DNA of 64,000 bases, taken from Pirellulaceae bacterium (GTDB lineage Bacteria > Planctomycetota > Planctomycetia > Pirellulales > Pirellulaceae). Positions 1 to 64,000 of the stretch are shown piece by piece. Position 1 is the first letter of the stretch, and each line of letters starts with the position of its first letter. The DNA is taken from positions 89,273 to 153,272 of the forward strand of contig JADYZV010000185.1 in NCBI GenBank assembly GCA_020852965.1. The letters run 5' to 3'. The notes below the pieces were generated by a model. That model ran no database searches. It saw only the letters and a list, made by a program, of their open reading frames with translations, and had not been told where the DNA came from. The translations under genes and the position numbers were made by a program.

Positions 1-2197
1 CGACGCGTTCGTCGATTCCGACGGCATCGTAGTGCCCGCGTTCGACCATAAATGGACGTGGGGCGATGAGCGCCGCCATCTCGGCGTAGTTGAAGGTGGA
101 TCCCAAATCGAACTCGAAAATCTCGTACTCGTTGGTCCAGACGTACGAGTAATTCTCTCGCGTCGACGCGTTCTTATCGACCCAGTCATTGAAGTCACCC
201 GAGCAGATGGAAAGGCAATAGTCGGGAACGAGCGGCGGAATGCGCATGGCGCTCTTGCCGCCATAGGACAGCCCGTAAAAGGCGATGTGCTCGGCGTCGA
301 CATTGGGCTGGGACTTCAACCAGTTCACGATCTGCTGATGTTGTGGCACGATGATGGAAAACAGAGTCTTCTTGAGCGGGTAGGCCTTGCGCTGAAGGGT
401 ACGAAACTTGTCGTGCCCAATATAAAGATTCTGAGGGGCAAAGGTGATGTAGCCACGTTCGGCCAATTTGGCGGCGAAGTCGTGATAGGCTGGGTGATCC
501 CCTGCGATCGTGTCCTGGGGGCGGCCTTCCAAACCATGTTGGCAGACTACTACCGGCCGCTTTTCGCCGGGCTTCATATTCTTGGGCAAACACAGAATGC
601 CGTAAGCGATCACATCGGGAAAGACATCCAGCACGACTTCGTAGCCAGTCCAAGTTGGCCGGTCGTAAACGACCCGCGATCGCGCGTTGAAATCCATTAG
701 CGGTTCTTGAAAATGTCCGATGACTTCATCGCGAAAATAGTCGCGGTAGGGCTCGATGGATTGGCGATAGGCACCCGTGGATGATGTGTCGAGCTTGAAT
801 CGCCCCTCGCGCGAGTCGTAGAGATTACTGCCAAGATTCAAGAAACCTCGACGAAGTGCATCGCTCTCCCCCAGTTGCCATTGGTTATGTTGTTCGAGCT
901 CGTGAAACTGACGCTGTTGGCGGCCGGCTGCACGGTGGTTATCAAGTTTGTCGATAGCCTGAGTCTGTAGCGTGAAGCGAGCATCGGAACCTGGCCGTAA
1001 CGATTTCCAGAAGGCGAGCGTTGCGTCGGGAGCCATGGCAGGCATCGGCTGTTGCTCGGCGGCCACATGCATCACGGAGTGTTCGAGCGGCTCGACGATC
1101 CGTGAGAGTCTAGCGAGCTCGGCCGTGACATCTGCGTTGGTCGCTGGAGTCAATACGGCTGGCGCGCCACCGCCGCTGGGCAATTCGAGCGTGGGAGCAC
1201 CGTTTTCATCGATAATGATATTGCGAGGGACAACCATCGACGCGAGCTCGGCATCTCCAAACGCCTCGAGTAGACCGAACACATTGCGACTGAGAGGTTG
1301 TTGCCAGATCTGCTGCCGCGAACCAAAGTAGCCGCCCACACAGACCGAGTCGATGCGTGGGTCGAGTGCAGCGGCGTAGAGCGCGAGCATGCCACCTTCG
1401 CCATTGCCGATCACGCCAATTGGCAGCTCGTTTGATTCCGACGCACGCTCAAACCAATCAACGGCAGCCAGCACCTTTTGAACTTCGTAGCCGATCAGGT
1501 GCCGTCCCAGCACATAGGCGCTGCGATAGAGGTATTCGCGACTGGTCATTTTTGCGCGACCGTTGCGCGCTTTGAATTCGCGATCGATCAAGGTGGGGAC
1601 CAGCACACAACAACCGTTGAGGGCTAGCTGCCGCGCGAATTGATTCTCTGGCGGCAAGCCAGCTTCGAGTCCACAAATCAGCTCAGGGGTTTGATCGGCG
1701 TCAGGAATGGCGATTACGTTGGCGACGGGCCCATTGGCTACGAGCTCGGCGTCGGGCACGAGCCATAACCCTTCGCCGTGTACGTTATGGAGCGCTGGCC
1801 AGCGGACTGCGTAGACTTTGTAGCCGTCGCCGGTGGCGACCAAATGCGACTCGGAGGTGGACGAGACGAACTCCAACGCGTCGAATGCTGGTCGTTCATC
1901 GCGAACTCCAAGGATATGAGCCAAGCGTTCGCGGTTGGGTTTCAGCGATCGCTGGTAGACTACTGGCGAAGTGAAGTCACGCTGAAAGTGTTGCTCGCGC
2001 AAGGCTATGGAGCGCTCGATTTCTTGGAGCAGGAAGCGATCGACGCCTTCGACCAACCGCGCGGCGATATCTCCTTCCATTGTTAGAGGTGTTGTTCCCT
2101 GCAAGGCTGATCCTTTCAGCTCCTGGCCTGCAAGAAAGCCATTGCAATACAATAGTAACAGTGGGGTAGAAAGTAGAAGGCTTATTGAGCGATTCAT
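1..2197 (-). CDS. Secreted two-domain alpha/beta hydrolase (acetylxylan esterase / dienelactone hydrolase-like), 3' end outside window
   Basis: The ORF track misses this gene because it runs off the left edge. The complement of 2197 down to 1 is one open frame of about 732 codons, starting MNRSISLLLSTPLLLLYCNG, which is a signal peptide. Two hydrolase-like halves are visible. The C-terminal half carries a normal nucleophile elbow, GLSYGG, with Ser near residue 643, followed by APRPFMVERGHYD, where the acid residue is expected. The catalytic His would lie beyond the window. The N-terminal half has the matching elbow as IGNGEGG near residue 262, so the nucleophile Ser is replaced by Gly. By family this is probably an exported esterase acting on plant or algal polysaccharide or peptide substrates. 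The substrate is not determinable. The frame and start are clear; the function is family-level only. Confidence 0.8.
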   Translation of the reverse strand, partial: MNRSISLLLSTPLLLLYCNGFLAGQELKGSALQGTTPLTMEGDIAARLVEGVDRFLLQEIERSIALREQHFQRDFTSPVVYQRSLKPNRERLAHILGVRDERPAFDALEFVSSTSESHLVATGDGYKVYAVRWPALHNVHGEGLWLVPDAELVANGPVANVIAIPDADQTPELICGLEAGLPPENQFARQLALNGCCVLVPTLIDREFKARNGRAKMTSREYLYRSAYVLGRHLIGYEVQKVLAAVDWFERASESNELPIGVIGNGEGGMLALYAAALDPRIDSVCVGGYFGSRQQIWQQPLSRNVFGLLEAFGDAELASMVVPRNIIIDENGAPTLELPSGGGAPAVLTPATNADVTAELARLSRIVEPLEHSVMHVAAEQQPMPAMAPDATLAFWKSLRPGSDARFTLQTQAIDKLDNHRAAGRQQRQFHELEQHNQWQLGESDALRRGFLNLGSNLYDSREGRFKLDTSSTGAYRQSIEPYRDYFRDEVIGHFQEPLMDFNARSRVVYDRPTWTGYEVVLDVFPDVIAYGILCLPKNMKPGEKRPVVVCQHGLEGRPQDTIAGDHPAYHDFAAKLAERGYITFAPQNLYIGHDKFRTLQRKAYPLKKTLFSIIVPQHQQIVNWLKSQPNVDAEHIAFYGLSYGGKSAMRIPPLVPDYCLSICSGDFNDWVDKNASTRENYSYVWTNEYEIFEFDLGSTFNYAEMAALIAPRPFMVERGHYDAVGIDERV

Positions 2198-2557
2198 GTT
2201 GAGGGATTACCTGAGAGTGTACGACGCGTTGAGCCAACGGATAGCCAAGCCCAAAGTTAACACAAAGCAATTCTACTCGCTCCTTTGCACAGTGCATTGA
2301 TTCAGAATTCCATCCTCAGACGTGGTTGTGGGAATGCGGGGGTTGGGTTGGGTTTGACGCTGAGCTCTCCGTAGCTACCGTCGCCAGAGGGAAGACGATA
2401 GACGGAAAAGGATTGGCAGGGCAAAAAAGTGCGGTTTCCGCGTTTATGGCCCTATAACTGGCCGAAGTGAATCTTTGCGAGCTTCCTGCAAGGCGTTACA
2501 CTGAGGACATTCGTGGTCGGAGATCTCGCTATCGTTTTGTTTGGAAACTAGGAAGCT
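2198..2557. other. Divergent intergenic region between hydrolase and TPR gene
   Basis: This 360-bp stretch separates two divergent genes, so it must hold both promoters, but I could not place a convincing -35/-10 pair. It contains one fragment of the GTAGCTACCGTCGCCAGA repeat family near 2371, which recurs near 23362 and 42000. No ORF in it has coding character. Confidence 0.5.
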
Positions 2558-5500
2558 ATGTCTATTCGCATTTCACTAAGTCAGCGTTACCTGCGAGCCT
2601 GCGTCGGGCTGATCGTGTTGAGCGGCCTTGCTAGCAATAACCTTACCCGATCGCTGTGTGCTCAGCAGCCCGATTCCAAGCCTCAGAAAGAGTCTACGGA
2701 AGCGAAAGCAGAGAATAAAGGCCCGGCGTCCAGCAGGCGGGCGATCGCCTACTATTCCGAAGCAGCCGGTTTTCAAAACAAAGGCGCGTATGAGCTGGCG
2801 ATCGAGCAATGGAAGAAACTGCTCGACGAATTCCCCGAGGATCCGTTGGCTAGCAAGGGATGGCACTACATGGGGATTTGCTATACCCAATTGGAAGAGC
2901 CCAACTACGCTGAGGCGGCCACCGCTTTTGGAAATGCCCTCGAAGACGCTGCGCTCGAAGTCCGCGAAGAGTCGTTGATCAACTTGGCTTGGTGTCTATT
3001 CTCGCAGGGCCGAGCTGCCAAGCCTAGTTCGCCCGAGTACCGACAGGGGCTCGAACAAGCGCGCGAGCGACTGAGCGAATTCCTCAGGAGCTACTCCACA
3101 GGAAGCTACGTCGATCAAGCCTACTTTTATTTGGGAGAGATCGAGTACTCGTTGGGTGAGATCGATAAGTCGATCCCGTACTATCAAAGGCTGCTCGACA
3201 CCCGAGCCCTACAGAAGTCGAGTCTGCGACCTGGCGCGTTATACGCCATCGCGGTCGCTTACGAAGAAGCGAAGCAGGATGAAAATGCAATCAGACGCTT
3301 CCGACAGTTCTTGACCGAGTTTCCCAAAAATGCTTTAGCCGGTGAAGTGATTGTGCGTCTGTCCGACATACTGCTCAAGCAGGGCAAGACGGACCAGGCG
3401 GCCAAGCTGCTGGCCGAGGTGGTTCAGGGAGAAGCGGGCAAGATGAGCGACTATGCGCTGCTGCGACTCGGTTACGCTGCCTCGACGCAAGGCAAGAACG
3501 AAGAAGCAGCCGAGCACTATTCGGAACTGCTCAAGCAGTTTCCCAACTCAAAACACGCTCCCACTGCCGCGCTCTCGCTCGGGCAATGCCTGTACAAGAG
3601 CGGCCAGTACGATCAGGCGCTGGAAAAATTCAGCCAAGTGCTTCCCGCCAAAGATGCACAAGCCGCCGAGGCAGCGCACTGGATGGCGATTACCTTGCAG
3701 CGACAAAACAAGTCAGCCGAGGCACTGAAGATCGTACAAGAGGCGCTCGAATGGGGAGTCGACTCCCCGAACAGCGTCAATTTGCAGATGGACTACGCCG
3801 ACGCGTTATATGCCAATCCAGAATCATTGGATAGAGCGCGAGAGGCCTACGAAAAGATTGTCAAAGAACATCCCGACGATGCCTTGGCACCACGAGCTGC
3901 ATACAACGCGGCTTTTGCAGCGTTGCAAGGTGGCAAACTCCCCGAAGCACGGCAATTGGCCGAATTGTTTCTCAATCGCTATCCGCAGGATCCACTGCGG
4001 AATGATGTCAGCGCAATCGCTGCCGAAGTTCTGTTGCAGCAAGGTGAGCATGCCACAGCGGCTACCGCATACGAAAAATTGCGTCAGGCAGACCCCAGCA
4101 ATCCCGCCTTCGACCGCTGGACGCTGCGACTCGGGACGGCTCATTACTTGGCGGGGGACTATGCCGATGCCGTTCAGCTTCTCACCAGCGAAGCCGCTCG
4201 TTTCAAGAACAGCGACCAACAGGCTGAGGCGGAATTTGTACTCGGTGCCAGCTATCTCTACCAGGAGAAAGTGGCCGAAGCAATCGCGCATTTGACCGCT
4301 AGCCATCAAGCCAATGCCACTTGGTCTAACGCCGACGAGGTGCTGTTGATGTTGGCCGAGGCACATGAACGCAATAAAAATAATGACGCAGCGCGCAAGA
4401 CATTGGAGTCACTGTTAGAGCAATATCCCAATACGCTCCTCAAGTCGCAGGTGGAATACAAACTGGCTCAATTGTCGGCTGCCATGATTCAATTCGATGA
4501 AGCCATACAGCGCTACGAAGGTGTTGTCAGCAACCCCGACGCCTCTAGCTACCACAATTTTGCCACCTATGGCATCGTGTGGTGCTTAATGCAAAAAGAG
4601 GATTACGCTCAGGCGTTGGAGCGCGTGCAGCCATTGTTGGCACAAGGCCTGCGCGACTCGGTCGGTGGCGAAGCCAAATTGGCCGAAGGAGTTTGCCTGC
4701 GAAAAACGGGCAAGGAAGCTCAAGCCATCGTCGCGTTGGAGGAATTCCTCACCACCAAGCCGACGGGCACCTCGTTGGCCAACGGCTTATACGAGCTGGG
4801 ATTGGCCTATACGCAGCAAGGCGACTTGTCCAAAGCAACCGCCAGCTTTCAGCGCATCGTCCAAGAGGTCCCCGACTACCCTGCGCAGGACAAGGTGCTC
4901 TACGAAATCGCTTGGAATCAGCAAGAGAGCGGCCAGACCCCCGAGGCGGCTAAGACTTTCCAGCAATTGGTGGACAAATTCCCCAACAGCGAGTTCCGTG
5001 CCGAGGCGACCTATATGCTCGCACAGCAACAGTACGAAACTCAAGACTACTCGCGCGCTGCCGAAACCTACACCAGTGTGCTAGCGAGTACACAGGACCC
5101 CGAACTGCGCGAAAAGACGCAATACAAACTAGGATGGAGCCTGTTCCAACAGCAACGTTATCCCCAAGCGGCCAAGGAGTTCTCCGAGCAAGCCCAAGCT
5201 TTTGCCACTGGGACGTTGGCCGTCGACGCTAAGTTCATGCTGGCCGAATGCTCGTTTAAGCAAGAGCAATACGAAGCGGCACTACCGGCCTACGAACAGG
5301 CGCGACAAGCGGTCGAGAGTTCCACCAACTCGGTCGCATCCGAGCAGGTCAAATCGTTGATCTACTTGCATGGTGCTCAGTGCCTCCGTGAACTCGCGCG
5401 CTGGACCGAGTGTGAGAAATGGCTGAATGTCGTCATGAAGGACTATCCCAAAAGTCCTTACCTGTGGACGGCCGTTTATGAATTGGGATACTGCAAACAG

Positions 5501-5893
5501 AAGCAAGAGCAGCCGATGGAAGCGCTCAAGTACTACGGCCAAGTTGTAGAGAACAATCGCAACGAACTCGGCGCCCGAGCACGTTTCATGATGGGCGAAG
5601 TCTATTTTTCGCAACGCGATTTCCAACGTGCCATTGAAGACTTCACTCGTGTCGCCTACGGATTTGGCGGAGACAAGGCGCCCGATGATATCAAGAATTG
5701 GCAAGCCAAGAGTGCTTACGAGGCGGCGCGTTGTTACGAAATGCTGGCCAGCGATTTGCGGGGTGACAGCCAAAACAAAGCCATCGCCGGTGCGCGCAAG
5801 TTCTACGAGGATATTGTTAACGAACACGCCCAGCACGAATTGGCCAAACAGGCTTCCTCGCGCTTGGGTGAATTGCAAAAGACACTGAGGTAG
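2558..5893 (+). CDS. Large exported tetratricopeptide-repeat protein
   Basis: The product has 1111 residues with an N-terminal signal sequence ending around SLCAQQ. Almost the whole mature protein consists of TPR-like helical hairpins, with recurrent patterns such as AYYSEAAGFQNKGAYELAIEQW, EFPKNALAGEV and QFPNSKHAPTAALSLGQCLY. The repeats resemble those of YbgF/CpoB and BamD-type periplasmic scaffolds. No catalytic domain is present. The start has AGGAAG just upstream. The gene is followed in the same orientation by ExbB/TolQ-like and ExbD/TolR-like genes, so it probably is the periplasmic scaffold partner of that proton-driven motor. This is analogous to CpoB in Tol-Pal, or to the TPR protein found beside many ExbBD pairs. 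That role is inferred from context, and the protein is far longer than CpoB. Confidence 0.85.
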   Translation: MSIRISLSQRYLRACVGLIVLSGLASNNLTRSLCAQQPDSKPQKESTEAKAENKGPASSRRAIAYYSEAAGFQNKGAYELAIEQWKKLLDEFPEDPLASKGWHYMGICYTQLEEPNYAEAATAFGNALEDAALEVREESLINLAWCLFSQGRAAKPSSPEYRQGLEQARERLSEFLRSYSTGSYVDQAYFYLGEIEYSLGEIDKSIPYYQRLLDTRALQKSSLRPGALYAIAVAYEEAKQDENAIRRFRQFLTEFPKNALAGEVIVRLSDILLKQGKTDQAAKLLAEVVQGEAGKMSDYALLRLGYAASTQGKNEEAAEHYSELLKQFPNSKHAPTAALSLGQCLYKSGQYDQALEKFSQVLPAKDAQAAEAAHWMAITLQRQNKSAEALKIVQEALEWGVDSPNSVNLQMDYADALYANPESLDRAREAYEKIVKEHPDDALAPRAAYNAAFAALQGGKLPEARQLAELFLNRYPQDPLRNDVSAIAAEVLLQQGEHATAATAYEKLRQADPSNPAFDRWTLRLGTAHYLAGDYADAVQLLTSEAARFKNSDQQAEAEFVLGASYLYQEKVAEAIAHLTASHQANATWSNADEVLLMLAEAHERNKNNDAARKTLESLLEQYPNTLLKSQVEYKLAQLSAAMIQFDEAIQRYEGVVSNPDASSYHNFATYGIVWCLMQKEDYAQALERVQPLLAQGLRDSVGGEAKLAEGVCLRKTGKEAQAIVALEEFLTTKPTGTSLANGLYELGLAYTQQGDLSKATASFQRIVQEVPDYPAQDKVLYEIAWNQQESGQTPEAAKTFQQLVDKFPNSEFRAEATYMLAQQQYETQDYSRAAETYTSVLASTQDPELREKTQYKLGWSLFQQQRYPQAAKEFSEQAQAFATGTLAVDAKFMLAECSFKQEQYEAALPAYEQARQAVESSTNSVASEQVKSLIYLHGAQCLRELARWTECEKWLNVVMKDYPKSPYLWTAVYELGYCKQKQEQPMEALKYYGQVVENNRNELGARARFMMGEVYFSQRDFQRAIEDFTRVAYGFGGDKAPDDIKNWQAKSAYEAARCYEMLASDLRGDSQNKAIAGARKFYEDIVNEHAQHELAKQASSRLGELQKTLR

Positions 5894-5910
5894 CGGAATG
5901 TGCGCGGCCC

Positions 5911-5999
5911 CATGCCAGCTTGCCTGGCATGAGCCAGAGTTTTGGTTGTAGAGCGGCTCGACTTCCACAGCTCCCCTCGCCAGCTTGCCTGGCAGGGAG
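5911..5999 (+). repeat. Two CTTGC-loop hairpins (GCCAG/CTGGC stem)
   Basis: The first hairpin, 5911-5931, is CATGCCAG-CTTGC-CTGGCATG with a perfect 8-bp stem. The second, 5971-5999, contains GCCAG-CTTGC-CTGGC inside an outer CTCCC/GGGAG pair. Both are followed by a similar AGTTTTG-type tail. They lie directly after the TPR gene stop and could act as transcript-end structures. They belong to a wider family in this window that shares the loop but not the stem. Confidence 0.8.
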
Positions 6000-6047
6000 C
6001 AAAGTTTTGAAGTTAGAAATGAAATGAGTGGATATGAGATATCGCGA

Positions 6048-6098
6048 GTCCATCCCGCCCCAATCGCCGCCACCGGCGGCGATTGGGGCGGGATGGAC
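6048..6098. repeat. Perfect 24-bp inverted repeat with 3-nt loop
   Basis: The arms 6048-6071 and 6075-6098 are exact reverse complements around the loop ACC, with a core of CCCGCCCCAATCGCCGCC. It lies between the TPR gene and the ExbB-like gene. It has no T-run, so it is not a standard intrinsic terminator. It would form a very stable hairpin in RNA or a cruciform in DNA. Confidence 0.9.
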
Positions 6099-6145
6099 GC
6101 CGGGGGGATGATGGGCGGCTGGCTAGCCTCAAAACTGATTCACCA

Positions 6146-6160
6146 GCGAGGCAAGCTCGC
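6146..6160. repeat. Single copy of the GCGAG-GCAAG-CTCGC hairpin repeat
   Basis: The sequence around 6134-6170 (ACTGATTCACCAGCGAGGCA and GGGGGTCTAA) matches the unit of the 55-bp tandem array at 14491-14820. A shorter partial copy, ATCGCGGGGGTCTAAGAAT, follows immediately. The hairpin has a 5-bp stem and the GCAAG loop, the complement of CTTGC. Confidence 0.8.
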
Positions 6161-6215
6161 GGGGGTCTAAGAATCCAGATCGCGGGGGTCTAAGAATAAT
6201 GTGCGGGACAATTTA

Positions 6216-7196
6216 ATGAGGATGATTGTGACTAACTACGCTCGCGTGATTTTCCTATTTGCAGCCATGCTGATCGCGTGTTGCAGCCATGTTGTTGGCT
6301 TGGCGCAAGAGGTCGGCAATAGCACGCCTGACGCTGGCGTTAGCCCAGCCGAATTGCAGCGTTTGGCGGCAGAGGCGGCCAGCAACCGCTCGAATCCGCC
6401 TGCACCTATCCCCGCCGAATTGCGCGGAAGCAATATCAATATCTTGGTGCTACTGCGCCAAGGTGGCGGGATCATGGCTGTGATCGCGGTCATCAGCTTA
6501 TTGGTCGTGGCGGTAGCCTTCGAGAGGCTCTTCGCTCTCAGGAGTGGTAAGCTCTTTCCCCGAGGCTTGCGGCGCGAAGTCAGGCGGGCGTGCGAGGAAG
6601 TTGGCCCGTTTCAACCGCACACGCTATTCGAAGCGGCCGATCGCTACCACTGTGCAGGCTCAAGGATCATCCACGAAATGTTGCGCAAGGTGGGGCGGCC
6701 AATCCCGGAAGTGGAAGCGGTCTTGGCAGAGGGGAGCCAGCGCGAAGCAGATCGACTGTATGGCAACGTCCGCTGGCTGACGCTGGCAGCCGCCGTGACT
6801 CCCCTGATCGGCTTGCTGGGAACGGTGTGGGGAATGATCATCGCCTTCCACGACACCACGCAGCTCGGTGCCGGCTCCAACAAAGCCGAGTACTTGGCCG
6901 AAGGGATCTATGTCGCGTTGGTGACCACGCTGGGTGGCTTGGCTGTGGCGATACCAGCCGCGATCATAGCCCACTTCTTCGAAGGCCGCATAACCAAGAT
7001 GTTGGCCTTGATCGATACCGAGCTTCGCCGGCTGATGCCGCGCTTCGAGTCGCAAGAGGGACGAACTCGTTTTGACCTCAACGAACGCGGTATGTTCCGT
7101 CGCGACGCGGCCGCCGTATCGCCTCCCGCCGATTCCGTCCGACGCACCGTCATTTCGCCCGATATCGCACCGCCCCCTCCGGTACGGCACAAGTAG
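6216..7196 (+). CDS. exbB: MotA/TolQ/ExbB-family proton channel protein
   Basis: This is the inner-membrane motor subunit that uses proton motive force with ExbD to energise a periplasmic or outer-membrane process. The N-terminus is a signal-like segment (RVIFLFAAMLIACC) followed by a short periplasmic linker. There are then three membrane helices: GGGIMAVIAVISLLVVAVAF, the conserved LTLAAAVTPLIGLLGTVWGM, and TTLGGLAVAIPAAIIAHF. The last two contain the TolQ/ExbB Thr and Pro signature positions. The C-terminus is a Pro-rich tail, APPPPVRHK. The ORF track uses GTG at 6201, but ATG at 6216 or 6222 starts closer to the hydrophobic segment. Only 15 bp separate it from the ExbD-like gene, so the two are an operon, probably with the upstream TPR gene. 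Confidence 0.9.
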   Translation: MRMIVTNYARVIFLFAAMLIACCSHVVGLAQEVGNSTPDAGVSPAELQRLAAEAASNRSNPPAPIPAELRGSNINILVLLRQGGGIMAVIAVISLLVVAVAFERLFALRSGKLFPRGLRREVRRACEEVGPFQPHTLFEAADRYHCAGSRIIHEMLRKVGRPIPEVEAVLAEGSQREADRLYGNVRWLTLAAAVTPLIGLLGTVWGMIIAFHDTTQLGAGSNKAEYLAEGIYVALVTTLGGLAVAIPAAIIAHFFEGRITKMLALIDTELRRLMPRFESQEGRTRFDLNERGMFRRDAAAVSPPADSVRRTVISPDIAPPPPVRHK

Positions 7197-7211
7197 AAGG
7201 GGAGTTACACG

Positions 7212-7625
7212 ATGGCAGTCACATTAAAACGTGGACAAGTGCTAGCGGTGTTGAGTATGACGCCGCTAATCGATGTCGTGTTTTTGTTATTAATTTTCTT
7301 TCTAGTCGCGTCGCGCTTGAGCCAGGAGGATCGTGAACTCGATATCCCGCTACCCTCGGCAGCCAATGCCATGCCGATGACGGTCGAGCCCCAAGAGATG
7401 ATCGTCAACATTGATCAGGATGGTGCCATTGTCGTCAACAGCCAAACCTACGATGCTGAAAAGTTTGAACGCATGTTGGCGCAAACGATTGCCGACAATC
7501 CGCTCGGGCAATCCGTCTTGATTCGCGCCGATCGCCGCGTACCATTGCAGACCCCCGTCGACGTGATGGACATCTGCCTTCAATCCGGTGCGAGTTACTC
7601 CCTGTCGATCGCGGACGCTGAGTAG
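7212..7625 (+). CDS. exbD: ExbD/TolR-family biopolymer transport protein
   Basis: The 137-residue product is the usual length for ExbD. It has a short cytoplasmic N-terminus, then a single membrane helix, TPLIDVVFLLLIFFLVAS, with the conserved Asp of the proton path near residue 21. A periplasmic domain follows (ELDIPLPSA, IRADRRVPLQTPVDVMDICL). It is expected to form the rotor or stator unit with the preceding ExbB-like protein. A GGGGAG ribosome-binding site precedes ATG. No TonB-like gene is seen nearby, so the energy-receiving partner may be the TPR protein or may be encoded elsewhere. Confidence 0.92.
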   Translation: MAVTLKRGQVLAVLSMTPLIDVVFLLLIFFLVASRLSQEDRELDIPLPSAANAMPMTVEPQEMIVNIDQDGAIVVNSQTYDAEKFERMLAQTIADNPLGQSVLIRADRRVPLQTPVDVMDICLQSGASYSLSIADAE

Positions 7626-7875
7626 CGGTTAAGTGAGCCAGTTTCTCCGGCAGAAGAGACGCGCGGCCGAAGAGTTGGTCTGTTTAACCGCTGAAAGCGC
7701 GGCCGCGCGGGTGATGTACCAACCGAAACGATCGGGCGGCATGGGGGCGGATGACGAACGCGACGTGCAGCCGTCAACTTGGTGCTAGCCTCACTCCGAG
7801 CGCTGACGCGGTTAAACAGAAACCGTCGTCGGCAGCAGTGACGCGCGGCCGATGAGTTGATTAATAGGCGCGGTA
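7625..7875. repeat. Imperfect direct repeat with internal inverted repeat
   Basis: Two related segments, about 7625-7690 and 7808-7875, share GCGGTTAA, then CGGCAG, then GACGCGCGGCCGA and GAGTTG in the same order. A perfect 12-nt inverted pair, CTGTTTAACCGC at 7680-7691 and GCGGTTAAACAG at 7808-7819, links them. The 350-bp gap between exbD and the next gene holds nothing else that I recognise. Confidence 0.6.
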
Positions 7876-7975
7876 GCGCTGGCGGGGTTGAGTTTCTATT
7901 GTAAATAAACGCAAAAAGAGTGGGACAAAGCCGACGGCAGAAGTTAGGGAGATTTCAGTTTGCGGCGAAGACTGT

Positions 7976-8695
7976 ATGAAGGTTTTGCGTACAGAAAGAG
8001 GCATCGAAGTGCTGGAGGTGATCAACGAAGACTATGCCTTCGTGCTCACGCGACCCAAGGATGGAAAATTCGCAGTCTCCGTATTGCAACGGAGGGGAGT
8101 TAGCTCATCAGTTGATCTCCTCATTAGAGAACAAACGAATACTGCTAGGTATTATCTTTTGGATGCCTACAGTTATTACGGAAGAACCGTGTGGGGGCTG
8201 GTTCAAGGCCCAGGCTTCAAGCTGATCAAGATCGAGGCGTTCACTGGCGATGATGGAGAAGTGCTAGTCCGGGTAGACTTCAACTACGCACCCGTGAACA
8301 AACCGTACGAGGGTATGAAAAGTATTGAGGACTGGACACTCAAGAATGCATACCTTATTTTCGCGCCGAAAAATGGCTGGAAGTTAATTGAGTACGGTAG
8401 GCCGGTGTGGCCGAGAACTATAGTGACCGTCACTGGTCATCCCAGCGATCAGCTTGGATTCACAGAAACTTCCGTTGCGAGGTTTATTGGAGAGGACGGA
8501 AAGGTCAAACGGGAGGATCGGATAAGCCGTGCGAAGTCGAGTTACGATCCGATTCCCAAAGAGGAATTCTATTTGCGACATTATGGTTTTCCAGAACCCA
8601 ATTTTGATACTTGGTTCCGATGGCCGTGGATACTCGGTGGCTTGTCGCTGGGAGCGGTCTGCATAATGGTTGCTCGCCGATGGTTACGCCGTTGA
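7976..8695 (+). CDS. Hypothetical protein with C-terminal membrane anchor
   Basis: I do not recognise a family for this 239-residue protein. It has no signal peptide. The body is mixed alpha/beta (EVLEVINEDYAFVLTRPKDG and DYPFVRVDFNY-like beta strands) and the last 25 residues form one membrane helix, WILGGLSLGAVCIMVARRW, ending in Arg residues. The topology suggests a tail-anchored cytoplasmic domain. It stands alone between repeat-rich gaps. Its codons look somewhat more A+T-rich than those of the neighbours (TTATTACGGAAG-type stretches), which may hint at acquisition. The start ATG at 7976 follows a gap with no good ribosome-binding site, so the start is uncertain. Confidence 0.6.
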   Translation: MKVLRTERGIEVLEVINEDYAFVLTRPKDGKFAVSVLQRRGVSSSVDLLIREQTNTARYYLLDAYSYYGRTVWGLVQGPGFKLIKIEAFTGDDGEVLVRVDFNYAPVNKPYEGMKSIEDWTLKNAYLIFAPKNGWKLIEYGRPVWPRTIVTVTGHPSDQLGFTETSVARFIGEDGKVKREDRISRAKSSYDPIPKEEFYLRHYGFPEPNFDTWFRWPWILGGLSLGAVCIMVARRWLRR

Positions 8696-8726
8696 ATGCA
8701 ACATAGAAAATGCCACCACGGACATT

Positions 8727-8862
8727 TGGCTGCCGCAGATGCCATCGCCTGCGCAGGCCGCGAGATTGGGTTGACAAACGCTGTGGTGCGTCAGAGCTCC
8801 ACCTGTTGATCGGCTCACCTTGTGCACCTGCGGCCTGCTGCGGCTCGGCGTTAAACGAATTT
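8727..8862. repeat. Dispersed ~135-bp repeat, copy A
   Basis: The segment begins TGGCTGCCGCAG and ends TGCGGCTCGGCGTTAAACGA. It aligns by eye along its full length with 18793-18925, with a few short gaps and most bases identical, in the same orientation. It has no convincing reading frame on either strand, so it is likely a mobile-repeat remnant or a structured element. Confidence 0.75.
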
Positions 8863-8880
8863 AAGTGAGTCGGCGCAATG

Positions 8881-11800
8881 CTACATCGCTGCAGTGTGGC
8901 TGGGGATGTTGGTGATGAAGAGTTCTTGAGGAGACAAATGCTGGCGGGCTAGGTTGACTAGGTGCTGATGGTGAGTGAAAAAAATCACCTGCGTGCGATG
9001 CGATAGCTCAGCCAACACGTGCAGTGTGGCTACAGAACGAGCGTCATCAAAGTTCATCAGGATGTCGTCAACAATCAGCGGGATCGGTTCGTGGTGTGAC
9101 AGCCAAGCTTCTAAGCTGGCCAAGCGCAGCGCCAAATATAATTGATCGCAGGTACCGTCGCTCATCCCTTCGACCAATACTCGAGTACCATTGCGAAGGC
9201 CAGCCAGTATGGGCTCTCCCTTTTCGTTGTATTCGGCTTGCAGACCGGAGTATTGCCCAAGGGTTATCTGCTGGAAGATCTGGCTGGCGCGACCGAGAAT
9301 CGGACCTTGGTTCTTTTCGCGATGTCGCTCGATGGCTGCTTTGAGTACGACGGCGGCTACACGGCGCACGGCCAGCGATTGCAGTTCGACCTCCAATTGC
9401 GCGGCGATACTTTCGCACTGGGCATTCGCTTCAGCGGCTCGGCTGCTTCCGTCGAATTTCTGTAGCTCGATCTCGGCGGCACGAATCTGTCCAATGACGG
9501 CATCGCGCTGCTCTTTCAATTCAGCCAATGTCTGCTCAGCGAGAGCCATTCGCTGTTGGAGCGATTGTTCGCAACTCAACTCTTTTTCCACTTCGGCTAC
9601 AAAGTCAGGCAAGGTGGCTCCGGCACAAAAACCGAGTATTTCGTCTTCTAATTCGCTGGCGGCCAGCTCGTGCTCGCGGCGCTCACGAGCTTGATCGGCT
9701 GCGGGGGCGAGTTGATCGTAGTCGCTGACTTGCGCTTGTCGCAGCATCTCGTCGAGCTGAATCTTGGCTTGTTCGCCGCGCTGCTGCGCTTGTTGGAGCG
9801 CCAGGGTCAATTCGGCTTGACGCGCGATCAAGCCTTTGTGCTCGCGGTCGGCCACGCGAGCTTGTTCCAATTGTTGGACTAGCGCGCTAAGCGCCTGTTC
9901 GGCCGGCAGCTTGTGCAATTCGGGGGCGATCGCGGCGCACAGCGAGGCTACATCGGTTGAAAACAATTGTGCATCGCGATCGATGTGCTGCAAGCGCGTG
10001 CGGAAGCGATCGACCTCCTTGAATTTGGAAAATAGATCTCCTAGCGTATCCAAGCGGTTGTTGGCTTGCTCGGGGAGTGCGCTCTGTTCTAAGCCCAGGC
10101 GTTCCATTTCACTGGCCCACTCGCTTTGCAAATCGCCCAATTCGGTTTCGAATCTAGCGAATTCGGCTTGAGCCGCAGCCAATTTGGCTCGATCGTCGCG
10201 CAGTTGATCGTTCCATTGCTCGTGGCGGCTGACCTGGCTGGTCAGTTCGGTGAGTTTATCATCGACCCATTGCGTTAATTCAAGCAACGCGGGTTGTTCC
10301 GCCTTCTTGGGAGAGGATGAATGGGGATTTCTGTTAGAGCTTACGGGATCCAGCGTGTCGCGTATCTGTTTCAGTCGCTGGGTCAATTCGGTTAGCTGCT
10401 TCCGCTTGTGCGTGCAGTCTGATTCGAGCTGTCGCAGTTGCTTGAGTTGCTGTGAGAGCTGGTCTAGTTGTCGTAGCCAGTCCTGCATTTCATCGGGAGC
10501 TAGCGGAGTGATACCCGTTGGAGTCCACAATGCCTGCCAACGTTGCTCGATTTCCGCTCGCTGCGATTGCGTCTGTTGAAGTTCTGCTTGTCGTTTGGCA
10601 TAGCGTGTAGAGATCTGGGCAAGATCGTTGTGCAGCTTAGCTTTGGTGGCTACGCGATTGGCGTCGGTTCGCAAGGCATCGGCGATTCGATCCGCTTCTA
10701 GGACCGCATGCTGATAGGCGCTAGTCAAATCGCTCGACTCAGGGAAGTTCTTCAAATAGTCATGCAGCGCGGTGTCGTCTGTGGTTTTAGATTCCCAAGT
10801 GGCAACGAACAGTTGCCAGCCATATTGTCTGAGTCGTCGCATGCGATCCAGTTCGGCCAGAGTGGGGACCGCTTGTCCCGATTCGAGCTGCGACAACTGA
10901 GCCGACAAGGCGTCGCGCTGCTGTTCATCTTCGGCTAGTGTGCGATTCAATGCCTGCAGTTGACCATCGGCGGTAGAGAATTCCGTTTCGAAACGGTCGA
11001 GGCTAGCTGAGGAGGGGAGCGGTAGACATTCCAACTCCGTCAATTGTCCGGAGAATAGTGGAAGTTTCTTGAGAGCCAATTCGACTTGACGTTGCATTTT
11101 GCCGCGGTCTGCTTCGGCTTGGTTCAGCTCCGCTTGCACGTCCCCTTGTTGTTGAACTGCGCGCAACGAGGCGCGGAGCGCGGGTAGATCGAAGGTGATT
11201 GGTTGGACGGATAGGCGTTGCTCGCCACTGCTGATGTCCAATTGAAGTTGTTCGCAATTTTTGCGTTGGGCTTGCAAGCGTTCGAGTTGCCGCTGGAGTT
11301 GAGTTCCTAGACTGCGGATCTTGACCGTTTTGTCTCGAGGCAGACGTAGTTCTTCGATGGTGGACAGGTCGGGGCTGCGATCGAGCTCGCGCATGAGTTC
11401 TTGAGCTTCGCTTTCGCTGTCTCGGCAGCGAGCTTCGACCGCAGGCCGATCTACGAGCGACTTGCGAATACCGCCAACTCGATCGCGCAGTGCTTCGATC
11501 GCGTCGAAGGCGGCGAGGATCGCCGGCGGCACGATCAGAGATTCCAATTGAGCTGCGATCTTCGCCAGTTCGGTAGTTGCACCACTGGATTGCATCTGAC
11601 CAGTTTTCAGTTCGAGCAGCAGCTCGTTTGTGTGTTTTGCAAAGTCGCCTTCTAAACGCGGCACGTGTGCCAGAAGCTGTAGTTTCTGTTTACGAGTCTT
11701 CCAGCGATCGATGGGTGCCGAGGCCGATTCGATGCGCTGTAGTCGAGTCAATTCAGCTTGGATTTGGCTGAGCTGCTGATCGAGCTCGGCCTTGCGCTGC

Positions 11801-12453
11801 CGTTGCTGTTGGTGCTGTTGGTCACAGGTTTTCCAAGTATCGACGGTCTCTTGAGCGGCCCCAACCGCTTTGCGATGTTCGAGGTAGTCTTGCAAGTGTT
11901 GCTGAATGGAACCGCTGCGGAGCGTACTTTTGAGCAGTGCGTCGGCCTCTGTTTGAAGGTCGTTTTGCAACTGCTGTAGATTGACGACGCCAGCTCCGGC
12001 GGCGAACAACAACTCTCCCAATCGCCCTTTTCCAGCAGCGATGTCCTGTCCCCCCTCGCGCAAACGATGGTGGTTAATTCCGAACATCGACTGGAAGAAC
12101 TCCTGGTCGACATCCCCCATGAATCGCAGCAGCGCATCGTCCGCAACAGGCTCTTGATCTTGGCCACAGCGCAGCGATAGCTTTTGAGCCTTGCGGCGCA
12201 CGGAGGTTAGCTGTGTGCCATCGCTGTGTTCTAAACGCGCGCCAACGCGTAGCGACTTGTAGGGATGCTGGAAATCGTCGGGAGTGCTTGAGGGAAAGCC
12301 GTATAGGAAATGAGTGATCGCGCGCAGCGATGAACTCTTCCCCGCCTCGTTGGGGCCGTACAGAATATGCAGCCCGTGCGAACCCGCCGACAAGTCGAGT
12401 TGACAATCGGTAAACGGCCCGAAGGCGATCAATTGGAGTTCAGCAATCTTCAC
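8881..12453 (-). CDS. YhaN-like AAA / SbcC-type SMC ATPase
   Basis: The 1190-residue product has the SMC/Rad50 layout. The N-terminus is MKIAELQLIAFGPFTDCQLD with Walker A GPNEAGKSS (about residues 34-42). About 900 residues of coiled coil rich in Gln, Glu and Leu follow. The C-terminal ATPase half carries a signature-like VEGMSDGTCDQLYLALRLA and Walker B PLIVDDILMNFDD, then a HQHLV segment. This matches the YhaN group rather than classical SbcC, because I see no CxxC zinc hook in the coil. Its partner metallophosphoesterase lies upstream on the same strand, 350 bp away. Together they are expected to form a DNA-end-processing nuclease complex in the cytoplasm. The start ATG is supported by the conserved first residues. 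Confidence 0.9.
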   Translation of the reverse strand: MKIAELQLIAFGPFTDCQLDLSAGSHGLHILYGPNEAGKSSSLRAITHFLYGFPSSTPDDFQHPYKSLRVGARLEHSDGTQLTSVRRKAQKLSLRCGQDQEPVADDALLRFMGDVDQEFFQSMFGINHHRLREGGQDIAAGKGRLGELLFAAGAGVVNLQQLQNDLQTEADALLKSTLRSGSIQQHLQDYLEHRKAVGAAQETVDTWKTCDQQHQQQRQRKAELDQQLSQIQAELTRLQRIESASAPIDRWKTRKQKLQLLAHVPRLEGDFAKHTNELLLELKTGQMQSSGATTELAKIAAQLESLIVPPAILAAFDAIEALRDRVGGIRKSLVDRPAVEARCRDSESEAQELMRELDRSPDLSTIEELRLPRDKTVKIRSLGTQLQRQLERLQAQRKNCEQLQLDISSGEQRLSVQPITFDLPALRASLRAVQQQGDVQAELNQAEADRGKMQRQVELALKKLPLFSGQLTELECLPLPSSASLDRFETEFSTADGQLQALNRTLAEDEQQRDALSAQLSQLESGQAVPTLAELDRMRRLRQYGWQLFVATWESKTTDDTALHDYLKNFPESSDLTSAYQHAVLEADRIADALRTDANRVATKAKLHNDLAQISTRYAKRQAELQQTQSQRAEIEQRWQALWTPTGITPLAPDEMQDWLRQLDQLSQQLKQLRQLESDCTHKRKQLTELTQRLKQIRDTLDPVSSNRNPHSSSPKKAEQPALLELTQWVDDKLTELTSQVSRHEQWNDQLRDDRAKLAAAQAEFARFETELGDLQSEWASEMERLGLEQSALPEQANNRLDTLGDLFSKFKEVDRFRTRLQHIDRDAQLFSTDVASLCAAIAPELHKLPAEQALSALVQQLEQARVADREHKGLIARQAELTLALQQAQQRGEQAKIQLDEMLRQAQVSDYDQLAPAADQARERREHELAASELEDEILGFCAGATLPDFVAEVEKELSCEQSLQQRMALAEQTLAELKEQRDAVIGQIRAAEIELQKFDGSSRAAEANAQCESIAAQLEVELQSLAVRRVAAVVLKAAIERHREKNQGPILGRASQIFQQITLGQYSGLQAEYNEKGEPILAGLRNGTRVLVEGMSDGTCDQLYLALRLASLEAWLSHHEPIPLIVDDILMNFDDARSVATLHVLAELSHRTQVIFFTHHQHLVNLARQHLSPQELFITNIPSHTAAM

Positions 12454-12480
12454 GGTGATTTCTATATATGGTTTTGAAGT

Positions 12481-12596
12481 ATTGGACCCCTGTGAGCTTG
12501 CCTCACAGGTGAACGAGTTTTGGAGCTAGATGCGTTCGCCATAAGCATTGGACCCCTGTGAGCTTGCCTCACCGGTGAACGAGTTTTGGAAATAGA
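12481..12596. repeat. Two copies of the CCTGTGAG-CTTGC-CTCACAGG hairpin repeat
   Basis: Units at 12481-12530 and 12547-12596 are nearly identical (ATTGGACCCCTGTGAGCTTG, then CTCACAGGTGAACGAGTTTTGG), with a period of 66 bp. Unit 1 has an 8-bp perfect stem around CTTGC. Unit 2 has one stem mismatch. Read on the minus strand they match the TTCACC...GAGGCAAGCTC...GGGGTC core of the 55-bp array at 14.5 kb. Confidence 0.85.
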
Positions 12597-12625
12597 TCGA
12601 GGGCCTCACCAACGCCCCCATTTTT

Positions 12626-12660
12626 CCATCCGCTCGCCACCTCAGGTGGCGAGCGGATGG
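12626..12660. repeat. Perfect 17-bp inverted repeat
   Basis: CCATCCGCTCGCCACCT at 12626-12642 is mirrored exactly by 12644-12660 around one central base. It lies in the yhaO-yhaN gap. A degenerate member of the CAGCTTG hairpin family follows at about 12704-12738. There is no flanking T-run. Confidence 0.85.
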
Positions 12661-12804
12661 GAAAGTGGTAAGGCCAGGGTGTTTTAAACGTGCTCTACTC
12701 ATAAAACTTGGCTCACGCCAGACAAGCTGTCATGGGGCCGATGCGGAATCGAGATGTATGGTATAGCGAGCCGCGCGGGAGGGTAGCTTACAATTTGATT
12801 TAAT

Positions 12805-14124
12805 TTAAGGAGGTGAATCTGTAGTGCCGTGTTGCAGACGGTGAGTCAGCAGGGATTCGGCTTGGGACAATACTCCGGCCAGCCAGTCATCGGCTTGGGG
12901 ATCGTCTTGATCAGCGGCCTGAGTGAAGTTGAGTGTGCCGGGTTTTGTGGCCGCTCCTACGAGGCTCTTTAATTCGGGGGGGAGCTTGTTGATCACTGGC
13001 TGGAAATCAAAGCCGAGCGCATCGAGCTGCTGAGGCTGTGTGCGCAGTTGAGCGAAGAGTTCGGTTAGCTCGCCCAGGGCGGCTTCGTCAATCATTGGAG
13101 TCGTACCGCCGCGAACCGGCAAGCTGGTGTGCAACTTTACTTTTTCAATCCACAGTTTTCCTTGGCCAATGTCGAGCGCGAGGCCACGCACTTGATGGAT
13201 CCAGTGATCTTGGTACGCTTGCAGTTCACGATGCAGCTTGGTGGCTCCCACGAGTTCGACCCGTACGGCCAGCGGCTTGCTTTCTGAACCGAGCACTAAT
13301 CGCGAGAGGTGACCGCTGACGCAACTGAGTACGTCATCGGAATGCTGGACGGAACTGACGTCTACTTGGGCAGTCTCCCAACGCATGACATCGAGCGGAT
13401 GAAAAACCGGTTCCAAACGACGATCATCGTGCACGGTAACAACGTAGCATCCCTTGGGGCCGCTCTCGCGAATATGCCTCCCCTGAATGTTGCCGGAAAA
13501 GGCGACAAACGGATCTTGGCAAAGAACTTCGCGCTTGTGAATATGCCCCAAGGCCCAGTAGTCGTAGCCTTTGAGCTTAAGCCCGTCGAGCGAACAGGGA
13601 GAGTAGCGATCGTGCCCTTCGCGGCCTTCGGCGCTGGTGTGCAAGAGGCCGATGTTCAAGCACCCTCGCTCGGCGGCTGGATAGGCTTGCGACAGATCTT
13701 CGAGTACACACTCGGTTGCGAAGCTCTGTCCATGAATGGCCACATCGAGCGTTTCCAAGTGGACGGTTTGTGGTTTTTTGTGCGATAGGAGCGTGACGTT
13801 GTCCGGGAGCGGTAGAGATCGCGTCATCTTGTTGGCCGCGTCGTGATTGCCCGCGATGAAGATTAGGGGGATGTCTGCTGCGCGCAGTCGCGTGGCCTGC
13901 TGGACAAAGTACATACCGGTCTGGAAGTTTTTCCAGTCACCGTCATACAAATCGCCGGCGATAAGTACAAATTGGACTTGTTGCTCGATTGCCAGATCGA
14001 CCAAGTTGCTCAGCCCCTCGCGCGGGGCCCGACGAATTTCGTCGACGGGTGCTCCTTCGTACCGCTGCAAGCCCTTGAGCGCGCTGTCTAAATGAATATC
14101 GGCGGCGTGGATGAATTTGAAAAT
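12805..14124 (-). CDS. YhaO/SbcD-like DNA repair metallophosphoesterase (probable ATT start)
   Basis: This calcineurin-like nuclease subunit carries all phosphoesterase motifs: HAADIHLD, IAGDLYDGD, IAGNHD and ALGHIHKRE. The Mn-binding set is therefore intact, and the protein should supply the nuclease activity for the YhaN-like ATPase downstream. The ORF track starts at TTG 14070 and so cuts off the first metal-binding motif. Upstream in the same frame the sequence reads IFKFIHAADIHLDSALKG. The usual start of this family, MFKFIHAADIHLDS, aligns with ATT at 14124. AAAGG lies 9 nt before that ATT. No ATG, GTG or TTG exists in frame between it and the TGA upstream. The C-terminal 60 residues are a less conserved tail. 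Confidence 0.88.
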   Translation of the reverse strand: MFKFIHAADIHLDSALKGLQRYEGAPVDEIRRAPREGLSNLVDLAIEQQVQFVLIAGDLYDGDWKNFQTGMYFVQQATRLRAADIPLIFIAGNHDAANKMTRSLPLPDNVTLLSHKKPQTVHLETLDVAIHGQSFATECVLEDLSQAYPAAERGCLNIGLLHTSAEGREGHDRYSPCSLDGLKLKGYDYWALGHIHKREVLCQDPFVAFSGNIQGRHIRESGPKGCYVVTVHDDRRLEPVFHPLDVMRWETAQVDVSSVQHSDDVLSCVSGHLSRLVLGSESKPLAVRVELVGATKLHRELQAYQDHWIHQVRGLALDIGQGKLWIEKVKLHTSLPVRGGTTPMIDEAALGELTELFAQLRTQPQQLDALGFDFQPVINKLPPELKSLVGAATKPGTLNFTQAADQDDPQADDWLAGVLSQAESLLTHRLQHGTTDSPP

Positions 14125-14253
14125 GGTGAACAGCCTTTGATGTAGCGAAACGCGGTGAGGTGTTTGAACGAGTCGTCAAAGTGCGTGAGAATAGAAATAT
14201 AGGCATTGCCGGTGGTTTGGGCCATGACGTTGAGCGGATGCGTTTGCGACTTT

Positions 14254-14331
14254 ATCCGTGCTCCGGCTCTGCCATCCGTGCTTCCACAGCGACAGGAAAA
14301 CTAGCACGGATGGCAGAGCCGGAGCACGGAT
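14254..14331. repeat. Perfect 29-bp inverted repeat with 20-nt loop
   Basis: The arms 14254-14282 and 14303-14331 are exact reverse complements. Each arm itself contains ATCCGTGCT twice around CCGGCTCTGC, so each arm is also an internal direct repeat. It lies upstream of the yhaO-like gene and of the tandem array. It is followed by about 150 bp in which I see no gene. Confidence 0.9.
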
Positions 14332-14490
14332 GACAGGCTGGGAAAATGCAAAAGGGTGTTGGAACGTGCTTCCTAGAGCGTCTGCTTGGACTGGACAATT
14401 GTCGCGTGGACGAGGAAAATATGAAATCAGATTGGTAATCGCTGCGGGGGACACTGGAGGGGGCGGATCGATCAACGGCTAGGTAGAAAA

Positions 14491-14820
14491 CTGATTCACC
14501 GGCGAGGCAAGCTCGCAGGGGTCTAACAAACGGCTCGATTGATTACTGATTCACCGGCGAGGCAAGCTCGCAGGGGTCTAAGTAACGGCTCGATTGATTA
14601 CTGATCCACCGGCGAGGCTAGCTCGCAGGGGTCTAAGAAACGGCTCGATTGATTGCTGATCCACCGGCGAGGCAAGCTCGCAGAGGTCTAAGAAACGGCT
14701 CGATTGATTACTGATCCACCGGCTAGGCGAGCTCGAATGGGTCTAAGAGACGGTTAGATAAGATAGAAAAGTGACTCACCGGCGAGGCAGGCTCGTAGGG
14801 GTCTAAGTAATAGTCCGAAC
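14491..14820. repeat. Tandem array of a 55-bp repeat, six copies
   Basis: Units start at 14491, 14546, 14601, 14656, 14711 and 14771. The first five are spaced exactly 55 bp and the last 60 bp. The consensus is CTGATYCACCGGCGAGGCAA, then GCTCGCAGGGGTCTAA and an ACGGCTCGATTGATTA linker. Each unit contains the GCGAG-GCAAG-CTCGC hairpin, which degrades towards the right end. The array ends just upstream of the squalene-cyclase-like gene. The linkers are the same in each unit, so this is not a CRISPR array. Confidence 0.92.
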
Positions 14821-14842
14821 GCTTCGAAAGCGAAATGCAAGC

Positions 14843-17629
14843 ATGACCGACCGCATGCGGTTTTCCGAAATGGCTGGCATCCAAGCTCAGCGCGAGGAGA
14901 TGGAATCGATTTGGCCACTGAACGCAGTACTGTGCTTGTTGGGCGCGTCGGTATTGGGCGTGGCCTTCTATTTTCTTGATCCTGCAGATCCGCGACCACT
15001 ATACAACCCGTGGAGCTATGCAATCGCGACACCGATCGTGCTGCTGGTGCTATCGGCGCTGCTCAGCACGGTGGTCAGCCGCGTGGTCGAGAAGTCGATG
15101 CAAATGGCCTTTCTGCTCAGTGTCCTGATCCACTTGGTGTTGATGGTAGCCGCCGTGAATGTGGTCATCTTTTCACGCATGTGGCCCGACGTGCTCGATT
15201 CTTTGGCGCAGCAGCGCGAAGAACTCAAACGAGAAAAGCTGCAAGCCAAACAGTACATTCGTCTATCGAATACTACGCAAACAGGGCGTCGTCCGGACTA
15301 TCTGAGGCCGGTCGAGACCGTGCATCAGCCGACCGAGGTCGAACCGGTCGACACGCCCATGTTGACGCTGGCTCGCTCCGATCGAGCTAATCTGGTGAGC
15401 CCATCGCCTAAGATCGAGTTGAGCCATACGCCGCATCTGCTCGAGCGCAATCAGCCAGCGACCTCCACTCCCCGCAGTACAGAGCAAGCGGCTTCGTTGT
15501 CGAGAAGCCTATCGAATACTCCGCGTTTGAAAACTTCTGCACCGATCCCTGAGTCTCAAGTGCTCGAGCTTTCCGAGCCCGCCGCGTTGGCCCCTTCGTC
15601 GTCAGCCTTGGCACGCAAACAGCCGCGACAGGCAGCCGAGCTGTCTCGGGCACCCAGGCTGCCCAGTGCTGGCACAGCCGCCGCGTCAGGGTTGACTACA
15701 CCGCGAGAACAGCGGCGTAGTGCAGCGGCGCAAGTCCCCAGACCGAGTGTAAACGATACGGCCGTTTCATTGCCGCGCAATACTGCTGGAGGCACGTTGG
15801 GGTCCGCCGGCCCGAGCTCGTTGCCGGTTCGCGGGATGGAATCGATCGGGAGTACCGATCCGGTTCCCAGTCAGGAGGTCGTGCTAGGTGCGGTTTCCGC
15901 TCAGCAGCGTCGCTCGTCCGTGCAACGCTGGCGCGCCAGTCAACTGCCTGAACTCGGAGCACCGCAAAGCCTTAGTGCGTCGGAGCAGCGTCGTTTATCG
16001 AGCGGTTTTCAAGGGCGCTCGCCAGCCCAATTGTCGCAAGCGCAAGAGGAGGGCGCGGCGGCCGTGCGCGATGTGGCTGGACTCAGCGGTGCCGATCTGG
16101 AGTTGGAGCGATCTTCGATTAGCCGTAGCGGTCAGCCGGGACCGACCGTGGTGCGCGGGGTTGACGAGCTGCTTAGTCAGCTTGAAACGCAGGCTGACGC
16201 AGCGTCTTTGGACACCGCGCAGGGTGCCAAGACCTCAGACGCTGTTGCCGCGCTCGATGCAGCAGCCAGTTTAACGCTATCGCGACGCGGTGGCGCTACG
16301 GGAAGTGCAATGAACGGTCTCGCTCCGCCTTCAACACTACTGGATATCGAGCAAACGTCTGGCGTTGGCGGTATTGCTCCTAAGCCGAATCCAATCGGTG
16401 GATTGATCAATCGCCGCGATGTGGCGCTCGACGATTGGGCACCTCCGCAACTCGAATCGCAGCGGTTCGCGCGGCAAGACATCGGTGGTCCGCTGGCGGC
16501 CGGCCAAGTCGCTTTGCCCAAGCCCGCGTTTCAACAGCGCATCGATCGGCTCAAGGATCGCAATCCGCGAGACGAATCGTGGCTCGCCCCTCAAACCGAG
16601 TTGGCCATCGAACGCGGTTTGGAGTTTTTGGCCAAACACCAACGTTCCGATGGCTCATGGCGACTGCAAGACTTCGATACTCAGGTACTCATGCGCAGCG
16701 ATACGGCGGCGACAGGTTTGGCACTGCTATCCTTTCAGGGTGCCGGCTATACCCACAATCAATTCAAGTATGCGGGGACCGTTAAAAGAGCAGTACAGTT
16801 TTTGGTAAGTCATCAGCGGGCCAATGGCGATTTATACATTCCACAGGACCCGGCATCGGACCAGAACGCTTGGCTGTACTCGCACGGAATCGCCTCATTG
16901 GCGCTGTGTGAAGCGGTGGGGATGACACAAGACGAGCAACTACGACCTGCAGCTCAGAAGGCGATCGACTTTATGGTCGCCAGCCAAGATCCGCAACTCG
17001 GCGGCTGGCGTTATCGTCCCGGGGCGGGGGCAGATACCAGCGTTACCGGTTGGTTCATGATGGCTTTCAAAAGTGGGCAACTGGCGGGCTTGAACGTTCC
17101 TGAAACGACATTCGATGCGATCGAGAAGTATTTGGCGGCCAGCCAGGCACCGAGCGGCGAAGCCTATTTGTATCGCTATAATCCGTATGCTGCCGACACG
17201 CCACAGCAGCGTCATGGTCTGGCCCCCACATCGGTCATGACCAGCGTTGGTCTGTTGATGCGACTCTATTTTGGCTGGAAACGCGATCGTGCCGAGATGA
17301 TGGACGGAGCGGATTACCTATTGGCACATCCCCCCGAAAACGGCAGCCTGGCAGCCAGTCGTCGCGATACGTACTACTGGTACTACGCTACCCAAGTCAT
17401 GTTTCACATGCGCGGCGAGCGTTGGGAGAAATGGCACGATCGACTCTACCCACTGCTGATCAATAGCCAAGTCGTCGACGGGGAGCTAGCGGGAAGCTGG
17501 GACCCGAACTATCCCACACCCGATTTATGGGCGCGTTATGGCGGTCGCTTGTACGTGACGACCCTCAATCTATTATCATTAGAGGTCAGCTATCGCCATT
17601 TGCCACTCTACGAGGCGGCTGCGCAATAA
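14843..17629 (+). CDS. Membrane protein with C-terminal squalene-cyclase/prenyltransferase-like domain
   Basis: The 928-residue product has three N-terminal membrane helices (LNAVLCLLGASVLGVAFYFL, ATPIVLLVLSALLSTVV, FLLSVLIHLVLMVAAVNVVIF). A Ser/Pro/Arg-rich low-complexity stretch of about 430 residues follows. The C-terminal half, from about residue 585, has repeated alpha-toroid motifs: LAIERGLEFLAKHQRSDGSW, AVQFLVSHQRANGD, AIDFMVASQDPQLGGWRY and ATQVMFHMRGERW. These QxxDGSW-like repeats are typical of squalene-hopene cyclase and prenyltransferase folds. I do not see a DXDD cyclase acid motif, so it is more likely a non-catalytic or peptide-handling relative. Large proteins of this type occur in planctomycetes, often near ExbBD/MotA genes. 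Its substrate is unknown. Confidence 0.8.
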   Translation: MTDRMRFSEMAGIQAQREEMESIWPLNAVLCLLGASVLGVAFYFLDPADPRPLYNPWSYAIATPIVLLVLSALLSTVVSRVVEKSMQMAFLLSVLIHLVLMVAAVNVVIFSRMWPDVLDSLAQQREELKREKLQAKQYIRLSNTTQTGRRPDYLRPVETVHQPTEVEPVDTPMLTLARSDRANLVSPSPKIELSHTPHLLERNQPATSTPRSTEQAASLSRSLSNTPRLKTSAPIPESQVLELSEPAALAPSSSALARKQPRQAAELSRAPRLPSAGTAAASGLTTPREQRRSAAAQVPRPSVNDTAVSLPRNTAGGTLGSAGPSSLPVRGMESIGSTDPVPSQEVVLGAVSAQQRRSSVQRWRASQLPELGAPQSLSASEQRRLSSGFQGRSPAQLSQAQEEGAAAVRDVAGLSGADLELERSSISRSGQPGPTVVRGVDELLSQLETQADAASLDTAQGAKTSDAVAALDAAASLTLSRRGGATGSAMNGLAPPSTLLDIEQTSGVGGIAPKPNPIGGLINRRDVALDDWAPPQLESQRFARQDIGGPLAAGQVALPKPAFQQRIDRLKDRNPRDESWLAPQTELAIERGLEFLAKHQRSDGSWRLQDFDTQVLMRSDTAATGLALLSFQGAGYTHNQFKYAGTVKRAVQFLVSHQRANGDLYIPQDPASDQNAWLYSHGIASLALCEAVGMTQDEQLRPAAQKAIDFMVASQDPQLGGWRYRPGAGADTSVTGWFMMAFKSGQLAGLNVPETTFDAIEKYLAASQAPSGEAYLYRYNPYAADTPQQRHGLAPTSVMTSVGLLMRLYFGWKRDRAEMMDGADYLLAHPPENGSLAASRRDTYYWYYATQVMFHMRGERWEKWHDRLYPLLINSQVVDGELAGSWDPNYPTPDLWARYGGRLYVTTLNLLSLEVSYRHLPLYEAAAQ

Positions 17630-17798
17630 ACTCGAAATGGCCTTGCCCTTCAGAAACGAGGCTCCCGCAAGGGCGCAGAGCTCGCAAAGAATTCAATTGG
17701 AGTTGCTTTGCGCATTCGCGTGAGATTGGAGAGCTAATGACGACCGATTTTTCCGTATCAACTATCAAGCCCCTTGCATTTCTACGAGAGACACCAAC

Positions 17799-18554
17799 AT
17801 GCTGATCCGACCGTCTAGTTTCTTTCTTGTACTTGCCTATTTAACGATGACCGGCTCCAGTTGGGCCCAGGATTACTCGCCTAACCCCAAGGTGCCTGAT
17901 TCCATTGACAACATACGCGCTGCCGTCGATGACACGGGGCCGGGCTGGCGCTCGCTGGGCGAAAAGGACTTTACCCACGTCAACAGCGCACCGGACACCT
18001 GGACTTGGAAAGAGGGAGTGCTGCATTGCACGGGGCAGCCGGTGAGCGTGCTGAGAACTACGGAACAAGTCGCCAATTTTGAAATGGTCGTCGAATGGAT
18101 GCACGAAAAATCAGCCGGCAACTCAGGAGTCTTCGTGTGGTGTACTCCCAAATCGATCGAGCAGCTCACTCAAGCTGGTAAGCCTGGATTGCCCAAAGGG
18201 ATTGAAGTACAGATACTCGATCATGGCTATACGCAGTTGATCGAGAAGCAGGGAAAGTCGACAGCCTGGTTCGGCACCAATGGCGACGTATTTGCGGTAG
18301 GAATCAAGATGACTCCCTTTCCGCCACTTTCCCCTGATGGCTCGCGCAGTTTTCCGCGACAGCATCGAGCCAAGGGACATGGACACTGGAATCAGTACTA
18401 TATTCGCGCCATCAACGGCGAAGTGCGACTGTGGGTCAACGGCGAAGAAGTCTCCGGTGGGACCGCAATCGAGCCTGCGCATGGGTATCTGAGTTTGGAG
18501 AGTGAAGGGTCTCCGATTCAGTTTCGCAAGCTCCGCATTCGCGAATTGCCGTAA
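17799..18554 (+). CDS. Secreted DUF1080 (3-keto-disaccharide hydrolase) family protein
   Basis: A signal peptide (MLIRPSSFFLVLAYLTMTG, cleaved near SSWAQD) is followed by the single concanavalin-like DUF1080 fold. Family marks are GPGWRSLGEKDF, WKEGVLHCTG, EWMHEKSAGNSGVFVW, KGIEVQILD and GHWNQYYIRAINGEVRLWVN. DUF1080 proteins are very numerous in planctomycetes, and some hydrolyse 3-keto-glycosides outside the cytoplasm. The 251-residue length is normal for a single-domain member. It stands alone, 170 bp downstream of the cyclase-like gene, and no oxidoreductase partner is visible. Confidence 0.9.
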   Translation: MLIRPSSFFLVLAYLTMTGSSWAQDYSPNPKVPDSIDNIRAAVDDTGPGWRSLGEKDFTHVNSAPDTWTWKEGVLHCTGQPVSVLRTTEQVANFEMVVEWMHEKSAGNSGVFVWCTPKSIEQLTQAGKPGLPKGIEVQILDHGYTQLIEKQGKSTAWFGTNGDVFAVGIKMTPFPPLSPDGSRSFPRQHRAKGHGHWNQYYIRAINGEVRLWVNGEEVSGGTAIEPAHGYLSLESEGSPIQFRKLRIRELP

Positions 18555-18792
18555 GGTTGTATTGATGGGTCGGGTATGAGGCAAATTGTTTAACGACTAG
18601 ACGGAGTAGTCGGTGGATCATGAGTGTTGTCCACTACGGAGTGTGCAAGGGTGCGCCCGTAATTTGATCAGCGCGAGAGCAACGGCTGCGTAGGCGCAGT
18701 CAGGAGCGGAGTCGATCCCACCTGCCCAGGGCGCGGGTTCGAAAGAGAATGTGGACAGAGCGAGGTTGACATACGCATATGGAGGTAGCAGG

Positions 18793-18925
18793 TGGCTGCC
18801 GCAGGTGCCGCCGCCTGCGCAGGCCGCGACAGAGGGTTGGCAAGTGCTGTCGCGCGTCGGAGTTCACGTGTTGATTGGCTCGCCTCGCGGTTCGCGTCCT
18901 GCTGCGGCTCGGCGTCAAACGATTT
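18793..18925. repeat. Dispersed ~135-bp repeat, copy B
   Basis: This copy matches 8727-8862 in the same orientation (TGGCTGCCGCAGGTGCC, CGCCTGCGCAGGCCGCGA, CTGCTGCGGCTCGGCGT). The differences are scattered substitutions and small indels. The ORFs predicted over it (18668-18937) are low-complexity Ala/Arg translations and do not look coding. Confidence 0.75.
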
Positions 18926-18942
18926 CGAAGCAACCATCGTTT

Positions 18943-19174
18943 AACCCGGATTATTCATAACCCGCAGCGTCAGCAAGGACGTTTGAGTCAGAGTCGAAAA
19001 TTATAAGCATGAATTACCTTGGTTTTTCCCAACCCACTTGCAGTTGCGTCAAACGTCCTTGCTGACGCTGCGGGTTACGATTGCATAGCAGACTGTTTTT
19101 TGCTCGTATGACGTAATCCTATTCGCTATCATCGTTTACTTCGTTTTCTCGCAGACTCATGAATAATCCGGGTT
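18943..19174. repeat. Nested inverted-repeat element (MITE-like)
   Basis: An outer 16-bp pair, AACCCGGATTATTCAT at 18943-18958 and its reverse complement at 19159-19174, encloses a second perfect pair. The inner arms are about 29 nt (18958-18986 and 19049-19077) with core CGCAGCGTCAGCAAGGACGT. The whole element is 232 bp and noncoding. The rest of the 750-bp gap up to the next gene holds only short repeats. Confidence 0.8.
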
Positions 19175-19307
19175 TAACGCCTATCGGAATGGCTACTCGC
19201 AATGCAGTCTCAACCGGCTGCCGCACAAGCTATACTAGGTGGCGAAATGTACGACCAAATTTGAACTAAACAAAACAGACGAAACGTAAACCTACGGACA
19301 GTGCCTT

Positions 19308-20621
19308 ATGCAAAATTGTGCCAAGCGACGAAACAATGCCAATTATTTTACGCGAATTCAACTATTGTTCGCGTTACTGATGCTGTTCGTCTTACCTCGC
19401 CCCGCTTGGGCTCAAACCGCCGAACAGATTCCTTGGGACATGGGGCGATTGAGCCAAGCGCCTGACGTCGAGTGGATCGACCAAACCAGCCCGGTGCACT
19501 CGCTGTTCTATGTGGGCGAACCGTTTGAGGGAAAGCCAACGCAAGTTTTTGCTTACTATGCCAGCCCGAGTACGCTCGCGGATGACTCGGAGCAGACCGA
19601 TGAGGAATCTCAAGAAAAATACCCGGCGGTCGTATTGATCCACGGTGGCGGTGGAACGGCATTTCGTGAATGGGCTGAACTGTGGGCTGAGCGAGGCTAT
19701 GCGGCCATCGCGATGGATCTGGCTGGATCTCGTCCTATAGAAGGGACCAATCCGCATGAAGTGAAGAACAGAAGCCGCATCGATGGCGGTGGTCCGGGGC
19801 AGGGGGATGACGAGAAATTTGGCAGCATCGACAAGCCGCCCGGTGAACAATGGCCCTATCACGCTGTTGCCAACGCAATACTTGCCCACTCGCTGGTCGG
19901 AAGCTTTGATGAAGTGGACGCGGGGCGCACTGCGGTGACAGGCATCAGTTGGGGGGGCTACCTGACGTGCATCGTCGCCGGAGTTGACTCCCGTTTTAAA
20001 GCGGCGGTTCCCGTGTATGGCTGCGGCTTTTTGAATGAAAACAGTATTTGGCTGCCACGATTCGCGAGCATGACCGCCGAGCAGCGTCAGCGCTGGGTCG
20101 AGCTGTGGGATCCGTCGCAATACTTGCCTCGCGTGACGATGCCGATCCTGTTTGTCAATGGAACCAATGACTTCGCCTATCCGCTGGACAGCTACATGAA
20201 GTCGTTCGATGCGGTTCCCAATCAAGTGCCTGTCAATAAACAACTGTGTATCACGGTCAACATGCCACATGGTCATCCGCAGGGTTGGGCGCCCCAGGAG
20301 ATTGGGCTGTTCGTCGATCAGTACTTGAAGAATGGACGCCCGTTGCCACAAGTCGGCACACCGCAAGTGATTGACGGACAAGTCAGCGTGCCAGTGTTGG
20401 GTTCGACCGCAGTTGTTTCGGCGGAGTTGCACGCTACGCAGCAGACCGGCGAGATCAATCATCGCCAGTGGACGAGCACAACGGCATCAGTCGGCGGGGA
20501 TCAGGGTGCAGACCAAGTCATTGCGAAGGCGTTACCGACTGGCACGACCGCTTGGTTTGTAACCGTCCAAGACGACCGCGGTGCCGTGGTCAGTACGCGG
20601 GTCGAGTTTGCTTTAAAGTAG
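19308..20621 (+). CDS. Secreted alpha/beta hydrolase (acetylxylan esterase / dienelactone hydrolase-like)
   Basis: The 437-residue protein has an N-terminal signal peptide (IQLLFALLMLFVLPRPAWAQ). Its hydrolase core carries an oxyanion-hole segment, VVLIHGGGGTAFREW, a nucleophile elbow, GISWGGYL, with Ser near residue 212, the acid in FVNGTNDFAYP near 286, and the His in NMPHGHPQGW near 321. The triad is therefore complete. The last 90 residues form a beta-rich C-terminal domain (VIDGQVSVPVLGSTAVVSAE). It belongs with polysaccharide-degrading or peptidase-like esterases exported by planctomycetes. The substrate is unknown. It is related in fold, but not close in sequence, to the hydrolase at the left edge. 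Confidence 0.87.
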   Translation: MQNCAKRRNNANYFTRIQLLFALLMLFVLPRPAWAQTAEQIPWDMGRLSQAPDVEWIDQTSPVHSLFYVGEPFEGKPTQVFAYYASPSTLADDSEQTDEESQEKYPAVVLIHGGGGTAFREWAELWAERGYAAIAMDLAGSRPIEGTNPHEVKNRSRIDGGGPGQGDDEKFGSIDKPPGEQWPYHAVANAILAHSLVGSFDEVDAGRTAVTGISWGGYLTCIVAGVDSRFKAAVPVYGCGFLNENSIWLPRFASMTAEQRQRWVELWDPSQYLPRVTMPILFVNGTNDFAYPLDSYMKSFDAVPNQVPVNKQLCITVNMPHGHPQGWAPQEIGLFVDQYLKNGRPLPQVGTPQVIDGQVSVPVLGSTAVVSAELHATQQTGEINHRQWTSTTASVGGDQGADQVIAKALPTGTTAWFVTVQDDRGAVVSTRVEFALK

Positions 20622-20710
20622 CACGGCGGTCCCCGCAGTGAGTATGCAATCGTATACACGAGCACGAGTGGGATGGTTGGCGAGGCTTGCAAGAACAGCG
20701 TTGCAGTTCA

Positions 20711-20810
20711 TCGGTGGAGATCACCGAGCTACGATAAAACAAATATAATTCGGTGGGGACCACCGAGCTACGATAAAACAAATAGAATTCGGTGGGGGCC
20801 ACCGAGCTAC
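20711..20810. repeat. Three tandem TCGGTGG..CCACCGA hairpin repeats
   Basis: Units begin at 20711, 20750 and 20789 with a period of 39 bp. Each reads TCGGTGG (spacer) CCACCGAGCTAC followed by GATAAAACAAATA. The first unit has AGATCACC in place of GGACCACC. The last unit runs into the mutM stop codon, so the repeat supplies its TAG. They are minus-strand copies of the GTAGCTCGGTGG family also found at 44694. Confidence 0.88.
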
Positions 20811-21643
20811 TTTGTGGGCTGACAGCGCGGACAGAAAAAAGTGGAGCGTTGGGCTTGGACCATGCGCTCGATAACTCCTTTTTGGCAGGTAGAGCAGGGG
20901 AGGCCAGCGCGGTCATAGACCAAGTGGCAATTCTGATAGCTGCCTGGATCGTTGAGCGTGTTGCGGTAGGTCCCATCTTTCAATGTGGAACCTTCGTGCG
21001 CGATGGCATCGAGCAGAATGGCTTGCATGGCTGCATGCAGCGTGGCGACTTTCGAGCGACTGAGCCGCGCGGCGGGGAGTTGCGGATGGATGCGGGCCAC
21101 ATGGAGCATTTCCGAAGCATAAAGATTGCCCACGCCGGCGACCAACTTCTGGCCTAACAAGGCGACTTTTACTGCTCGCTGAGTAGCAGCAAGCCGCTGT
21201 GAGAATTCTGGTAGGCTAATGGCCAGTGCATCGGGGCCCAAACGTCCATCGATGATGCGCGCCGCGATGTCCTGTTGTTTTAGCAATTCGACCGTGCCCA
21301 GACCGCGTCGATCCCAGAATTGCAAGCGCAGTGCGGGAGAACCTGTGAAGTCGATTTGTAAGCGAACATGCTCGGGGTCTGGCGGAAGCTCTATGGCTAC
21401 CAGCCCAGTCATCTTGGGTTGCAAGACCAAGGCCCACTCGCAGGTATGCAGCAATACGCGTTTGCCCAATCTCGAGATTTGCGTCACCTCTTCGCCTTGT
21501 AGTCTACGAGCGATGACGGACACACCAGGTTTCATGGCGATAGGGCGATAGCGACAGGCGGGTTTGCTGACCGACTCAATCGTGCGTCCGACGATTTGAG
21601 CAATGCCGCGGCACATGGTTTCGACTTCAGGTAATTCAGGCAT
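20807..21643 (-). CDS. mutM: Formamidopyrimidine-DNA glycosylase
   Basis: This bifunctional base-excision repair enzyme removes 8-oxoguanine and FapyG from DNA and nicks the abasic site. The start is at MPELPEVETMCRGI, internal to the ORF-track entry, because Pro2 and Glu3 are the catalytic N-terminus. Also present are the beta-hairpin Lys (LVLQPKMTGL), the H2TH region (GQKLVAGVGNLYASEMLH) and the C-terminal zinc finger (CHLVYDRAGLPCSTCQ, then RSTFFCPRCQ). At 278 residues it has the family length. Its first codons overlap the end of the upstream AI-2E-family gene by 8 bp, so the two are translationally coupled. The first 55 residues of the longer ORF are out-of-frame translation of that gene. 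Confidence 0.95.
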   Translation of the reverse strand: MPELPEVETMCRGIAQIVGRTIESVSKPACRYRPIAMKPGVSVIARRLQGEEVTQISRLGKRVLLHTCEWALVLQPKMTGLVAIELPPDPEHVRLQIDFTGSPALRLQFWDRRGLGTVELLKQQDIAARIIDGRLGPDALAISLPEFSQRLAATQRAVKVALLGQKLVAGVGNLYASEMLHVARIHPQLPAARLSRSKVATLHAAMQAILLDAIAHEGSTLKDGTYRNTLNDPGSYQNCHLVYDRAGLPCSTCQKGVIERMVQAQRSTFFCPRCQPTK

Positions 21644-23219
21644 CGGGCGCGTCGCTCTCGGGCGTGGTCGATGCTTGGGATGCTGCCGCGTCGTGCTTCG
21701 TGATTGAATGGCTAGCGGCGTGGTTGGTCGTAGCGGGGTGGCGAGTGGTGCTCGGAGAGTGCGCATCGCCGGGCGCTGAAGTTGCAGCCGCAAGTGGGCT
21801 GGTTGCATTTTCTGATGAGTTGGTACCGAGAACGTAGTCGTGTTGCTCGAAGTGTAGGAGCTCGCGCTGCAGGATACTGAGCAGCGTCTGTAGCATGGCT
21901 ACCACCATCGGTCCGACGACAATGCCGATCGGTCCCAGGGCTTGTACGCCTCCCAACACGCTAAGCAGCGCAAGCAGTGGATGCAATTGTGATTGCCCAT
22001 GCAGCACAACCGCTTTCACCACGTTGTCGATGGTGCCAACCACCAGCACGCCCCACGCGGCCAACAAGCCAGCCGCCCAAACGTGATCGTTGAGAGCTAG
22101 ATAGATCGCAACTGGAACCCAGATAATGGCTGGCCCCACGAATGGAACCATAGCAAAGGCAGTGGTGAGCATAATCAGCAGCGACAAATACTCCATGCCG
22201 GCGAAGTAGAAGCCGACACCGGCGGTTAGACCTTGTGCGACTGCAGAAAGGACTGTGGCTAGCACCACGGCGCGACTAATTCGATCAAACTCGAGCAGTA
22301 GCTCTTGTTCGTAGGAGTCGTCGAGCGGACTGAGGTGCATGATGTTCTTAATCATGGCTGGTCCGTCGACTAGAAAGAAAAATGTAGTGACGACTAGAAT
22401 GACGCTCCCGAAGATCAGCTTGGCGATAAACGTACCCGTGGCACCAGTCAGCGAAAGCAGGCGTGGGCGGACGAATGCAACAGCGTCTTTGACCCAAGAA
22501 TTGATCTTCTCTTTGGTGGGATTGACCGTATCGCGTGCGAAGGCGGTCAGTGAGCCCCCCAGTAACGCGGTTCTCAGTGAGCTGTATTTCGACTTGAGAT
22601 CGACGGCCAATTTGGCCGCACCAAACTCTTCATCGCTTGGCTCGCCAACTTGTTGGGACAGTTCGATCAATTCGTCGAGCTGCGAATCGTAAATCGTATC
22701 GGACTGCTCCTGTACGGATAGTTTCAGATTGACTAGTGTCTGTGTGGTGCGTTTGCCGATCCGGCGCAGGTTGGCGTTCTCTTCGCTTACGACTGAATCG
22801 GAGGTGTTGGCAATGATTTCGTCGAGTTCTTCACTGACCAAGCGCAGTTCGTCATGATAGCTGGGCATCTCGAGGCCCAGTGAGGCGCGGAGTTGGCTGA
22901 TACGCAGGGCCACCGTCTGGGCATCGAACTGCTCGATCAGCCTCAATCCCTGCACGGCAGAGGCGGTCCCCACAGCAGCCATTGGCAGCAACATCGTGAG
23001 CATGATCAGCAGAGTGGTGAGTCCCGCCGCCACACGTGGTCGCTGGCCCGTTTTCTCCAAGACCCAGCGGTGCAGTGGGCGAAATACAACTACCAACACG
23101 GCAGCCAGAAAGACCGGGATGAAGAAACCAAACAGGACTTTGTAGAACAGCAGTCCAATGATAACGATGATCGCGATGAGGACGGCGAAGGAGACGAGGC
23201 GAGACATAGAGAGCTGCAC
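21636..23219 (-). CDS. AI-2E family transporter (PerM/YdiK-like permease)
   Basis: The 527-residue multi-pass membrane protein has the AI-2E/PerM layout. N-terminal helices are VLIAIIVIIGLLFYKVLFGFF and PVFLAAVLVVVF, then a long soluble segment predicted to be helical (about residues 80-240), then five helices. These include LIFGSVILVVTTFFFLVDG and a late GGVQALGPIGIVVGPMVVAML, the conserved GxxxGPxxxAxL region. The C-terminal 60 residues are a His/Ser/Thr/Ala tail that looks disordered. Family members export small molecules or act as Na+/H+ antiporters. The substrate here is unknown. The 3' end overlaps mutM. Confidence 0.88.
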   Translation of the reverse strand: MQLSMSRLVSFAVLIAIIVIIGLLFYKVLFGFFIPVFLAAVLVVVFRPLHRWVLEKTGQRPRVAAGLTTLLIMLTMLLPMAAVGTASAVQGLRLIEQFDAQTVALRISQLRASLGLEMPSYHDELRLVSEELDEIIANTSDSVVSEENANLRRIGKRTTQTLVNLKLSVQEQSDTIYDSQLDELIELSQQVGEPSDEEFGAAKLAVDLKSKYSSLRTALLGGSLTAFARDTVNPTKEKINSWVKDAVAFVRPRLLSLTGATGTFIAKLIFGSVILVVTTFFFLVDGPAMIKNIMHLSPLDDSYEQELLLEFDRISRAVVLATVLSAVAQGLTAGVGFYFAGMEYLSLLIMLTTAFAMVPFVGPAIIWVPVAIYLALNDHVWAAGLLAAWGVLVVGTIDNVVKAVVLHGQSQLHPLLALLSVLGGVQALGPIGIVVGPMVVAMLQTLLSILQRELLHFEQHDYVLGTNSSENATSPLAAATSAPGDAHSPSTTRHPATTNHAASHSITKHDAAASQASTTPESDAPDA

Positions 23220-23486
23220 GTAGAGTTGAGGGTAAACGACGAACTGAATTAGCCGAAATTGGGAGGCACCATTGTAGGATAAAATGGGCGTAGCGAGTAA
23301 GGGAACGTTCGCCCCCCCTCCGAACCCAGCAGGCTGGGGAGTAAACTAGCCATGACTCAGAAATCTGTAGCTACCGTCACCAGACGGTGGAATTGGAGCC
23401 GACAATCGCTTGGCAACGGTAGTTACAGACCAGCGGTAGCTACAGGCATTATCCATACGTACTCGAAAACACACTGAACTGAACCC
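23220..23486. other. Divergent gap with GTAGCTACCGTC repeats
   Basis: Between the AI-2E gene and ftsY lie copies of the GTAGCTACCGTCACCAGACG family near 23362 and a related CGGTAGCTACAG near 23432. The divergent promoters must be here, but I could not pick them out. Confidence 0.5.
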
Positions 23487-24515
23487 ATGGCATTTTGGAA
23501 TAAGAAGAAGTCTGACAGCGATTCATCCGACGCAGCAGCTCCCACGGAGTCCCAAGGGGGCGCCGAGCAAGCGGGCGCGAAGGCATCTGGTGGAGGACTG
23601 TTGGGAAAATTCAAGTCTGGTTTGGCCAAGACGAGTCGCGCACTAAATACCGACATTCGCGACTTATGGAAAAGCCAAGGAGAGTTGGTCGATGAAGATT
23701 TCCTGAAGAAGCTGTTTGCCATATTGGTCAAGAGCGACATGGGTGGCGACATGGCGCGGCAGATTCGCGATCGCATCGGCGTCGACTTTCGCGCGAGAAA
23801 GGTCGAGCTCGACGAGGTGCTGGAGATCATCGCCCAAGAGATCCAGGAATCGTTACAACAGGGTGGGACAGCAATCCGCTTTGCTGCAGCCGGGCCGACA
23901 GTAATTTTGGTCGTGGGCGTCAACGGTTCGGGCAAGACCACGTCGATCGCCAAATTGGCATATCGCTATACGAAGCAAGGCAAACGAGTTTTGTTGGGAG
24001 CCGGCGATACCTTTCGCGCCGCTGCCGTCGAACAGTTGACGATTTGGTCGCAGCGAATCGGCTGCGATATTGTGACCGCCAAGCAGGGTACCGACCCAGC
24101 CTCGGTCGCTTTTCAAGCCACGAAGCGAGCATGCGATGAGAACTATGACATATGCATTTTGGATACCGCCGGGCGACTGCAGACGCAAAGCAATCTGATG
24201 CAGGAACTCGACAAGATTCGACGCGTGATCGCCAAGCACATTCCCGAAGCACCGCACGAAGTGTTGTTGGTACTCGATGCCACTGCTGGGCAGAATGCAA
24301 TCAGTCAAGCGCGAGGCTTCTCGGACGCAGCGGGCTGCTCGGGAATTGTCCTAGCCAAAATTGATGGGTCAGCCAAAGGGGGTGTCATTGTTCCCATTCG
24401 CCAGCAATTCGATTTGCCAGTCAAGTTGGTAGGGTTAGGTGAGCAATTGGAGGATATGGCTGAATTCGATGCGGAGTTGTTTGCGAAGGCGCTGTTTGAC
24501 GACTATCGCCGTTAG
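23487..24515 (+). CDS. ftsY: Signal recognition particle receptor FtsY
   Basis: This SRP-receptor GTPase docks ribosome-SRP complexes at the inner membrane. After a short acidic N-terminal stretch of about 40 residues the NG domain is complete. The N-domain helices include KTSRALNTDIRDLWK. The GTPase motifs are G1 GVNGSGKTTSIAKLA, the DTFRAAAVEQL box, G3 DTAGRLQT and G4-like LAKIDGSAKGG. The closing motif is LPVKLVGLGEQLEDMAEFD. Where FtsY usually has TKLDGTAKGG this protein has AKIDGSAKGG, a conservative change. The 342-residue length fits FtsY without a long A domain. Start ATG at 23487. Confidence 0.96.
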   Translation: MAFWNKKKSDSDSSDAAAPTESQGGAEQAGAKASGGGLLGKFKSGLAKTSRALNTDIRDLWKSQGELVDEDFLKKLFAILVKSDMGGDMARQIRDRIGVDFRARKVELDEVLEIIAQEIQESLQQGGTAIRFAAAGPTVILVVGVNGSGKTTSIAKLAYRYTKQGKRVLLGAGDTFRAAAVEQLTIWSQRIGCDIVTAKQGTDPASVAFQATKRACDENYDICILDTAGRLQTQSNLMQELDKIRRVIAKHIPEAPHEVLLVLDATAGQNAISQARGFSDAAGCSGIVLAKIDGSAKGGVIVPIRQQFDLPVKLVGLGEQLEDMAEFDAELFAKALFDDYRR

Positions 24516-24966
24516 GGTGTTGTCAAAGTGCTAAACGAATCGTGGTGGGGTTAAGGCTGAGCATCGCTCTGGTGCTCTACCCACATTTCAATTGAGGGCA
24601 GTGGACGAAGCCTGCGGTCCGATTGAATCGTTAACCATTTGGGACTCGTAACCTCGTCCACGACAACCAACCCCAGAATCGAATAGGGTTGAAGTACCAG
24701 CACCTTTGTCACAGTCGTCATGGCTTATCTATTCCACAGCTTCTGCTTAGCCTGGACAAAGCATTGTAAAAGAAAACACACGAATTTGTCTGGCATTTGT
24801 ATTCGATAACTAGCATTGGAAACGCATGCATGGATGGGGTCGTTTCTTGGCGCATAGGATTATCGAATCTTCCAAATTCGGTGTGGCGGTCTTAGCTCCG
24901 AGTCCCATCGCGCGACCCAACCTGGGTCGTTGACAAGGGTTTCGAAGTTTTTCAAGGATGAATAAA
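24516..24966. other. Intergenic region between ftsY and the porin gene
   Basis: This 450-bp gap holds one degenerate copy of the GTGGACGAG...CTCGTCCAC repeat family (about 24600-24664). The remainder is A+T-richer sequence upstream of the porin gene and probably includes its promoter and leader. I found no RNA gene or small ORF with support. Confidence 0.5.
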
Positions 24967-26343
24967 ATGAAGATCACTAAGTGGGCGCTCTCTGCAGCGA
25001 TCGCTGCGACGTGCATCGGTGCGTCGGCTTTCGCAGAGGGGCCAATTCAAAATGTTAGCACAGACTATAGCTACTATGCTCAGTCGCCGGCACCGGTAAC
25101 CTCTGGAGTTGCCAATCGCGAACAGTATTCTGCGGTAATACCTGCAGCATGCGCTTGTGGCGACTCGCCAGTGAGCAATTGTGACGATGCCTTTGGGAGC
25201 GTCGGCTGCGATGGCAGCGTGCTTGCCTGTGACGGCAATGGTTGTGATGGGGCATGTGGAGCTGGTGCAGCACCTTGGACGCTTTTCTCAAAGCCGGTCG
25301 CTGGTTTCACGGTCGGGGGCTGGACCAACGTGGGCTACCATACCGCCAATAACGCCGGCTTGGGGCTGCTGAATAATGGCGTTCCAGCCAACTTCAATAA
25401 CTATGCGGACCATGTGCAACTACAACAACAATGGTTGTACGCTGAAAAAGTTGCCGACGGCAGCAACGGCTTGGGGTTCGGCGGTCGCATCGATTACTTG
25501 TACGGTACGGATGGGCCCGACACTCAGGCCTTCGGTATCCCCAACAATCACTGGGATAACAGTTGGGACCATGGAGGCGCCTATGGTCACGCCATACCAC
25601 AACTCTATGCTGAAGCAGCTTATGGCAAGTTATCCGTGAAGGCGGGACATTTCTTCACGATTATTGGCCACGAAACCGTGGCCGCGACGGGCAACTTCTT
25701 CTACAGCCGCCAGTTCACGATGTACAACGCGGAACCGTTTACGCATACTGGTGCACTGACGCAGTACAAACTGAATGACGACACCACCATGTGGAATGGA
25801 TATGTCACAGGTTTTGATAGTGGTTTCGAGGACAATGGTGATGCCTACATCGGCGGCTTCTCGCGCAAGCTGAGCGATCGCTCGAACTTGATCTATACCA
25901 ATGCATGGGGACGCTTTAATGACAAGCTGATGATCAATGGCAATCATGTTGCCGAGCGCGGTCAACTCCACAGCATGGTCTTCAGCTACGCAGTAACGGA
26001 CAAGTTGAATTACATCAACCAAAACGACTATATGTACACGGAGGATGCAGCGGGCACCAGTGTTCGCAATACGTTTAGCTCGATCCACTATCTGTTGTAC
26101 AACGTCAACGACTGCGTTGCATTGGGAAGTCGATCGGAATGGTTCAACTTCTCTAGTGGACTTCAGAACATTCACAATTCGGACATCTTGAACCAAACAT
26201 TTGGTGTCAACTACCGCCACAACGCCAACCTGGTCTTCCGGCCCGAAGTGCGTTGGGTGTGGGACAAGGACACCGTGGGTGTGAATGAGAACGGCAAGTC
26301 GAGCCAGGCCTTCTTCGGTACCGACATGGTCATGACCTTCTAA
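24967..26343 (+). CDS. OmpL-like outer-membrane beta-barrel porin with Cys-rich N-terminal segment
   Basis: The start is taken at ATG 24967, because AAGGA lies 8 nt before it; the ORF track uses ATG 24958, which overlaps that AAGGA. A signal peptide (KWALSAAIAATCIGASAFA) is followed by a segment with seven Cys in about 37 residues (ACACGD, SNCDD, GCDGS, ACDGNGCDGACG). A beta-barrel then carries alternating aromatic and polar strands (GFTVGGWTNVGYHT, VQLQQQWLYAEK, GFGGRIDYLYGTD, YGKLSVKAGHFF, NLVFRPEVRWVWDKD). It ends in AFFGTDMVMTF, with the terminal Phe expected by BAM. It looks like the planctomycete OmpL-like porin family. The Cys-rich linker is unusual and could form disulfides or bind metal. 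A terminator follows. Confidence 0.88.
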   Translation: MKITKWALSAAIAATCIGASAFAEGPIQNVSTDYSYYAQSPAPVTSGVANREQYSAVIPAACACGDSPVSNCDDAFGSVGCDGSVLACDGNGCDGACGAGAAPWTLFSKPVAGFTVGGWTNVGYHTANNAGLGLLNNGVPANFNNYADHVQLQQQWLYAEKVADGSNGLGFGGRIDYLYGTDGPDTQAFGIPNNHWDNSWDHGGAYGHAIPQLYAEAAYGKLSVKAGHFFTIIGHETVAATGNFFYSRQFTMYNAEPFTHTGALTQYKLNDDTTMWNGYVTGFDSGFEDNGDAYIGGFSRKLSDRSNLIYTNAWGRFNDKLMINGNHVAERGQLHSMVFSYAVTDKLNYINQNDYMYTEDAAGTSVRNTFSSIHYLLYNVNDCVALGSRSEWFNFSSGLQNIHNSDILNQTFGVNYRHNANLVFRPEVRWVWDKDTVGVNENGKSSQAFFGTDMVMTF

Positions 26344-26385
26344 GAGCTAGACCAGTTGTTCAAACAAGATCGCCACACCACCATC

Positions 26386-26421
26386 ACGGCCAGCAAGCTC
26401 TCGTTTGCTGGCCGTTTTTTC
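26386..26421 (+). terminator. Intrinsic terminator after porin gene
   Basis: ACGGCCAGCAA at 26386-26396 pairs perfectly with TTGCTGGCCGT at 26405-26415 around an 8-nt loop and runs into TTTTTTCG. It lies 43 bp after the porin stop. Confidence 0.92.
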
Positions 26422-26714
26422 GTTTCTGCACAAATACGTGCATATTTAGCGTCTCACCGGTGGGGCACAGCGAGCTAGTAGGCAGTTATGCCTAACGAAC
26501 AGGCAGCCACGCGAACAATACGTGCATTTTCGAGTATTGTCGACGCGATCGCTATAAAAACCATAAATTCTTGTAGGTGTAAACCAAGCCTTTGCGAGCA
26601 CTCCTTAGTTGTAAACCAGGCCTTTGAAACGACTTACACCTTCATATCACCGACACTTATACACCCACAGGTACAATAACTGCTTTTGAATTTACCCAAT
26701 CGAGCTGCTTAAGT
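26422..26714. other. Intergenic, no gene seen
   Basis: The stretch holds a partial CACCGGTGGGG repeat near 26455 and two similar phrases, TGTAAACCAAGCCTTTG near 26578 and TGTAAACCAGGCCTTTG near 26609. The second pair is an 18-nt direct repeat 31 bp apart. It may be part of the regulatory region of the candidate RNA that follows. Confidence 0.45.
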
Positions 26715-26916
26715 CTCGACTGAGGAAGCTCTGGTCGCATGTCAGGACTTCCCAACGTGGCGAAAGGACTAGTGAAAGCGAGTTGGCACTCGGTACTTGC
26801 GGCTTCGGCTATCGCACTTCTAGGTGGCGTAAGCGACCGCAAACCATGGTACTACCCAAGAAGTTGCCTGGGGCAATCGGCTTCGGCTGATGCCGCTCCA
26901 GGCAGCTTTTTTAGAA
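26715..26916 (+). ncRNA. Candidate structured small RNA with intrinsic terminator
   Basis: About 200 nt fold into successive hairpins by hand. GGAAGCTCTGG pairs with GTCAGGACTTCC with one mismatch. CGAGT-TGGC-ACTCG follows. A three-way region can form in which TTGCGG pairs with the later CCGCAA and encloses GCTATCGCAC/GTGGCGTAAGC. The 3' end is a long hairpin, GTTGCCTGGGGCAATCGGC-TTCG-GCTGATGCC...CCAGGCAGC, ending in TTTTTT. AGCTGC just upstream (about 26704) could pair with GCAGCT at the 3' end. No reading frame fits. I compared it mentally with RNase P, tmRNA, SRP and 6S cores and found no match, so the class is unknown. Confidence 0.45.
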
Positions 26917-27220
26917 AAGAGGTTTTCTCCGCGAGTTTTTCGCTAGGAATACTCTACTCCTTCGGCTCACAACCGAGCCCGAAGGTGCCCCGCATGGCCC
27001 TGCGACGAGTGTCCGCCCACTCGTCTGGGGCGGGGTATCTTCATCTTTGCCAGAGCTCCCGGTCAATTGTCTTATTGACAAAGCGCGAATGGACGTTTGC
27101 AGAGGTCGTGGAGCTGTTACGATAGGAGCGAAACGTCCTGGTTTCATTTGGATCGCATGGAAAATGAAGCTCGACATTTTAGAAATCGCCAGATGCTTAG
27201 CATTACTACGGAGTCGCCTC

Positions 27221-28867
27221 ATGACCGTCTTTCGCTTTTTTGTTTTGGTTTGCGTACTGAGCATGAGTTTCTCAGGGCTGTCGGCCCAGGAGCTCGAACT
27301 GCAACTCCGTAATCAACATCCGATATCGGAAGGTGCCGATCGATTCTATCGGGAGACGCACAACGAAACATGGCAGCCTGCTCAAACGGCGGTGATCGTG
27401 TGCGATATGTGGGATGCGCATCATTGCGTCAATGCCGTTCGTCGTGGGGCGGAGTTGGCACCGCGCATTGATGCGTTCGTGCGTGCAATGCGTTCGCGCG
27501 GGGCGACGATCATTCATGCACCGAGCAGTTGTATGGAATACTACGCTCAACACCCCGCACGGCTCAGGGCCCAAGCTACGCCGCTGGTCGAGTCCATGCC
27601 GGCTGACATCGAAAACTGGTGCAATCAAATCCCCGCAGAAGAAGCTGCGACCTATCCACTCGACCAGTCTGCGGGTGGTGAAGACGACGACCCCGACGAG
27701 CACCGCCGGTGGGCACAGCGACTGGAAGCCAGTGGACGAAACCCGCGATCACCCTGGCAAGCGCAAACGGCGGCGATCGCCATCGATCCCAAGCAGGACT
27801 ACCTTAGCGACAGTGGACCTGAGATCTGGAGCATTCTCGCCGAGCGCGGAATATCCAATGTAATTCTAGCTGGCGTACATACCAACATGTGCGTGTTGGG
27901 ACGCCCATTTGGTTTGAGGCGTTTGGTGATGGGGGGCAAAAACGTCGTGCTCGCTCGCGACTTGACGGATACCATGTATGACCCGCAGGCCTGGCCCTAC
28001 GCCAATCACTTCACGGGAACCGACCTAATCATCAGCCACATCGAGCGCTACGTCTGCCCTACAATTTCAAGCGACCAGGTGCTGGGAGGGCAGGAGTTCC
28101 GCTACGCGAGCGACCGACGCCCGCGCCTAGTTATGCTAATTGCCGAGGACGAGTACAAGACCGAAACTACTTTGCCAGTTTTTGCGGCCAAACATCTCAG
28201 CCATAATTTCCGCGTGACCACTTGTTACGCACGCGAGTCGGATCCGTCGAAGTTGGTCGGAATCGAAGACGTCGCTTCGGCGGATGCATTATTGGTGAGC
28301 GTCCGACGTCGCGCTTTGCCCACGCGCGACCTCGAATTGGTGCGCGAGTTCGCGGCGCGCGGCAAGCCGATGATTGGCATCCGTACTGCCAGCCATGCGT
28401 TTTCGTTGCGAAAAGGGGAACCGCCCACCGGCTTCGACGTCTGGCCTGAATTTGACGCCGAGGTTTGGGGAGGAAGTTATAGCGGACATCATGCCAATAA
28501 CTTGTCTACTACGCTCGAACTTGATGCCAGTGCCATGGCGCATCCCATTGTGGCCGCTGCTGGACTTACCTCGGGCTTCAAACCAGGTGGCTCGCTGTAC
28601 AACACAGCCCCCTTGTTACCTGGGACGGAGTTGCTGCTCGTCGGCAGCGTCCCCAATGATGAAACGCCACAACCGCTGGCGTGGACCTTTGTGCGCAATG
28701 ATGGCGGCCGTTCGTTCTATACTTCGCTGGGGCATATCGACGATTTTGCACAAGCCGAGTTTGAGACTTTGCTGTCGGCTGCAATCCACTGGGCGTGTGA
28801 CTTGGAACTTCCCGCATTGGCTCAAGTCGAAACCCAGAACACGCGCTATGCCAGCGGCGGGAGCTGA
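27221..28867 (+). CDS. Secreted isochorismatase-like hydrolase fused to ThuA-like domain
   Basis: The start is at ATG 27221, 58 codons inside the track ORF, where a signal peptide begins (MTVFRFFVLVCVLSMSFSGLSAQ). Residues about 30-290 are a cysteine hydrolase of the isochorismatase fold, with the catalytic Asp in VIVCDMWDAHH and the nucleophile Cys in GVHTNMCVLGRP. Residues about 305-545 are ThuA-like, a class I amidotransferase-like fold (RPRLVMLIAEDEYKTETTLP, GIRTASHAFSL, WGGSYSGHHAN, FYTSLGHIDDF). Both domain types occur separately in planctomycetes. Here they form one exported polypeptide. The substrate is unknown, and an amide or sugar-derived compound is only a guess. Confidence 0.85.
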   Translation: MTVFRFFVLVCVLSMSFSGLSAQELELQLRNQHPISEGADRFYRETHNETWQPAQTAVIVCDMWDAHHCVNAVRRGAELAPRIDAFVRAMRSRGATIIHAPSSCMEYYAQHPARLRAQATPLVESMPADIENWCNQIPAEEAATYPLDQSAGGEDDDPDEHRRWAQRLEASGRNPRSPWQAQTAAIAIDPKQDYLSDSGPEIWSILAERGISNVILAGVHTNMCVLGRPFGLRRLVMGGKNVVLARDLTDTMYDPQAWPYANHFTGTDLIISHIERYVCPTISSDQVLGGQEFRYASDRRPRLVMLIAEDEYKTETTLPVFAAKHLSHNFRVTTCYARESDPSKLVGIEDVASADALLVSVRRRALPTRDLELVREFAARGKPMIGIRTASHAFSLRKGEPPTGFDVWPEFDAEVWGGSYSGHHANNLSTTLELDASAMAHPIVAAAGLTSGFKPGGSLYNTAPLLPGTELLLVGSVPNDETPQPLAWTFVRNDGGRSFYTSLGHIDDFAQAEFETLLSAAIHWACDLELPALAQVETQNTRYASGGS

Positions 28868-28897
28868 GTAAGCGTGTACGAGTTAGTTCGCTTATTT

Positions 28898-29149
28898 ACC
28901 ACGAAACACACGAAGAACACGAAAGGCTGGTTCTGTTCTTCTCTAATTGTTTAGTACACCCGCGATTCCATCCTCAGAATACTTAGTGGACGATCCGTTC
29001 ATATTACTCTTGTAAACCTGGAACCATCGCTCCCATGATTTTGCAACTTTCATCTTGGAACAGTATTTCAGCATTGCTCATTACCTCTGTAGCTGGACCG
29101 CAAAGGCACCCAGCAGAATTTCTTTCGTGTCCTTCGTGTGTTTCGTGGT
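28898..29149. repeat. Element bounded by a 28-bp inverted CACGAA-type repeat
   Basis: ACCACGAAACACACGAAGAA at 28898 begins one arm (to 28925). The other arm, 29122-29149, is its reverse complement with one mismatch. Within each arm CACGAA-like words recur. The 196-bp interior has no ORF with coding character. Similar CCACGAAG...CACGAA repeats are common in environmental genomes (recalled, not checked). Confidence 0.75.
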
Positions 29150-29300
29150 TAGTACAACTCCCAATCCTCACAACCGGAATAGCCCCAGGCAATTGCCGTT
29201 GATCTGAAGCGACATGCGGCGCGGTGGGCTGCGACGGTGGTGGGGAGCGATTAGGCTGAGCAGATTCAGCCCGCTTCACTGGACGCTATCCCAACAAGCC

Positions 29301-30611
29301 ATGATCTCACTTCGACTTATACTTTTGGTGCTGGTTACTCTCGGTTGTCGCGAGTTGGCGGAGGGGAATGCCGAAGCGGCTCCGTTGTTGGCCAGCTTGG
29401 CAGCGATGGGAATCTCGCTGGGGTTTGGCTTGCTGTTCAAAGCTTCAACGCTACACGTACTGGCAGGCAGCCCTCAGCCGCTTAGCCCAGCCTGCTGGCA
29501 GCGATGTGCGCAAGCGCGTACCAATGTCGAACGGGCATGGATTGCGGTCCTGCCATTGGCCCTGTTGGCTACCGGGTGGGGCGCGGCCCTCAACGGTCTG
29601 CAGGAGCAAGGCCTGCCACAAGCGGTCTCGCTGTTGGGCTGGTTCCTACCAAGTCTGTTTCTGATCGTCCTGTTAGAGTTAACCGCAGCACAGTTTGACG
29701 AGCTCTATCATCAGCCGCCAACGCCCCAAGATACAGCTCACTGCGGCATCCCAGAACTGCTGGAGGACTCGCCCGCGACCACCGTCTCCTGGCAGCGTGA
29801 ATGGCTACTTCGCTTGCGGTTGGGCGACATGGCTAGCTTGGTGACCTGCCTCACACCAGTATTGGCAATTGCCGCCTTGACCGACGCGGCGAGCTACTTC
29901 GCCAACGATGTGTGGATGACGCGCATGATTCTCGCAGCGACCTTGTTGGCGCTGTTGGCCGTCGTGCTATTCCTTCCTGTTTGGTTGGGGCGTTGGATGG
30001 GAGTCGTCAGTTTGCCTGACGGAGCGCTGAGTCAGCGAGTTACGAGGCAGATGCAAGCGCTCAACATTCGTGGTGTGCGCCCCAAGTTGGTACTCAGCCG
30101 AGGGCGTTGGCCCGGAGCTGCGGTAGTTGGTTGGTTTCCGCAATTTCGGCAATTGTGGTTGGGAGACGCACTGATCGAGCGCCTGTCATCTCGACAGTTG
30201 GATATGGTGGTCATGCACGAATTGGCACACATCAAGCGGCGACATTTCTTGTGGAGGATCTTCCCCGTGGTGTGGGCGGCCAGCGTCGTGGGACTGTTCG
30301 GAGTTTTTTGGCCGAGCGATCCAGCCTGGGAATTGTCTGGAACCTTTATCTCCAGCATCGCGGCGAGCGTGGTCATGTTAGCTGGGGTGGGGGTGATGGC
30401 ACACGCCTGCGAGTTGGACGCCGATGTGTCCGCCTGTGTTCTAGCCCACCAAGCCTGCCCCTGGGCCGTGGACGATTCGGCAGCAGCGGCACGAGAATTA
30501 GGGGACGCGTTAGCGGAACTGATGCCTGCGAGCTCTTCGGCCACAGAAGCCACTTGGTTGCATCCTAATCTAGGGCAGCGTCTGCACAATCTGGCCCGCA
30601 ACTCTCTCTAG
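29301..30611 (+). CDS. Membrane-embedded M48-like zinc metallopeptidase
   Basis: The start is taken at ATG 29301, which opens directly into a hydrophobic helix (ISLRLILLVLVTLG). The track ORF begins 29 codons earlier in a basic, less plausible stretch. Several helices (SLAAMGISLGFGLLF, WIAVLPLALLATGWGAAL, AVSLLGWFLPSLFLIVLLEL) lead to a second membrane cluster and then the zinc site, MVVMHELAHIKRRH (HExxH). The third ligand Glu is in ACELDADVSACVLAH. LSSRQLDMVVMHELAHI matches the M48/M56 pattern. It could be an HtpX/CAAX-type membrane protease. The final DALAELMPASS region is a helical tail. Its target is unknown. Confidence 0.85.
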   Translation: MISLRLILLVLVTLGCRELAEGNAEAAPLLASLAAMGISLGFGLLFKASTLHVLAGSPQPLSPACWQRCAQARTNVERAWIAVLPLALLATGWGAALNGLQEQGLPQAVSLLGWFLPSLFLIVLLELTAAQFDELYHQPPTPQDTAHCGIPELLEDSPATTVSWQREWLLRLRLGDMASLVTCLTPVLAIAALTDAASYFANDVWMTRMILAATLLALLAVVLFLPVWLGRWMGVVSLPDGALSQRVTRQMQALNIRGVRPKLVLSRGRWPGAAVVGWFPQFRQLWLGDALIERLSSRQLDMVVMHELAHIKRRHFLWRIFPVVWAASVVGLFGVFWPSDPAWELSGTFISSIAASVVMLAGVGVMAHACELDADVSACVLAHQACPWAVDDSAAAARELGDALAELMPASSSATEATWLHPNLGQRLHNLARNSL

Positions 30612-30943
30612 AATCCATCAAAGTAGCTATGTACGCGGCCCATGGAAGCCAAGGGGTTGAAGCGTTGGCACACGGCGTAGGGGACTGTGCCTGCTACTCT
30701 GGAGATACCGGCTCAAGGGACTATGCCTGCTACAGTGGCGACAGCGGCATGATTGTTGCATTCCTTACTAGCGCGTTAAACGGCTCGAACCTTACGTCAA
30801 AGTGGCAATTGGCGCTAAAGTGATGAAGCAGTCGTTAGCGGAAGTCGATGGACGAATATGGCGCACTATTGTTTCTCAACACGCGCCTCGCTCCTTCCAT
30901 TTCCATCAAGACGCGCGACATTTGAGTTTCACGAGGCCAACCC
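30612..30943. other. Intergenic with a short direct repeat
   Basis: The phrase GGGACTGTGCCTGCTACTCT near 30680 recurs as GGGACTATGCCTGCTACAGT near 30717, each followed by GG-GA-A-C-GC-type sequence. The ORF 30629-30823 is the translation of this repeat and I do not support it as a gene. Confidence 0.5.
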
Positions 30944-31201
30944 ATGGAAATTGTAACTGACCACCACAGCGCTTCACGCGAGCTACTTCAACGCGTCGAC
31001 TCGGCCATCAAAGGCAATCCTCACTTGTGTCGACATCAGGTCTTCTGCCAGGAAGAGTCTGGAATCGTCGTTCTACACGGTCGTGTGGGTTCCTTTTTCC
31101 AAAAGCAGATGGCCCAAGAATCGCTCAAACGTTTGGCAGGTGTTGAAAAAGTGATCAACGAGCTGGAAGTTGACTGGATGGCTTCTGTCCAACCCCGCTA
31201 G
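30944..31201 (+). CDS. Small BON-domain protein
   Basis: The 85-residue product is a single BON domain with its typical alpha-beta-alpha-beta-beta course: LLQRVDSAIKGNPHL, then GIVVLHGRVGSFFQKQMAQESLKRLAGVEKVINELEV. The V-L-x-G-x-V and GV-x-V-I-N-x-L positions are conserved. There is no signal peptide, so it probably acts in the cytoplasm. BON domains bind phospholipids or ligands. Its specific role here is unknown. It stands alone 240 bp before the thiol peroxidase gene. Confidence 0.85.
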   Translation: MEIVTDHHSASRELLQRVDSAIKGNPHLCRHQVFCQEESGIVVLHGRVGSFFQKQMAQESLKRLAGVEKVINELEVDWMASVQPR

Positions 31202-31211
31202 TCCGTTTGCT

Positions 31212-31300
31212 GTAGTGGACGAGGCTACGAGTCCCTTGGATTCGGTATATATCGGGACTCGCAACCTCATTCACTACCGACTCGTAACCTCGTCCACTAC
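31212..31300. repeat. Inverted GTAGTGGACGAGG repeat pair
   Basis: GTAGTGGACGAGGCTACGAG (31212-31233) and GACTCGTAACCTCGTCCACT (31279-31300) are reverse complements over 22 nt with one mismatch. A degenerate third copy, GGACTCGCAACCTCATTCAC, lies between them. The family recurs near 24600, 36166 and 49238. Confidence 0.8.
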
Positions 31301-31447
31301 GGTATCTTCGCGTGGGGACCCTTGGAAATACTGTCTTCATCGCCTAACATCTGTGGTGACACAGGCAGCCGCATCCGTTGCAGGCAGGCCGATTCCCCGC
31401 AACCTCGCTTTTGTCCACCTTTAGCTGGACGCAAGGAGCATTTCTAA

Positions 31448-31966
31448 ATGTCACGATCAGGCGTAATCACCTTCAAAGGTACTCCCATGACACTCCAAGG
31501 GAGCGAGCTCAAGGTCGGTCAACCCGCCCCCGAATTCACCTTGCATTTCTTCGAGGGTGGTCTCAAAACGCTGACCAACGCAGATCTCAAGGGAAAGCCG
31601 ACCATCCTTTCCATCGTCCCCAGCTTGGATACCGGCGTCTGCCAAATCCAAACCAAGCGGTTTAGCCAGGAGTTGGCCAGCTTAGGGGACAAGGTCAACG
31701 CGGTGACCGTTAGCCGAGACTTGCCGTTTGCGCAAAACCGCTTCTGCGGTGCCGAAGATGTCAAGAACATGAAGGTCGGCAGCGACTACCAAGCGGGCGA
31801 GTTCGGCAAGTCGTGGGGCGTTATGATCGACGAGCTCAAGTTGCTCGCCCGCGCCGTATATGTGCTCGACAGTCAAGGCAAAGTGGTCTACGGGGAAATC
31901 GTACCCGAAGTCACCTCCGAGCCCGATTATTCGGCAGCCTTGTCTGCCTTGAAAGCGGCCAGTTAG
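31448..31966 (+). CDS. tpx: Thiol peroxidase (Tpx, atypical 2-Cys peroxiredoxin)
   Basis: Tpx reduces hydrogen and alkyl peroxides with thioredoxin as reductant. The 172-residue length is standard. The peroxidatic Cys is in PSLDTGVCQIQT and the resolving Cys in NRFCGAED. The remaining Tpx marks, MTLQGSELKVGQPAPEFTL, TVSRDLPFAQ and ARAVYVLDSQGKVVY, are intact. AAGGAG lies 9 nt before ATG 31448. The stop is 4 nt before the start of an RRM protein, so the two are co-transcribed. Confidence 0.96.
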   Translation: MSRSGVITFKGTPMTLQGSELKVGQPAPEFTLHFFEGGLKTLTNADLKGKPTILSIVPSLDTGVCQIQTKRFSQELASLGDKVNAVTVSRDLPFAQNRFCGAEDVKNMKVGSDYQAGEFGKSWGVMIDELKLLARAVYVLDSQGKVVYGEIVPEVTSEPDYSAALSALKAAS

Positions 31967-31970
31967 TGCG

Positions 31971-32432
31971 ATGCGCATCTACGTTGGCAATTTGACTTAT
32001 CGCTCCTCCGAGCGGGATGTCCACAAGGCTTTTGAGTCGTATGGCCAGGTGACAATGTGTCGGCTGGCCATCGATCCGCAAACTGGTCGTTCGGCCGGCT
32101 TTGCGTATGTGGAGATGCCCAACGAGGACGAGGCACAAAATGCCATCGCGCGCTTGAATGGAAAAGAGATCAACAGTCGCGTGGTCAGCGTTAGCCAAGC
32201 GACTGTGGAAGAAGCCCCCGCGCGGCCCGAGCGTTCGTCTCGACCCGAACGCTCATCCCGACCTGAACGCACCTATCGTGACTCGAGCGATTTGCCGCGT
32301 CACACACCCAGGCAACCGCGCGGCGAGCAGACGCGTGGGGAGAAGCCGCGATCCGATCAGCGCCCACGCAACGACGAGCGTCCGGTCGTAGACAATCCTT
32401 GGACCCGTCGCCGCCCACCTCAAGGCAAATAG
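31971..32432 (+). CDS. RRM RNA-binding protein with Arg/Glu-rich tail
   Basis: Residues 1-82 form one RNA recognition motif with RNP2 MRIYVGNL and RNP1 RSAGFAYVEM, including the aromatic positions that stack on RNA. The C-terminal 70 residues are disordered and repetitive, with RPERSS repeated and then RGEQTRGEKPRSDQRPRNDE. This is like the glycine- or arginine-rich tails of bacterial RRM proteins linked to cold or stress RNA handling. It begins 4 nt after tpx, with no room for its own promoter, which ties it to oxidative-stress expression. That regulatory link is inference. Confidence 0.92.
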   Translation: MRIYVGNLTYRSSERDVHKAFESYGQVTMCRLAIDPQTGRSAGFAYVEMPNEDEAQNAIARLNGKEINSRVVSVSQATVEEAPARPERSSRPERSSRPERTYRDSSDLPRHTPRQPRGEQTRGEKPRSDQRPRNDERPVVDNPWTRRRPPQGK

Positions 32433-32452
32433 CCGTCCGATACCGTTTTCAA

Positions 32453-32521
32453 CGTAGCTCGGCGGTCCCCCGCCGAATTTGGCCTCTGTATTCACGTAGC
32501 TCCGCGGACCCCCGCCGAATT
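32453..32521. repeat. Two GTAGCTCGGCGG-type hairpins
   Basis: GTAGCTCGGCGGTCCCCCGC near 32453 and GTAGCTCCGCGGACCCCCGC near 32500 are members of the GTAGCTCGGTGG family. Their stem is CGGCGG/CCGCCG where other copies have CGGTGG/CCACCG. They are separated by TTTGGCCTCTGTATTCAC. Confidence 0.8.
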
Positions 32522-32596
32522 GAATTCCCCATATCAAGCGAACGGTAGTATAATGACGCTGTCAATTCTTCCTATCAATCAAGGCGGTCTTCGCGC

Positions 32597-32815
32597 ATGT
32601 TTGGAATCGGCTTCCAGGAATTATTGATTGCGTTCGTCATCTTTGGGATGATAGCTGTCCCTGCTGCGGTCGTGGTGGCAGTGCTTATTCGAACACAACG
32701 CTCGCAGCAAGATGCGGTTCTTCGGAATCCAAATTTGGTCACTTGTCCAGATTGCGGTGGGACGGTTTCGAAAAGCGCGCTGAACTGCCCTCACTGTGGT
32801 CGACCGCGACCATGA
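32597..32815 (+). CDS. Small membrane-anchored zinc-ribbon protein
   Basis: The 72-residue protein has an N-terminal membrane helix (LLIAFVIFGMIAVPAAVVVAVLI), a short basic/polar linker and a C-terminal zinc ribbon, CPDCGGTVSKSALNCPHCG, with four Cys. The ribbon would face the cytoplasm. The function is unknown. Its stop codon lies one base from the stop of the convergent alpha-CTD gene, so the two transcripts must overlap unless they are terminated very tightly. Confidence 0.8.
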   Translation: MFGIGFQELLIAFVIFGMIAVPAAVVVAVLIRTQRSQQDAVLRNPNLVTCPDCGGTVSKSALNCPHCGRPRP

Positions 32816-32816
32816 G

Positions 32817-33080
32817 CTAGGTTTGCGCAGGGCGACTATAGCCTTTGTTTTCGAGCGCTTGATAGACCTCTTCAAGTGTCTTCTCGCCAAAATTGGAAAT
32901 GCTCAACAATTCCTTGGGAGTGCTCTTGAGCAGATCGCGCACGGTGAAGATGCCTTTCTCCTCGAGACAATTGGTGGTGCGCACTGCCAAGCCAATTTCG
33001 GCTGTGCTCAGATCGAGTTGCTCGCGCAGATAACGGGCTTTTTCTTCGGCTTGACTGATGGGAATTCGTGTGACTGCCAT
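32817..33080 (-). CDS. Free-standing RNA polymerase alpha C-terminal domain-like protein
   Basis: The 87-residue protein consists of a short helical N-terminus (ISQAEEKARYLREQ) and one alpha-CTD helix-hairpin domain. AVRTTNCLEEKGIFTVRDLL aligns with the E. coli alpha-CTD VRSANCLKAEAI region, and ISNFGEKTLEEVYQAL with the PNLGKKSLTEI region. Counterparts of the DNA-binding residues Arg265, Asn268, Gly296, Lys298 and Glu302 are present; Ser299 is Thr. There is no alpha N-terminal domain. AAGGA lies 7 nt before ATG. It might bind UP-element-like DNA or compete with polymerase for activators. This is inference from residue conservation. Confidence 0.9.
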   Translation of the reverse strand: MAVTRIPISQAEEKARYLREQLDLSTAEIGLAVRTTNCLEEKGIFTVRDLLKSTPKELLSISNFGEKTLEEVYQALENKGYSRPAQT

Positions 33081-33254
33081 GTTGGAATCCTTCCTTTACT
33101 CGAATCAAAAAACGGTGAATGACATCGATCGTTCGGTGCTTGGCTCGCACCATCGGATCGTTCCGAAGATCGTCGCCAAAGAGTATAACGTAAGCAGAGC
33201 GGGGCGCAACGATCGGCCCACTCATTTTTTTCGGCGATTTGCTAGCAAAGTGAA

Positions 33255-35621
33255 ATGATGTCATCGCAATTGCTCGACGGACTCAACCCATCGCAGATTG
33301 CTGCTGCGACCCACATCGACGGGCCCCTGCTGATGTTGGCCGGCCCTGGCAGTGGTAAGACGCGGGTGATCACGCACCGCATCGCGCACATGATTGAAAC
33401 GGGAATCGATCCGAACCAGATCGTCGCACTGACGTTTACCAACAAAGCGGCTGGGGAGATGCGAGCGCGGCTGGAACGCATCGTGGGACGCAACGACGTT
33501 TGGCTCGGCACCTTTCACAGCTTTTGCGTGCGTCTGTTGCGTCGCTATGCGCGACTGGTTGGTCTAACCGAGAACTTTAGTATCTACGATACCGATGACG
33601 CCAAGGCGGCGCTGCTGATGGCCGTTGCCGAAGCCGACTTTGAATTGACGCATACCACGCTCGGCAAGTTAGCCAATCGGATCAGTTACTTTAAAAATCG
33701 ACTCGTCACTCCAGACATCCTTCAATCCGAAGCTTTCTCCAGCAACGATCACCAAGTCGCCCAAGTCTATCCGGTCTATCAGCAGTTGCTGCTGCGCAAT
33801 AGTGCAGTCGACTTCGACGACATACTGATGCACGTGGCCACGCTGTTACGGTCGCATCCCGAATTGCGTCAGACGCTTGACGCGCGGTTTCGTTACATCA
33901 TGGTCGACGAATATCAAGACACGAATTTGGCGCAGTACGTGATTGTGCGTCATCTTTCGGTCGATCACCCCAACCTGGCAGCTACGGGCGATCCCGATCA
34001 GTCGATCTACGGCTGGCGTGGTGCGAACCTCGACAACGTGACGAATTTGGAACGAGACTACCCAACTTTGCGCGTGTTGCGATTGGAAGAAAACTACCGC
34101 AGTACTCCTGAGATTCTGTCGGTGGCCGATTGTCTGATTCAACACAATACCTACCGCAAAGCGAAGACATTGTTGCCGCTGCGTTCAACGGGCCATTGCG
34201 TGCGATTGCACACCTATCCGACGGCGCGGATGGAAGCCGAGCATGTGGCCGATCAAATCGTAGCGCTGGTCAATGAGGGGGACTACGAGCTCAACGACTT
34301 CGGCGTATTGTATCGCACCAACGCCAATTCGCGATTGATCGAGCAAGCGTTGACGCGTAGGCAGATCCCGTTTCAGTTGATTGGCGGCTTCCGCTTCTAC
34401 GCGCGAAAGGAAGTGAAAGATTTGGTTGCGTACTTGCTGCTGATCAACAATCCCGAGGACAACGTGGCTTTTCAGCGGGCGGTCAACACGCCGTCGCGTG
34501 GCATTGGCAAGCAGACCGTCGATAAACTCGAGCGTTTGTCTCGCGACCAAGAGACGTCGATGTTGGAAGCCGCCAGACATGCGGTCGCGCATCAAACGCT
34601 CGGCAAGCGCCCGCTTTCGGCGATTGTCGGCTTCTTGAAGATCTACGATCAACTTTGCAGTTTGGTGCGTGGGCCGTTGGTCGATCTGCTGCAGATGACT
34701 ATTGAGTTGACTCACTTTCGCGAGCATGTCATCAAGCGGCGGCGTGGCGACGAATCGGAGGGGGACGCGCTGACGAACTTGGATGAACTCTTGGCCGAAG
34801 CGCACGAGCTGGACATCTTGGCCAACGACGAGCAGACCGCATTGGAAACTTTTCTCGAAGTCTCCGCGCTTCAAGCGGACACGGATCGGTTAAGCAGCGA
34901 CAAGAACATCGTCACGTTGATGACGCTGCACGCTGCCAAAGGGCTCGAGTTCCGCTGTGTGTATTTGATCGCAGTCGAGGAGAATATCCTGCCGCACATT
35001 CGTAGCAAGGACGATCCGCTATCGTTAGAGGAGGAGCGACGACTGCTATTTGTCGGGATTACTCGGGCCAAAGACCAATTGCAGCTCAGTTATGCCAAGA
35101 GTCGAGGATTCTCGGGGCAGGGGAGTGGAGTCCCCAGTTCGTTCCTGGTCGAGCTACCGCGCGGTGAATTGGACGTGGTCGATCATTGCGAGCGCTTCGA
35201 TGACTATACCGATGCCGACGGAGGCTTTGATGAGTATCACGATCCGTCCAGCGAAGCGGGCTGGGACGAAGCCAATCAGCTTGACGGCAGCTTGGATGAC
35301 GGAGCGAGCTACGTGGACTTCGACGAATCGTGCCAACTTCCACCCGAGGAGATGGCAGCTCGGCTGGGGCGAAAGCGCAAGCCCGCCCCTTTTCCGAGAA
35401 TCCGTAGCGGGCTCGATTTCAGCGATCACGACTCGCCACCCACAGACCCTTGGGCCGAGTATCGCCCAGGGCGTACGGTGCTGCATCAAAAATACGGTCA
35501 AGGAGAAATCATCGCCGCCAGCGGCCACGGCCCCAAGCGATCGGTGACGATCCTATTTATCGACGACAATTCGCGGCATACCTTTCGGCTGTCGCACGTA
35601 CCACTTGAAATTCAGCACTGA
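33255..35621 (+). CDS. ATP-dependent 3'-5' DNA helicase (PcrA/UvrD family)
   Basis: This superfamily 1A helicase acts in nucleotide excision repair and removal of RecA or stalled complexes. Motif I is AGPGSGKTRV, then LTFTNKAAGEM, motif II VDEYQDTN, motif III GDPDQSIYGWRGA, motif IV LEENYRST, motif V LMTLHAAKGLEF and motif VI RRLLFVGITRAKDQL. After motif VI comes an acidic low-complexity linker (about residues 640-700). A C-terminal module, GRTVLHQKYGQGEIIAASGH, matches the Tudor-like domain of PcrA that contacts RNA polymerase. The 788-residue length is normal. Confidence 0.95.
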   Translation: MMSSQLLDGLNPSQIAAATHIDGPLLMLAGPGSGKTRVITHRIAHMIETGIDPNQIVALTFTNKAAGEMRARLERIVGRNDVWLGTFHSFCVRLLRRYARLVGLTENFSIYDTDDAKAALLMAVAEADFELTHTTLGKLANRISYFKNRLVTPDILQSEAFSSNDHQVAQVYPVYQQLLLRNSAVDFDDILMHVATLLRSHPELRQTLDARFRYIMVDEYQDTNLAQYVIVRHLSVDHPNLAATGDPDQSIYGWRGANLDNVTNLERDYPTLRVLRLEENYRSTPEILSVADCLIQHNTYRKAKTLLPLRSTGHCVRLHTYPTARMEAEHVADQIVALVNEGDYELNDFGVLYRTNANSRLIEQALTRRQIPFQLIGGFRFYARKEVKDLVAYLLLINNPEDNVAFQRAVNTPSRGIGKQTVDKLERLSRDQETSMLEAARHAVAHQTLGKRPLSAIVGFLKIYDQLCSLVRGPLVDLLQMTIELTHFREHVIKRRRGDESEGDALTNLDELLAEAHELDILANDEQTALETFLEVSALQADTDRLSSDKNIVTLMTLHAAKGLEFRCVYLIAVEENILPHIRSKDDPLSLEEERRLLFVGITRAKDQLQLSYAKSRGFSGQGSGVPSSFLVELPRGELDVVDHCERFDDYTDADGGFDEYHDPSSEAGWDEANQLDGSLDDGASYVDFDESCQLPPEEMAARLGRKRKPAPFPRIRSGLDFSDHDSPPTDPWAEYRPGRTVLHQKYGQGEIIAASGHGPKRSVTILFIDDNSRHTFRLSHVPLEIQH

Positions 35622-35663
35622 ACAAAATCCAGCACTGAACAGTCGCTGAATGGTTACACGAAG

Positions 35664-35693
35664 AGAGCCCACTCTGACGAGCGGGCTCTTTCG
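35664..35693. terminator. Probable bidirectional terminator
   Basis: AGAGCCC at 35664-35670 pairs with GGGCTCT at 35683-35689 and is followed by TTCGAATTT. It lies between the convergent helicase and lipoprotein genes. The T-run is weak on both strands, so efficiency is uncertain. Confidence 0.6.
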
Positions 35694-35724
35694 AATTTAT
35701 GCAGTTGGATTGAACGAATTCAAC

Positions 35725-35958
35725 CTATTCGGCAGCCGCATCGATAGCTTCTTTGGCCTTGTCGGAACCCGAATCGATAGCACCGTCAACGTGCTCTTTG
35801 GCCGCATCAGGAACGACTTCACCAGCAGCGTCATGGCCGGCACCGGCAGTCGTGTCAACACCTTCCTTGGCCTTATCAGCCACAGCACCAGCGTCGCAAC
35901 CGACAAAGGCAACCGTAAGAGCAACAACGCTCACGATCGATACAATTTTCTTCAACAT
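35725..35958 (-). CDS. Small Ala/Asp/Lys-rich lipoprotein
   Basis: The 77-residue product opens with a lipoprotein signal, MLKKIVSIVSVVALTVAFVG, and the lipobox Cys follows directly. The mature part is a low-complexity, charged helix-former (ADKAKEGVDTTAGAGHDAAG, DKAKEAIDAAAE) resembling small LEA-like or entericidin-like surface lipoproteins. AAGGAG lies 6 nt before ATG. The overlapping ORFs in other frames (35650-35973 and 35697-35927) are shadows. The function is unknown. Confidence 0.85.
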   Translation of the reverse strand: MLKKIVSIVSVVALTVAFVGCDAGAVADKAKEGVDTTAGAGHDAAGEVVPDAAKEHVDGAIDSGSDKAKEAIDAAAE

Positions 35959-36165
35959 GGGAAATCTCCTTGAAAGGGAAGGCTCAACCAGAGTTCATGG
36001 ACGCCCCTCGCTTCTGGTAGCCAGAGGACGGGAGCAGCCGGTCGCTCTAGCCCCTACTGGGCGAAACGCACGCAAGAATGGCTGCTCATAGGGGGAGATG
36101 CTGCCTAACGACCGATTATTCCCAGAACCAAGGGAAAAATCTCGGAAAGACAATTGCCGCTGAAC

Positions 36166-36236
36166 GTCCACTACATCCAAGGGACTCCTCACCCGCGTCC
36201 ACTACATCCAAGGGGATCGTCACCCGCGTCCACTAC
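36166..36236. repeat. Three tandem GTCCACTACATCCAAGGG repeats
   Basis: Copies start at 36166, 36196 and 36228 with spacing of 30 and 32 bp, joined by TCACCCGC. They end at the stop codon of the DevC-like gene, on the side of its 3' end. Confidence 0.8.
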
Positions 36237-37426
36237 TAGAACAAGCTGGCTGGATCGCTCCGAAACAGCTTGCGGATGGCAAGTGCGCCACTAACGCAGC
36301 ACATGGCTAGAGTCAGCACCCACACGAACAGGATGCGATCCCAGGTCATGCTCATAACAAGCCCACTTCCCCAAGCCAATAACCAGTACATCCCTTGGGC
36401 TACGATCAAGCCGGGGACAAATCCCAGGCAGGCCAGGTAGAACGACTGTGACAGAATGACACTCCAGAAATAGGCAGTGCCGTATCCCATGGCTTTGAGC
36501 GTAGCGAATTCGGGCATATGTTCGTTGATGTCGGTGAATTGAATCTGAAAGCAGATGATGGCTCCCACGACGAGCCCCATGATGGTGCCGATGAGGAAGA
36601 TCTTTCCAATCGGAGTTTGGTTTGCCCAGAAATTTTGTTCGCGCGCGATGAAGTAGCTGGTCGGCCTGACATCGATTGCTTGCGGTGCGATCCGCTCGAT
36701 CTGCGCCGCGATCCGCTCGAGTTCTGCGTGCGAGCTAGCGTCGACTTGAAGCAACCCCACGTCGACCACATCGGCGGGATCTCCACCTGGGGAACGCCAC
36801 GGAAAATAGTCGCTGATCATGCGAGCGCTCATCAGCAGCGAGCCATCGTTGGCAAAATCGGTTCCCAACGTGAACTGTCCGACGATCTTCAGGCTGCGAT
36901 TGTTAAGTTCTACCGCGTGGCGCTCGAGCTCAGCGGGATTTTTGGCAAAACCATAAGCGGGCTTGCTTTGTGTGTCGACCAACGCCCCTTGCTGAGCATC
37001 GGCAGCTTCTAGCCGTGCGAACAAACGCGAATCGCGAAAGAATTTCGGGTGCTGCATTTCGACTGCGATCACGCGCAGCGGTCGAGGAACATGCCCCTCG
37101 ACCATTACCCGAGCGGTGGCGCGTTCGACGCTGACGCTACTGACTGCGATCACACCCGGTATCGATGCAGCCTGTTCGAGCAGTGCCCGTGGAAAACGTT
37201 GCTCTGTCGAGATGTTATAGCGCGCTTGACTGACCATTGCCAAGTTGGCGACGTGCGGATCAAACAGCGTAAATAGCTGCACGTTGTTGTCGATGAGCGC
37301 GTTGCGAAAGCCGATCTGCATGAACATCAATACAACCGCGAAGCCCACACCGGTCGCGGCCAACAGGCATTTCTTGAAGTCGCTCGTCAGGTTTTTCCAG
37401 GCTAGTGCAGTACGCATAGGTTCCAT
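36236..37426 (-). CDS. DevC-like ABC transporter permease 2
   Basis: This is the second FtsX/MacB-type permease of the exporter. The start is set at MEPMRTALAWKNL (ATG 37426; ATG 37417 is the alternative) because the family begins there; the first 39 residues of the track ORF are upstream sequence. The N-terminal helix, KCLLAATGVGFAVVLMFMQI, is followed by a large periplasmic domain. Three C-terminal helices follow (IFLIGTIMGLVVGAIICFQI, AYFWSVILSQSFYLACLGFV, RILFVWVLTLAMCCVSGALA) and the tail AIRKLFRSDPASLF. That tail is almost repeated in permease 1 (ALRKLWKAEPASLF), so the pair arose by duplication. It is encoded about 56 bp after permease 1. Confidence 0.9.
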   Translation of the reverse strand: MEPMRTALAWKNLTSDFKKCLLAATGVGFAVVLMFMQIGFRNALIDNNVQLFTLFDPHVANLAMVSQARYNISTEQRFPRALLEQAASIPGVIAVSSVSVERATARVMVEGHVPRPLRVIAVEMQHPKFFRDSRLFARLEAADAQQGALVDTQSKPAYGFAKNPAELERHAVELNNRSLKIVGQFTLGTDFANDGSLLMSARMISDYFPWRSPGGDPADVVDVGLLQVDASSHAELERIAAQIERIAPQAIDVRPTSYFIAREQNFWANQTPIGKIFLIGTIMGLVVGAIICFQIQFTDINEHMPEFATLKAMGYGTAYFWSVILSQSFYLACLGFVPGLIVAQGMYWLLAWGSGLVMSMTWDRILFVWVLTLAMCCVSGALAIRKLFRSDPASLF

Positions 37427-37481
37427 GACAGTCGGGTTGTGTGACGCGAGCGATGTCAGTGCCACGCACATACAAATTGGT

Positions 37482-38753
37482 TTAGAACAGGCTTGCCGGC
37501 TCGGCTTTCCAAAGTTTTCGCAGAGCGAGCAAACCACTAACACAGCTCATCAATATGCCTAGCCCAGCCACTAGGCCAATGCGGCCGGAGTTCATTAGAA
37601 GCGGAATGCCTGTCAGGTTATAGGTCAAGCGGTACAGCAACTCCGCCGCGATCCAACTCGCGGCGAAGCCAAATAGACTGAGCACAATGGCTTGAGTCAT
37701 GACAATGCTCGACAAGTAGAGTCGCGAGTAGCCCATGGCGAGCAACGTCGCATACTCGCTGAGCCGATTGGAGACGTCGGTCGAGAGAATCATATAGACG
37801 ATCGCCGAACCCACCAGCAGCGAGAGCACTACGCCCATTTGAAAGATCAGCCCGAAGGGAGTTTGCCACAGCCAACGAAATCGTTCAGCCGCCAGTGCTT
37901 CCTCTTTGGTGAGTACGGTCATGACTCCAGCGAACTCGTCCACGTTGTCATTCTGCGGACGAACGCCTGCTGGCATGACGCGCAAGCGTTGCTTGATGCG
38001 TTCGATCACTTGCGCTTGCTCGGCGGCATCGGAGCTATCGAGCTGTAGCAAACCCAGCGAAGTTGTCGTATTGATATCGATGGGGGCCATGCGAGCAAAG
38101 CCGGCCGGGCTGGTAATCAAAGCACCGTTGGCTGCCAGGCCGGTCCCCAGACGATAGAGCCCTGTAATGGTGAACGACTTGCCGCCAATTTCTGTTTCTC
38201 GCCCCACGTCAGCGTCGCTGAAACGCCCCAGCCGCCAAGGCAAGAATGGAATCAGCGGCTGGTCGTCGAGCGGTCCGTAGTCGGCTTGCGTACTATCGTC
38301 GAGCAGAATGGTGTCTTCACGAAGCTGGCTCGAAAGCGTTTGTATCTGCGGTGAGCGGAAAACGGGTAAACTCGGTTCGAAAGCCATGACTGCAATCGGC
38401 AAATACTGACTCTGAAAATCCTCATCTAGCAACTGGGCGCGAGTTGGCAAGGATCGCCAATTCTGCACGCTGATCCAAAGCGGCTGGGCGGAACGAACGC
38501 CGGACGTGTTGGCGGCGACTTTCAATTCGCTGCGCTCGATCTGCCCCGCCTCGTACAAATGCAAGTAGTCCGGGGCGCGCAGCAGCACATCGAATTCGAG
38601 CTGCTCCAGCACATTGGTGGCCGTAAAAGCGACCGCTCCCATAAACCCCAATTGCATGAAAACCAGCAACAGGGCAAAGGCAACTCCCGCAATGGAGACT
38701 CCCGTCTGCAATGGCTGGTGCAACAGATTGTGCAGTGCCAGTGGTGTCTTCAT
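37482..38753 (-). CDS. DevC-like ABC transporter permease 1
   Basis: The 423-residue FtsX-type permease starts MKTPLALHNLLHQPLQTG with a first helix, VSIAGVAFALLLVFMQLGFM. It has a periplasmic domain of about 230 residues and three C-terminal helices (LIFQMGVVLSLLVGSAIVYM, LYLSSIVMTQAIVLSLFGFA, RIGLVAGLGILMSCVSGLLA). DevC permeases work with DevB adaptors and DevA ATPases to export glycolipids or other molecules through TolC-type channels. Its ATG overlaps the stop of the upstream adaptor gene (ATGA), so the two are translationally coupled. Confidence 0.92.
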   Translation of the reverse strand: MKTPLALHNLLHQPLQTGVSIAGVAFALLLVFMQLGFMGAVAFTATNVLEQLEFDVLLRAPDYLHLYEAGQIERSELKVAANTSGVRSAQPLWISVQNWRSLPTRAQLLDEDFQSQYLPIAVMAFEPSLPVFRSPQIQTLSSQLREDTILLDDSTQADYGPLDDQPLIPFLPWRLGRFSDADVGRETEIGGKSFTITGLYRLGTGLAANGALITSPAGFARMAPIDINTTTSLGLLQLDSSDAAEQAQVIERIKQRLRVMPAGVRPQNDNVDEFAGVMTVLTKEEALAAERFRWLWQTPFGLIFQMGVVLSLLVGSAIVYMILSTDVSNRLSEYATLLAMGYSRLYLSSIVMTQAIVLSLFGFAASWIAAELLYRLTYNLTGIPLLMNSGRIGLVAGLGILMSCVSGLLALRKLWKAEPASLF

Positions 38754-40000
38754 AATGTTTCGTGCGCAGCCTGAGTTGCCACCGGCGTGGGGCTTGAGGC
38801 GGTTGTAGACTCCGTCGGCGGTGACGTCTGAATCTCGACGACGACTTGCAATTGCAACCAGTCCTTGGCGATTTCCGTGGATGGAGCATCCAGATTGACG
38901 ATAGCGGTCACCGTGCGGTAGTCGGCGCGCGCCAGGGGGTTGAGCGAGCGCAGTTGCGGGCGGCCGACCAGCTTGAATTTCTGGACGACCTGCCCCTTGA
39001 GCACTTGCTCCCCCAGCGCGCGACTGGTAATCGTAGCGGCCTGCCCGGGCACGACCGTTGGAGCGTCCATTTCGTTGATCTCAATCTCGCACACCAACGC
39101 GCTCAAATCGGCCATTTCAATTTGCGGTCCAGGCAGACTCGACTCGCCCGTATTCACGTTGACGGCCAAGATGACACCGTCGATGGGGGCCAGCAGGCGG
39201 GTCGTAGCGCTTTGTTCGACTGCGGCGGCGATTTCGAGGTCGAGGATCTCGAGCGCCTGCGAGCTCTCAGCCGCAGCCAGTTGTTCGGAGGATGCTTGCA
39301 GCTCTAGCTCGACAGCCTGTAAACTCCACGCCAATTCCTCGCTCGTCTGCTTTTGCGTTTCTGCTTGTCGGGCGTAGTCCAGCTCCGCTTGGGCGACCTG
39401 GATACGTTGGCGATCGATTTCTAACTCGCCGACGAACCCTTGGGTCGTAGGATTGGCGGAGATGTCCAGCAGTTTCTGGAATACGTTCTTCGATGCGTCG
39501 ACCAGTTGCTTGGCCAAGTCGAGCAGTTTGTCAGTGCGGTGGGCAGCGGCCTGCCGGGCTTTTAGCTGTTCGAGTTTAAGCTCAGTGGCCGAAAGCTGCT
39601 GTTGCGCGGCCGCGATGGCTTGCTCGCGCTGAGCCGCTGCATCTTCGCGCCGTTTGTGAAGCGTTTTGAGTTTCGCGTCGGCCACTTGTCGCGATTGCAT
39701 GGTTAGCAACGTTTGCCCCGCCTGCACTTGATCGCCAACGGCTACTCCCACGTGACTGACGATATCACCAGGTGTCGCGGACAATTTCACAATACCACCC
39801 GCCGGTAGTATTTGTCCTTGAGCGATGATCCGCTGCGGCGTCACCGCTTTGGGTGGTGCAGAAGCCGTCCGAGGCGTCGAGCCGCTGGGAGGTCGATCGC
39901 ACCCCCCGCTCGACAATACTGCGCTAAGCACCATGATGCTCGCTGTGGGGGCGTAGTGAAAAGTGACGAGGCGACGAAGGGATTGTGCAGGTCCGGACAT
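38750..40000 (-). CDS. DevB/HlyD-like periplasmic adaptor (membrane fusion lipoprotein)
   Basis: The 416-residue adaptor begins with a hydrophobic segment ending in the lipobox-like VLSSGGC, suggesting lipid anchoring to the inner membrane. The lipoyl halves are visible as KLSATPGDIVSHVGVAVGDQ and RLLAPIDGVILAVNVNTGE. Between them lies a coiled-coil hairpin of about 170 residues rich in Gln, Ala and Leu. A beta-barrel region follows (VVPGQAATITSRALGEQVLK). It would connect the permeases to an outer-membrane TolC-type channel, which is not in this window. It is first in the operon adaptor-permease 1-permease 2. Confidence 0.92.
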   Translation of the reverse strand: MSGPAQSLRRLVTFHYAPTASIMVLSAVLSSGGCDRPPSGSTPRTASAPPKAVTPQRIIAQGQILPAGGIVKLSATPGDIVSHVGVAVGDQVQAGQTLLTMQSRQVADAKLKTLHKRREDAAAQREQAIAAAQQQLSATELKLEQLKARQAAAHRTDKLLDLAKQLVDASKNVFQKLLDISANPTTQGFVGELEIDRQRIQVAQAELDYARQAETQKQTSEELAWSLQAVELELQASSEQLAAAESSQALEILDLEIAAAVEQSATTRLLAPIDGVILAVNVNTGESSLPGPQIEMADLSALVCEIEINEMDAPTVVPGQAATITSRALGEQVLKGQVVQKFKLVGRPQLRSLNPLARADYRTVTAIVNLDAPSTEIAKDWLQLQVVVEIQTSPPTESTTASSPTPVATQAAHETL

Positions 40001-40141
40001 AGCGGAGAGGTTGGTCCTAGGTGCGTAGTTCGAATGGTAGCGCTAAAATATCCACGTTAGTGGCTCACTCGATTATAATTAAGAATTAGGGACTCTGCAT
40101 GAGAGTCGCATCCCCGAACTCGTAAAGACTAAGATTGTTCC

Positions 40142-41302
40142 ATGACGGAAGCTACCGCGCCAACTTCGGCGATGCGTTTTGATCCGGAGATACGTCAGCG
40201 CATCGCTGCAGGGCAGACGCCTGCCATCTCTGCGAGGCATTTGCAGCACTACTATGGCACGGGGGAATTGAGTAAGCAGGTGCTCTTCGATAATTCGCTG
40301 GAGATCTATCCGGGGGAAATTATCATCATGACCGGGCCCAGTGGCTCGGGAAAAACGACTTTGTTGACTTTGATCGGCACCTTACGCCAGGCTCAAGAGG
40401 GGGAATTGTTCGTCCTGGGGCACTCCTTGCACGCTGCAACCAAATCCGGCCTGCGGGCGCTCAGGCGAGAAATCGGCTTTATCTTTCAAGCTCACAACCT
40501 GTTCGATTCGTTGACCGCCACGCAAAACGTTCGCATGGCGCTGGAGCTGGCCGATCCCGGTGCTGGCCGTCGTGCGCAGACGACTCGAGCCCAAGCCATG
40601 CTCGAAGCCGTCGGGCTCGGGGAGCGCACGGGACACAAACCCAAACAGCTCTCTGGTGGTCAGAAGCAGCGCGTGGCCATCGCTCGCGGTTTGGTACATC
40701 AACCTCGCTTAGTGCTGGCCGACGAACCGACCGCCGCATTGGACGAGGCGAGTGGCCGACAGGTAGTCGAATTACTGAAAAAGATGGCCAAGGAACAGCA
40801 GGTGACGATCGTCATCGTAACCCATGACAATCGGATCTTAGATGTGGCCGATCGCATCGTCAATTTAGTCGATGGCAGCATTCGCAGCGATGTGTTGGTG
40901 CAAGAGACGGCCATCGTCAGTCAGATGCTGATCAAATGCGACGTATTCGCGCATCTGTCGCCACGCGGATTGGCCGAAATGGCCGACCACCTGCTGTGTG
41001 AAACCATCCCGGCCCACCAGACAGTGATTCGCGAAGGGGAGGCGGGTGACAAATTCTACTTGATTCGCACAGGGCGAGTTTCCGTGCAACGCGCGGCGCA
41101 GTCCCAGCCATTGGCGATTCTGAAGGAGGGGGATTTTTTTGGCGAAATGGCCTTGCTGACCGGACAACCTCGCAACGCCAGCGTTGTGGCGCTCGAAGAG
41201 ACCGTGCTATATTCGCTTAGCCAGGACAAGTTTCGACAAGCGATCGCGCAGCAAGCGTCGTTCGAATCGGAAATCAGAAGAAGCTTGTTCGACCGTCAGT
41301 AG
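40142..41302 (+). CDS. DevA-like ABC ATPase fused to a cyclic-nucleotide-binding domain
   Basis: Residues about 25-250 are a complete MacB/DevA-type ATPase: Walker A GPSGSGKTT, Q-loop FIFQAHNLFDSLT, signature LSGGQKQRVAIARG, Walker B LVLADEPTAALDE and H-loop VTHD. Residues about 262-378 are a cNMP-binding domain: CDVFAHLSPRGLAEMADHLL, VIREGEAGDKFYLIRTGRVSV and a full phosphate-binding cassette, FGEMALLTGQPRNASV, with the Glu and Arg that hold the cyclic phosphate and ribose. DevA proteins lack this domain. The gene is divergent from the adaptor-permease operon across 141 bp and very likely supplies its ATPase. Export gated by cAMP or cGMP is inference. Confidence 0.93.
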   Translation: MTEATAPTSAMRFDPEIRQRIAAGQTPAISARHLQHYYGTGELSKQVLFDNSLEIYPGEIIIMTGPSGSGKTTLLTLIGTLRQAQEGELFVLGHSLHAATKSGLRALRREIGFIFQAHNLFDSLTATQNVRMALELADPGAGRRAQTTRAQAMLEAVGLGERTGHKPKQLSGGQKQRVAIARGLVHQPRLVLADEPTAALDEASGRQVVELLKKMAKEQQVTIVIVTHDNRILDVADRIVNLVDGSIRSDVLVQETAIVSQMLIKCDVFAHLSPRGLAEMADHLLCETIPAHQTVIREGEAGDKFYLIRTGRVSVQRAAQSQPLAILKEGDFFGEMALLTGQPRNASVVALEETVLYSLSQDKFRQAIAQQASFESEIRRSLFDRQ

Positions 41303-41497
41303 TAGTCGCTATCCACCCACTATCGCTAGGACCTTTTGCCGCAAAGGGGATCGATGCCGCATTATTCCCTATTTATCGTGACTTTAAGTGGGCAAAGCCT
41401 GATGACAAAATGGAGCGGTGCGGTCTATACTTTGGAGATTGCATAGGCAATGGCAATTGCCTGATATTTCGTGGTTCTCATCGGCAGGGTCGCACGG

Positions 41498-41956
41498 ATG
41501 ACTCCAGACGCAAGTTTTTACCAGTTTTCGAAAGTGGTATGGCAGCTTGTCAACGACCAAGCTCGCCAGGCGCTCGTTCGCAAAGAGTTCAGCCCAGACG
41601 ACGCGCGTATCGAATCGGTGCGGTGCGTCCACCTGGAAGAAGAAGGGGAAATGGCCTACGGTCGTCAAGTCTGGTTCTTTGAAGCCACCGCCTACGACGC
41701 AATCGGTCGACAACATCGGCTGTTCGGAGCGCTCGATTTCTCAGTGCAGTACGCTCTACTCGTTCCGATGCGAGCGATGTTGATGGACGAGCCCCAGCAC
41801 CGACAACGCTTTCTGCAATCGATCGTCCACCCCTACGACTCACAAGTTTGGGTCAACCCATCGACCAAAATCTGGGTACGGCTCACTCTGGCGTCTGTCA
41901 TCTTGCTGTCTGCCACGTGGCTGCTTTCGCTGGCTGCTTGCTTGATGGAGACCTAA
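41498..41956 (+). CDS. Hypothetical protein with C-terminal membrane helix
   Basis: I do not recognise the family. The track ORF begins at GTG 41471; ATG 41498 (MTPDASFYQFSKVVWQLVND) is preferred because the residues before it look non-coding. The first 120 residues form a soluble domain (RVRCVHLEEEGEMAYGRQVW and FFEATAYDAIGRQHRLFGAL are beta-rich) and the last 25 a membrane helix, RLTLASVILLSATWLLSLAA. The layout suggests a tail-anchored protein facing the cytoplasm. It lies between the DevA-CNB gene and yidD, 195 bp after the former. Confidence 0.7.
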   Translation: MTPDASFYQFSKVVWQLVNDQARQALVRKEFSPDDARIESVRCVHLEEEGEMAYGRQVWFFEATAYDAIGRQHRLFGALDFSVQYALLVPMRAMLMDEPQHRQRFLQSIVHPYDSQVWVNPSTKIWVRLTLASVILLSATWLLSLAACLMET

Positions 41957-42070
41957 GCTTCCCCCCATCGAAGTCTCGGTCGCCTGACCACAGGAACCTA
42001 CCGTCTGGCGACGGTAGCTACGCATCGCTAGACCGCAGGAGGCTGGCGACGGTAGCTACGGCTTCTTCGA

Positions 42071-42334
42071 CTACGGTGGATCGTAGCCTCCGCGATGGAA
42101 TGGATGGCAGCGTAGAATCCGCTTGCAACCGCGTGCTGTCCCTCTCAGGAGCCCATATTTCTCGATGGCGGTAATCATATAGGCACTGCAAGTCGGTTGA
42201 AAGCGGCAACTCGACCCAAGCAAGGGCGACAGGCCGCGCTGATAAACTCGTACTAGGCCAATCGCGCAAAGCGCCGGCCAGCGTTTAACTCGCTGCAGGG
42301 TGATAACGGTAGGATGCTGATCGGTAGTTCCCAT
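42071..42334 (-). CDS. yidD: Membrane protein insertion efficiency factor YidD
   Basis: This small membrane-associated protein assists YidC-dependent insertion. The 87-residue product has the amphipathic N-terminal helix region ([19 protein letters not shown]) and the invariant Cys-rich core, [19 protein letters not shown], followed by [22 protein letters not shown]. These match YidD throughout. It is not next to rnpA, rpmH or yidC here, unlike in many bacteria. A CCGTCTGGCGACGGTAGCTA repeat cluster lies just past its stop (42000-42062). Confidence 0.95.
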
Positions 42335-42593
42335 CTCTGTATTCTACGGCATTCCAAACTCGTCGGTGCAGTAGCCGCCGCGATCTTGCACCTCGTTCAT
42401 GCCCCCTGCCAGCTAGTAGACCGTTGATTTGGTACGCCGTACATTCCTAGAGAACCTCAGGTGCAAGCCAGCGCAGGGGACCGACGAAAAAAAGTTCTGC
42501 TATGGCGATTTTTCTTGCCCGGTCGCAGTTCGGCTCTACAATAGTCGTCGGATCAATGGTGCGTGTGCTGTAGAGCGGAGGTCGAGCTGGGTT

Positions 42594-42935
42594 ATGAGTC
42601 GTTGCAAGTGTATTGGTTGGTGGCAGCAAGAAGGGTATGGTCGGCAACCCATGCATCAACTGCAAATTTCATTTCAGCAGTCGCAGATTGCAGGGAGCGG
42701 CGTTGACATGATCGCTCCCTTCACACTGACTGGCAATTTGCGATCGGACGGAACGGTTGAGTTCGTCAAACAGTACACCGGTAGGCACACGGTGCTGTAC
42801 GTGGGCCAGTACGATGGCGAAGGGACGTTCTACGGAACGTGGGACATCGACGGCTACCGTGGCCAGTGGTCGATCAAAGTTATCCAGTCTGACGCCTATG
42901 GCTCGGTCGAAGGTGTGTACGACGAAGTTTCGTAA
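42594..42935 (+). CDS. Small beta-rich hypothetical protein
   Basis: ATG 42594 is preferred over the track start 42429; the extra 55 residues look non-coding, and GGAGG lies about 12 nt before 42594. The 113-residue product is rich in Gly, Tyr and Trp with alternating polar/aromatic strands (MIAPFTLTGNLRSDGTVEFV, YVGQYDGEGTFYGTWDIDGY, GQWSIKVIQ). The pattern suggests a compact beta-barrel or lipocalin/avidin-like fold. No signal peptide is evident. I believe similar small proteins occur in other planctomycetes but cannot confirm it. The function is unknown. Confidence 0.6.
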   Translation: MSRCKCIGWWQQEGYGRQPMHQLQISFQQSQIAGSGVDMIAPFTLTGNLRSDGTVEFVKQYTGRHTVLYVGQYDGEGTFYGTWDIDGYRGQWSIKVIQSDAYGSVEGVYDEVS

Positions 42936-42939
42936 CGGT

Positions 42940-44577
42940 CTATTGAATTTGGAAGTCAAGTGTCGACTGGCCAAACTTGCGACCCTTCATATCCTCGACC
43001 GTCAGTTTGAGCTGGTATTTGCCCGGCTCAATCTTCTGCGGCATGTAGATGCGATAAGCGATGAAGTAATCGCGGCGCTGATTACGGCAGAGGTGTGAAT
43101 CCATCGGCAGCAACTGGTCGGCAATGCGGCGACCGCTTGAGTCGACGATTTCGTAGCTCCCTTGCAACTGCGTTTCGTAGCCCTTGCCTTCGGTATGCGT
43201 GCTGACGAAATTGTCCAGTTCGCAGTACAGCAGCAACTCTTGATCGGGTTTGAACGCGTACTGTGGAAATTTGGTAACTACGCCAAAGCCATCGACTTCC
43301 GTGCAGAACGTGGCGTTGCGCACTTCCAAATTGCTGACCGCAGCCAAGTGGCTGAGCGCTTGACGCTGGCTGAGCATGGCTAGGGTGTAACGCTTAATAT
43401 CGACGGGATTTCCTGTCGGATTGGTGACTTCAAACAGCGCTTTGAGCGAGTGGCGAATGAAATCTTGGCCGTTGGTCTGCAAGCCCTCGATCGGTTCGCT
43501 GGCCGCTTCGATGTCTCCCAAACTCAAGTGCAGCAGCCGGTCGACCATCTGTCGATGAACTTGCTCTTGGGGGCCGTCTGAAGCCGCTTGCTGTTCCAAT
43601 TGAGAAATGGCGGCAGCGATGTGTTGTCGCCAATCGAGATTGTCCGCGCTTGTTTCCACCTCAGAGTCCTCACCGGATCGCAGTGCGGAGTCGACTGGCT
43701 GGCCGGCGCTGGCATAGCTGGCGGAGACGACGCCGGCAGGTGGCGCTGTGCGCTCAGCCACATCGATTGTCGAGTCGGGTCGCGCCGGAGCCTGGTCGGT
43801 CAGTTTTCGCGAGTAGGGCTCGTCTACACCATTGGGCTTGGCGGAAGCATCGCGTGGCTGGCGATTGGATTTACGCGCAGCCAATTGGTACTTCGAAGTA
43901 TCCGTGTAGCCGTCTGGCTCGGCGTGACCATTGTCCTGTGACCCCGATCGCGCAGACGCTTCATCCGTAGTTTGGACAAAATCGGCTTCTTGGATATGGT
44001 CGTCGTCAATGCTTCTGTGAGCAGACGCAGCTCGTGTTTCAACCGGAGACTTTTGATCGGTACGAGGGGAGGGGCTTGGATCATCGATATCTTCCGCAAG
44101 GTTGCGAGCTTGCAAGGCACTCATCTCGCGTCGCAATAATTCACGCTGGGCCGGTGGGACATCGACCAGCATTTCTTCCATATCGCTTGTACGGTCGGCC
44201 TCTCTGCTGGCATTTTTTGGTCGGTTGGATCCCCCTCGACGATTGGTCAATTCATTGGCAGCGGCTGGGGGCACCAGCCCTTGGCCGCTGTCAGCGGTCA
44301 TATAGTTGGCAGGGTCCTGAGACTGCCCTGGACGCAGACGCGACGCAAGCGCGCCACGCCCTGCGCCGCGCTGCCCCGATTGTTGTTCGATTTCGATGAG
44401 GCGGTCGAAACTGGGCTCGGAACTGGCCGTTCTCCACGGGGTACGGCAGCCGCCTACCGCCAAAATGAGCAGCATTGACAGTCCCAGTGATATAAGCCGT
44501 GCTACTTTGATAGCTATAGCGCGGAGCTCGCAAGGGCCACCAAGGGTACCAGCGAGTGATAATCGTCCAACAAGCAT
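42940..44577 (-). CDS. Large planctomycete lipoprotein with Ig-like C-terminal domain
   Basis: ATG 44577 is chosen because GGAAGG lies 7 nt upstream; the track ORF starts at TTG 44634. A hydrophobic helix, VARLISLGLSMLLILAVGG, ends in a lipobox Cys. Residues about 60-330 are low-complexity, charged and Ser/Pro/Gln-rich. From about residue 360 a folded region appears, and the last 140 residues (NLEVRNATFCTEVDGFGVV, YAFKPDQELLLYCELDNFVS, GKYQLKLTVEDMKGRKFGQS) resemble an Ig-like or carbohydrate-binding beta-sandwich. It is divergent from the three-gene ATPase module. The function is unknown, and a cell-envelope role is inferred from the lipobox. Confidence 0.75.
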   Translation of the reverse strand: MLVGRLSLAGTLGGPCELRAIAIKVARLISLGLSMLLILAVGGCRTPWRTASSEPSFDRLIEIEQQSGQRGAGRGALASRLRPGQSQDPANYMTADSGQGLVPPAAANELTNRRGGSNRPKNASREADRTSDMEEMLVDVPPAQRELLRREMSALQARNLAEDIDDPSPSPRTDQKSPVETRAASAHRSIDDDHIQEADFVQTTDEASARSGSQDNGHAEPDGYTDTSKYQLAARKSNRQPRDASAKPNGVDEPYSRKLTDQAPARPDSTIDVAERTAPPAGVVSASYASAGQPVDSALRSGEDSEVETSADNLDWRQHIAAAISQLEQQAASDGPQEQVHRQMVDRLLHLSLGDIEAASEPIEGLQTNGQDFIRHSLKALFEVTNPTGNPVDIKRYTLAMLSQRQALSHLAAVSNLEVRNATFCTEVDGFGVVTKFPQYAFKPDQELLLYCELDNFVSTHTEGKGYETQLQGSYEIVDSSGRRIADQLLPMDSHLCRNQRRDYFIAYRIYMPQKIEPGKYQLKLTVEDMKGRKFGQSTLDFQIQ

Positions 44578-44693
44578 GCTGCGGCCTTCCATTGCAGTTA
44601 ATCCACTCCTGAATAATGGGCGGATAGTAGGCAATCAAGCACTGTGTAGCAAGTTAGATTGGGTAAGAAACCTACGTCTGTAGCAGAAATAAT

Positions 44694-44780
44694 GTAGCTC
44701 GGTGGTCTCCACCGAGGGAAAAAGTAGCTCGGTGGTCTCCACCGAGGGAAAGAGTAGCTCGGTGGTCTCCACCGAGGAGT
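44694..44780. repeat. Three tandem GTAGCTCGGTGGTCTCCACCGAGG repeats
   Basis: Units at 44694, 44724 and 44754 have an exact 30-bp period and are almost identical. Each contains a CTCGGTGG-TCT-CCACCGAG hairpin. Two more GCGTTGGGGACCAATGCG-like hairpins follow near 44784-44830. The rest of the 430-bp divergent gap (44635-45066) shows no gene. Confidence 0.9.
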
Positions 44781-45066
44781 CACGTTGGAGATCAACGCGC
44801 TAGCTTCCATCGCGTTGGGGACCAATGCGCTACAATTACCCTAGTCCGAAAACTTTGCGCAGTCTGTAAAAAGCTCAAGATCGGAATCTACGCTACCGAT
44901 AGATTCGAAAGAGGCTCGATACAGCCCAGAGGGCACTTAGCTAGACATGCCTTGATTCGATAGGGCCACTTCAAGTACTACTATTAGCGCACACCCCATA
45001 GCTCCGCCCGTAGTTCGCGCGGACGTTGAGGGAACGGCGAGACCCAAAAGCAGGGAAGGGATTGTT

Positions 45067-46605
45067 ATGCCAAGGACGGCATCGGCTCGAAGTATCGACT
45101 CAGATCGCTTGCGTTCGCGCCCCGTGACTCCGCGCTCTGCGAGGCCTAGCGTGTCCGGCCCCGAGTTGGCCGCCGAGCTACCCCCGGTTTTGTTTCGCCT
45201 GCCTGCGCTCACTGCCAGTCCTCCGAGAGTGGAGCGACTCGCGCCGGAGACAGACCAAGCCTCGTTGGCTCGCGGCGCTCTGGCTGCTGAAATGCGTGAC
45301 ATTCCCGAGTCGGTTACCGAAACAGCGTGCGCGCAAGACGACACCACGGAACCGGCCTATACCCCCCAGGTAACTCTGGAAACATTCGGCGGACAGTCAA
45401 ACTCCGTATCCGAAAATGCCCCAACGGCTGAAACCTCGTCTACGTCCGCAACACCTGTTGATGCGCCGGAAGTAGCGGCTCCGGCTCCGGTTGCGAACAA
45501 CGTTCTTCAGCGAACTTGGTGGGAACATTGGTCAAGCGGTGTCGTATTGATCTTACTAATCATCGCGTTGGTCACGGCGAGCATCATTGCTCTGAACGAT
45601 AGCGGAAGAGCCAAGCCGGATTACTTGGCGAGCCAAGCCGAATCGTCGGTGGGTGACGAATTCGATTTGTCCAGCATAACCATTCCGGAAATTACCATCC
45701 CGTCCACCCCTTCACGCAATAACAATGGCATAACGGCCGCCCCGCTTCCCAAGGATAAGGAAACTGCTGACGAAGCGCTAAATCTGGCAACGATCAGCAC
45801 ACCTGCCGTGGCCGCGCCCGCCGCCTTGGCTCCCCAAGCGACACTCGATCAACCGGTCGGAGTCGCAGCACCGCAACTATTTGTTGACAACGTATCGCTG
45901 GGGAATGCCGCCCAAAGTAACGCGGGCTTAGCAATTCCCAGCCTAACGACTAGTAGTCCAACGGTATCGCTCGAACTACCCAATGCCGTGTCGCCAGCGG
46001 ACTCTGAAAAAACGGCTACGGATGGATCGAGTCCGACGTTCTACGACGGAGCGTCGCGCACCATGGAGCAGCATGCAGCCTCTGGAAACGCAGTTGGGCA
46101 AACCTGGCCAACGGAAACCGGGACGGCCAGCATGCCCGGTGAAGGGGTCGCCCATTCCGCCGGTCGACCGATCGATACCAATATGCCAAGCTATCCGACA
46201 ATTTTGGCCTCCGCAACAGGAGAAGCCAACGGCGCACCGAACAGGCCTGTCTTCTCGACCGCTTCCCACGCTCAGACGGCTGGTCCATCAGCGGCACTTG
46301 AGGTGCCCAGCCCGGATGCAGCTCCCACCAACCAAGGTACGAGCCACCACGCCGGCCCAGCTCCGACAGCCACGGTTGTGCCGTCGGCGACTCCCGACTT
46401 GAACGGCAATTCGCTGGTGAGTGAATATTTCAAGTTCAAACAGATGCGTCAAGCTGCCGAAGCGACCGCCGAAAATCGCTTTCCAAGTTCGACACCGATA
46501 GCCACACAGCCCAATGCAGCTCCCCATTCGATAGGGAGTGGTTCAGGGTTTACGCTGGGAAGTCCGCAAGCGGGTACGCCAGTCGCGCCACCGCTACCAC
46601 ATTAG
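45067..46605 (+). CDS. Single-pass membrane protein with long Pro/Ala/Ser/Thr-rich extracellular region
   Basis: The 512-residue protein has a cytoplasmic N-terminal stretch of about 155 residues, one membrane helix (SSGVVLILLIIALVTASIIA) and a mucin-like C-terminal part of about 330 residues rich in Ala, Pro, Ser and Thr. There is no signal peptide, enzymatic motif or clear domain. It is followed in the same direction by a BY-kinase-like ATPase (104 bp on) and an ExeA-like AAA ATPase. In Wzc/CapA-type systems a membrane partner activates a cytoplasmic P-loop kinase, so this could be the membrane partner here. I do not see a Wzz domain, so that role is tentative. Confidence 0.7.
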   Translation: MPRTASARSIDSDRLRSRPVTPRSARPSVSGPELAAELPPVLFRLPALTASPPRVERLAPETDQASLARGALAAEMRDIPESVTETACAQDDTTEPAYTPQVTLETFGGQSNSVSENAPTAETSSTSATPVDAPEVAAPAPVANNVLQRTWWEHWSSGVVLILLIIALVTASIIALNDSGRAKPDYLASQAESSVGDEFDLSSITIPEITIPSTPSRNNNGITAAPLPKDKETADEALNLATISTPAVAAPAALAPQATLDQPVGVAAPQLFVDNVSLGNAAQSNAGLAIPSLTTSSPTVSLELPNAVSPADSEKTATDGSSPTFYDGASRTMEQHAASGNAVGQTWPTETGTASMPGEGVAHSAGRPIDTNMPSYPTILASATGEANGAPNRPVFSTASHAQTAGPSAALEVPSPDAAPTNQGTSHHAGPAPTATVVPSATPDLNGNSLVSEYFKFKQMRQAAEATAENRFPSSTPIATQPNAAPHSIGSGSGFTLGSPQAGTPVAPPLPH

Positions 46606-46708
46606 CAATAGGTTGGTAGCCAAAGATTGACAGAGGACTGTCGACCGCTAGCTGCCGAGTGGATTACTGATAATCAACGCACAGGATACCCCTGTCAGGG
46701 AACCGATC

Positions 46709-48256
46709 ATGTCTAAGAGTCTCAATCAAGCGTTCATCAAAGCATACTCGAAAGAGAGCGCCCGCGCGCCGGCCCAACCGCGCACATCATCGCCAAAGAT
46801 GTATGGCAATGACGATCTCATGATTCGCTTCGACACGGCCACGTGCGGCAGTATTTCGGCACCGCATCTGAAAGCCTCGAAGCGGCTCAAGGAGACGGTC
46901 GTCACAGCGACGGTTTCACCGCGCTCGGCAAAGGTAGAACAGCCCGCACGTCCGCAAGCGGCACATACAAAGTGGCCTGACGCTCCGCCGTCGGATTTCT
47001 TTTCGGCTGCACAGCCTAAGCACCCTCAAGCTGCTCGCATGACGATTCCGCAAGTGCCGACTGAGCTCGACCGGCAGAAGAGTGATAGCAACGAAGCACT
47101 TCGCAGCGCGATCGCGGCGCAGATGTCGCGTGCAGGCGATTGGGGTGATTCGTCGACGGAACCGTTCCTGGGCGAAAAGCCCATACATTCAACGGGTCAG
47201 ACGCGGCAAGCTGTGTTGTCCGGCAATGGCGATTCGCTGCGAGATCAACCAGCCAAGCCTATGGAGATCAAAGAACTCGACACCCCGAAACTACTGTCAC
47301 CAGCATTGTTGTCGCAACAAAGCAGCGACCCAGGCGAGTTCTTTCGGCTGGATCGCCCCAGTTATGTCCCCGCACCAGTTCCGCTCGACGACGCCCTTCC
47401 TATTGACCAGCTAGGCGATACTTTTGACGATAGCGGAGAACTGAGCTCGGAGATTTTCGAGCATTCGTCGAATCGCTTCGACTTGGAGTCCCGTTCGAAA
47501 CCATCCGCCGTCCCGCTTCCACACGCGTCCAGCCAAGCCGTGCGCGTCGAGCAGACGCAGTCGGTCGAGCGCGAGCTGCGTCGTGCCAAATTGCGCATCT
47601 TCAATCCAGTGTGGGAAGTCGACAGTTTTCAGTGGCCCGATATCTGTCTTGAACTGCTCGAACAACGCGCCGATAGTCTCGATGCGGTGGCTCGCAAATT
47701 GAACGAAGCTGTTCAGGAAGGCTTGCAAGTTCTGGCGATCACCAGCCCACAAGGTGGCGAGGGGCGAACCACGGTAGCCTGCTGCCTCGCCAAGCTGGCT
47801 GGGAGCCGAGGCCTAAACGTCGCTATTGTCGATGGGGATATCGAAAATCCATCACTCAGCTATCAAACCAATCTGGATCTCGAACAAGACTGGAAGACGG
47901 CGATTCTCAATCAATTGCCCTTGGAAGAAATCGCCGTTCATTCGATCGATGATCAAGTTACCTTGGTGCCGCTGATCGGTCCGATCGACCAGTCGGAAAT
48001 GGCGGCTGGCGACAATCGCATCGAGTTCATGTTGCACGAACTTTCGGAGAGTTTTGATTTGGTCATTGTCGACATGGGTCATATGAGCTCACCACGCAGT
48101 CTGGTCAGCAGCCTCGGAGCGCGCGGTGTGATCAGCGCCGTTGTGGCCGTGGTAGACCATCGCACTGCAGATGCACAGCAAATTGATCTGTGCCTACGCC
48201 GTATTCGCCAGAGTGGAGTCGCTTCGATCGGTGTGGTCGAGAACTTCGCCGCGTAG
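46709..48256 (+). CDS. CpsD/BY-kinase-like P-loop ATPase with altered Walker A
   Basis: The N-terminal half (about 290 residues) is Pro/Ser-rich and disordered. The C-terminal half has the MinD/BY-kinase fold: a P-loop, ITSPQGGEGRTTVACCLAK, near residue 346, a Walker A'-like VAIVDGDIENPSL, and Walker B FDLVIVDMGHM. The invariant P-loop Lys is Arg here (GGEGRTT). There is no C-terminal Tyr cluster, so it may not autophosphorylate. BY-kinases control chain length and export of capsular polysaccharides. Its place between a single-pass membrane protein and an ExeA-like ATPase suggests an envelope-assembly role. Whether it still hydrolyses ATP is uncertain because of the Lys-to-Arg change. Confidence 0.8.
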   Translation: MSKSLNQAFIKAYSKESARAPAQPRTSSPKMYGNDDLMIRFDTATCGSISAPHLKASKRLKETVVTATVSPRSAKVEQPARPQAAHTKWPDAPPSDFFSAAQPKHPQAARMTIPQVPTELDRQKSDSNEALRSAIAAQMSRAGDWGDSSTEPFLGEKPIHSTGQTRQAVLSGNGDSLRDQPAKPMEIKELDTPKLLSPALLSQQSSDPGEFFRLDRPSYVPAPVPLDDALPIDQLGDTFDDSGELSSEIFEHSSNRFDLESRSKPSAVPLPHASSQAVRVEQTQSVERELRRAKLRIFNPVWEVDSFQWPDICLELLEQRADSLDAVARKLNEAVQEGLQVLAITSPQGGEGRTTVACCLAKLAGSRGLNVAIVDGDIENPSLSYQTNLDLEQDWKTAILNQLPLEEIAVHSIDDQVTLVPLIGPIDQSEMAAGDNRIEFMLHELSESFDLVIVDMGHMSSPRSLVSSLGARGVISAVVAVVDHRTADAQQIDLCLRRIRQSGVASIGVVENFAA

Positions 48257-48359
48257 CATCCTCGCCGAACTCGCCAAGAGTTCGAGTTTTTCGATTGCGC
48301 ACCAAAGTCTTGGCGACTTCGGCTAACCTTCCCCCTTCGCTAGCCCCGGAATCGAATCC

Positions 48360-49214
48360 ATGTACGAATCGCATTGGAAGCTATCCGAACGCCCGTTCGA
48401 GAATCGCAACGACAGCAAATTCTACTATCCGGCAGAGACGCATCAAGCATCTTTATTGAAGCTGCACTATGCGATCGAGAACCGCCGCTCGGCTGCAGTT
48501 CTATGTGGGCCTGGTGGAATGGGGAAATCGCTATTGGTCGATGCCTTGCAAAGGCAACTCAGTGAGACCTATCGACCGATCAGCCACGTGGTCTTTCCAG
48601 CCATGAACGCTGCTCAGATGGTTCGCTACTTGGTCGCGAAAATGGGCGCCGGGACACCAGCGACCGACATGGAAAGCGGGTCGACGGAACCGCACGACAT
48701 GGCCGCTGATGTGCTGGCGTTCGAGCGCTTCCTGCAGCATAACTTGGAGCGGCAACGCCACGCAGTGGTGGTGGTCGATGAAGCCCATCTGCTCGAACAA
48801 TACGATCTGCTCGAACCATTGCGACTCCTGCTCAACTTGGCCGCGATCGATTCGAGCGGGGAAGCTGCATGGACCCTGGTGCTCGTGGGGCAACCCACGC
48901 TGCTGACGCACGTGGAACGCTACCATGCATTAGACGAACGCATGGGGGTCAAATGTATGCTCAATCGACTGCTCCCCGACGAGACGACGGCTTACATTCA
49001 GCACCGATTGCGAAGCGTCGGAGCCGATACCGAAGACATTTTCGATTACCCTGCACTGGAACGCATTCATGCGTTGACTCAAGGCATTCCACGTCGCATC
49101 AATCGACTGTGCGATCTAGCGCTGATGGTCGGCTACGCAGAGGACCGTACCATCATCGATGCGGAAGTCATCGACAACGTGCATAGCGATTTGGCTCCAG
49201 CCAACGTACACTAG
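48360..49214 (+). CDS. ExeA/GspA-like AAA ATPase
   Basis: The 284-residue protein starts [24 protein letters not shown], the characteristic opening of ExeA and related AAA proteins. Walker A is [11 protein letters not shown] and Walker [10 protein letters not shown]. Sensor and lid regions follow ([31 protein letters not shown]). ExeA normally helps assemble type II secretin in the cell wall and has a membrane and peptidoglycan-binding part. This protein stops after the ATPase domain. Similar stand-alone ATPases accompany exopolysaccharide loci. It is in line with the two preceding genes, about 100 bp after the BY-kinase-like gene. Confidence 0.88.
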
Positions 49215-49372
49215 TCCTGTGTCATGACTTAAATCTTGTAGTGGAACGGGTTACGAGTCCGCTGGCAACTCTCAGGTCGACGAGACGACCTGCGAGTCCA
49301 TATATGTCGTTGCGGCCCAGAGAATCGCTACCTCATCCACGACAGTCTTACCAATCCAGGAGTCGATCTCAC

Positions 49373-50425
49373 ATGTCCAACGCATCCATTTCAAGTTTAA
49401 TTCAAAGTGGGACTAAACTGTTTCTCGATTCGATCGATCCTGAACTGGTGAAACAGAATTTGGCTTGGGGGGCGGTTGGGGCGACGAGCAATCCGATCAT
49501 CGTATCCGGCCTGATCGAGTCAGGTCGATTCGATCAACAGTTGGACCAGTTGCTCGAAGCTGGCCAGGACGATAGCCAGATTGCATGGGCACTGACCGAT
49601 CAACTGGTGCGTCAAGCGCAAGAGGCATTTCACCCCGTATGGAAGCAGACGGGTGGCAATGCCGGTTGGGTCAGTTTCGAACTCGATCCGCTGATTGAAG
49701 ATACCGAAGCCAACCTACCTCATGCCGAGCGGGTCGAGCGTTATATCGAATTGGGGCGGCGCTGGTCGGCAGGGCACGACAATCGCATGATCAAAGTACC
49801 TGCCACGGCGGCTGGCCTGGATGCCTTGCAAACGCTTTGCGCCGACGGCGTAACGCTCAATGTCACCTTGGTGTTTAGCATGTCGCAATACGTCCAAGCT
49901 CGCGACAAAGTGTGGGCTGGAGCGCAACAGCGCACTTCACTGGCAGGCTTCAAAAGTGTCTATAGTATTTTTGTTTCGCGCGTCGACCAGTACACAGCCA
50001 AACACGTGCCGGAGTTGTCCAAGCAAGCTCAAGGTCAAGTTGGCATCGTGAATGCCAAGCGGATTTGGCAAGCCAACCAGCAGTTTTGGGAGGCGCACCA
50101 AACGCCATTGCAACAAGAGATCATCTTTGCCAGCACCGGGACCAAGGACCCTGCCGATCCACCGACCAAGTACGTGGCTGCACTGGCGGGTAGTGACATT
50201 CAAACCAATCCGCCCGCCACTAACGAAGCGGTAGCAGAAAGCGGAATGCAATTCACTCGACAACTCGACCAGATGCCTGACAAGTCCGTTTTGGCCGACA
50301 TCGATCAGCGGGTCGACATGCAACACTTGGAAAAGACGTTGATGGAGGAGGGGGTGGCTAAGTTCTCGGAGCCGCAAAAGAAATTGTTGCAGACCATCGC
50401 CCGCAAGCGCGCCGCGAAAAAGTAG
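49373..50425 (+). CDS. tal: Transaldolase
   Basis: This pentose-phosphate enzyme transfers a dihydroxyacetone unit between sugar phosphates through a Schiff-base Lys. ATG 49373 ([20 protein letters not shown]) is the start: AGGAG lies about 10 nt upstream, and the 44 residues the track adds are a repeat-derived translation. The catalytic Lys is in [16 protein letters not shown]. Other marks are [30 protein letters not shown] and [11 protein letters not shown]. The 350-residue length is a little over the 310-320 typical of TalB and fits the longer bacterial group. It is 160 bp after the ExeA-like gene and probably separate from that module. Confidence 0.93.
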
Positions 50426-50545
50426 GCTAAGAAATCGGTAAACTCTTACGAAATTCTCCCTTGAACTCTATTCTTCGTCTTGCTCCTTGGAAGAGCTTGC
50501 GGGTATCGCAAAAGTGTTAGGCGAAAATGGAGTAGTGTTCTACTG

Positions 50546-51202
50546 TTACAATCGCACGATCATGTCGTCGGCAGCAAAGCGCACCTTGGCAGCGTGCGCT
50601 TGCGTATCCTCGGGGTGCCGGTAGCCGATGGCACAACCGACCGCCGAGGTGTAGTCGGTCCCAGCCAAGCCCAACACCCGATCATATTGGTCGCGATCGA
50701 TGCCTTCCATCGGACACGTATCGATGCCTAACACGGCAGCGCTCAGCATTAGTTGGCCCAAAGCGATATACACTTGGTGCGTGTTCCAATCGAGGTGTGA
50801 GTGCATATTGCCAATAATGTTGATCAACATTTTGCGGTAGCCAGCCATAGCCAGTGGGTCCAGCTCGCGCGCCTGACACATGTGATCGATAAAGCTGTCG
50901 ATATAGTCGGCATCCATGGTCCGCCGCGCGGCCAGCACCACCATATGCGAACAGTCCTGCGGTTGTTTTTGGCTCCACGAAATGCCGGGCAACTGGGCCT
51001 TGATGGCTGGATCGGTTACGACCACGAACTTCCAGGGTTGCAGCCCATAACTGCTGGGGGTAAGAATGAGACTCTGTTCGAGCGCTTGCCACGTCTGGTC
51101 AGGTACGCGTCGAGCGGGATCGAAGCGTTTGACCGCATAACGCCAATGCAAATGATCCAACAATTGTCGTGTGGCTTCAGGTGGAGACTGATCTTCGGGC
51201 AT
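50546..51202 (-). CDS. Nitroreductase-family NAD(P)H oxidoreductase
   Basis: FMN-dependent family member of 218 residues. ATG 51202 (MPEDQSPPEATRQLLDHL) is preferred over the track TTG 51238. The FMN-binding opening, LHWRYAVKRFDPARRVPD, the segment ILTPSSYGLQPWKFVVV and the C-terminal GIDTCPMEGID and AVGCAIGYRHPEDTQA match NfsB-type enzymes. It reduces nitroaromatics, quinones or flavins, and the physiological substrate is unknown. It is divergent from the gamma-carbonic anhydrase gene across 150 bp. Confidence 0.92.
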   Translation of the reverse strand: MPEDQSPPEATRQLLDHLHWRYAVKRFDPARRVPDQTWQALEQSLILTPSSYGLQPWKFVVVTDPAIKAQLPGISWSQKQPQDCSHMVVLAARRTMDADYIDSFIDHMCQARELDPLAMAGYRKMLINIIGNMHSHLDWNTHQVYIALGQLMLSAAVLGIDTCPMEGIDRDQYDRVLGLAGTDYTSAVGCAIGYRHPEDTQAHAAKVRFAADDMIVRL

Positions 51203-51352
51203 AGAGACTAAGCCTGTTCGTTTTTCGTAAATCGTCAAGGCGATATTCAGGGGTTCGACGGCCTGCGTTACCTAGGGCATTGTAGTCTGCTGACTGGCCG
51301 GGATGAAGGAGTGTCTGCTGTTTAACCACGAGTGAAGGTGTAGAAAACAACC

Positions 51353-51859
51353 ATGTTAAATATTTATAAACGAGCCGAACAGATTGATGTGACCGCATGG
51401 ATCGCCGAAACCGCGACCGTCTTGGGGGATGTATGGATCGGTTCCGGTAGCAGCGTGTGGTTCGGAGCCGTACTACGTGGAGACGTCGAGACGATTCGCA
51501 TCGGCGAGAAGACAAACGTGCAAGACTTGGCCTGTCTACATGCCGACCCTGGCAAACCGTGTACGCTGGGGAACCGTATTACCATGGGGCACCAAGCTAT
51601 CGTGCATGGCGCGACGGTCGAAGACGAGTGTTTGATTGGCATTGGTGCCATCGTACTCAACGGTGCACATATCGGCCAGCAGTCGATCATCGGGGCCGGT
51701 GCATTGATCGCGGAGGGAAAGGTCATTCCCCCGCGCTCGCTCGTCGTAGGGATGCCAGGCCGCGTGATTCGTCAAGTTAGCGATGAGGAAGTCGAACGAC
51801 TCGCTCACGGTTGGCAGCACTACGCCGACGCCGCGCAGCAATATAAAGCTCGCGTCTGA
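51353..51859 (+). CDS. Gamma-carbonic anhydrase family protein
   Basis: The 168-residue protein is a left-handed parallel beta-helix with hexapeptide repeats (ATVLGDVWIGSGSSVWFGAV, DECLIGIGAIVLNGAHIGQQ) and a C-terminal helix (EEVERLAHGWQHYADAAQQY). The three zinc His are in CLHADP and MGHQAIVHG. The conserved RGDVETIRIGEKTNVQD segment is intact. The length fits YrdA/PaaY-like cytoplasmic members. Carbonic anhydrase activity has been shown only for some members, so the activity here is presumed. Confidence 0.93.
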   Translation: MLNIYKRAEQIDVTAWIAETATVLGDVWIGSGSSVWFGAVLRGDVETIRIGEKTNVQDLACLHADPGKPCTLGNRITMGHQAIVHGATVEDECLIGIGAIVLNGAHIGQQSIIGAGALIAEGKVIPPRSLVVGMPGRVIRQVSDEEVERLAHGWQHYADAAQQYKARV

Positions 51860-52007
51860 CGTGCGTCTCGCGTGAGCATGCCTTGGTGCGAAGTGCTGCC
51901 GAGCAGCATTGACATGCGTGGGCGACAAAAATAGGCTACAATACACCCCAAGTGGGGATACCCTTCTAGCCATAGGGCCGAGCGCGATTTCCCCACTCGA
52001 ATGACTG

Positions 52008-53662
52008 ATGGTGGGAGGTGGCCGCAATGAAAAGGAAGAACTTCAAACGGCAATGGAAGTAATCAAAGCGTCCACGGAAGAGCTCCAACAGCTCAAGAAC
52101 GAACTCTCGAAAGTCAACGTCCAGCTTCTGGAAAAAAACGCTGAACTGAGTCGAAACAACAGCGACATCGAAAACCTGCTGGTAAGTATGAAAATATCCG
52201 CATTGTTTCTCGATGAAGATTTGTGCATTCGAAGATTTACAACAGCGATCGAGGATCTGTTGCCCTGTTCATCGTCAGACGTGGGTCGACCAATTGCCGC
52301 AATGTCCGCTCGCTTCGTCGATCACTCTATGGTGCAGCAATGCCAACAAGTACTGCGAAGTTCACAGCACCAGGAACGTGAGGTCACCCTCGACGACGGG
52401 AGAACCTTTCTTCGCAGAATCTACCATACCAAACCGTTGACGATGGTGTCTGCGGTGTAGTGTTGACGTGGGTGGATATCACCGAACGCAAGGTGGCGGA
52501 GTCAGAACTTGCCGATCACCAGCAGCGGTTGCAAGCGATTTTGCAGACGGCTTCGGATGCGATCGTCACCACGAATTCAACCGGTGTGATCGAGACGTTA
52601 AATCCCGCCATGGCGCAGATGTTCGATTGGCCGGCTGACGAATTGATCGGTAGCAGCTTTCTAAATCTGGTCAGCGCTCTGTCGAGGCTTGAGTTTGAGG
52701 AACTCCTCTTGCATTGCGACAGACTTTCTGACGAACATCAAAAGTTGGGTATTAGCGAGGTGACTGGTCATCGACGCGACGGGCGACAGTTCCCAGTCGA
52801 AATCACGGTTTGTTCCAAGGACCATAGTGGGTTCTTCACATTCATCCTTCGCGATATTTCCACCCGGAAAGTGCTACGGAAGAAATTGCTTGAAATCGCT
52901 GATGATGAACAGCGGCGAATCGGTCAGGAACTACATGACGGAACTCAGCAGGAATTGACCGGACTTTTGTTGCTCGTCGGTTCGATTATCAGCCGATTTG
53001 AATTCGCTCTACCCAGTGCCGTCGATACAATCCGAGCGGAAGGTAGCCCGGGCTGGATATTGGCTGACTCCGATTACATGCAAATCAACGATGCACTACA
53101 GAAACTAGTTCGCGGCTTGAATTCAGCCTGCCAACACGTGCGAGAGATTTCACACGGCATTACGCCACTGCAGATCGCAAAAGACGGACTGTGTGCCGCA
53201 TTGGAAAAGCTGGCACAGTCGATCGATTCCCCCCCGTCGATCCATTGTCGATTCCATAGCCATGGACTTGCTGCGCTCCCAAGCAACACAGTAGCCATTC
53301 AACTGTACCGTATCGTACAAGAAGCCGCACTTAACGCGGTCCGACACGCCAACCCTACGCAGATTGCCATTTCGTTCACCTGCCTCGAAGGTGGGATAGA
53401 CATCGAGGTCAGTGACGATGGACAGGGTTTCGAGATACCCAAACAATCCAATCAGTATTCTGGCAGCGATGGAATAGGGCTGACGATCATGAAATTCCGT
53501 GCCAATACGATCGGTGGCGTGTTGAACATCGAGCGCAACGACACGGGTGGCACCACGGTTCGAGTATCGCTTCCGGTAGGATTACTGGACAATGAAAAGG
53601 GTACGCTCCCCGACGAGAAGCGTGCTCGCAGACGGTCACCTCCCCGTTTTCCGCGAGAATGA
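52008..53662 (+). pseudogene. Truncated, frameshifted PAS sensor histidine kinase (CheB/CheR-PAS kinase remnant)
   Basis: Two ORFs in different frames form one protein. The first (52008-52460) reads EKEELQTAMEVIKASTEELQ, the helix that follows the CheR domain in large CheB-CheR-PAS kinases. It continues through FLDEDLCIRRFT to LDDGRTFLRRIYH. The second (52460-53662) resumes with LTWVDITERKVAESEL, a PAS domain, an HPK7-type phosphoacceptor (ELHDGTQQELTGL) and an HATPase domain (NAVRHAN, DDGQGF, GIGLTIMKFR). The frame changes near 52440, where DDGVCGVVLTWVDIT continues in the new frame. A one-base deletion would explain it. An in-frame TGA just before 52008 shows the CheB/CheR part is gone. The kinase half could still be expressed alone, so complete inactivity is not certain. 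Confidence 0.8.
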
Positions 53663-53873
53663 ATCGGAGCACACGTCAGCTCCATGGCAGTTCTAAGCGG
53701 CGGGGCGAGTCGACTCTACACTTAGCGGAACCTATTGTGCTAATATAGTCGGTTGTCGGGGTGCAATATCGAGTTGCAATTCGACTTCCCAGGGGTAGGC
53801 TAAGCGTCTGGTCGCCAAAGCGATATCGTCATATTTTCTTCTGAAAAGCAGCAGCTTTAGCGGAGGGGTAAAG

Positions 53874-56740
53874 ATGAATCCGTTGCCTATAAAACTGGAG
53901 AGATCGAGCGTTCAACTCCATCCAGAAACGCTCGGGCTGGACGCGCTCGAATTCAATTCGAAAAGCTGGAGCAGCGTTTACTGTTCGCTGCCGACTTGCT
54001 GCTGCATGAAGCTGACTTGGACTACATTGGAGCTTTCCGAGTCCCCCAAGGGAAAATTGGCAATGTGGGACAGGCCACTTTTGGCTACGGTGGAACTGCG
54101 CCAGCTTATAATCCAACCAACAACTCACTGTTCCTCGTCGGCCATGACTACGATCAAGCGATCGCCGAAATATCCATTCCGGAGATTATCGATACCAACC
54201 AAATCAGTAATTTGCGAACCGCCTCCTTGCTGCAACCGTTTTCGGCGGTCCGCTCACGTATACCTGACTTCACCCTCAGTGGTGAAACAAAAATTGGTGG
54301 GTTACAAGTTGTCGACAATCAACTCGTTGGTACGTTTTACGAGTACTACGATGCGAACGGAGACGCAGTCGACTCACACTTTAAACTTGACTCACTCAAC
54401 TTAGCATCTGCCAATGTTAGTGGCCTGTATCAAGTAGGCAACTATGGGGGTGGTTTCGTTGGTGGCTACATGACACCGATCCCTGAGGAGTGGCAGGCCG
54501 AATTGGGCGCTCCTTACCTGACTGGCCAAGCCGCGCTGTCGATCATCAGCCGGACTTCGGTGGGCCCGGCCGCCTTCGGTTTTGATCCAGCCCAGCTAGG
54601 TAGCGCAACTGCGCCCGCTACGAATTTGGTTAGCTACCCACTCGCGCATCCACTGCGCCCAGAGACCAGCACCAATCCGCTATTCAATCTGACGTCTAGG
54701 ATAACTGGTGTCGTCATGCCGCCGAACACAAGCTCCGTAATCTTCTTTGGATCGCATGGTACCGGCGAATACTGCTATGGCACCGAGGTCGAGTGCAACG
54801 ATCCGGTCAAAGAATCCAAAGGGACCCACTCGGTGGGCGGACTGTATGAGTACCAAGCCTGGGCCTATGACGTTCATGATTTAATTGACGTCAAGAACGG
54901 CTTGAAAGAATCCTGGCAAATACAGCCCTACGATGTTTGGACATTTGATCTACCGATGGGGGGAGCTCGAAAGGAAATTGGCGGAGTCGCCTTCGATTCG
55001 CAATCGGGACGTATCTACGTGTCACAACAGCTTGTGGACGGAAACGGCAACTATCCGATCATCAACGTCTTTCAGTTACCGACGGGACCATCTACTCCAA
55101 CTGGTCCGACGATTAGCAGCATCCAAACCGAGAGTGTGGTCGAGAATTCAGCAGTAATTCAATGGAACACGAATGTGCCGACTACCGGCCGCATCGAATA
55201 TGGCGTGACTTCAAGTCTGGGAAGCACATCGACCAGCAGCGCGGCCCTCGCTACGTCCCACTCGGTCACGTTGAGCGGCTTGCTGCCCGACACCTCCTAT
55301 TCCTTTCGTATTCTTGCTCAAGACGCGAACGGTGTAGAAACCGATTCCAGCCTTGGTACGTTCCAGACCTCAGCCGATCCAACTCTCCCCAGTTCGTCAA
55401 TCTTTTCGTATTCCAATCCTCGACCGCTGGCAGCTGCAGACCCAGCCACTACGGTCAGTGTCAACAATGTCAATCAGTTGATCGCCGCGGTCAATCAACT
55501 GCAATCGGGACAGACCATTCAAATCGCTCCAGGTACCTATAATCTGAATGGAGTAACCGACGCGCTGTACATCCCTCAGGGCATTTCGAATTGGGCGATT
55601 CGCGGTTCGACCGGCAACCGCGACGACGTCATTATTCGCGGTGGTGGAATGAACGGCTCAGTATCCTTCGGGTTTTGGGTCGGCAATAGTACCCAAGGCA
55701 CCTTTGCGGACTTCACCATCGACGGCATACGTGAACACGGCATCATCGCCAATCCAGGGGCTCACGATATTCTCTACCATGGGTTACGAATGGTCGACAT
55801 CGGCGACCAATTCATCAAGTCCAATCCCGCCTCCGCAGGCCAAGGAAATGACCGAGGAATCGTGGAGTATTCCATCTTCGAGTATCGCGCTACGGCACCG
55901 GATAACTATACCAACGGTGTCGACGTTCACGGTGGTGACGACTGGATCGTGCGCTACAACTTGTTCAAAAACTTCATCAGTCCAGCGGGTCAACCGATAG
56001 CCGGACCATCGGTGTTGTTCTGGAACGGCAGTACCAATACGCGCATCGACAGCAATACGTTCATCAATGATGCCAGGGGAGTATCGTTGGGGTTGGAGGA
56101 CAAACCCGGTACATTCGACCACCGGGGTGGCACAATCACCAACAATATGTTCTACCGTGCCGCTGGATTGTCCGGCACTATCGATGTTCCCATCTATGTG
56201 GCGGACTCACCCGACACTACAATTTATTACAACACCGTGTTTGATCAGGGAAACTATCCCAATGCGATTGAGTATCGGTACGCCTCGACGAACAATATGG
56301 ACGTTCGCAACAACCTGGTCAACAAGGCCATAGTTGCTCGCGATGGTAGCTCAGGTACAGTCGTCAACAATGTGACAACGGCTACGGCTACCATGTTTGT
56401 CAACCCAGCTGCGGGGAATCTACATTTGCAGTCAACGGCGACCGCCGCCATCAACCGTGGTACTGCAGTTGGCGTGGTACGTGACCTCGATGGTCAACTG
56501 CGCGACGCACAGCCCGACATCGGCGCCGACGAGTTTCTCGCAACGACAAATCCAAATCAAGCCCCGATCATCTCCAACCAGTCGTTCTCGATCAATGAGA
56601 ATGCGACTAATGGGACGGTGGTGGGAACCGTGGTTGCCAGCGATCCCGAAGGCCAAGCTCTGACATACTCTATCCTCTCCGGGAATACAAACCACGCCTT
56701 TGCGATCAACGCCAACACAACTGGGCGACCGGGATTCTAA
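53874..56740 (+). pseudogene. Large exoprotein (LEQRLL leader, FN3, beta-helix, cadherin-like), disrupted at both ends
   Basis: The track ORF begins at TTG 53996, but the same frame extends upstream as QFEKLEQRLLFAADLLLHEAD, the LExRxLLAAD leader of planctomycete exoproteins. No ATG, GTG or TTG is in frame before it. ATG 53874 (MNPLPIKLERSS) lies in another frame, so a frameshift near 53940-53960 is likely. Numbering from 53996: an N-terminal domain begins DLDYIGAFRVP, FN3 is at about 365-460 (SAVIQWNTNVPTTGRIEYG), a parallel beta-helix is at about 490-850 (NQLQSGQTIQIAPGTYNL), and a cadherin-like domain is cut at NANTTGRPGF. LamG sequence follows in another frame. Confidence 0.75.
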
Positions 56741-56764
56741 AAGAGTCTCGACGCGGCCTAGCGT

Positions 56765-57417
56765 ATGGGCTCTACGTATCGGACGATCACTCTCTGCCTG
56801 CCGTCTATGTCAATCTTGGAGGTTCTGATTTGAACGCGACGAGCAGAACGGCTCTTCCACTTGACACCTGGTCGCATCTAGCGGCCACGTTCGATGGTTC
56901 GAAATTAAAACTGTTCGTCAACGGAATCCAAGTTGCTGAGCGACGCGCTGTGGGCTCGGTAATTCAAACCAATTCGCCATTGCGAATGGGAGCAAACTCC
57001 GTGTGGGGAGAGCATTTCGATGGAACTATGGACGAAATTCAACTTTTCAACGCCACCTTGACTGCAGCGGAAATTGGCCTGTTGGCGGCGCCTAGCTCTC
57101 AAATAACTGCTCGTGCAAATGCGCATGCAGCGCCCTTGGAATTCGCCTCCTATGGGGTTGGAGCACGTTGGTCCGCAGGAGAATCAGTAGCCGTCACCAG
57201 CGAACTCTTGATGGATGCAACCACGGGGCCCAACTCTACAGACTATCCGGCCATTATAGACCAAGTGTTTTCAGGAAACCTGGACATGGATCTAGATGGT
57301 TTGTCACTATTGCGGAACCAAGCTGCGGACGCCGACGATCTATATTCTCAACTAGCTCTGGAAACTAATCTACTTGCCAGGTTGTATGGGCGTTGCGTCA
57401 ACCCCGCGCATCGCTGA
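56765..57417 (+). pseudogene. LamG-like fragment, probable displaced 3' part of the exoprotein
   Basis: In a different frame from the preceding gene the sequence reads AYGLYVSDDHSLPAVYVNLG, then LPLDTWSHLAATFDGSKLKL and FDGTMDEIQLFNATLTAAEI. This is most of a LamG/concanavalin-like domain without its N-terminal strands. The track starts it at TTG 56830, but homology begins earlier (about 56765). The C-terminal part (SGNLDMDLDGLSLLRNQAAD) resembles an exoprotein tail. A deletion plus frameshift between the cadherin-like and LamG parts is the simplest explanation. The final codons overlap the minus-strand fragment below. Confidence 0.65.
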
Positions 57418-57836
57418 CCGATTCAATGCACCGAGAGAGTACATCCACAGCATGGCCTGATAGCGATCGTTATGGTACCCCTGGTAGTCATTGCGAGAAT
57501 CAAAGCCAAATTTGTCTTTGAATTCGGCTGCGGACCCATAGAAACATCCCTCCCCCTCGTCGACGGCGAAAGTTCGGGAACCTTGATCAGGCCAACATGC
57601 GTTGGGTCTTGCGCATGCGTAACGACATATAGCGCATCGCGATCCTCACGGTAGCCGATAATTCCCATCGAGTAGTCGAAACGCGTATTCAGGGGCTCCT
57701 CCCATGTCCCATGCATCGGGATGTCAAAACTCCCTAGGTATCTTAGCTGGCTCTCCTGAATGAGAGGCTGATCGGCCGCCACTTGGCCTAGTAGTACCCA
57801 GCCGACCATGTGTGTAAAAGCTGCTACGGTAAACAT
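57379..57836 (-). pseudogene. Truncated exoprotein fragment related to the 53996 gene's first domain
   Basis: Starting ATG 57836, a signal-like segment (FTHMVGWVLLGQVAA) leads to SQLRYLGSFDIPMHGTWEEP and DALYVVTHAQDPTHVGLIKVPE. This parallels DLDYIGAFRVP and NSLFLVGHDYDQAIAEISIPE of the plus-strand exoprotein. After VPEL the track frame becomes low-complexity. The alternative frame continues sensibly as EGEGCFYGSAAEFKDKFGFD and SRNDYQGYHNDRYQAMLWMY and reaches TAG near 57379, so a frameshift near 57550 is likely. It begins 15 bp after the asparagine synthase stop and may be the end of that operon. Confidence 0.65.
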
Positions 57837-57851
57837 GAGAACATCCTACTT

Positions 57852-59849
57852 TCAAAACTGAATTGCATTTGAAGTTTCTGGAAAACCTCGATCTGAAGAT
57901 TTTTCGTTGGATTCTTTTTGTGAATTCGTCGAAGGCGTCACCCTCAAGCCCTCACCATCGATGTAGTCTCGATACCATTGTTCCAGACACATCAAGTTCC
58001 AAATCTTATCGCCATGGTTCCAACGCCCGCTTTCGTGTTCGCAGACCAACGCCCGGATGGCAGTTGATTGAAAGTAGCCGCGTGCGAGCGCAGTGTCTGA
58101 CAACAGTACGTCGCGTACCATCGACTTGAGCGGACCACGGAACCAAGCGTTGAGCGGGACACAGAATCCCATCTTTGGACGAACCTGTAGCTGACGAGGA
58201 ATCATTTGAGCGAAAGTATGTGTGAGCATCGGTTTGGGGACCGAACCATCTTGGTGGCGACAGAAGGGAATCGCCAAAGCTCGTTCCACCACCCGATGAT
58301 CCAAAAAAGGGCTTCGGCACTCTAGGCCGTGAGCCATGCTGGTAATGTCGACCTTTGCGAGTAGATCCGACGGAAGATAGGTCTGCAGGTCGGCTTGCAT
58401 CGCTCGTGAGCTCGGTGATCTGTTTGAACATTGCAACTTTTCAATCAACCAGTCCTCGGGGGTATCTCGAAGCTGGCGACGAAAGTCGACGGACAACAAT
58501 GCGTTTCTACCTACCTGATGAAAGTAGGATACCCAGTGGATGTAACGTTCGTTCGCAGGCCTCCTGAGAAGGCTCATCCTGAATCGCAACTTAGCCAATT
58601 TGGCAAGCTGTCCGTCTGAGCCAGGTAACCACTGCCAAGCCGAGTTAGCCACGACGCTGCGCACGAACTTGGGCAATCGATCAAACTGTCTCAAACGCTC
58701 AATCGTATGATAGCGAGGATATCCGGCGAACAATTCGTCCCCTCCGTCACCGGTGAGCGCAACCTTTACGTAGGCCCGTGTCGCTTTCGCCAAGCCGAAG
58801 GTTGGAATGGCGGAGCTATCCGCAAAGGGTTCGTCGAAATGCAACGTTAGCGTCTGCAACAGATCGGCCGAGGATGGAGTTACTGCCAGTTCTTGATGGT
58901 CTGTTCCTAAATGCACGGCAGCTTGCCGGGCGAAAGGCGTTTCGTCGAATGCCGCTTCTTGGAATCCCATCGAAAACGTCTTGGCCGGATGAGGCAATAA
59001 CTGTTGCATCAATCCAACAATAACGGTCGAATCCATACCGCCAGAAAGAAAGGCCCCAATGGGTACATCGCTTCGCAAACGCAAGCGTACTGCTTGTTCC
59101 AGTTCGTCTCGTAGTTGTTCACGCAATTCATGCACCGGCTGCTCTGATTCGAATTTCCAGTCGGGTTGCCAATAACGTTCGATACTTAATCGTCCGCACC
59201 GATAGATCGCAAAATGCGATGGTGGAAGCTTCTTAATTCCGCAGAACATTGTGCGAGGGTGCGGGACATACCCGAAGGTGAGATACTGATTGAGCGCCTC
59301 TATGTCTACCTCGCGGCGAATTCCTGGTGCATGTTGTAGGATCGCCTTGATCTCGCTGGCAAACAGGAGTTGGTCATCCACATGGCGATAGACCAGCGGC
59401 TTTTGCCCCATTCGGTCCCGTGCCAAGAACAGAACTTGTTGTCGAGCGTCCCAGATGGCGAATGAAAACATCCCGCGAAGCCGGTGAAGGCATTGAGGCC
59501 CGAGCTCTTCGTAGAGATGAACAATGGTCTCAGTATCGGTATCGGTTTGAAAGCAATGACCGCGAGCCTGCAATTCGTGCCGCAGCTCTCGGTAGTTGTA
59601 GATTTCCCCATTGAACGTAATCCATACCGTTCCGTCTTCATTGGCAAGTGGTTGTCGCCCTCCCTCCAGGTCAATGATGGCGAGACGACGATGGCCCAAT
59701 GCAACCCCCGTGCCGTTTGGATTCTGCTTGGCGTAGGTGCCGCGCCCATCCGGTCCGCGATGTCGCAATACGTCTGTCATTGCGTCGAGCGTCTGAGCCG
59801 AAATGCTCCGCCGCTTCTCATTCCACACAACACCAACAATACCGCACAT
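57852..59849 (-). CDS. asnB: Asparagine synthase (glutamine-hydrolysing), polysaccharide-locus type
   Basis: The 665-residue protein has an N-terminal class II glutaminase with the required Cys2 (MCGIVGVVWNEKRR), RHRGPDGRG and GVALGHRRLAIIDLEGGRQP. It is followed by the ATP-pyrophosphatase synthetase domain with SGGMDST and the GDGGDELFAGYPRY loop. Many such genes sit in exopolysaccharide loci, where they amidate sugar acids. The surrounding acetyltransferase and glycosyltransferases suggest that role over asparagine supply. Residues after about 625 are a low-complexity tail (TNSQKESNEKSSDRG). It is 21 bp downstream of the acetyltransferase and in the same operon. Confidence 0.92.
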   Translation of the reverse strand: MCGIVGVVWNEKRRSISAQTLDAMTDVLRHRGPDGRGTYAKQNPNGTGVALGHRRLAIIDLEGGRQPLANEDGTVWITFNGEIYNYRELRHELQARGHCFQTDTDTETIVHLYEELGPQCLHRLRGMFSFAIWDARQQVLFLARDRMGQKPLVYRHVDDQLLFASEIKAILQHAPGIRREVDIEALNQYLTFGYVPHPRTMFCGIKKLPPSHFAIYRCGRLSIERYWQPDWKFESEQPVHELREQLRDELEQAVRLRLRSDVPIGAFLSGGMDSTVIVGLMQQLLPHPAKTFSMGFQEAAFDETPFARQAAVHLGTDHQELAVTPSSADLLQTLTLHFDEPFADSSAIPTFGLAKATRAYVKVALTGDGGDELFAGYPRYHTIERLRQFDRLPKFVRSVVANSAWQWLPGSDGQLAKLAKLRFRMSLLRRPANERYIHWVSYFHQVGRNALLSVDFRRQLRDTPEDWLIEKLQCSNRSPSSRAMQADLQTYLPSDLLAKVDITSMAHGLECRSPFLDHRVVERALAIPFCRHQDGSVPKPMLTHTFAQMIPRQLQVRPKMGFCVPLNAWFRGPLKSMVRDVLLSDTALARGYFQSTAIRALVCEHESGRWNHGDKIWNLMCLEQWYRDYIDGEGLRVTPSTNSQKESNEKSSDRGFPETSNAIQF

Positions 59850-59870
59850 AGCCAGGACTACTTGTGGCTC

Positions 59871-60572
59871 TCAACCAATGGATGGAGACGATTGCGGAAC
59901 GACACACCTACGCGGACCTGGCAAACTCGATCCGTAGGCAGCCACCTGCTTTACGACGCGGGCGGGCACACCAATGGCGATGCAGTGAGCCGGGATCGGT
60001 TTCGTGACTACGGCTCCCGCTCCGACAATCGCACTGATGCCAACGTCCGCCATGACAATGGCTCCAGCTCCAATCCAAGCTCCGTTTCCGATCCGCACTC
60101 GATGATAGATTTGCGGCTGCATATGCATTGTCTCGCCTGGATTGGCAGGTCCATGCTCTCTGCCGCCGCTTAGGATTTGCACGTGGTCGGCCAGCATGAC
60201 CTCTTCCCCGATTTCAGCGAATCCGATGGAGCAGAAGCGTCCGATGTATGCGCGATTGCCGACGCTGGCCTGCGGCATAGAAACAACACTCAGCCACCCA
60301 AAATGTACGTCCTGTCCACAATGCGAGATCGTCCAACGATAGAATGCTTGGCGAGCCAATACGCCGCGCATTCCCGGTATGCGCGCGATCGACTCGCTCG
60401 CCAGTCGAAACGCTTCGTCCCCCATAATCATGCGCATTAGACGCATGACTCCCAGACGCGGCAATGCGCATAGCGCAAATGCCGTCTGCAAACAACGCTT
60501 GGCCAGTAGGAATGTCGTGGTACGAGGCTGCCGCAGCTTAGTGATGAAATCAGCTTGCGTGGGAGATTGCAT
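59871..60572 (-). CDS. Hexapeptide-repeat O-acetyltransferase
   Basis: ATG 60572 (MQSPTQADFITKLRQ) is preferred over the track TTG 60593. An N-terminal helical stretch of about 80 residues precedes a left-handed beta-helix with hexapeptide repeats (VGNRAYIGRFCSIGFAEIG, VRIGNGAWIGAGAIVMADVG, SAIVGAGAVVTKPIPAHCIA) and the usual GVPARVVKQV end. The probable catalytic His is in DHVQILSGGREH. It is a WecH/CatB-like sugar acetyltransferase, expected to decorate the polysaccharide made by this operon. Its start lies 14 bp past the stop of the shortened glycosyltransferase. Confidence 0.9.
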   Translation of the reverse strand: MQSPTQADFITKLRQPRTTTFLLAKRCLQTAFALCALPRLGVMRLMRMIMGDEAFRLASESIARIPGMRGVLARQAFYRWTISHCGQDVHFGWLSVVSMPQASVGNRAYIGRFCSIGFAEIGEEVMLADHVQILSGGREHGPANPGETMHMQPQIYHRVRIGNGAWIGAGAIVMADVGISAIVGAGAVVTKPIPAHCIAIGVPARVVKQVAAYGSSLPGPRRCVVPQSSPSIG

Positions 60573-60585
60573 GGGACTGATCGAC

Positions 60586-61365
60586 CTAGGCAAGTGCGTG
60601 CAGTTCGTCGATCAATCGCTTTAAAGCGTCCCGTTGAGGTCCCTCGCCGGCGATTCGCAGGACGCATCGGAGTCCGTCCGAATTCAATTCTGCGACTGCG
60701 CGAATCAGTAGATCAAAGCCTTTTTCGATCGAGAGCCGTCCCATCGCGCCCACAACTAGCGCCTGGCCGGACGAACTGCGTGAAGCCAAGCGTGGCGTTG
60801 CACATTGGAAGGCATCGACGTCAATGGCGTTAGGGATCAGATGGCATCGCGGAGGGGGAACACCACATTTCAAACACGACTTGTACAAATCGTCTGAAAC
60901 GCAGATCACCGCATCATACCGCGATAGGCAGCAGCGGTCGATCGCGTAGTAAATCGGTGTTCGGCTAGTATGTTCAACCCAACCATGAACGGTCGTGACC
61001 AACTTTAGTGGGCAGAATTGGGTCACGATCAGCCCCAATGCGTTACTTTTGTAATCATGTCCATGCCAGATGGCCACCTTTCGCTGACGGCAGTGACGGA
61101 TCAATTCCGTCAGGACGCGCCAATCCCATGCACCTCGATCGGCGATCGAGATCAATTCTGCTTGGGCTTCTGCAGCGCGCTGCCGTAGTCGCTCGAAGCC
61201 CTGGTCGGCAGGAGGGTGCATGTAGGCGCACGAGCAGCGATAGCCTAATGGACGTAGGAAACGCGGTGAATGGAGAATCGTTTTCTCAGGTCCTCCGCCG
61301 TAGCCAGTTACCCCTCTGACGTGAAGCACCAGTGGGCAGCGATCATCTGTGTTCAATTGCAGCAT
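60586..61365 (-). CDS. GT4 glycosyltransferase, apparently C-terminally truncated
   Basis: ATG 61365 (MLQLNTDDRCPLVLHVRGVT) is the start; the 85 residues before it in the track are an out-of-frame reading of the upstream gene, with which it overlaps by 23 bp. The N-terminal Rossmann half of a GT-B fold is complete: GGGPEKTILHSPRFL, IWHGHDYKSNALG and YDAVICVSDDLYKSC, then LIPNAIDVDAFQC. The second half starts (GAMGRLSIEKGFDLLIRAVA, LRIAGEGPQRDALKRLIDEL) but ends after 259 residues. The part with the EX7E catalytic region (PSLSEGLPNVLLEAM in relatives) is absent. The protein is probably inactive alone. Confidence 0.85.
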   Translation of the reverse strand: MLQLNTDDRCPLVLHVRGVTGYGGGPEKTILHSPRFLRPLGYRCSCAYMHPPADQGFERLRQRAAEAQAELISIADRGAWDWRVLTELIRHCRQRKVAIWHGHDYKSNALGLIVTQFCPLKLVTTVHGWVEHTSRTPIYYAIDRCCLSRYDAVICVSDDLYKSCLKCGVPPPRCHLIPNAIDVDAFQCATPRLASRSSSGQALVVGAMGRLSIEKGFDLLIRAVAELNSDGLRCVLRIAGEGPQRDALKRLIDELHALA

Positions 61366-63763
61366 AACCTTCACGCACCGTATCTTGAATGCAAGACCAG
61401 TCAAAGCGGCTGACGACGAAGTCGCGCGCGGCCCTACCCAGCGCGCGCCTTCGATTTGGGTCTGCCAAAAGTTCGTCCACGCACCTGGCAAAATGCGCGG
61501 GAGAATCTGCCAAGAGCAACTCCTTCCCATCGGTGACGGGAATACCTTCCGCGCCTCTCGAAGTCGACACCACGGCTTTCCCCATCGCAAACGCTTCCAA
61601 AATCTTGAGTCGAGTGCCACTCCCTTGCTGGAGCGGTACTACAAAAAGTTGGCTTTGATGCACGAAGGGACGGACGTCATCCACTTCACCAATCACTAGG
61701 ACTCGTTGCCCATCATGCAGCGCGCGAACTCGAGCTGCAGGGCGACGACCAACAATTCGCAGCTTCACTCCACTCGTGCCGATTCTTGGCAGCACGTCTT
61801 TACAGAAAAATGCCATTGCCTGTTCGTTCGGAAAATAGTTCATGGCACCTGTGAAAATCAGTGAATCCTCTTCCTCGTAGTGGCCGAGTTGCGGTTGGAA
61901 ATACAGGCAGTTCACTCCATTGGCGGCTACTCTGTAGACGGCCTTGGAGCTCATTTCAACGCGTGACCAAGGCAATCCTTCGTATTGAACCAGAGCGGTG
62001 CGAACGCAGTTGCCTACTGCGACAACTCGATCGCATCTTCCGAGCAACATTTTGTTAGCCCATACTCGTTTAGCGCGCCGATAGTCAGGGTAGTCACGGC
62101 CATGCTCGGTGAACACGATGGGAAATCGCAATCGCAATATGCGAGCCATCGACGAATAGAAGAAAGCCGCATATTGATGCGCATGAACCAACTTCACATC
62201 GTGCAATCGAAAGAACGCCGCCAGTTTGCATACGCAGCGAGCGTCAAATCCCGGCTGTCGATCAAGAACAACTATTTCAAAGCCCGCCGCGCGCATTTCT
62301 GATCCCATGGATCCCAGGGCGTCTAAGCATGCGATGACGACTCGATACGTATCCTGACAACGTTCCGCAAAAGCTCTGGCGAGTAATTCGGCTCCTCCCA
62401 CATTGAGAGAGTGCAAAACGTGGCACAAGGTCGTTTCGATATAACCCTGTTGAAGAGCAATCCCCAGGGGGCGGGTGCAGTTACGAGTCGGGAATGCCAT
62501 CAACTGTTGCCAAGCCCTATCGAGCAGATCTTCCCCGCGCCTGCGAAAGGCGTTGTGCTGCTTCATGGTTGTGGCGAGTTGAGCTGCGCACAAAAGGACA
62601 TTCCCTTTTCGCAAGTCTTGAGCGGCCCAAGTCTCGGTAGGGTATTCCAACTGCGATGCCTTATCTAGATAGAGTTGTTCGTTGGTCGTCATCCAGTCTG
62701 CATAGTGCAATAGTGCCGCTCGACAGTATTCTCGACATGCTGAAAACTCACCTACGCCTGTGGTGAGCTGCCAAACTCGTGCAAGACTCTGCAGTTGAAC
62801 GGTGTACGACCATCGCCGTTCGACATCGAGAAACTGCTTGGAGTCTAATTCGTCATAGGGATGAATTGTCCGCCGAATCAGCTCTTCCGCCTTCCAGAGA
62901 TGCTGCCTGTCTCCACTGACTAGCCAGCCGTCCATCAGGCAATTGATCGAGTTGCCAACCCCACGACCAGGCAGGTGGTCTTCAGGCGACCGCGTGCAAC
63001 TTGCCGCTCCCGTCGGCGATTCGCTGACGACTCCCAAAAGGTGCTGTGACCCATCGTCCATGACTGCGACCCACTTGGCCAATTCGAGCACGGCTTCCCG
63101 CGCTCGCCGATCTCCCGTCAGGTAGTAGTAAAGTAGTAGCCCCGAAGAATAGTTGTGCTCGTTCGATGGACCTCCGCCTTGAGTTGGACTTGCTTTGCCA
63201 TTCATTTTCCTGGAGTAACTTCGATGGCCGCTGGTCGCTGCGTCTTGATAGTGGGCGGTGTGCCAGAACAGCCCTCCCGAATAGGCTGATTTGTCCTGAT
63301 CCGTATGATATATATCGATGTCCATGATGTGCCGCGCCAAAGGCTCTGCCAGTTTCCACCAACGGACATCTCCGCTCCCCAGGTAACAGATCAACATACT
63401 GTGCAGCAGGTCATATTGATTGTTGTTGTGAGAGATTACCGGTTTGGTTCCTTGATAGTGAAGGTTCTCGTGATCTGCCCAACTATCTCCGTAATTGCGC
63501 CAGCCGTACTCGTCAATCTCCTCTCGTTTAGCGAAGAAACAGTGCTTTCCTTCTAAGGCCTCCGACATCAAACACCGAAGCTCATTGCGATGTGGCATCG
63601 TGGGGGAAGTGAAAAACGAGATCGCACCACATTCAGCAATCGATCGTGGATCAAGAGTCACCTTGAGCGGCGAATGCGTCCAATCCAATGCAGCATGAGA
63701 CGAACTCCCCCCCAGTCCGAACTGAAGCCAAACGTCGCGAGTCCACTCCGGGATGTAGCACAC
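61343..63763 (-). CDS. Chimeric ORF: alpha-barrel polysaccharide-enzyme fragment fused to GT4 glycosyltransferase
   Basis: The 806-residue frame joins two unrelated pieces. Residues about 25-440 (DPRSIAECGAISFF, IDEYGWRNYGDSWADHE, SHNNNQYDLLHSMLICYLG, GGLFWHTAHYQDA, LEYPTETWAAQDLRKGNVLL) match a repeated alpha/alpha-barrel enzyme common in polysaccharide loci, possibly a PcRGLX-like lyase. It lacks its normal N- and C-termini. From residue 446, TTG 62428, a full-length 361-residue GT4 follows (CHVLHSLNVGGAELLARAFA, TEHGRDYPDYRRAKRVWANK, LIFTGAMNYFPNEQAMAFF, EAFAMGKAVVSTSRGAEGIP). It resembles glycosyltransferases of exosortase-linked loci. TTG 62428 may be the true GT start. The first 22 residues are an out-of-frame reading of a GT4 remnant. 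Confidence 0.8.
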   Translation of the reverse strand: MCYIPEWTRDVWLQFGLGGSSSHAALDWTHSPLKVTLDPRSIAECGAISFFTSPTMPHRNELRCLMSEALEGKHCFFAKREEIDEYGWRNYGDSWADHENLHYQGTKPVISHNNNQYDLLHSMLICYLGSGDVRWWKLAEPLARHIMDIDIYHTDQDKSAYSGGLFWHTAHYQDAATSGHRSYSRKMNGKASPTQGGGPSNEHNYSSGLLLYYYLTGDRRAREAVLELAKWVAVMDDGSQHLLGVVSESPTGAASCTRSPEDHLPGRGVGNSINCLMDGWLVSGDRQHLWKAEELIRRTIHPYDELDSKQFLDVERRWSYTVQLQSLARVWQLTTGVGEFSACREYCRAALLHYADWMTTNEQLYLDKASQLEYPTETWAAQDLRKGNVLLCAAQLATTMKQHNAFRRRGEDLLDRAWQQLMAFPTRNCTRPLGIALQQGYIETTLCHVLHSLNVGGAELLARAFAERCQDTYRVVIACLDALGSMGSEMRAAGFEIVVLDRQPGFDARCVCKLAAFFRLHDVKLVHAHQYAAFFYSSMARILRLRFPIVFTEHGRDYPDYRRAKRVWANKMLLGRCDRVVAVGNCVRTALVQYEGLPWSRVEMSSKAVYRVAANGVNCLYFQPQLGHYEEEDSLIFTGAMNYFPNEQAMAFFCKDVLPRIGTSGVKLRIVGRRPAARVRALHDGQRVLVIGEVDDVRPFVHQSQLFVVPLQQGSGTRLKILEAFAMGKAVVSTSRGAEGIPVTDGKELLLADSPAHFARCVDELLADPNRRRALGRAARDFVVSRFDWSCIQDTVREGYAAIEHR

Positions 63764-63873
63764 GGATCTGTGCCTCGGGCAATCGCCATCGCTCGCGAAG
63801 CAATTGGGCCGTGTTCCGGCTGTTGGCGATGCAGTACTCGGCCTTGGCCAAGACGCGCTTCACTAAAAAAGTA
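63690..63873 (-). pseudogene. Internal fragment of a GT4 glycosyltransferase, cut by the IS-like end
   Basis: The minus strand reads VKRVLAKAEYCIANSRNTAQ and LLRERWRLPEAQIRVLHPGVD, the typical end of the first GT4 domain. Upstream it stops abruptly at 63874, where an IS-like terminus starts. Downstream it loses similarity after HPGVD at about 63735-63700, where barrel-enzyme sequence begins. It is a remnant without start or catalytic domain. Confidence 0.8.
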
Positions 63874-64000
63874 TGTCATTTTGCGCTTTAAACGGGACCA
63901 TCATTTTGCGCTTCAAACGACACCAGTTTTGGTCGTTTGTTGAATAAGCTTCGATTTGGTATCGTTTGCCCGCCTTGGTCTACTCTATTCTTCGGCAGGC
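63874..64000. mobile_element. Probable end of an IS21-family-like insertion sequence (rest outside window)
   Basis: From 63874 the sequence is TGTCATTTTGCGCTTTAAAC. Two tandem 25-bp units follow, 63876-63900 and 63901-63925, each TCATTTTGCGCTT(T/C)AAACG(GG/AC)ACCA, differing at three positions. A weaker GGTCGTTTGTTG-type copy follows. IS21-family elements begin TG and carry several such repeats at their ends for transposase binding. No transposase gene is within the window, so the call rests on this end structure. Confidence 0.65.

Follow-up and report, generated by a model that had tools for sequence, protein, structure and literature searches.

Does the intergenic region between a BBP2 porin gene (24958–26343; Pfam PF07642) and an isochorismatase-ThuA gene (27221–28867; assigned by Pfam) encode a structured RNA, and if so, where does it begin and end and what might it do? 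We addressed this in the window, by which we mean the whole 64,000-nt stretch of DNA that was analysed; all features located below lie on its + strand. An earlier note had placed an unassigned structured RNA with its own terminator at 26715–26916. An unassigned RNA is indeed predicted here; however, its boundaries differ, the conserved RNA spanning 26852–27045, such that the last 65 nt of the proposed stretch form its 5' domain while the first ~135 nt have neither a fold signal nor a credible relative.

Fold signal and boundaries

When compared with dinucleotide shuffles, 26715–26916 folded with a z-score of -1.99 (8/200 shuffles equally stable), though not through several stable hairpins distributed over 200 nt, as had been suggested: the final hairpin (26855–26914) scored z -5.25 vs. 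z +1.05 for 26715–26853 alone, which is less stable than most shuffles, and the fold signal of the stretch is therefore that of one hairpin with a T-run. This strong hairpin and its T-run (26861–26912) are as first described, but the structure is not the RNA's own terminator; it is instead P0 (26858–26912; 17 pairs, T-run at 26907–26912), a hairpin in the 5' domain of a longer RNA and not its end. Two identical copies of CGGCTTCGGCT were likewise present, at 26800–26810 and 26878–26888. The suggested 6-nt pairing of the ends (AGCTGC/GCAGCT; 26703–26708 with 26902–26907) is feasible; however, the hairpin already ties up its 3' partner, and chance alone would produce matches of 6 nt. Nor is the stretch devoid of open reading frames, as it is crossed by a 128-codon frame (26739–27125), which had no Pfam match and looks accidental.

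The view that the stretch is not RNase P, tmRNA, SRP or 6S RNA held up in the proposed Rfam scan, with no family at the gathering threshold. At E≤10, the sole match (CyaR, E 0.38) was a chance one on the terminator of the upstream porin gene (26386–26420), a hairpin that parts the porin from the RNA and has a similar counterpart 3' of the porin in congener L099. Searching 26715–26916 by blastn gave matches at E≤0.1 per genome in 40 of 241 family genomes, near the chance level and scattered over coding genes (e.g. mutS), and none in a plasmid collection. The conservation and covariation that were to be sought in relatives are missing from the first ~135 nt and strong in the part downstream. A weak sigma70-like promoter at 26650–26677, together with the hairpin and its T-run, would fit a stand-alone RNA spanning 26715–26916; with no fold signal and no homologue beyond chance-level matches for its first ~135 nt in the 241 family genomes, we regard such an RNA as very improbable.

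A conserved structured RNA in the Pirellulales

The isochorismatase gene offered no synteny, since its neighbours differ among the relatives examined; the ftsY-porin gene order, which is kept in relatives, was informative instead. Congeners carry amtB and then glnK (P-II) 3' of the porin, in the order ftsY-porin-amtB-RNA-glnK. Both amtB and glnK are missing from the window, where the isochorismatase-ThuA gene, which adjoins the RNA at none of the other examined loci, occupies the place of glnK. The RNA was first detected when a blastn comparison of the window's intergenic region with congener loci returned four matching loci.

Based on the fold, the congener alignment and a module formed by a sequence box and P0, we delimited the whole conserved RNA at 26852–27045 (-99.7 kcal/mol, z -7.03, 0/200 shuffles equally stable). 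It begins with an unpaired CUACCC box (26852–26857), which is followed by P0, SL1 (26960–26984; CUUC GGCUC, loop, GAGCC C GAAG) and SL2 (26981–27042), a long hairpin with the end GGGGUAUCUUC. In congeners, P0 sits just 3' of amtB, between that gene and the rest of the RNA (clearest in L103), and its T-run is present in the window's genus and absent in most other genera. The box, in the form CUACC[CU], precedes a P0 hairpin at 45/66 loci, and it occurred in only 4 downstream control stretches of equal length. The strongest conservation (two hairpins and an invariant loop) lies 3' of the end first proposed, ~40 nt beyond P0 at 26960–27040. In most relatives, SL2 ends in a terminator-like GGGGU(A/U)UUUU. 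Its apical loop is CCGCCU in 66/67 sequences (46/47, and 20/20 further ones); the window copy is the sole exception, its loop (UCCGCC, 27012–27017) lacking the U found in the other 66/66.

We built two covariance models, R1 from eight sequences and R2 from 47, which cover the 3' part of the RNA (26949–27051 in the window). The window copy belongs to the family by a full-length match with both hairpins, its 90.8 bits with R1 being the score of one of that model's own sequences. R1 matched 159/241 family genomes, almost always with a single, full-length copy, and R2 matched 221/397 genomes of the order (84/145 genera), with no matches outside the Pirellulales in a phylum-wide sample. Covariation was strong: 23 of the 30 pairs change on both sides among 46 distinct sequences, including all 13 pairs of the SL2 upper helix. 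The covariation value was 163 cells, shuffles gave 51, and 0/500 of them equalled the real alignment on any of five measures. Sliding the structure by 1–3 columns reduced the paired fraction from 94% to 35–54%, and copies without amtB (n=20) showed covariation again. Rfam 15 contained no family for the RNA, either in the window (E≤10) or in 14 relatives (E≤5). We conclude from alignment and folding that this is a structured RNA conserved within the order Pirellulales, ~195–230 nt in length, composed of the CUACCC box, P0, SL1 and a terminator-like SL2 with a CCGCCU loop.

Copy number departs from one in several places. One genome of family f3 (G286) had four matches to the RNA model, several genomes of family f8 had two to three, and at one locus (L245, G035:C12) the amtB-RNA-glnK unit occurs twice, 7.1 kb apart and with equal scores, owing either to a recent tandem duplication or to the assembly. 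We also considered and rejected 6S RNA (RF00013), which had no match in the window's genome (G000) or 14 congeners; its matches in other genera were at other loci. By Rfam match, 6S is thus absent from the whole window genus though related genera have one, and a diverged 6S may escape Rfam.

Neighbouring genes and sigma54-type promoters

At 38/47 loci, amtB lies directly upstream of the RNA on the same strand, with a gap of 0 to ~430 nt, and glnK is next in most. We scored sigma54-type sites as TGGCAC-N5-TTGC with GG and GC required and two mismatches at most. Such a site precedes amtB in 34/37 cases and occurs inside amtB in 2/37; only two weak two-mismatch sites fell between amtB and the RNA, within the 200 nt leading up to the latter, and glnK mostly has no sigma54 site of its own. 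At loci without an upstream amtB, a perfect site was located 128–184 nt before the RNA in 5/9, and among 20 further such loci (17 of them from one genus) it was perfect in 13 and had one mismatch in 6, perfect sites being almost never seen in shuffles. In these 20 loci, glnK adjoins the RNA in only 2. A sigma54-type promoter, as would be expected of a nitrogen small RNA, is accordingly a property of the family as a whole, but not of the window copy.

Across the 241 family genomes, 125 had both the RNA and an AmtB of this type, 34 only the RNA, 43 only the AmtB (a count that includes some RNAs missed owing to strict filters, as in G016, where the RNA was detected later) and 39 neither. In genus g78, ~20 genomes have an AmtB of the family type with the RNA undetected, reflecting either loss or a form that the model misses. 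The gene 3' of the RNA varies in kind and strand, some being on the opposite strand, and we found no constant same-strand downstream gene of the sort that a glnK leader or riboswitch would have. Taken together, the variable next gene, the RNA's own sigma54-type sites and its presence without amtB speak for an independent function of the RNA rather than a leader role for the next gene. From promoter sequence and neighbours alone, we infer that the RNA is under nitrogen control.

Proposed role and alternative readings

We consider it likely that this is a sigma54-controlled nitrogen small RNA of the Pirellulales, probably acting in trans through its C-rich loop. When nitrogen is limiting, the RNA would arise either by release from the amtB transcript, at its 3' end, or by separate transcription, and its exposed C-rich loop would pair with ribosome-binding regions rich in G. 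In other families, small RNAs established to pair with such regions look like this, their invariant, C-rich loop being exposed on a stem that covaries freely. More speculatively, and with what we judge an even chance of being right, it may be an order-wide RNA regulator that exists in two genetic forms, the amtB transcript 3' end and a free-standing sigma54-driven gene, with structure and CCGCCU held fixed.

In most genomes, the RNA is placed such that it could act in cis on amtB or glnK, either as an attenuator or riboswitch-like leader setting read-through into glnK or as a 3' UTR element controlling amtB. Its position between the two genes, the terminator-like SL2 and the rarity of a separate sigma54 site for glnK all fit such an operon element, as does the order sigma54 site-RNA-glnK without amtB at four loci (L258, L261, L248 and L276). 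However, a whole genus (17 sampled species) has the RNA behind its own sigma54-type site with neither amtB nor glnK adjoining it, the next genes vary and are in some cases on the opposite strand, and 34 genomes retain the RNA without such an amtB. Switching between SL1 and SL2 as an antiterminator was considered and rejected, because the aligned sequences, judged by eye, do not consistently allow the alternative pairing. We thus find a cis-acting element unlikely.

Two other readings appear less probable still. The RNA could be a mere terminator pair of amtB with no regulatory role, given the T-run of P0 in the window's genus and the SL2 end in most relatives, yet termination would not require the CUACCC box, an additional hairpin or invariance of the apical loop, nor would a terminator need a sigma54-type promoter that serves it without an intervening gene, and we hold this to be highly improbable. 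The invariance of loop and box, with no universal mRNA partner found, could alternatively mean that one of them binds a protein and not mRNA, in a 6S-like or regulator-titrating sponge RNA; this too seems quite improbable, as the architecture is not 6S-like, the order has genuine 6S candidates apart from this RNA and a protein partner is without support. The trans-acting nitrogen small RNA is our preferred reading; what weighs against it includes the 43 family genomes that have such an AmtB but no detected RNA and the limited generality of the pairing between loop and amtB.

A candidate target in amtB

For this small RNA, the candidate target in the window's genus would be the amtB start region (AAAGGCGGA), with up to 7 pairs. 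At L099, L100, L103 and L280 this region contains AGGCGGA, which is perfectly complementary to UCCGCCU, and at L098 it contains AGGCGG. Among the 6-mers that precede amtB starts, AAGGCG ranks first (11/36; 0/32 before glnK and 0/16 before the porin), and AGGCG[AG] precedes 13/524 ORFs, 9 of those 13 being amtB. The energies of loop duplexes were only marginally different for amtB start regions than for other ORFs (p 0.03), and many lineages have only AAAGGC before amtB, which allows 4–5 pairs with the loop at best. By these counts and energies, amtB is a candidate and not a demonstrated target in the window's genus, and the predicted pairing is not general across lineages. In some amtB 5' regions (e.g. 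L252, L265 and L254), the GAAAGGC at the start follows closely on CCUUCUG or a related sequence, and the two may form a small hairpin that would hide the ribosome-binding site.

Relation to known systems

NrsZ is a stand-alone, sigma54/NtrC-dependent nitrogen small RNA of Pseudomonas, and the Pirellulales RNA resembles it where it stands alone behind a sigma54-type promoter; compared by description, the two differ in phylum, and the Pirellulales RNA has no Rfam match at all. GlnZ, a small RNA of Enterobacteriaceae that arises from the 3' UTR of the glutamine synthetase mRNA and is produced under nitrogen limitation (PMC9731577), is the nearest known system in kind. The shared feature is a nitrogen-gene 3' UTR as the source of a small RNA under nitrogen limitation, which was established for GlnZ and is predicted for the Pirellulales RNA. 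In contrast to GlnZ, the Pirellulales RNA would have amtB and not glnA as its parent, differs in structure and taxon, and also occurs as a putative gene of its own with its own sigma54-type promoter.

For the idea of pairing with amtB, the nearest system is the icaR mRNA of Staphylococcus aureus, in which the 5' and 3' UTRs pair (PMC3868564). There, as would be the case for amtB in the window's genus, a 3' UTR element is complementary to the ribosome-binding region of its own mRNA; however, the Pirellulales RNA is well complementary in some lineages only and persists without amtB. The glutamine-responsive glnA RNA (RF01739; PMC2864571) is likewise a structured RNA near nitrogen genes, including those for PII and ammonium transporters, but the Pirellulales RNA is located 3' of amtB or stands by itself and did not match it or any other Rfam family even at E≤10. 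By its entry in Table 1 of the same study, the Rhodopirellula-1 motif occurs in Proteobacteria and Planctomycetes, is probably cis-regulatory, is marked ambiguous as to 'RNA?' and is not in Rfam (PMC2864571). As a planctomycete motif it may be the same element, a comparison that extends to the table entry only; the entry lists Proteobacteria too, whereas the Pirellulales RNA was confined to its order in our sample.

In the open-access literature, we found no paper on planctomycete small regulatory RNAs bearing on this RNA, and none studying it. The element is conserved across the whole order and would offer a link between an RNA and ammonium uptake in these bacteria that can be put to the test, and the covariance model is ready for annotating amtB-glnK intergenic regions in hundreds of genomes. 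The loci without amtB provide natural examples in which a 3' UTR element stands by itself with a promoter of its own and, if the two-form reading is true, would make up a natural series from 3' UTR element to independent small RNA, or the reverse.

State of the window copy

The genome that carries the window has neither a family-type amtB nor glnK anywhere; its best Amt is 35% identical and on another contig, and its only P-II is 42% identical. The window copy thus has no amtB upstream, nor does it have a sigma54-type promoter of its own, with no correctly (GG/GC) spaced site within 350 nt. A sigma54-like TGGCAC-N7-TTGC element does occur at 26784–26800, inside the stretch originally proposed as the RNA and 165 nt before the start of the model match, where intact copies without amtB have their site (about -128 to -184). 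Its spacing is two bases too wide, which sigma54 sites are not known to tolerate, and it may be a damaged promoter. Alignment of 26430–26850 with congener amtB 5' regions gave no significant match and thus no support for reading that segment as an amtB promoter remnant. The loop has become CCGCC-C with loss of the U of CCGCCU, and the U-tract is interrupted (UAUCUUC).

Given the loss of amtB and glnK, the lost loop base and the misspaced promoter-like element, the window copy probably has weak activity or is in decay. Whether it is already a dead relic left by deletion of amtB and glnK is a narrower matter, which concerns this copy only. The absence of the family-type genes, the altered loop and U-tract and the want of a correctly spaced sigma54 site all fit a relic; against this, both stems are intact and folding stability is very high (z -5.3; z -7.0 for the whole of 26852–27045), and the rate of decay cannot be gauged without a close relative. 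We put the relic at slightly less than an even chance.

Two sets of repeats lie between the porin terminator and the RNA. One, AATACGTGCATATT/AATACGTGCATTTT, occupies 26433–26446 and 26517–26530, 84 nt apart. The other, at 26572–26644, comprises two 21-nt direct repeats (TAGGTGTAAACCAAGCCTTTG/TAGTTGTAAACCAGGCCTTTG; 32 nt from start to start) flanked by TGTAGGTGTAA/TTACACCTTCA; these have no further close copy in the genome and look like a paired operator site.
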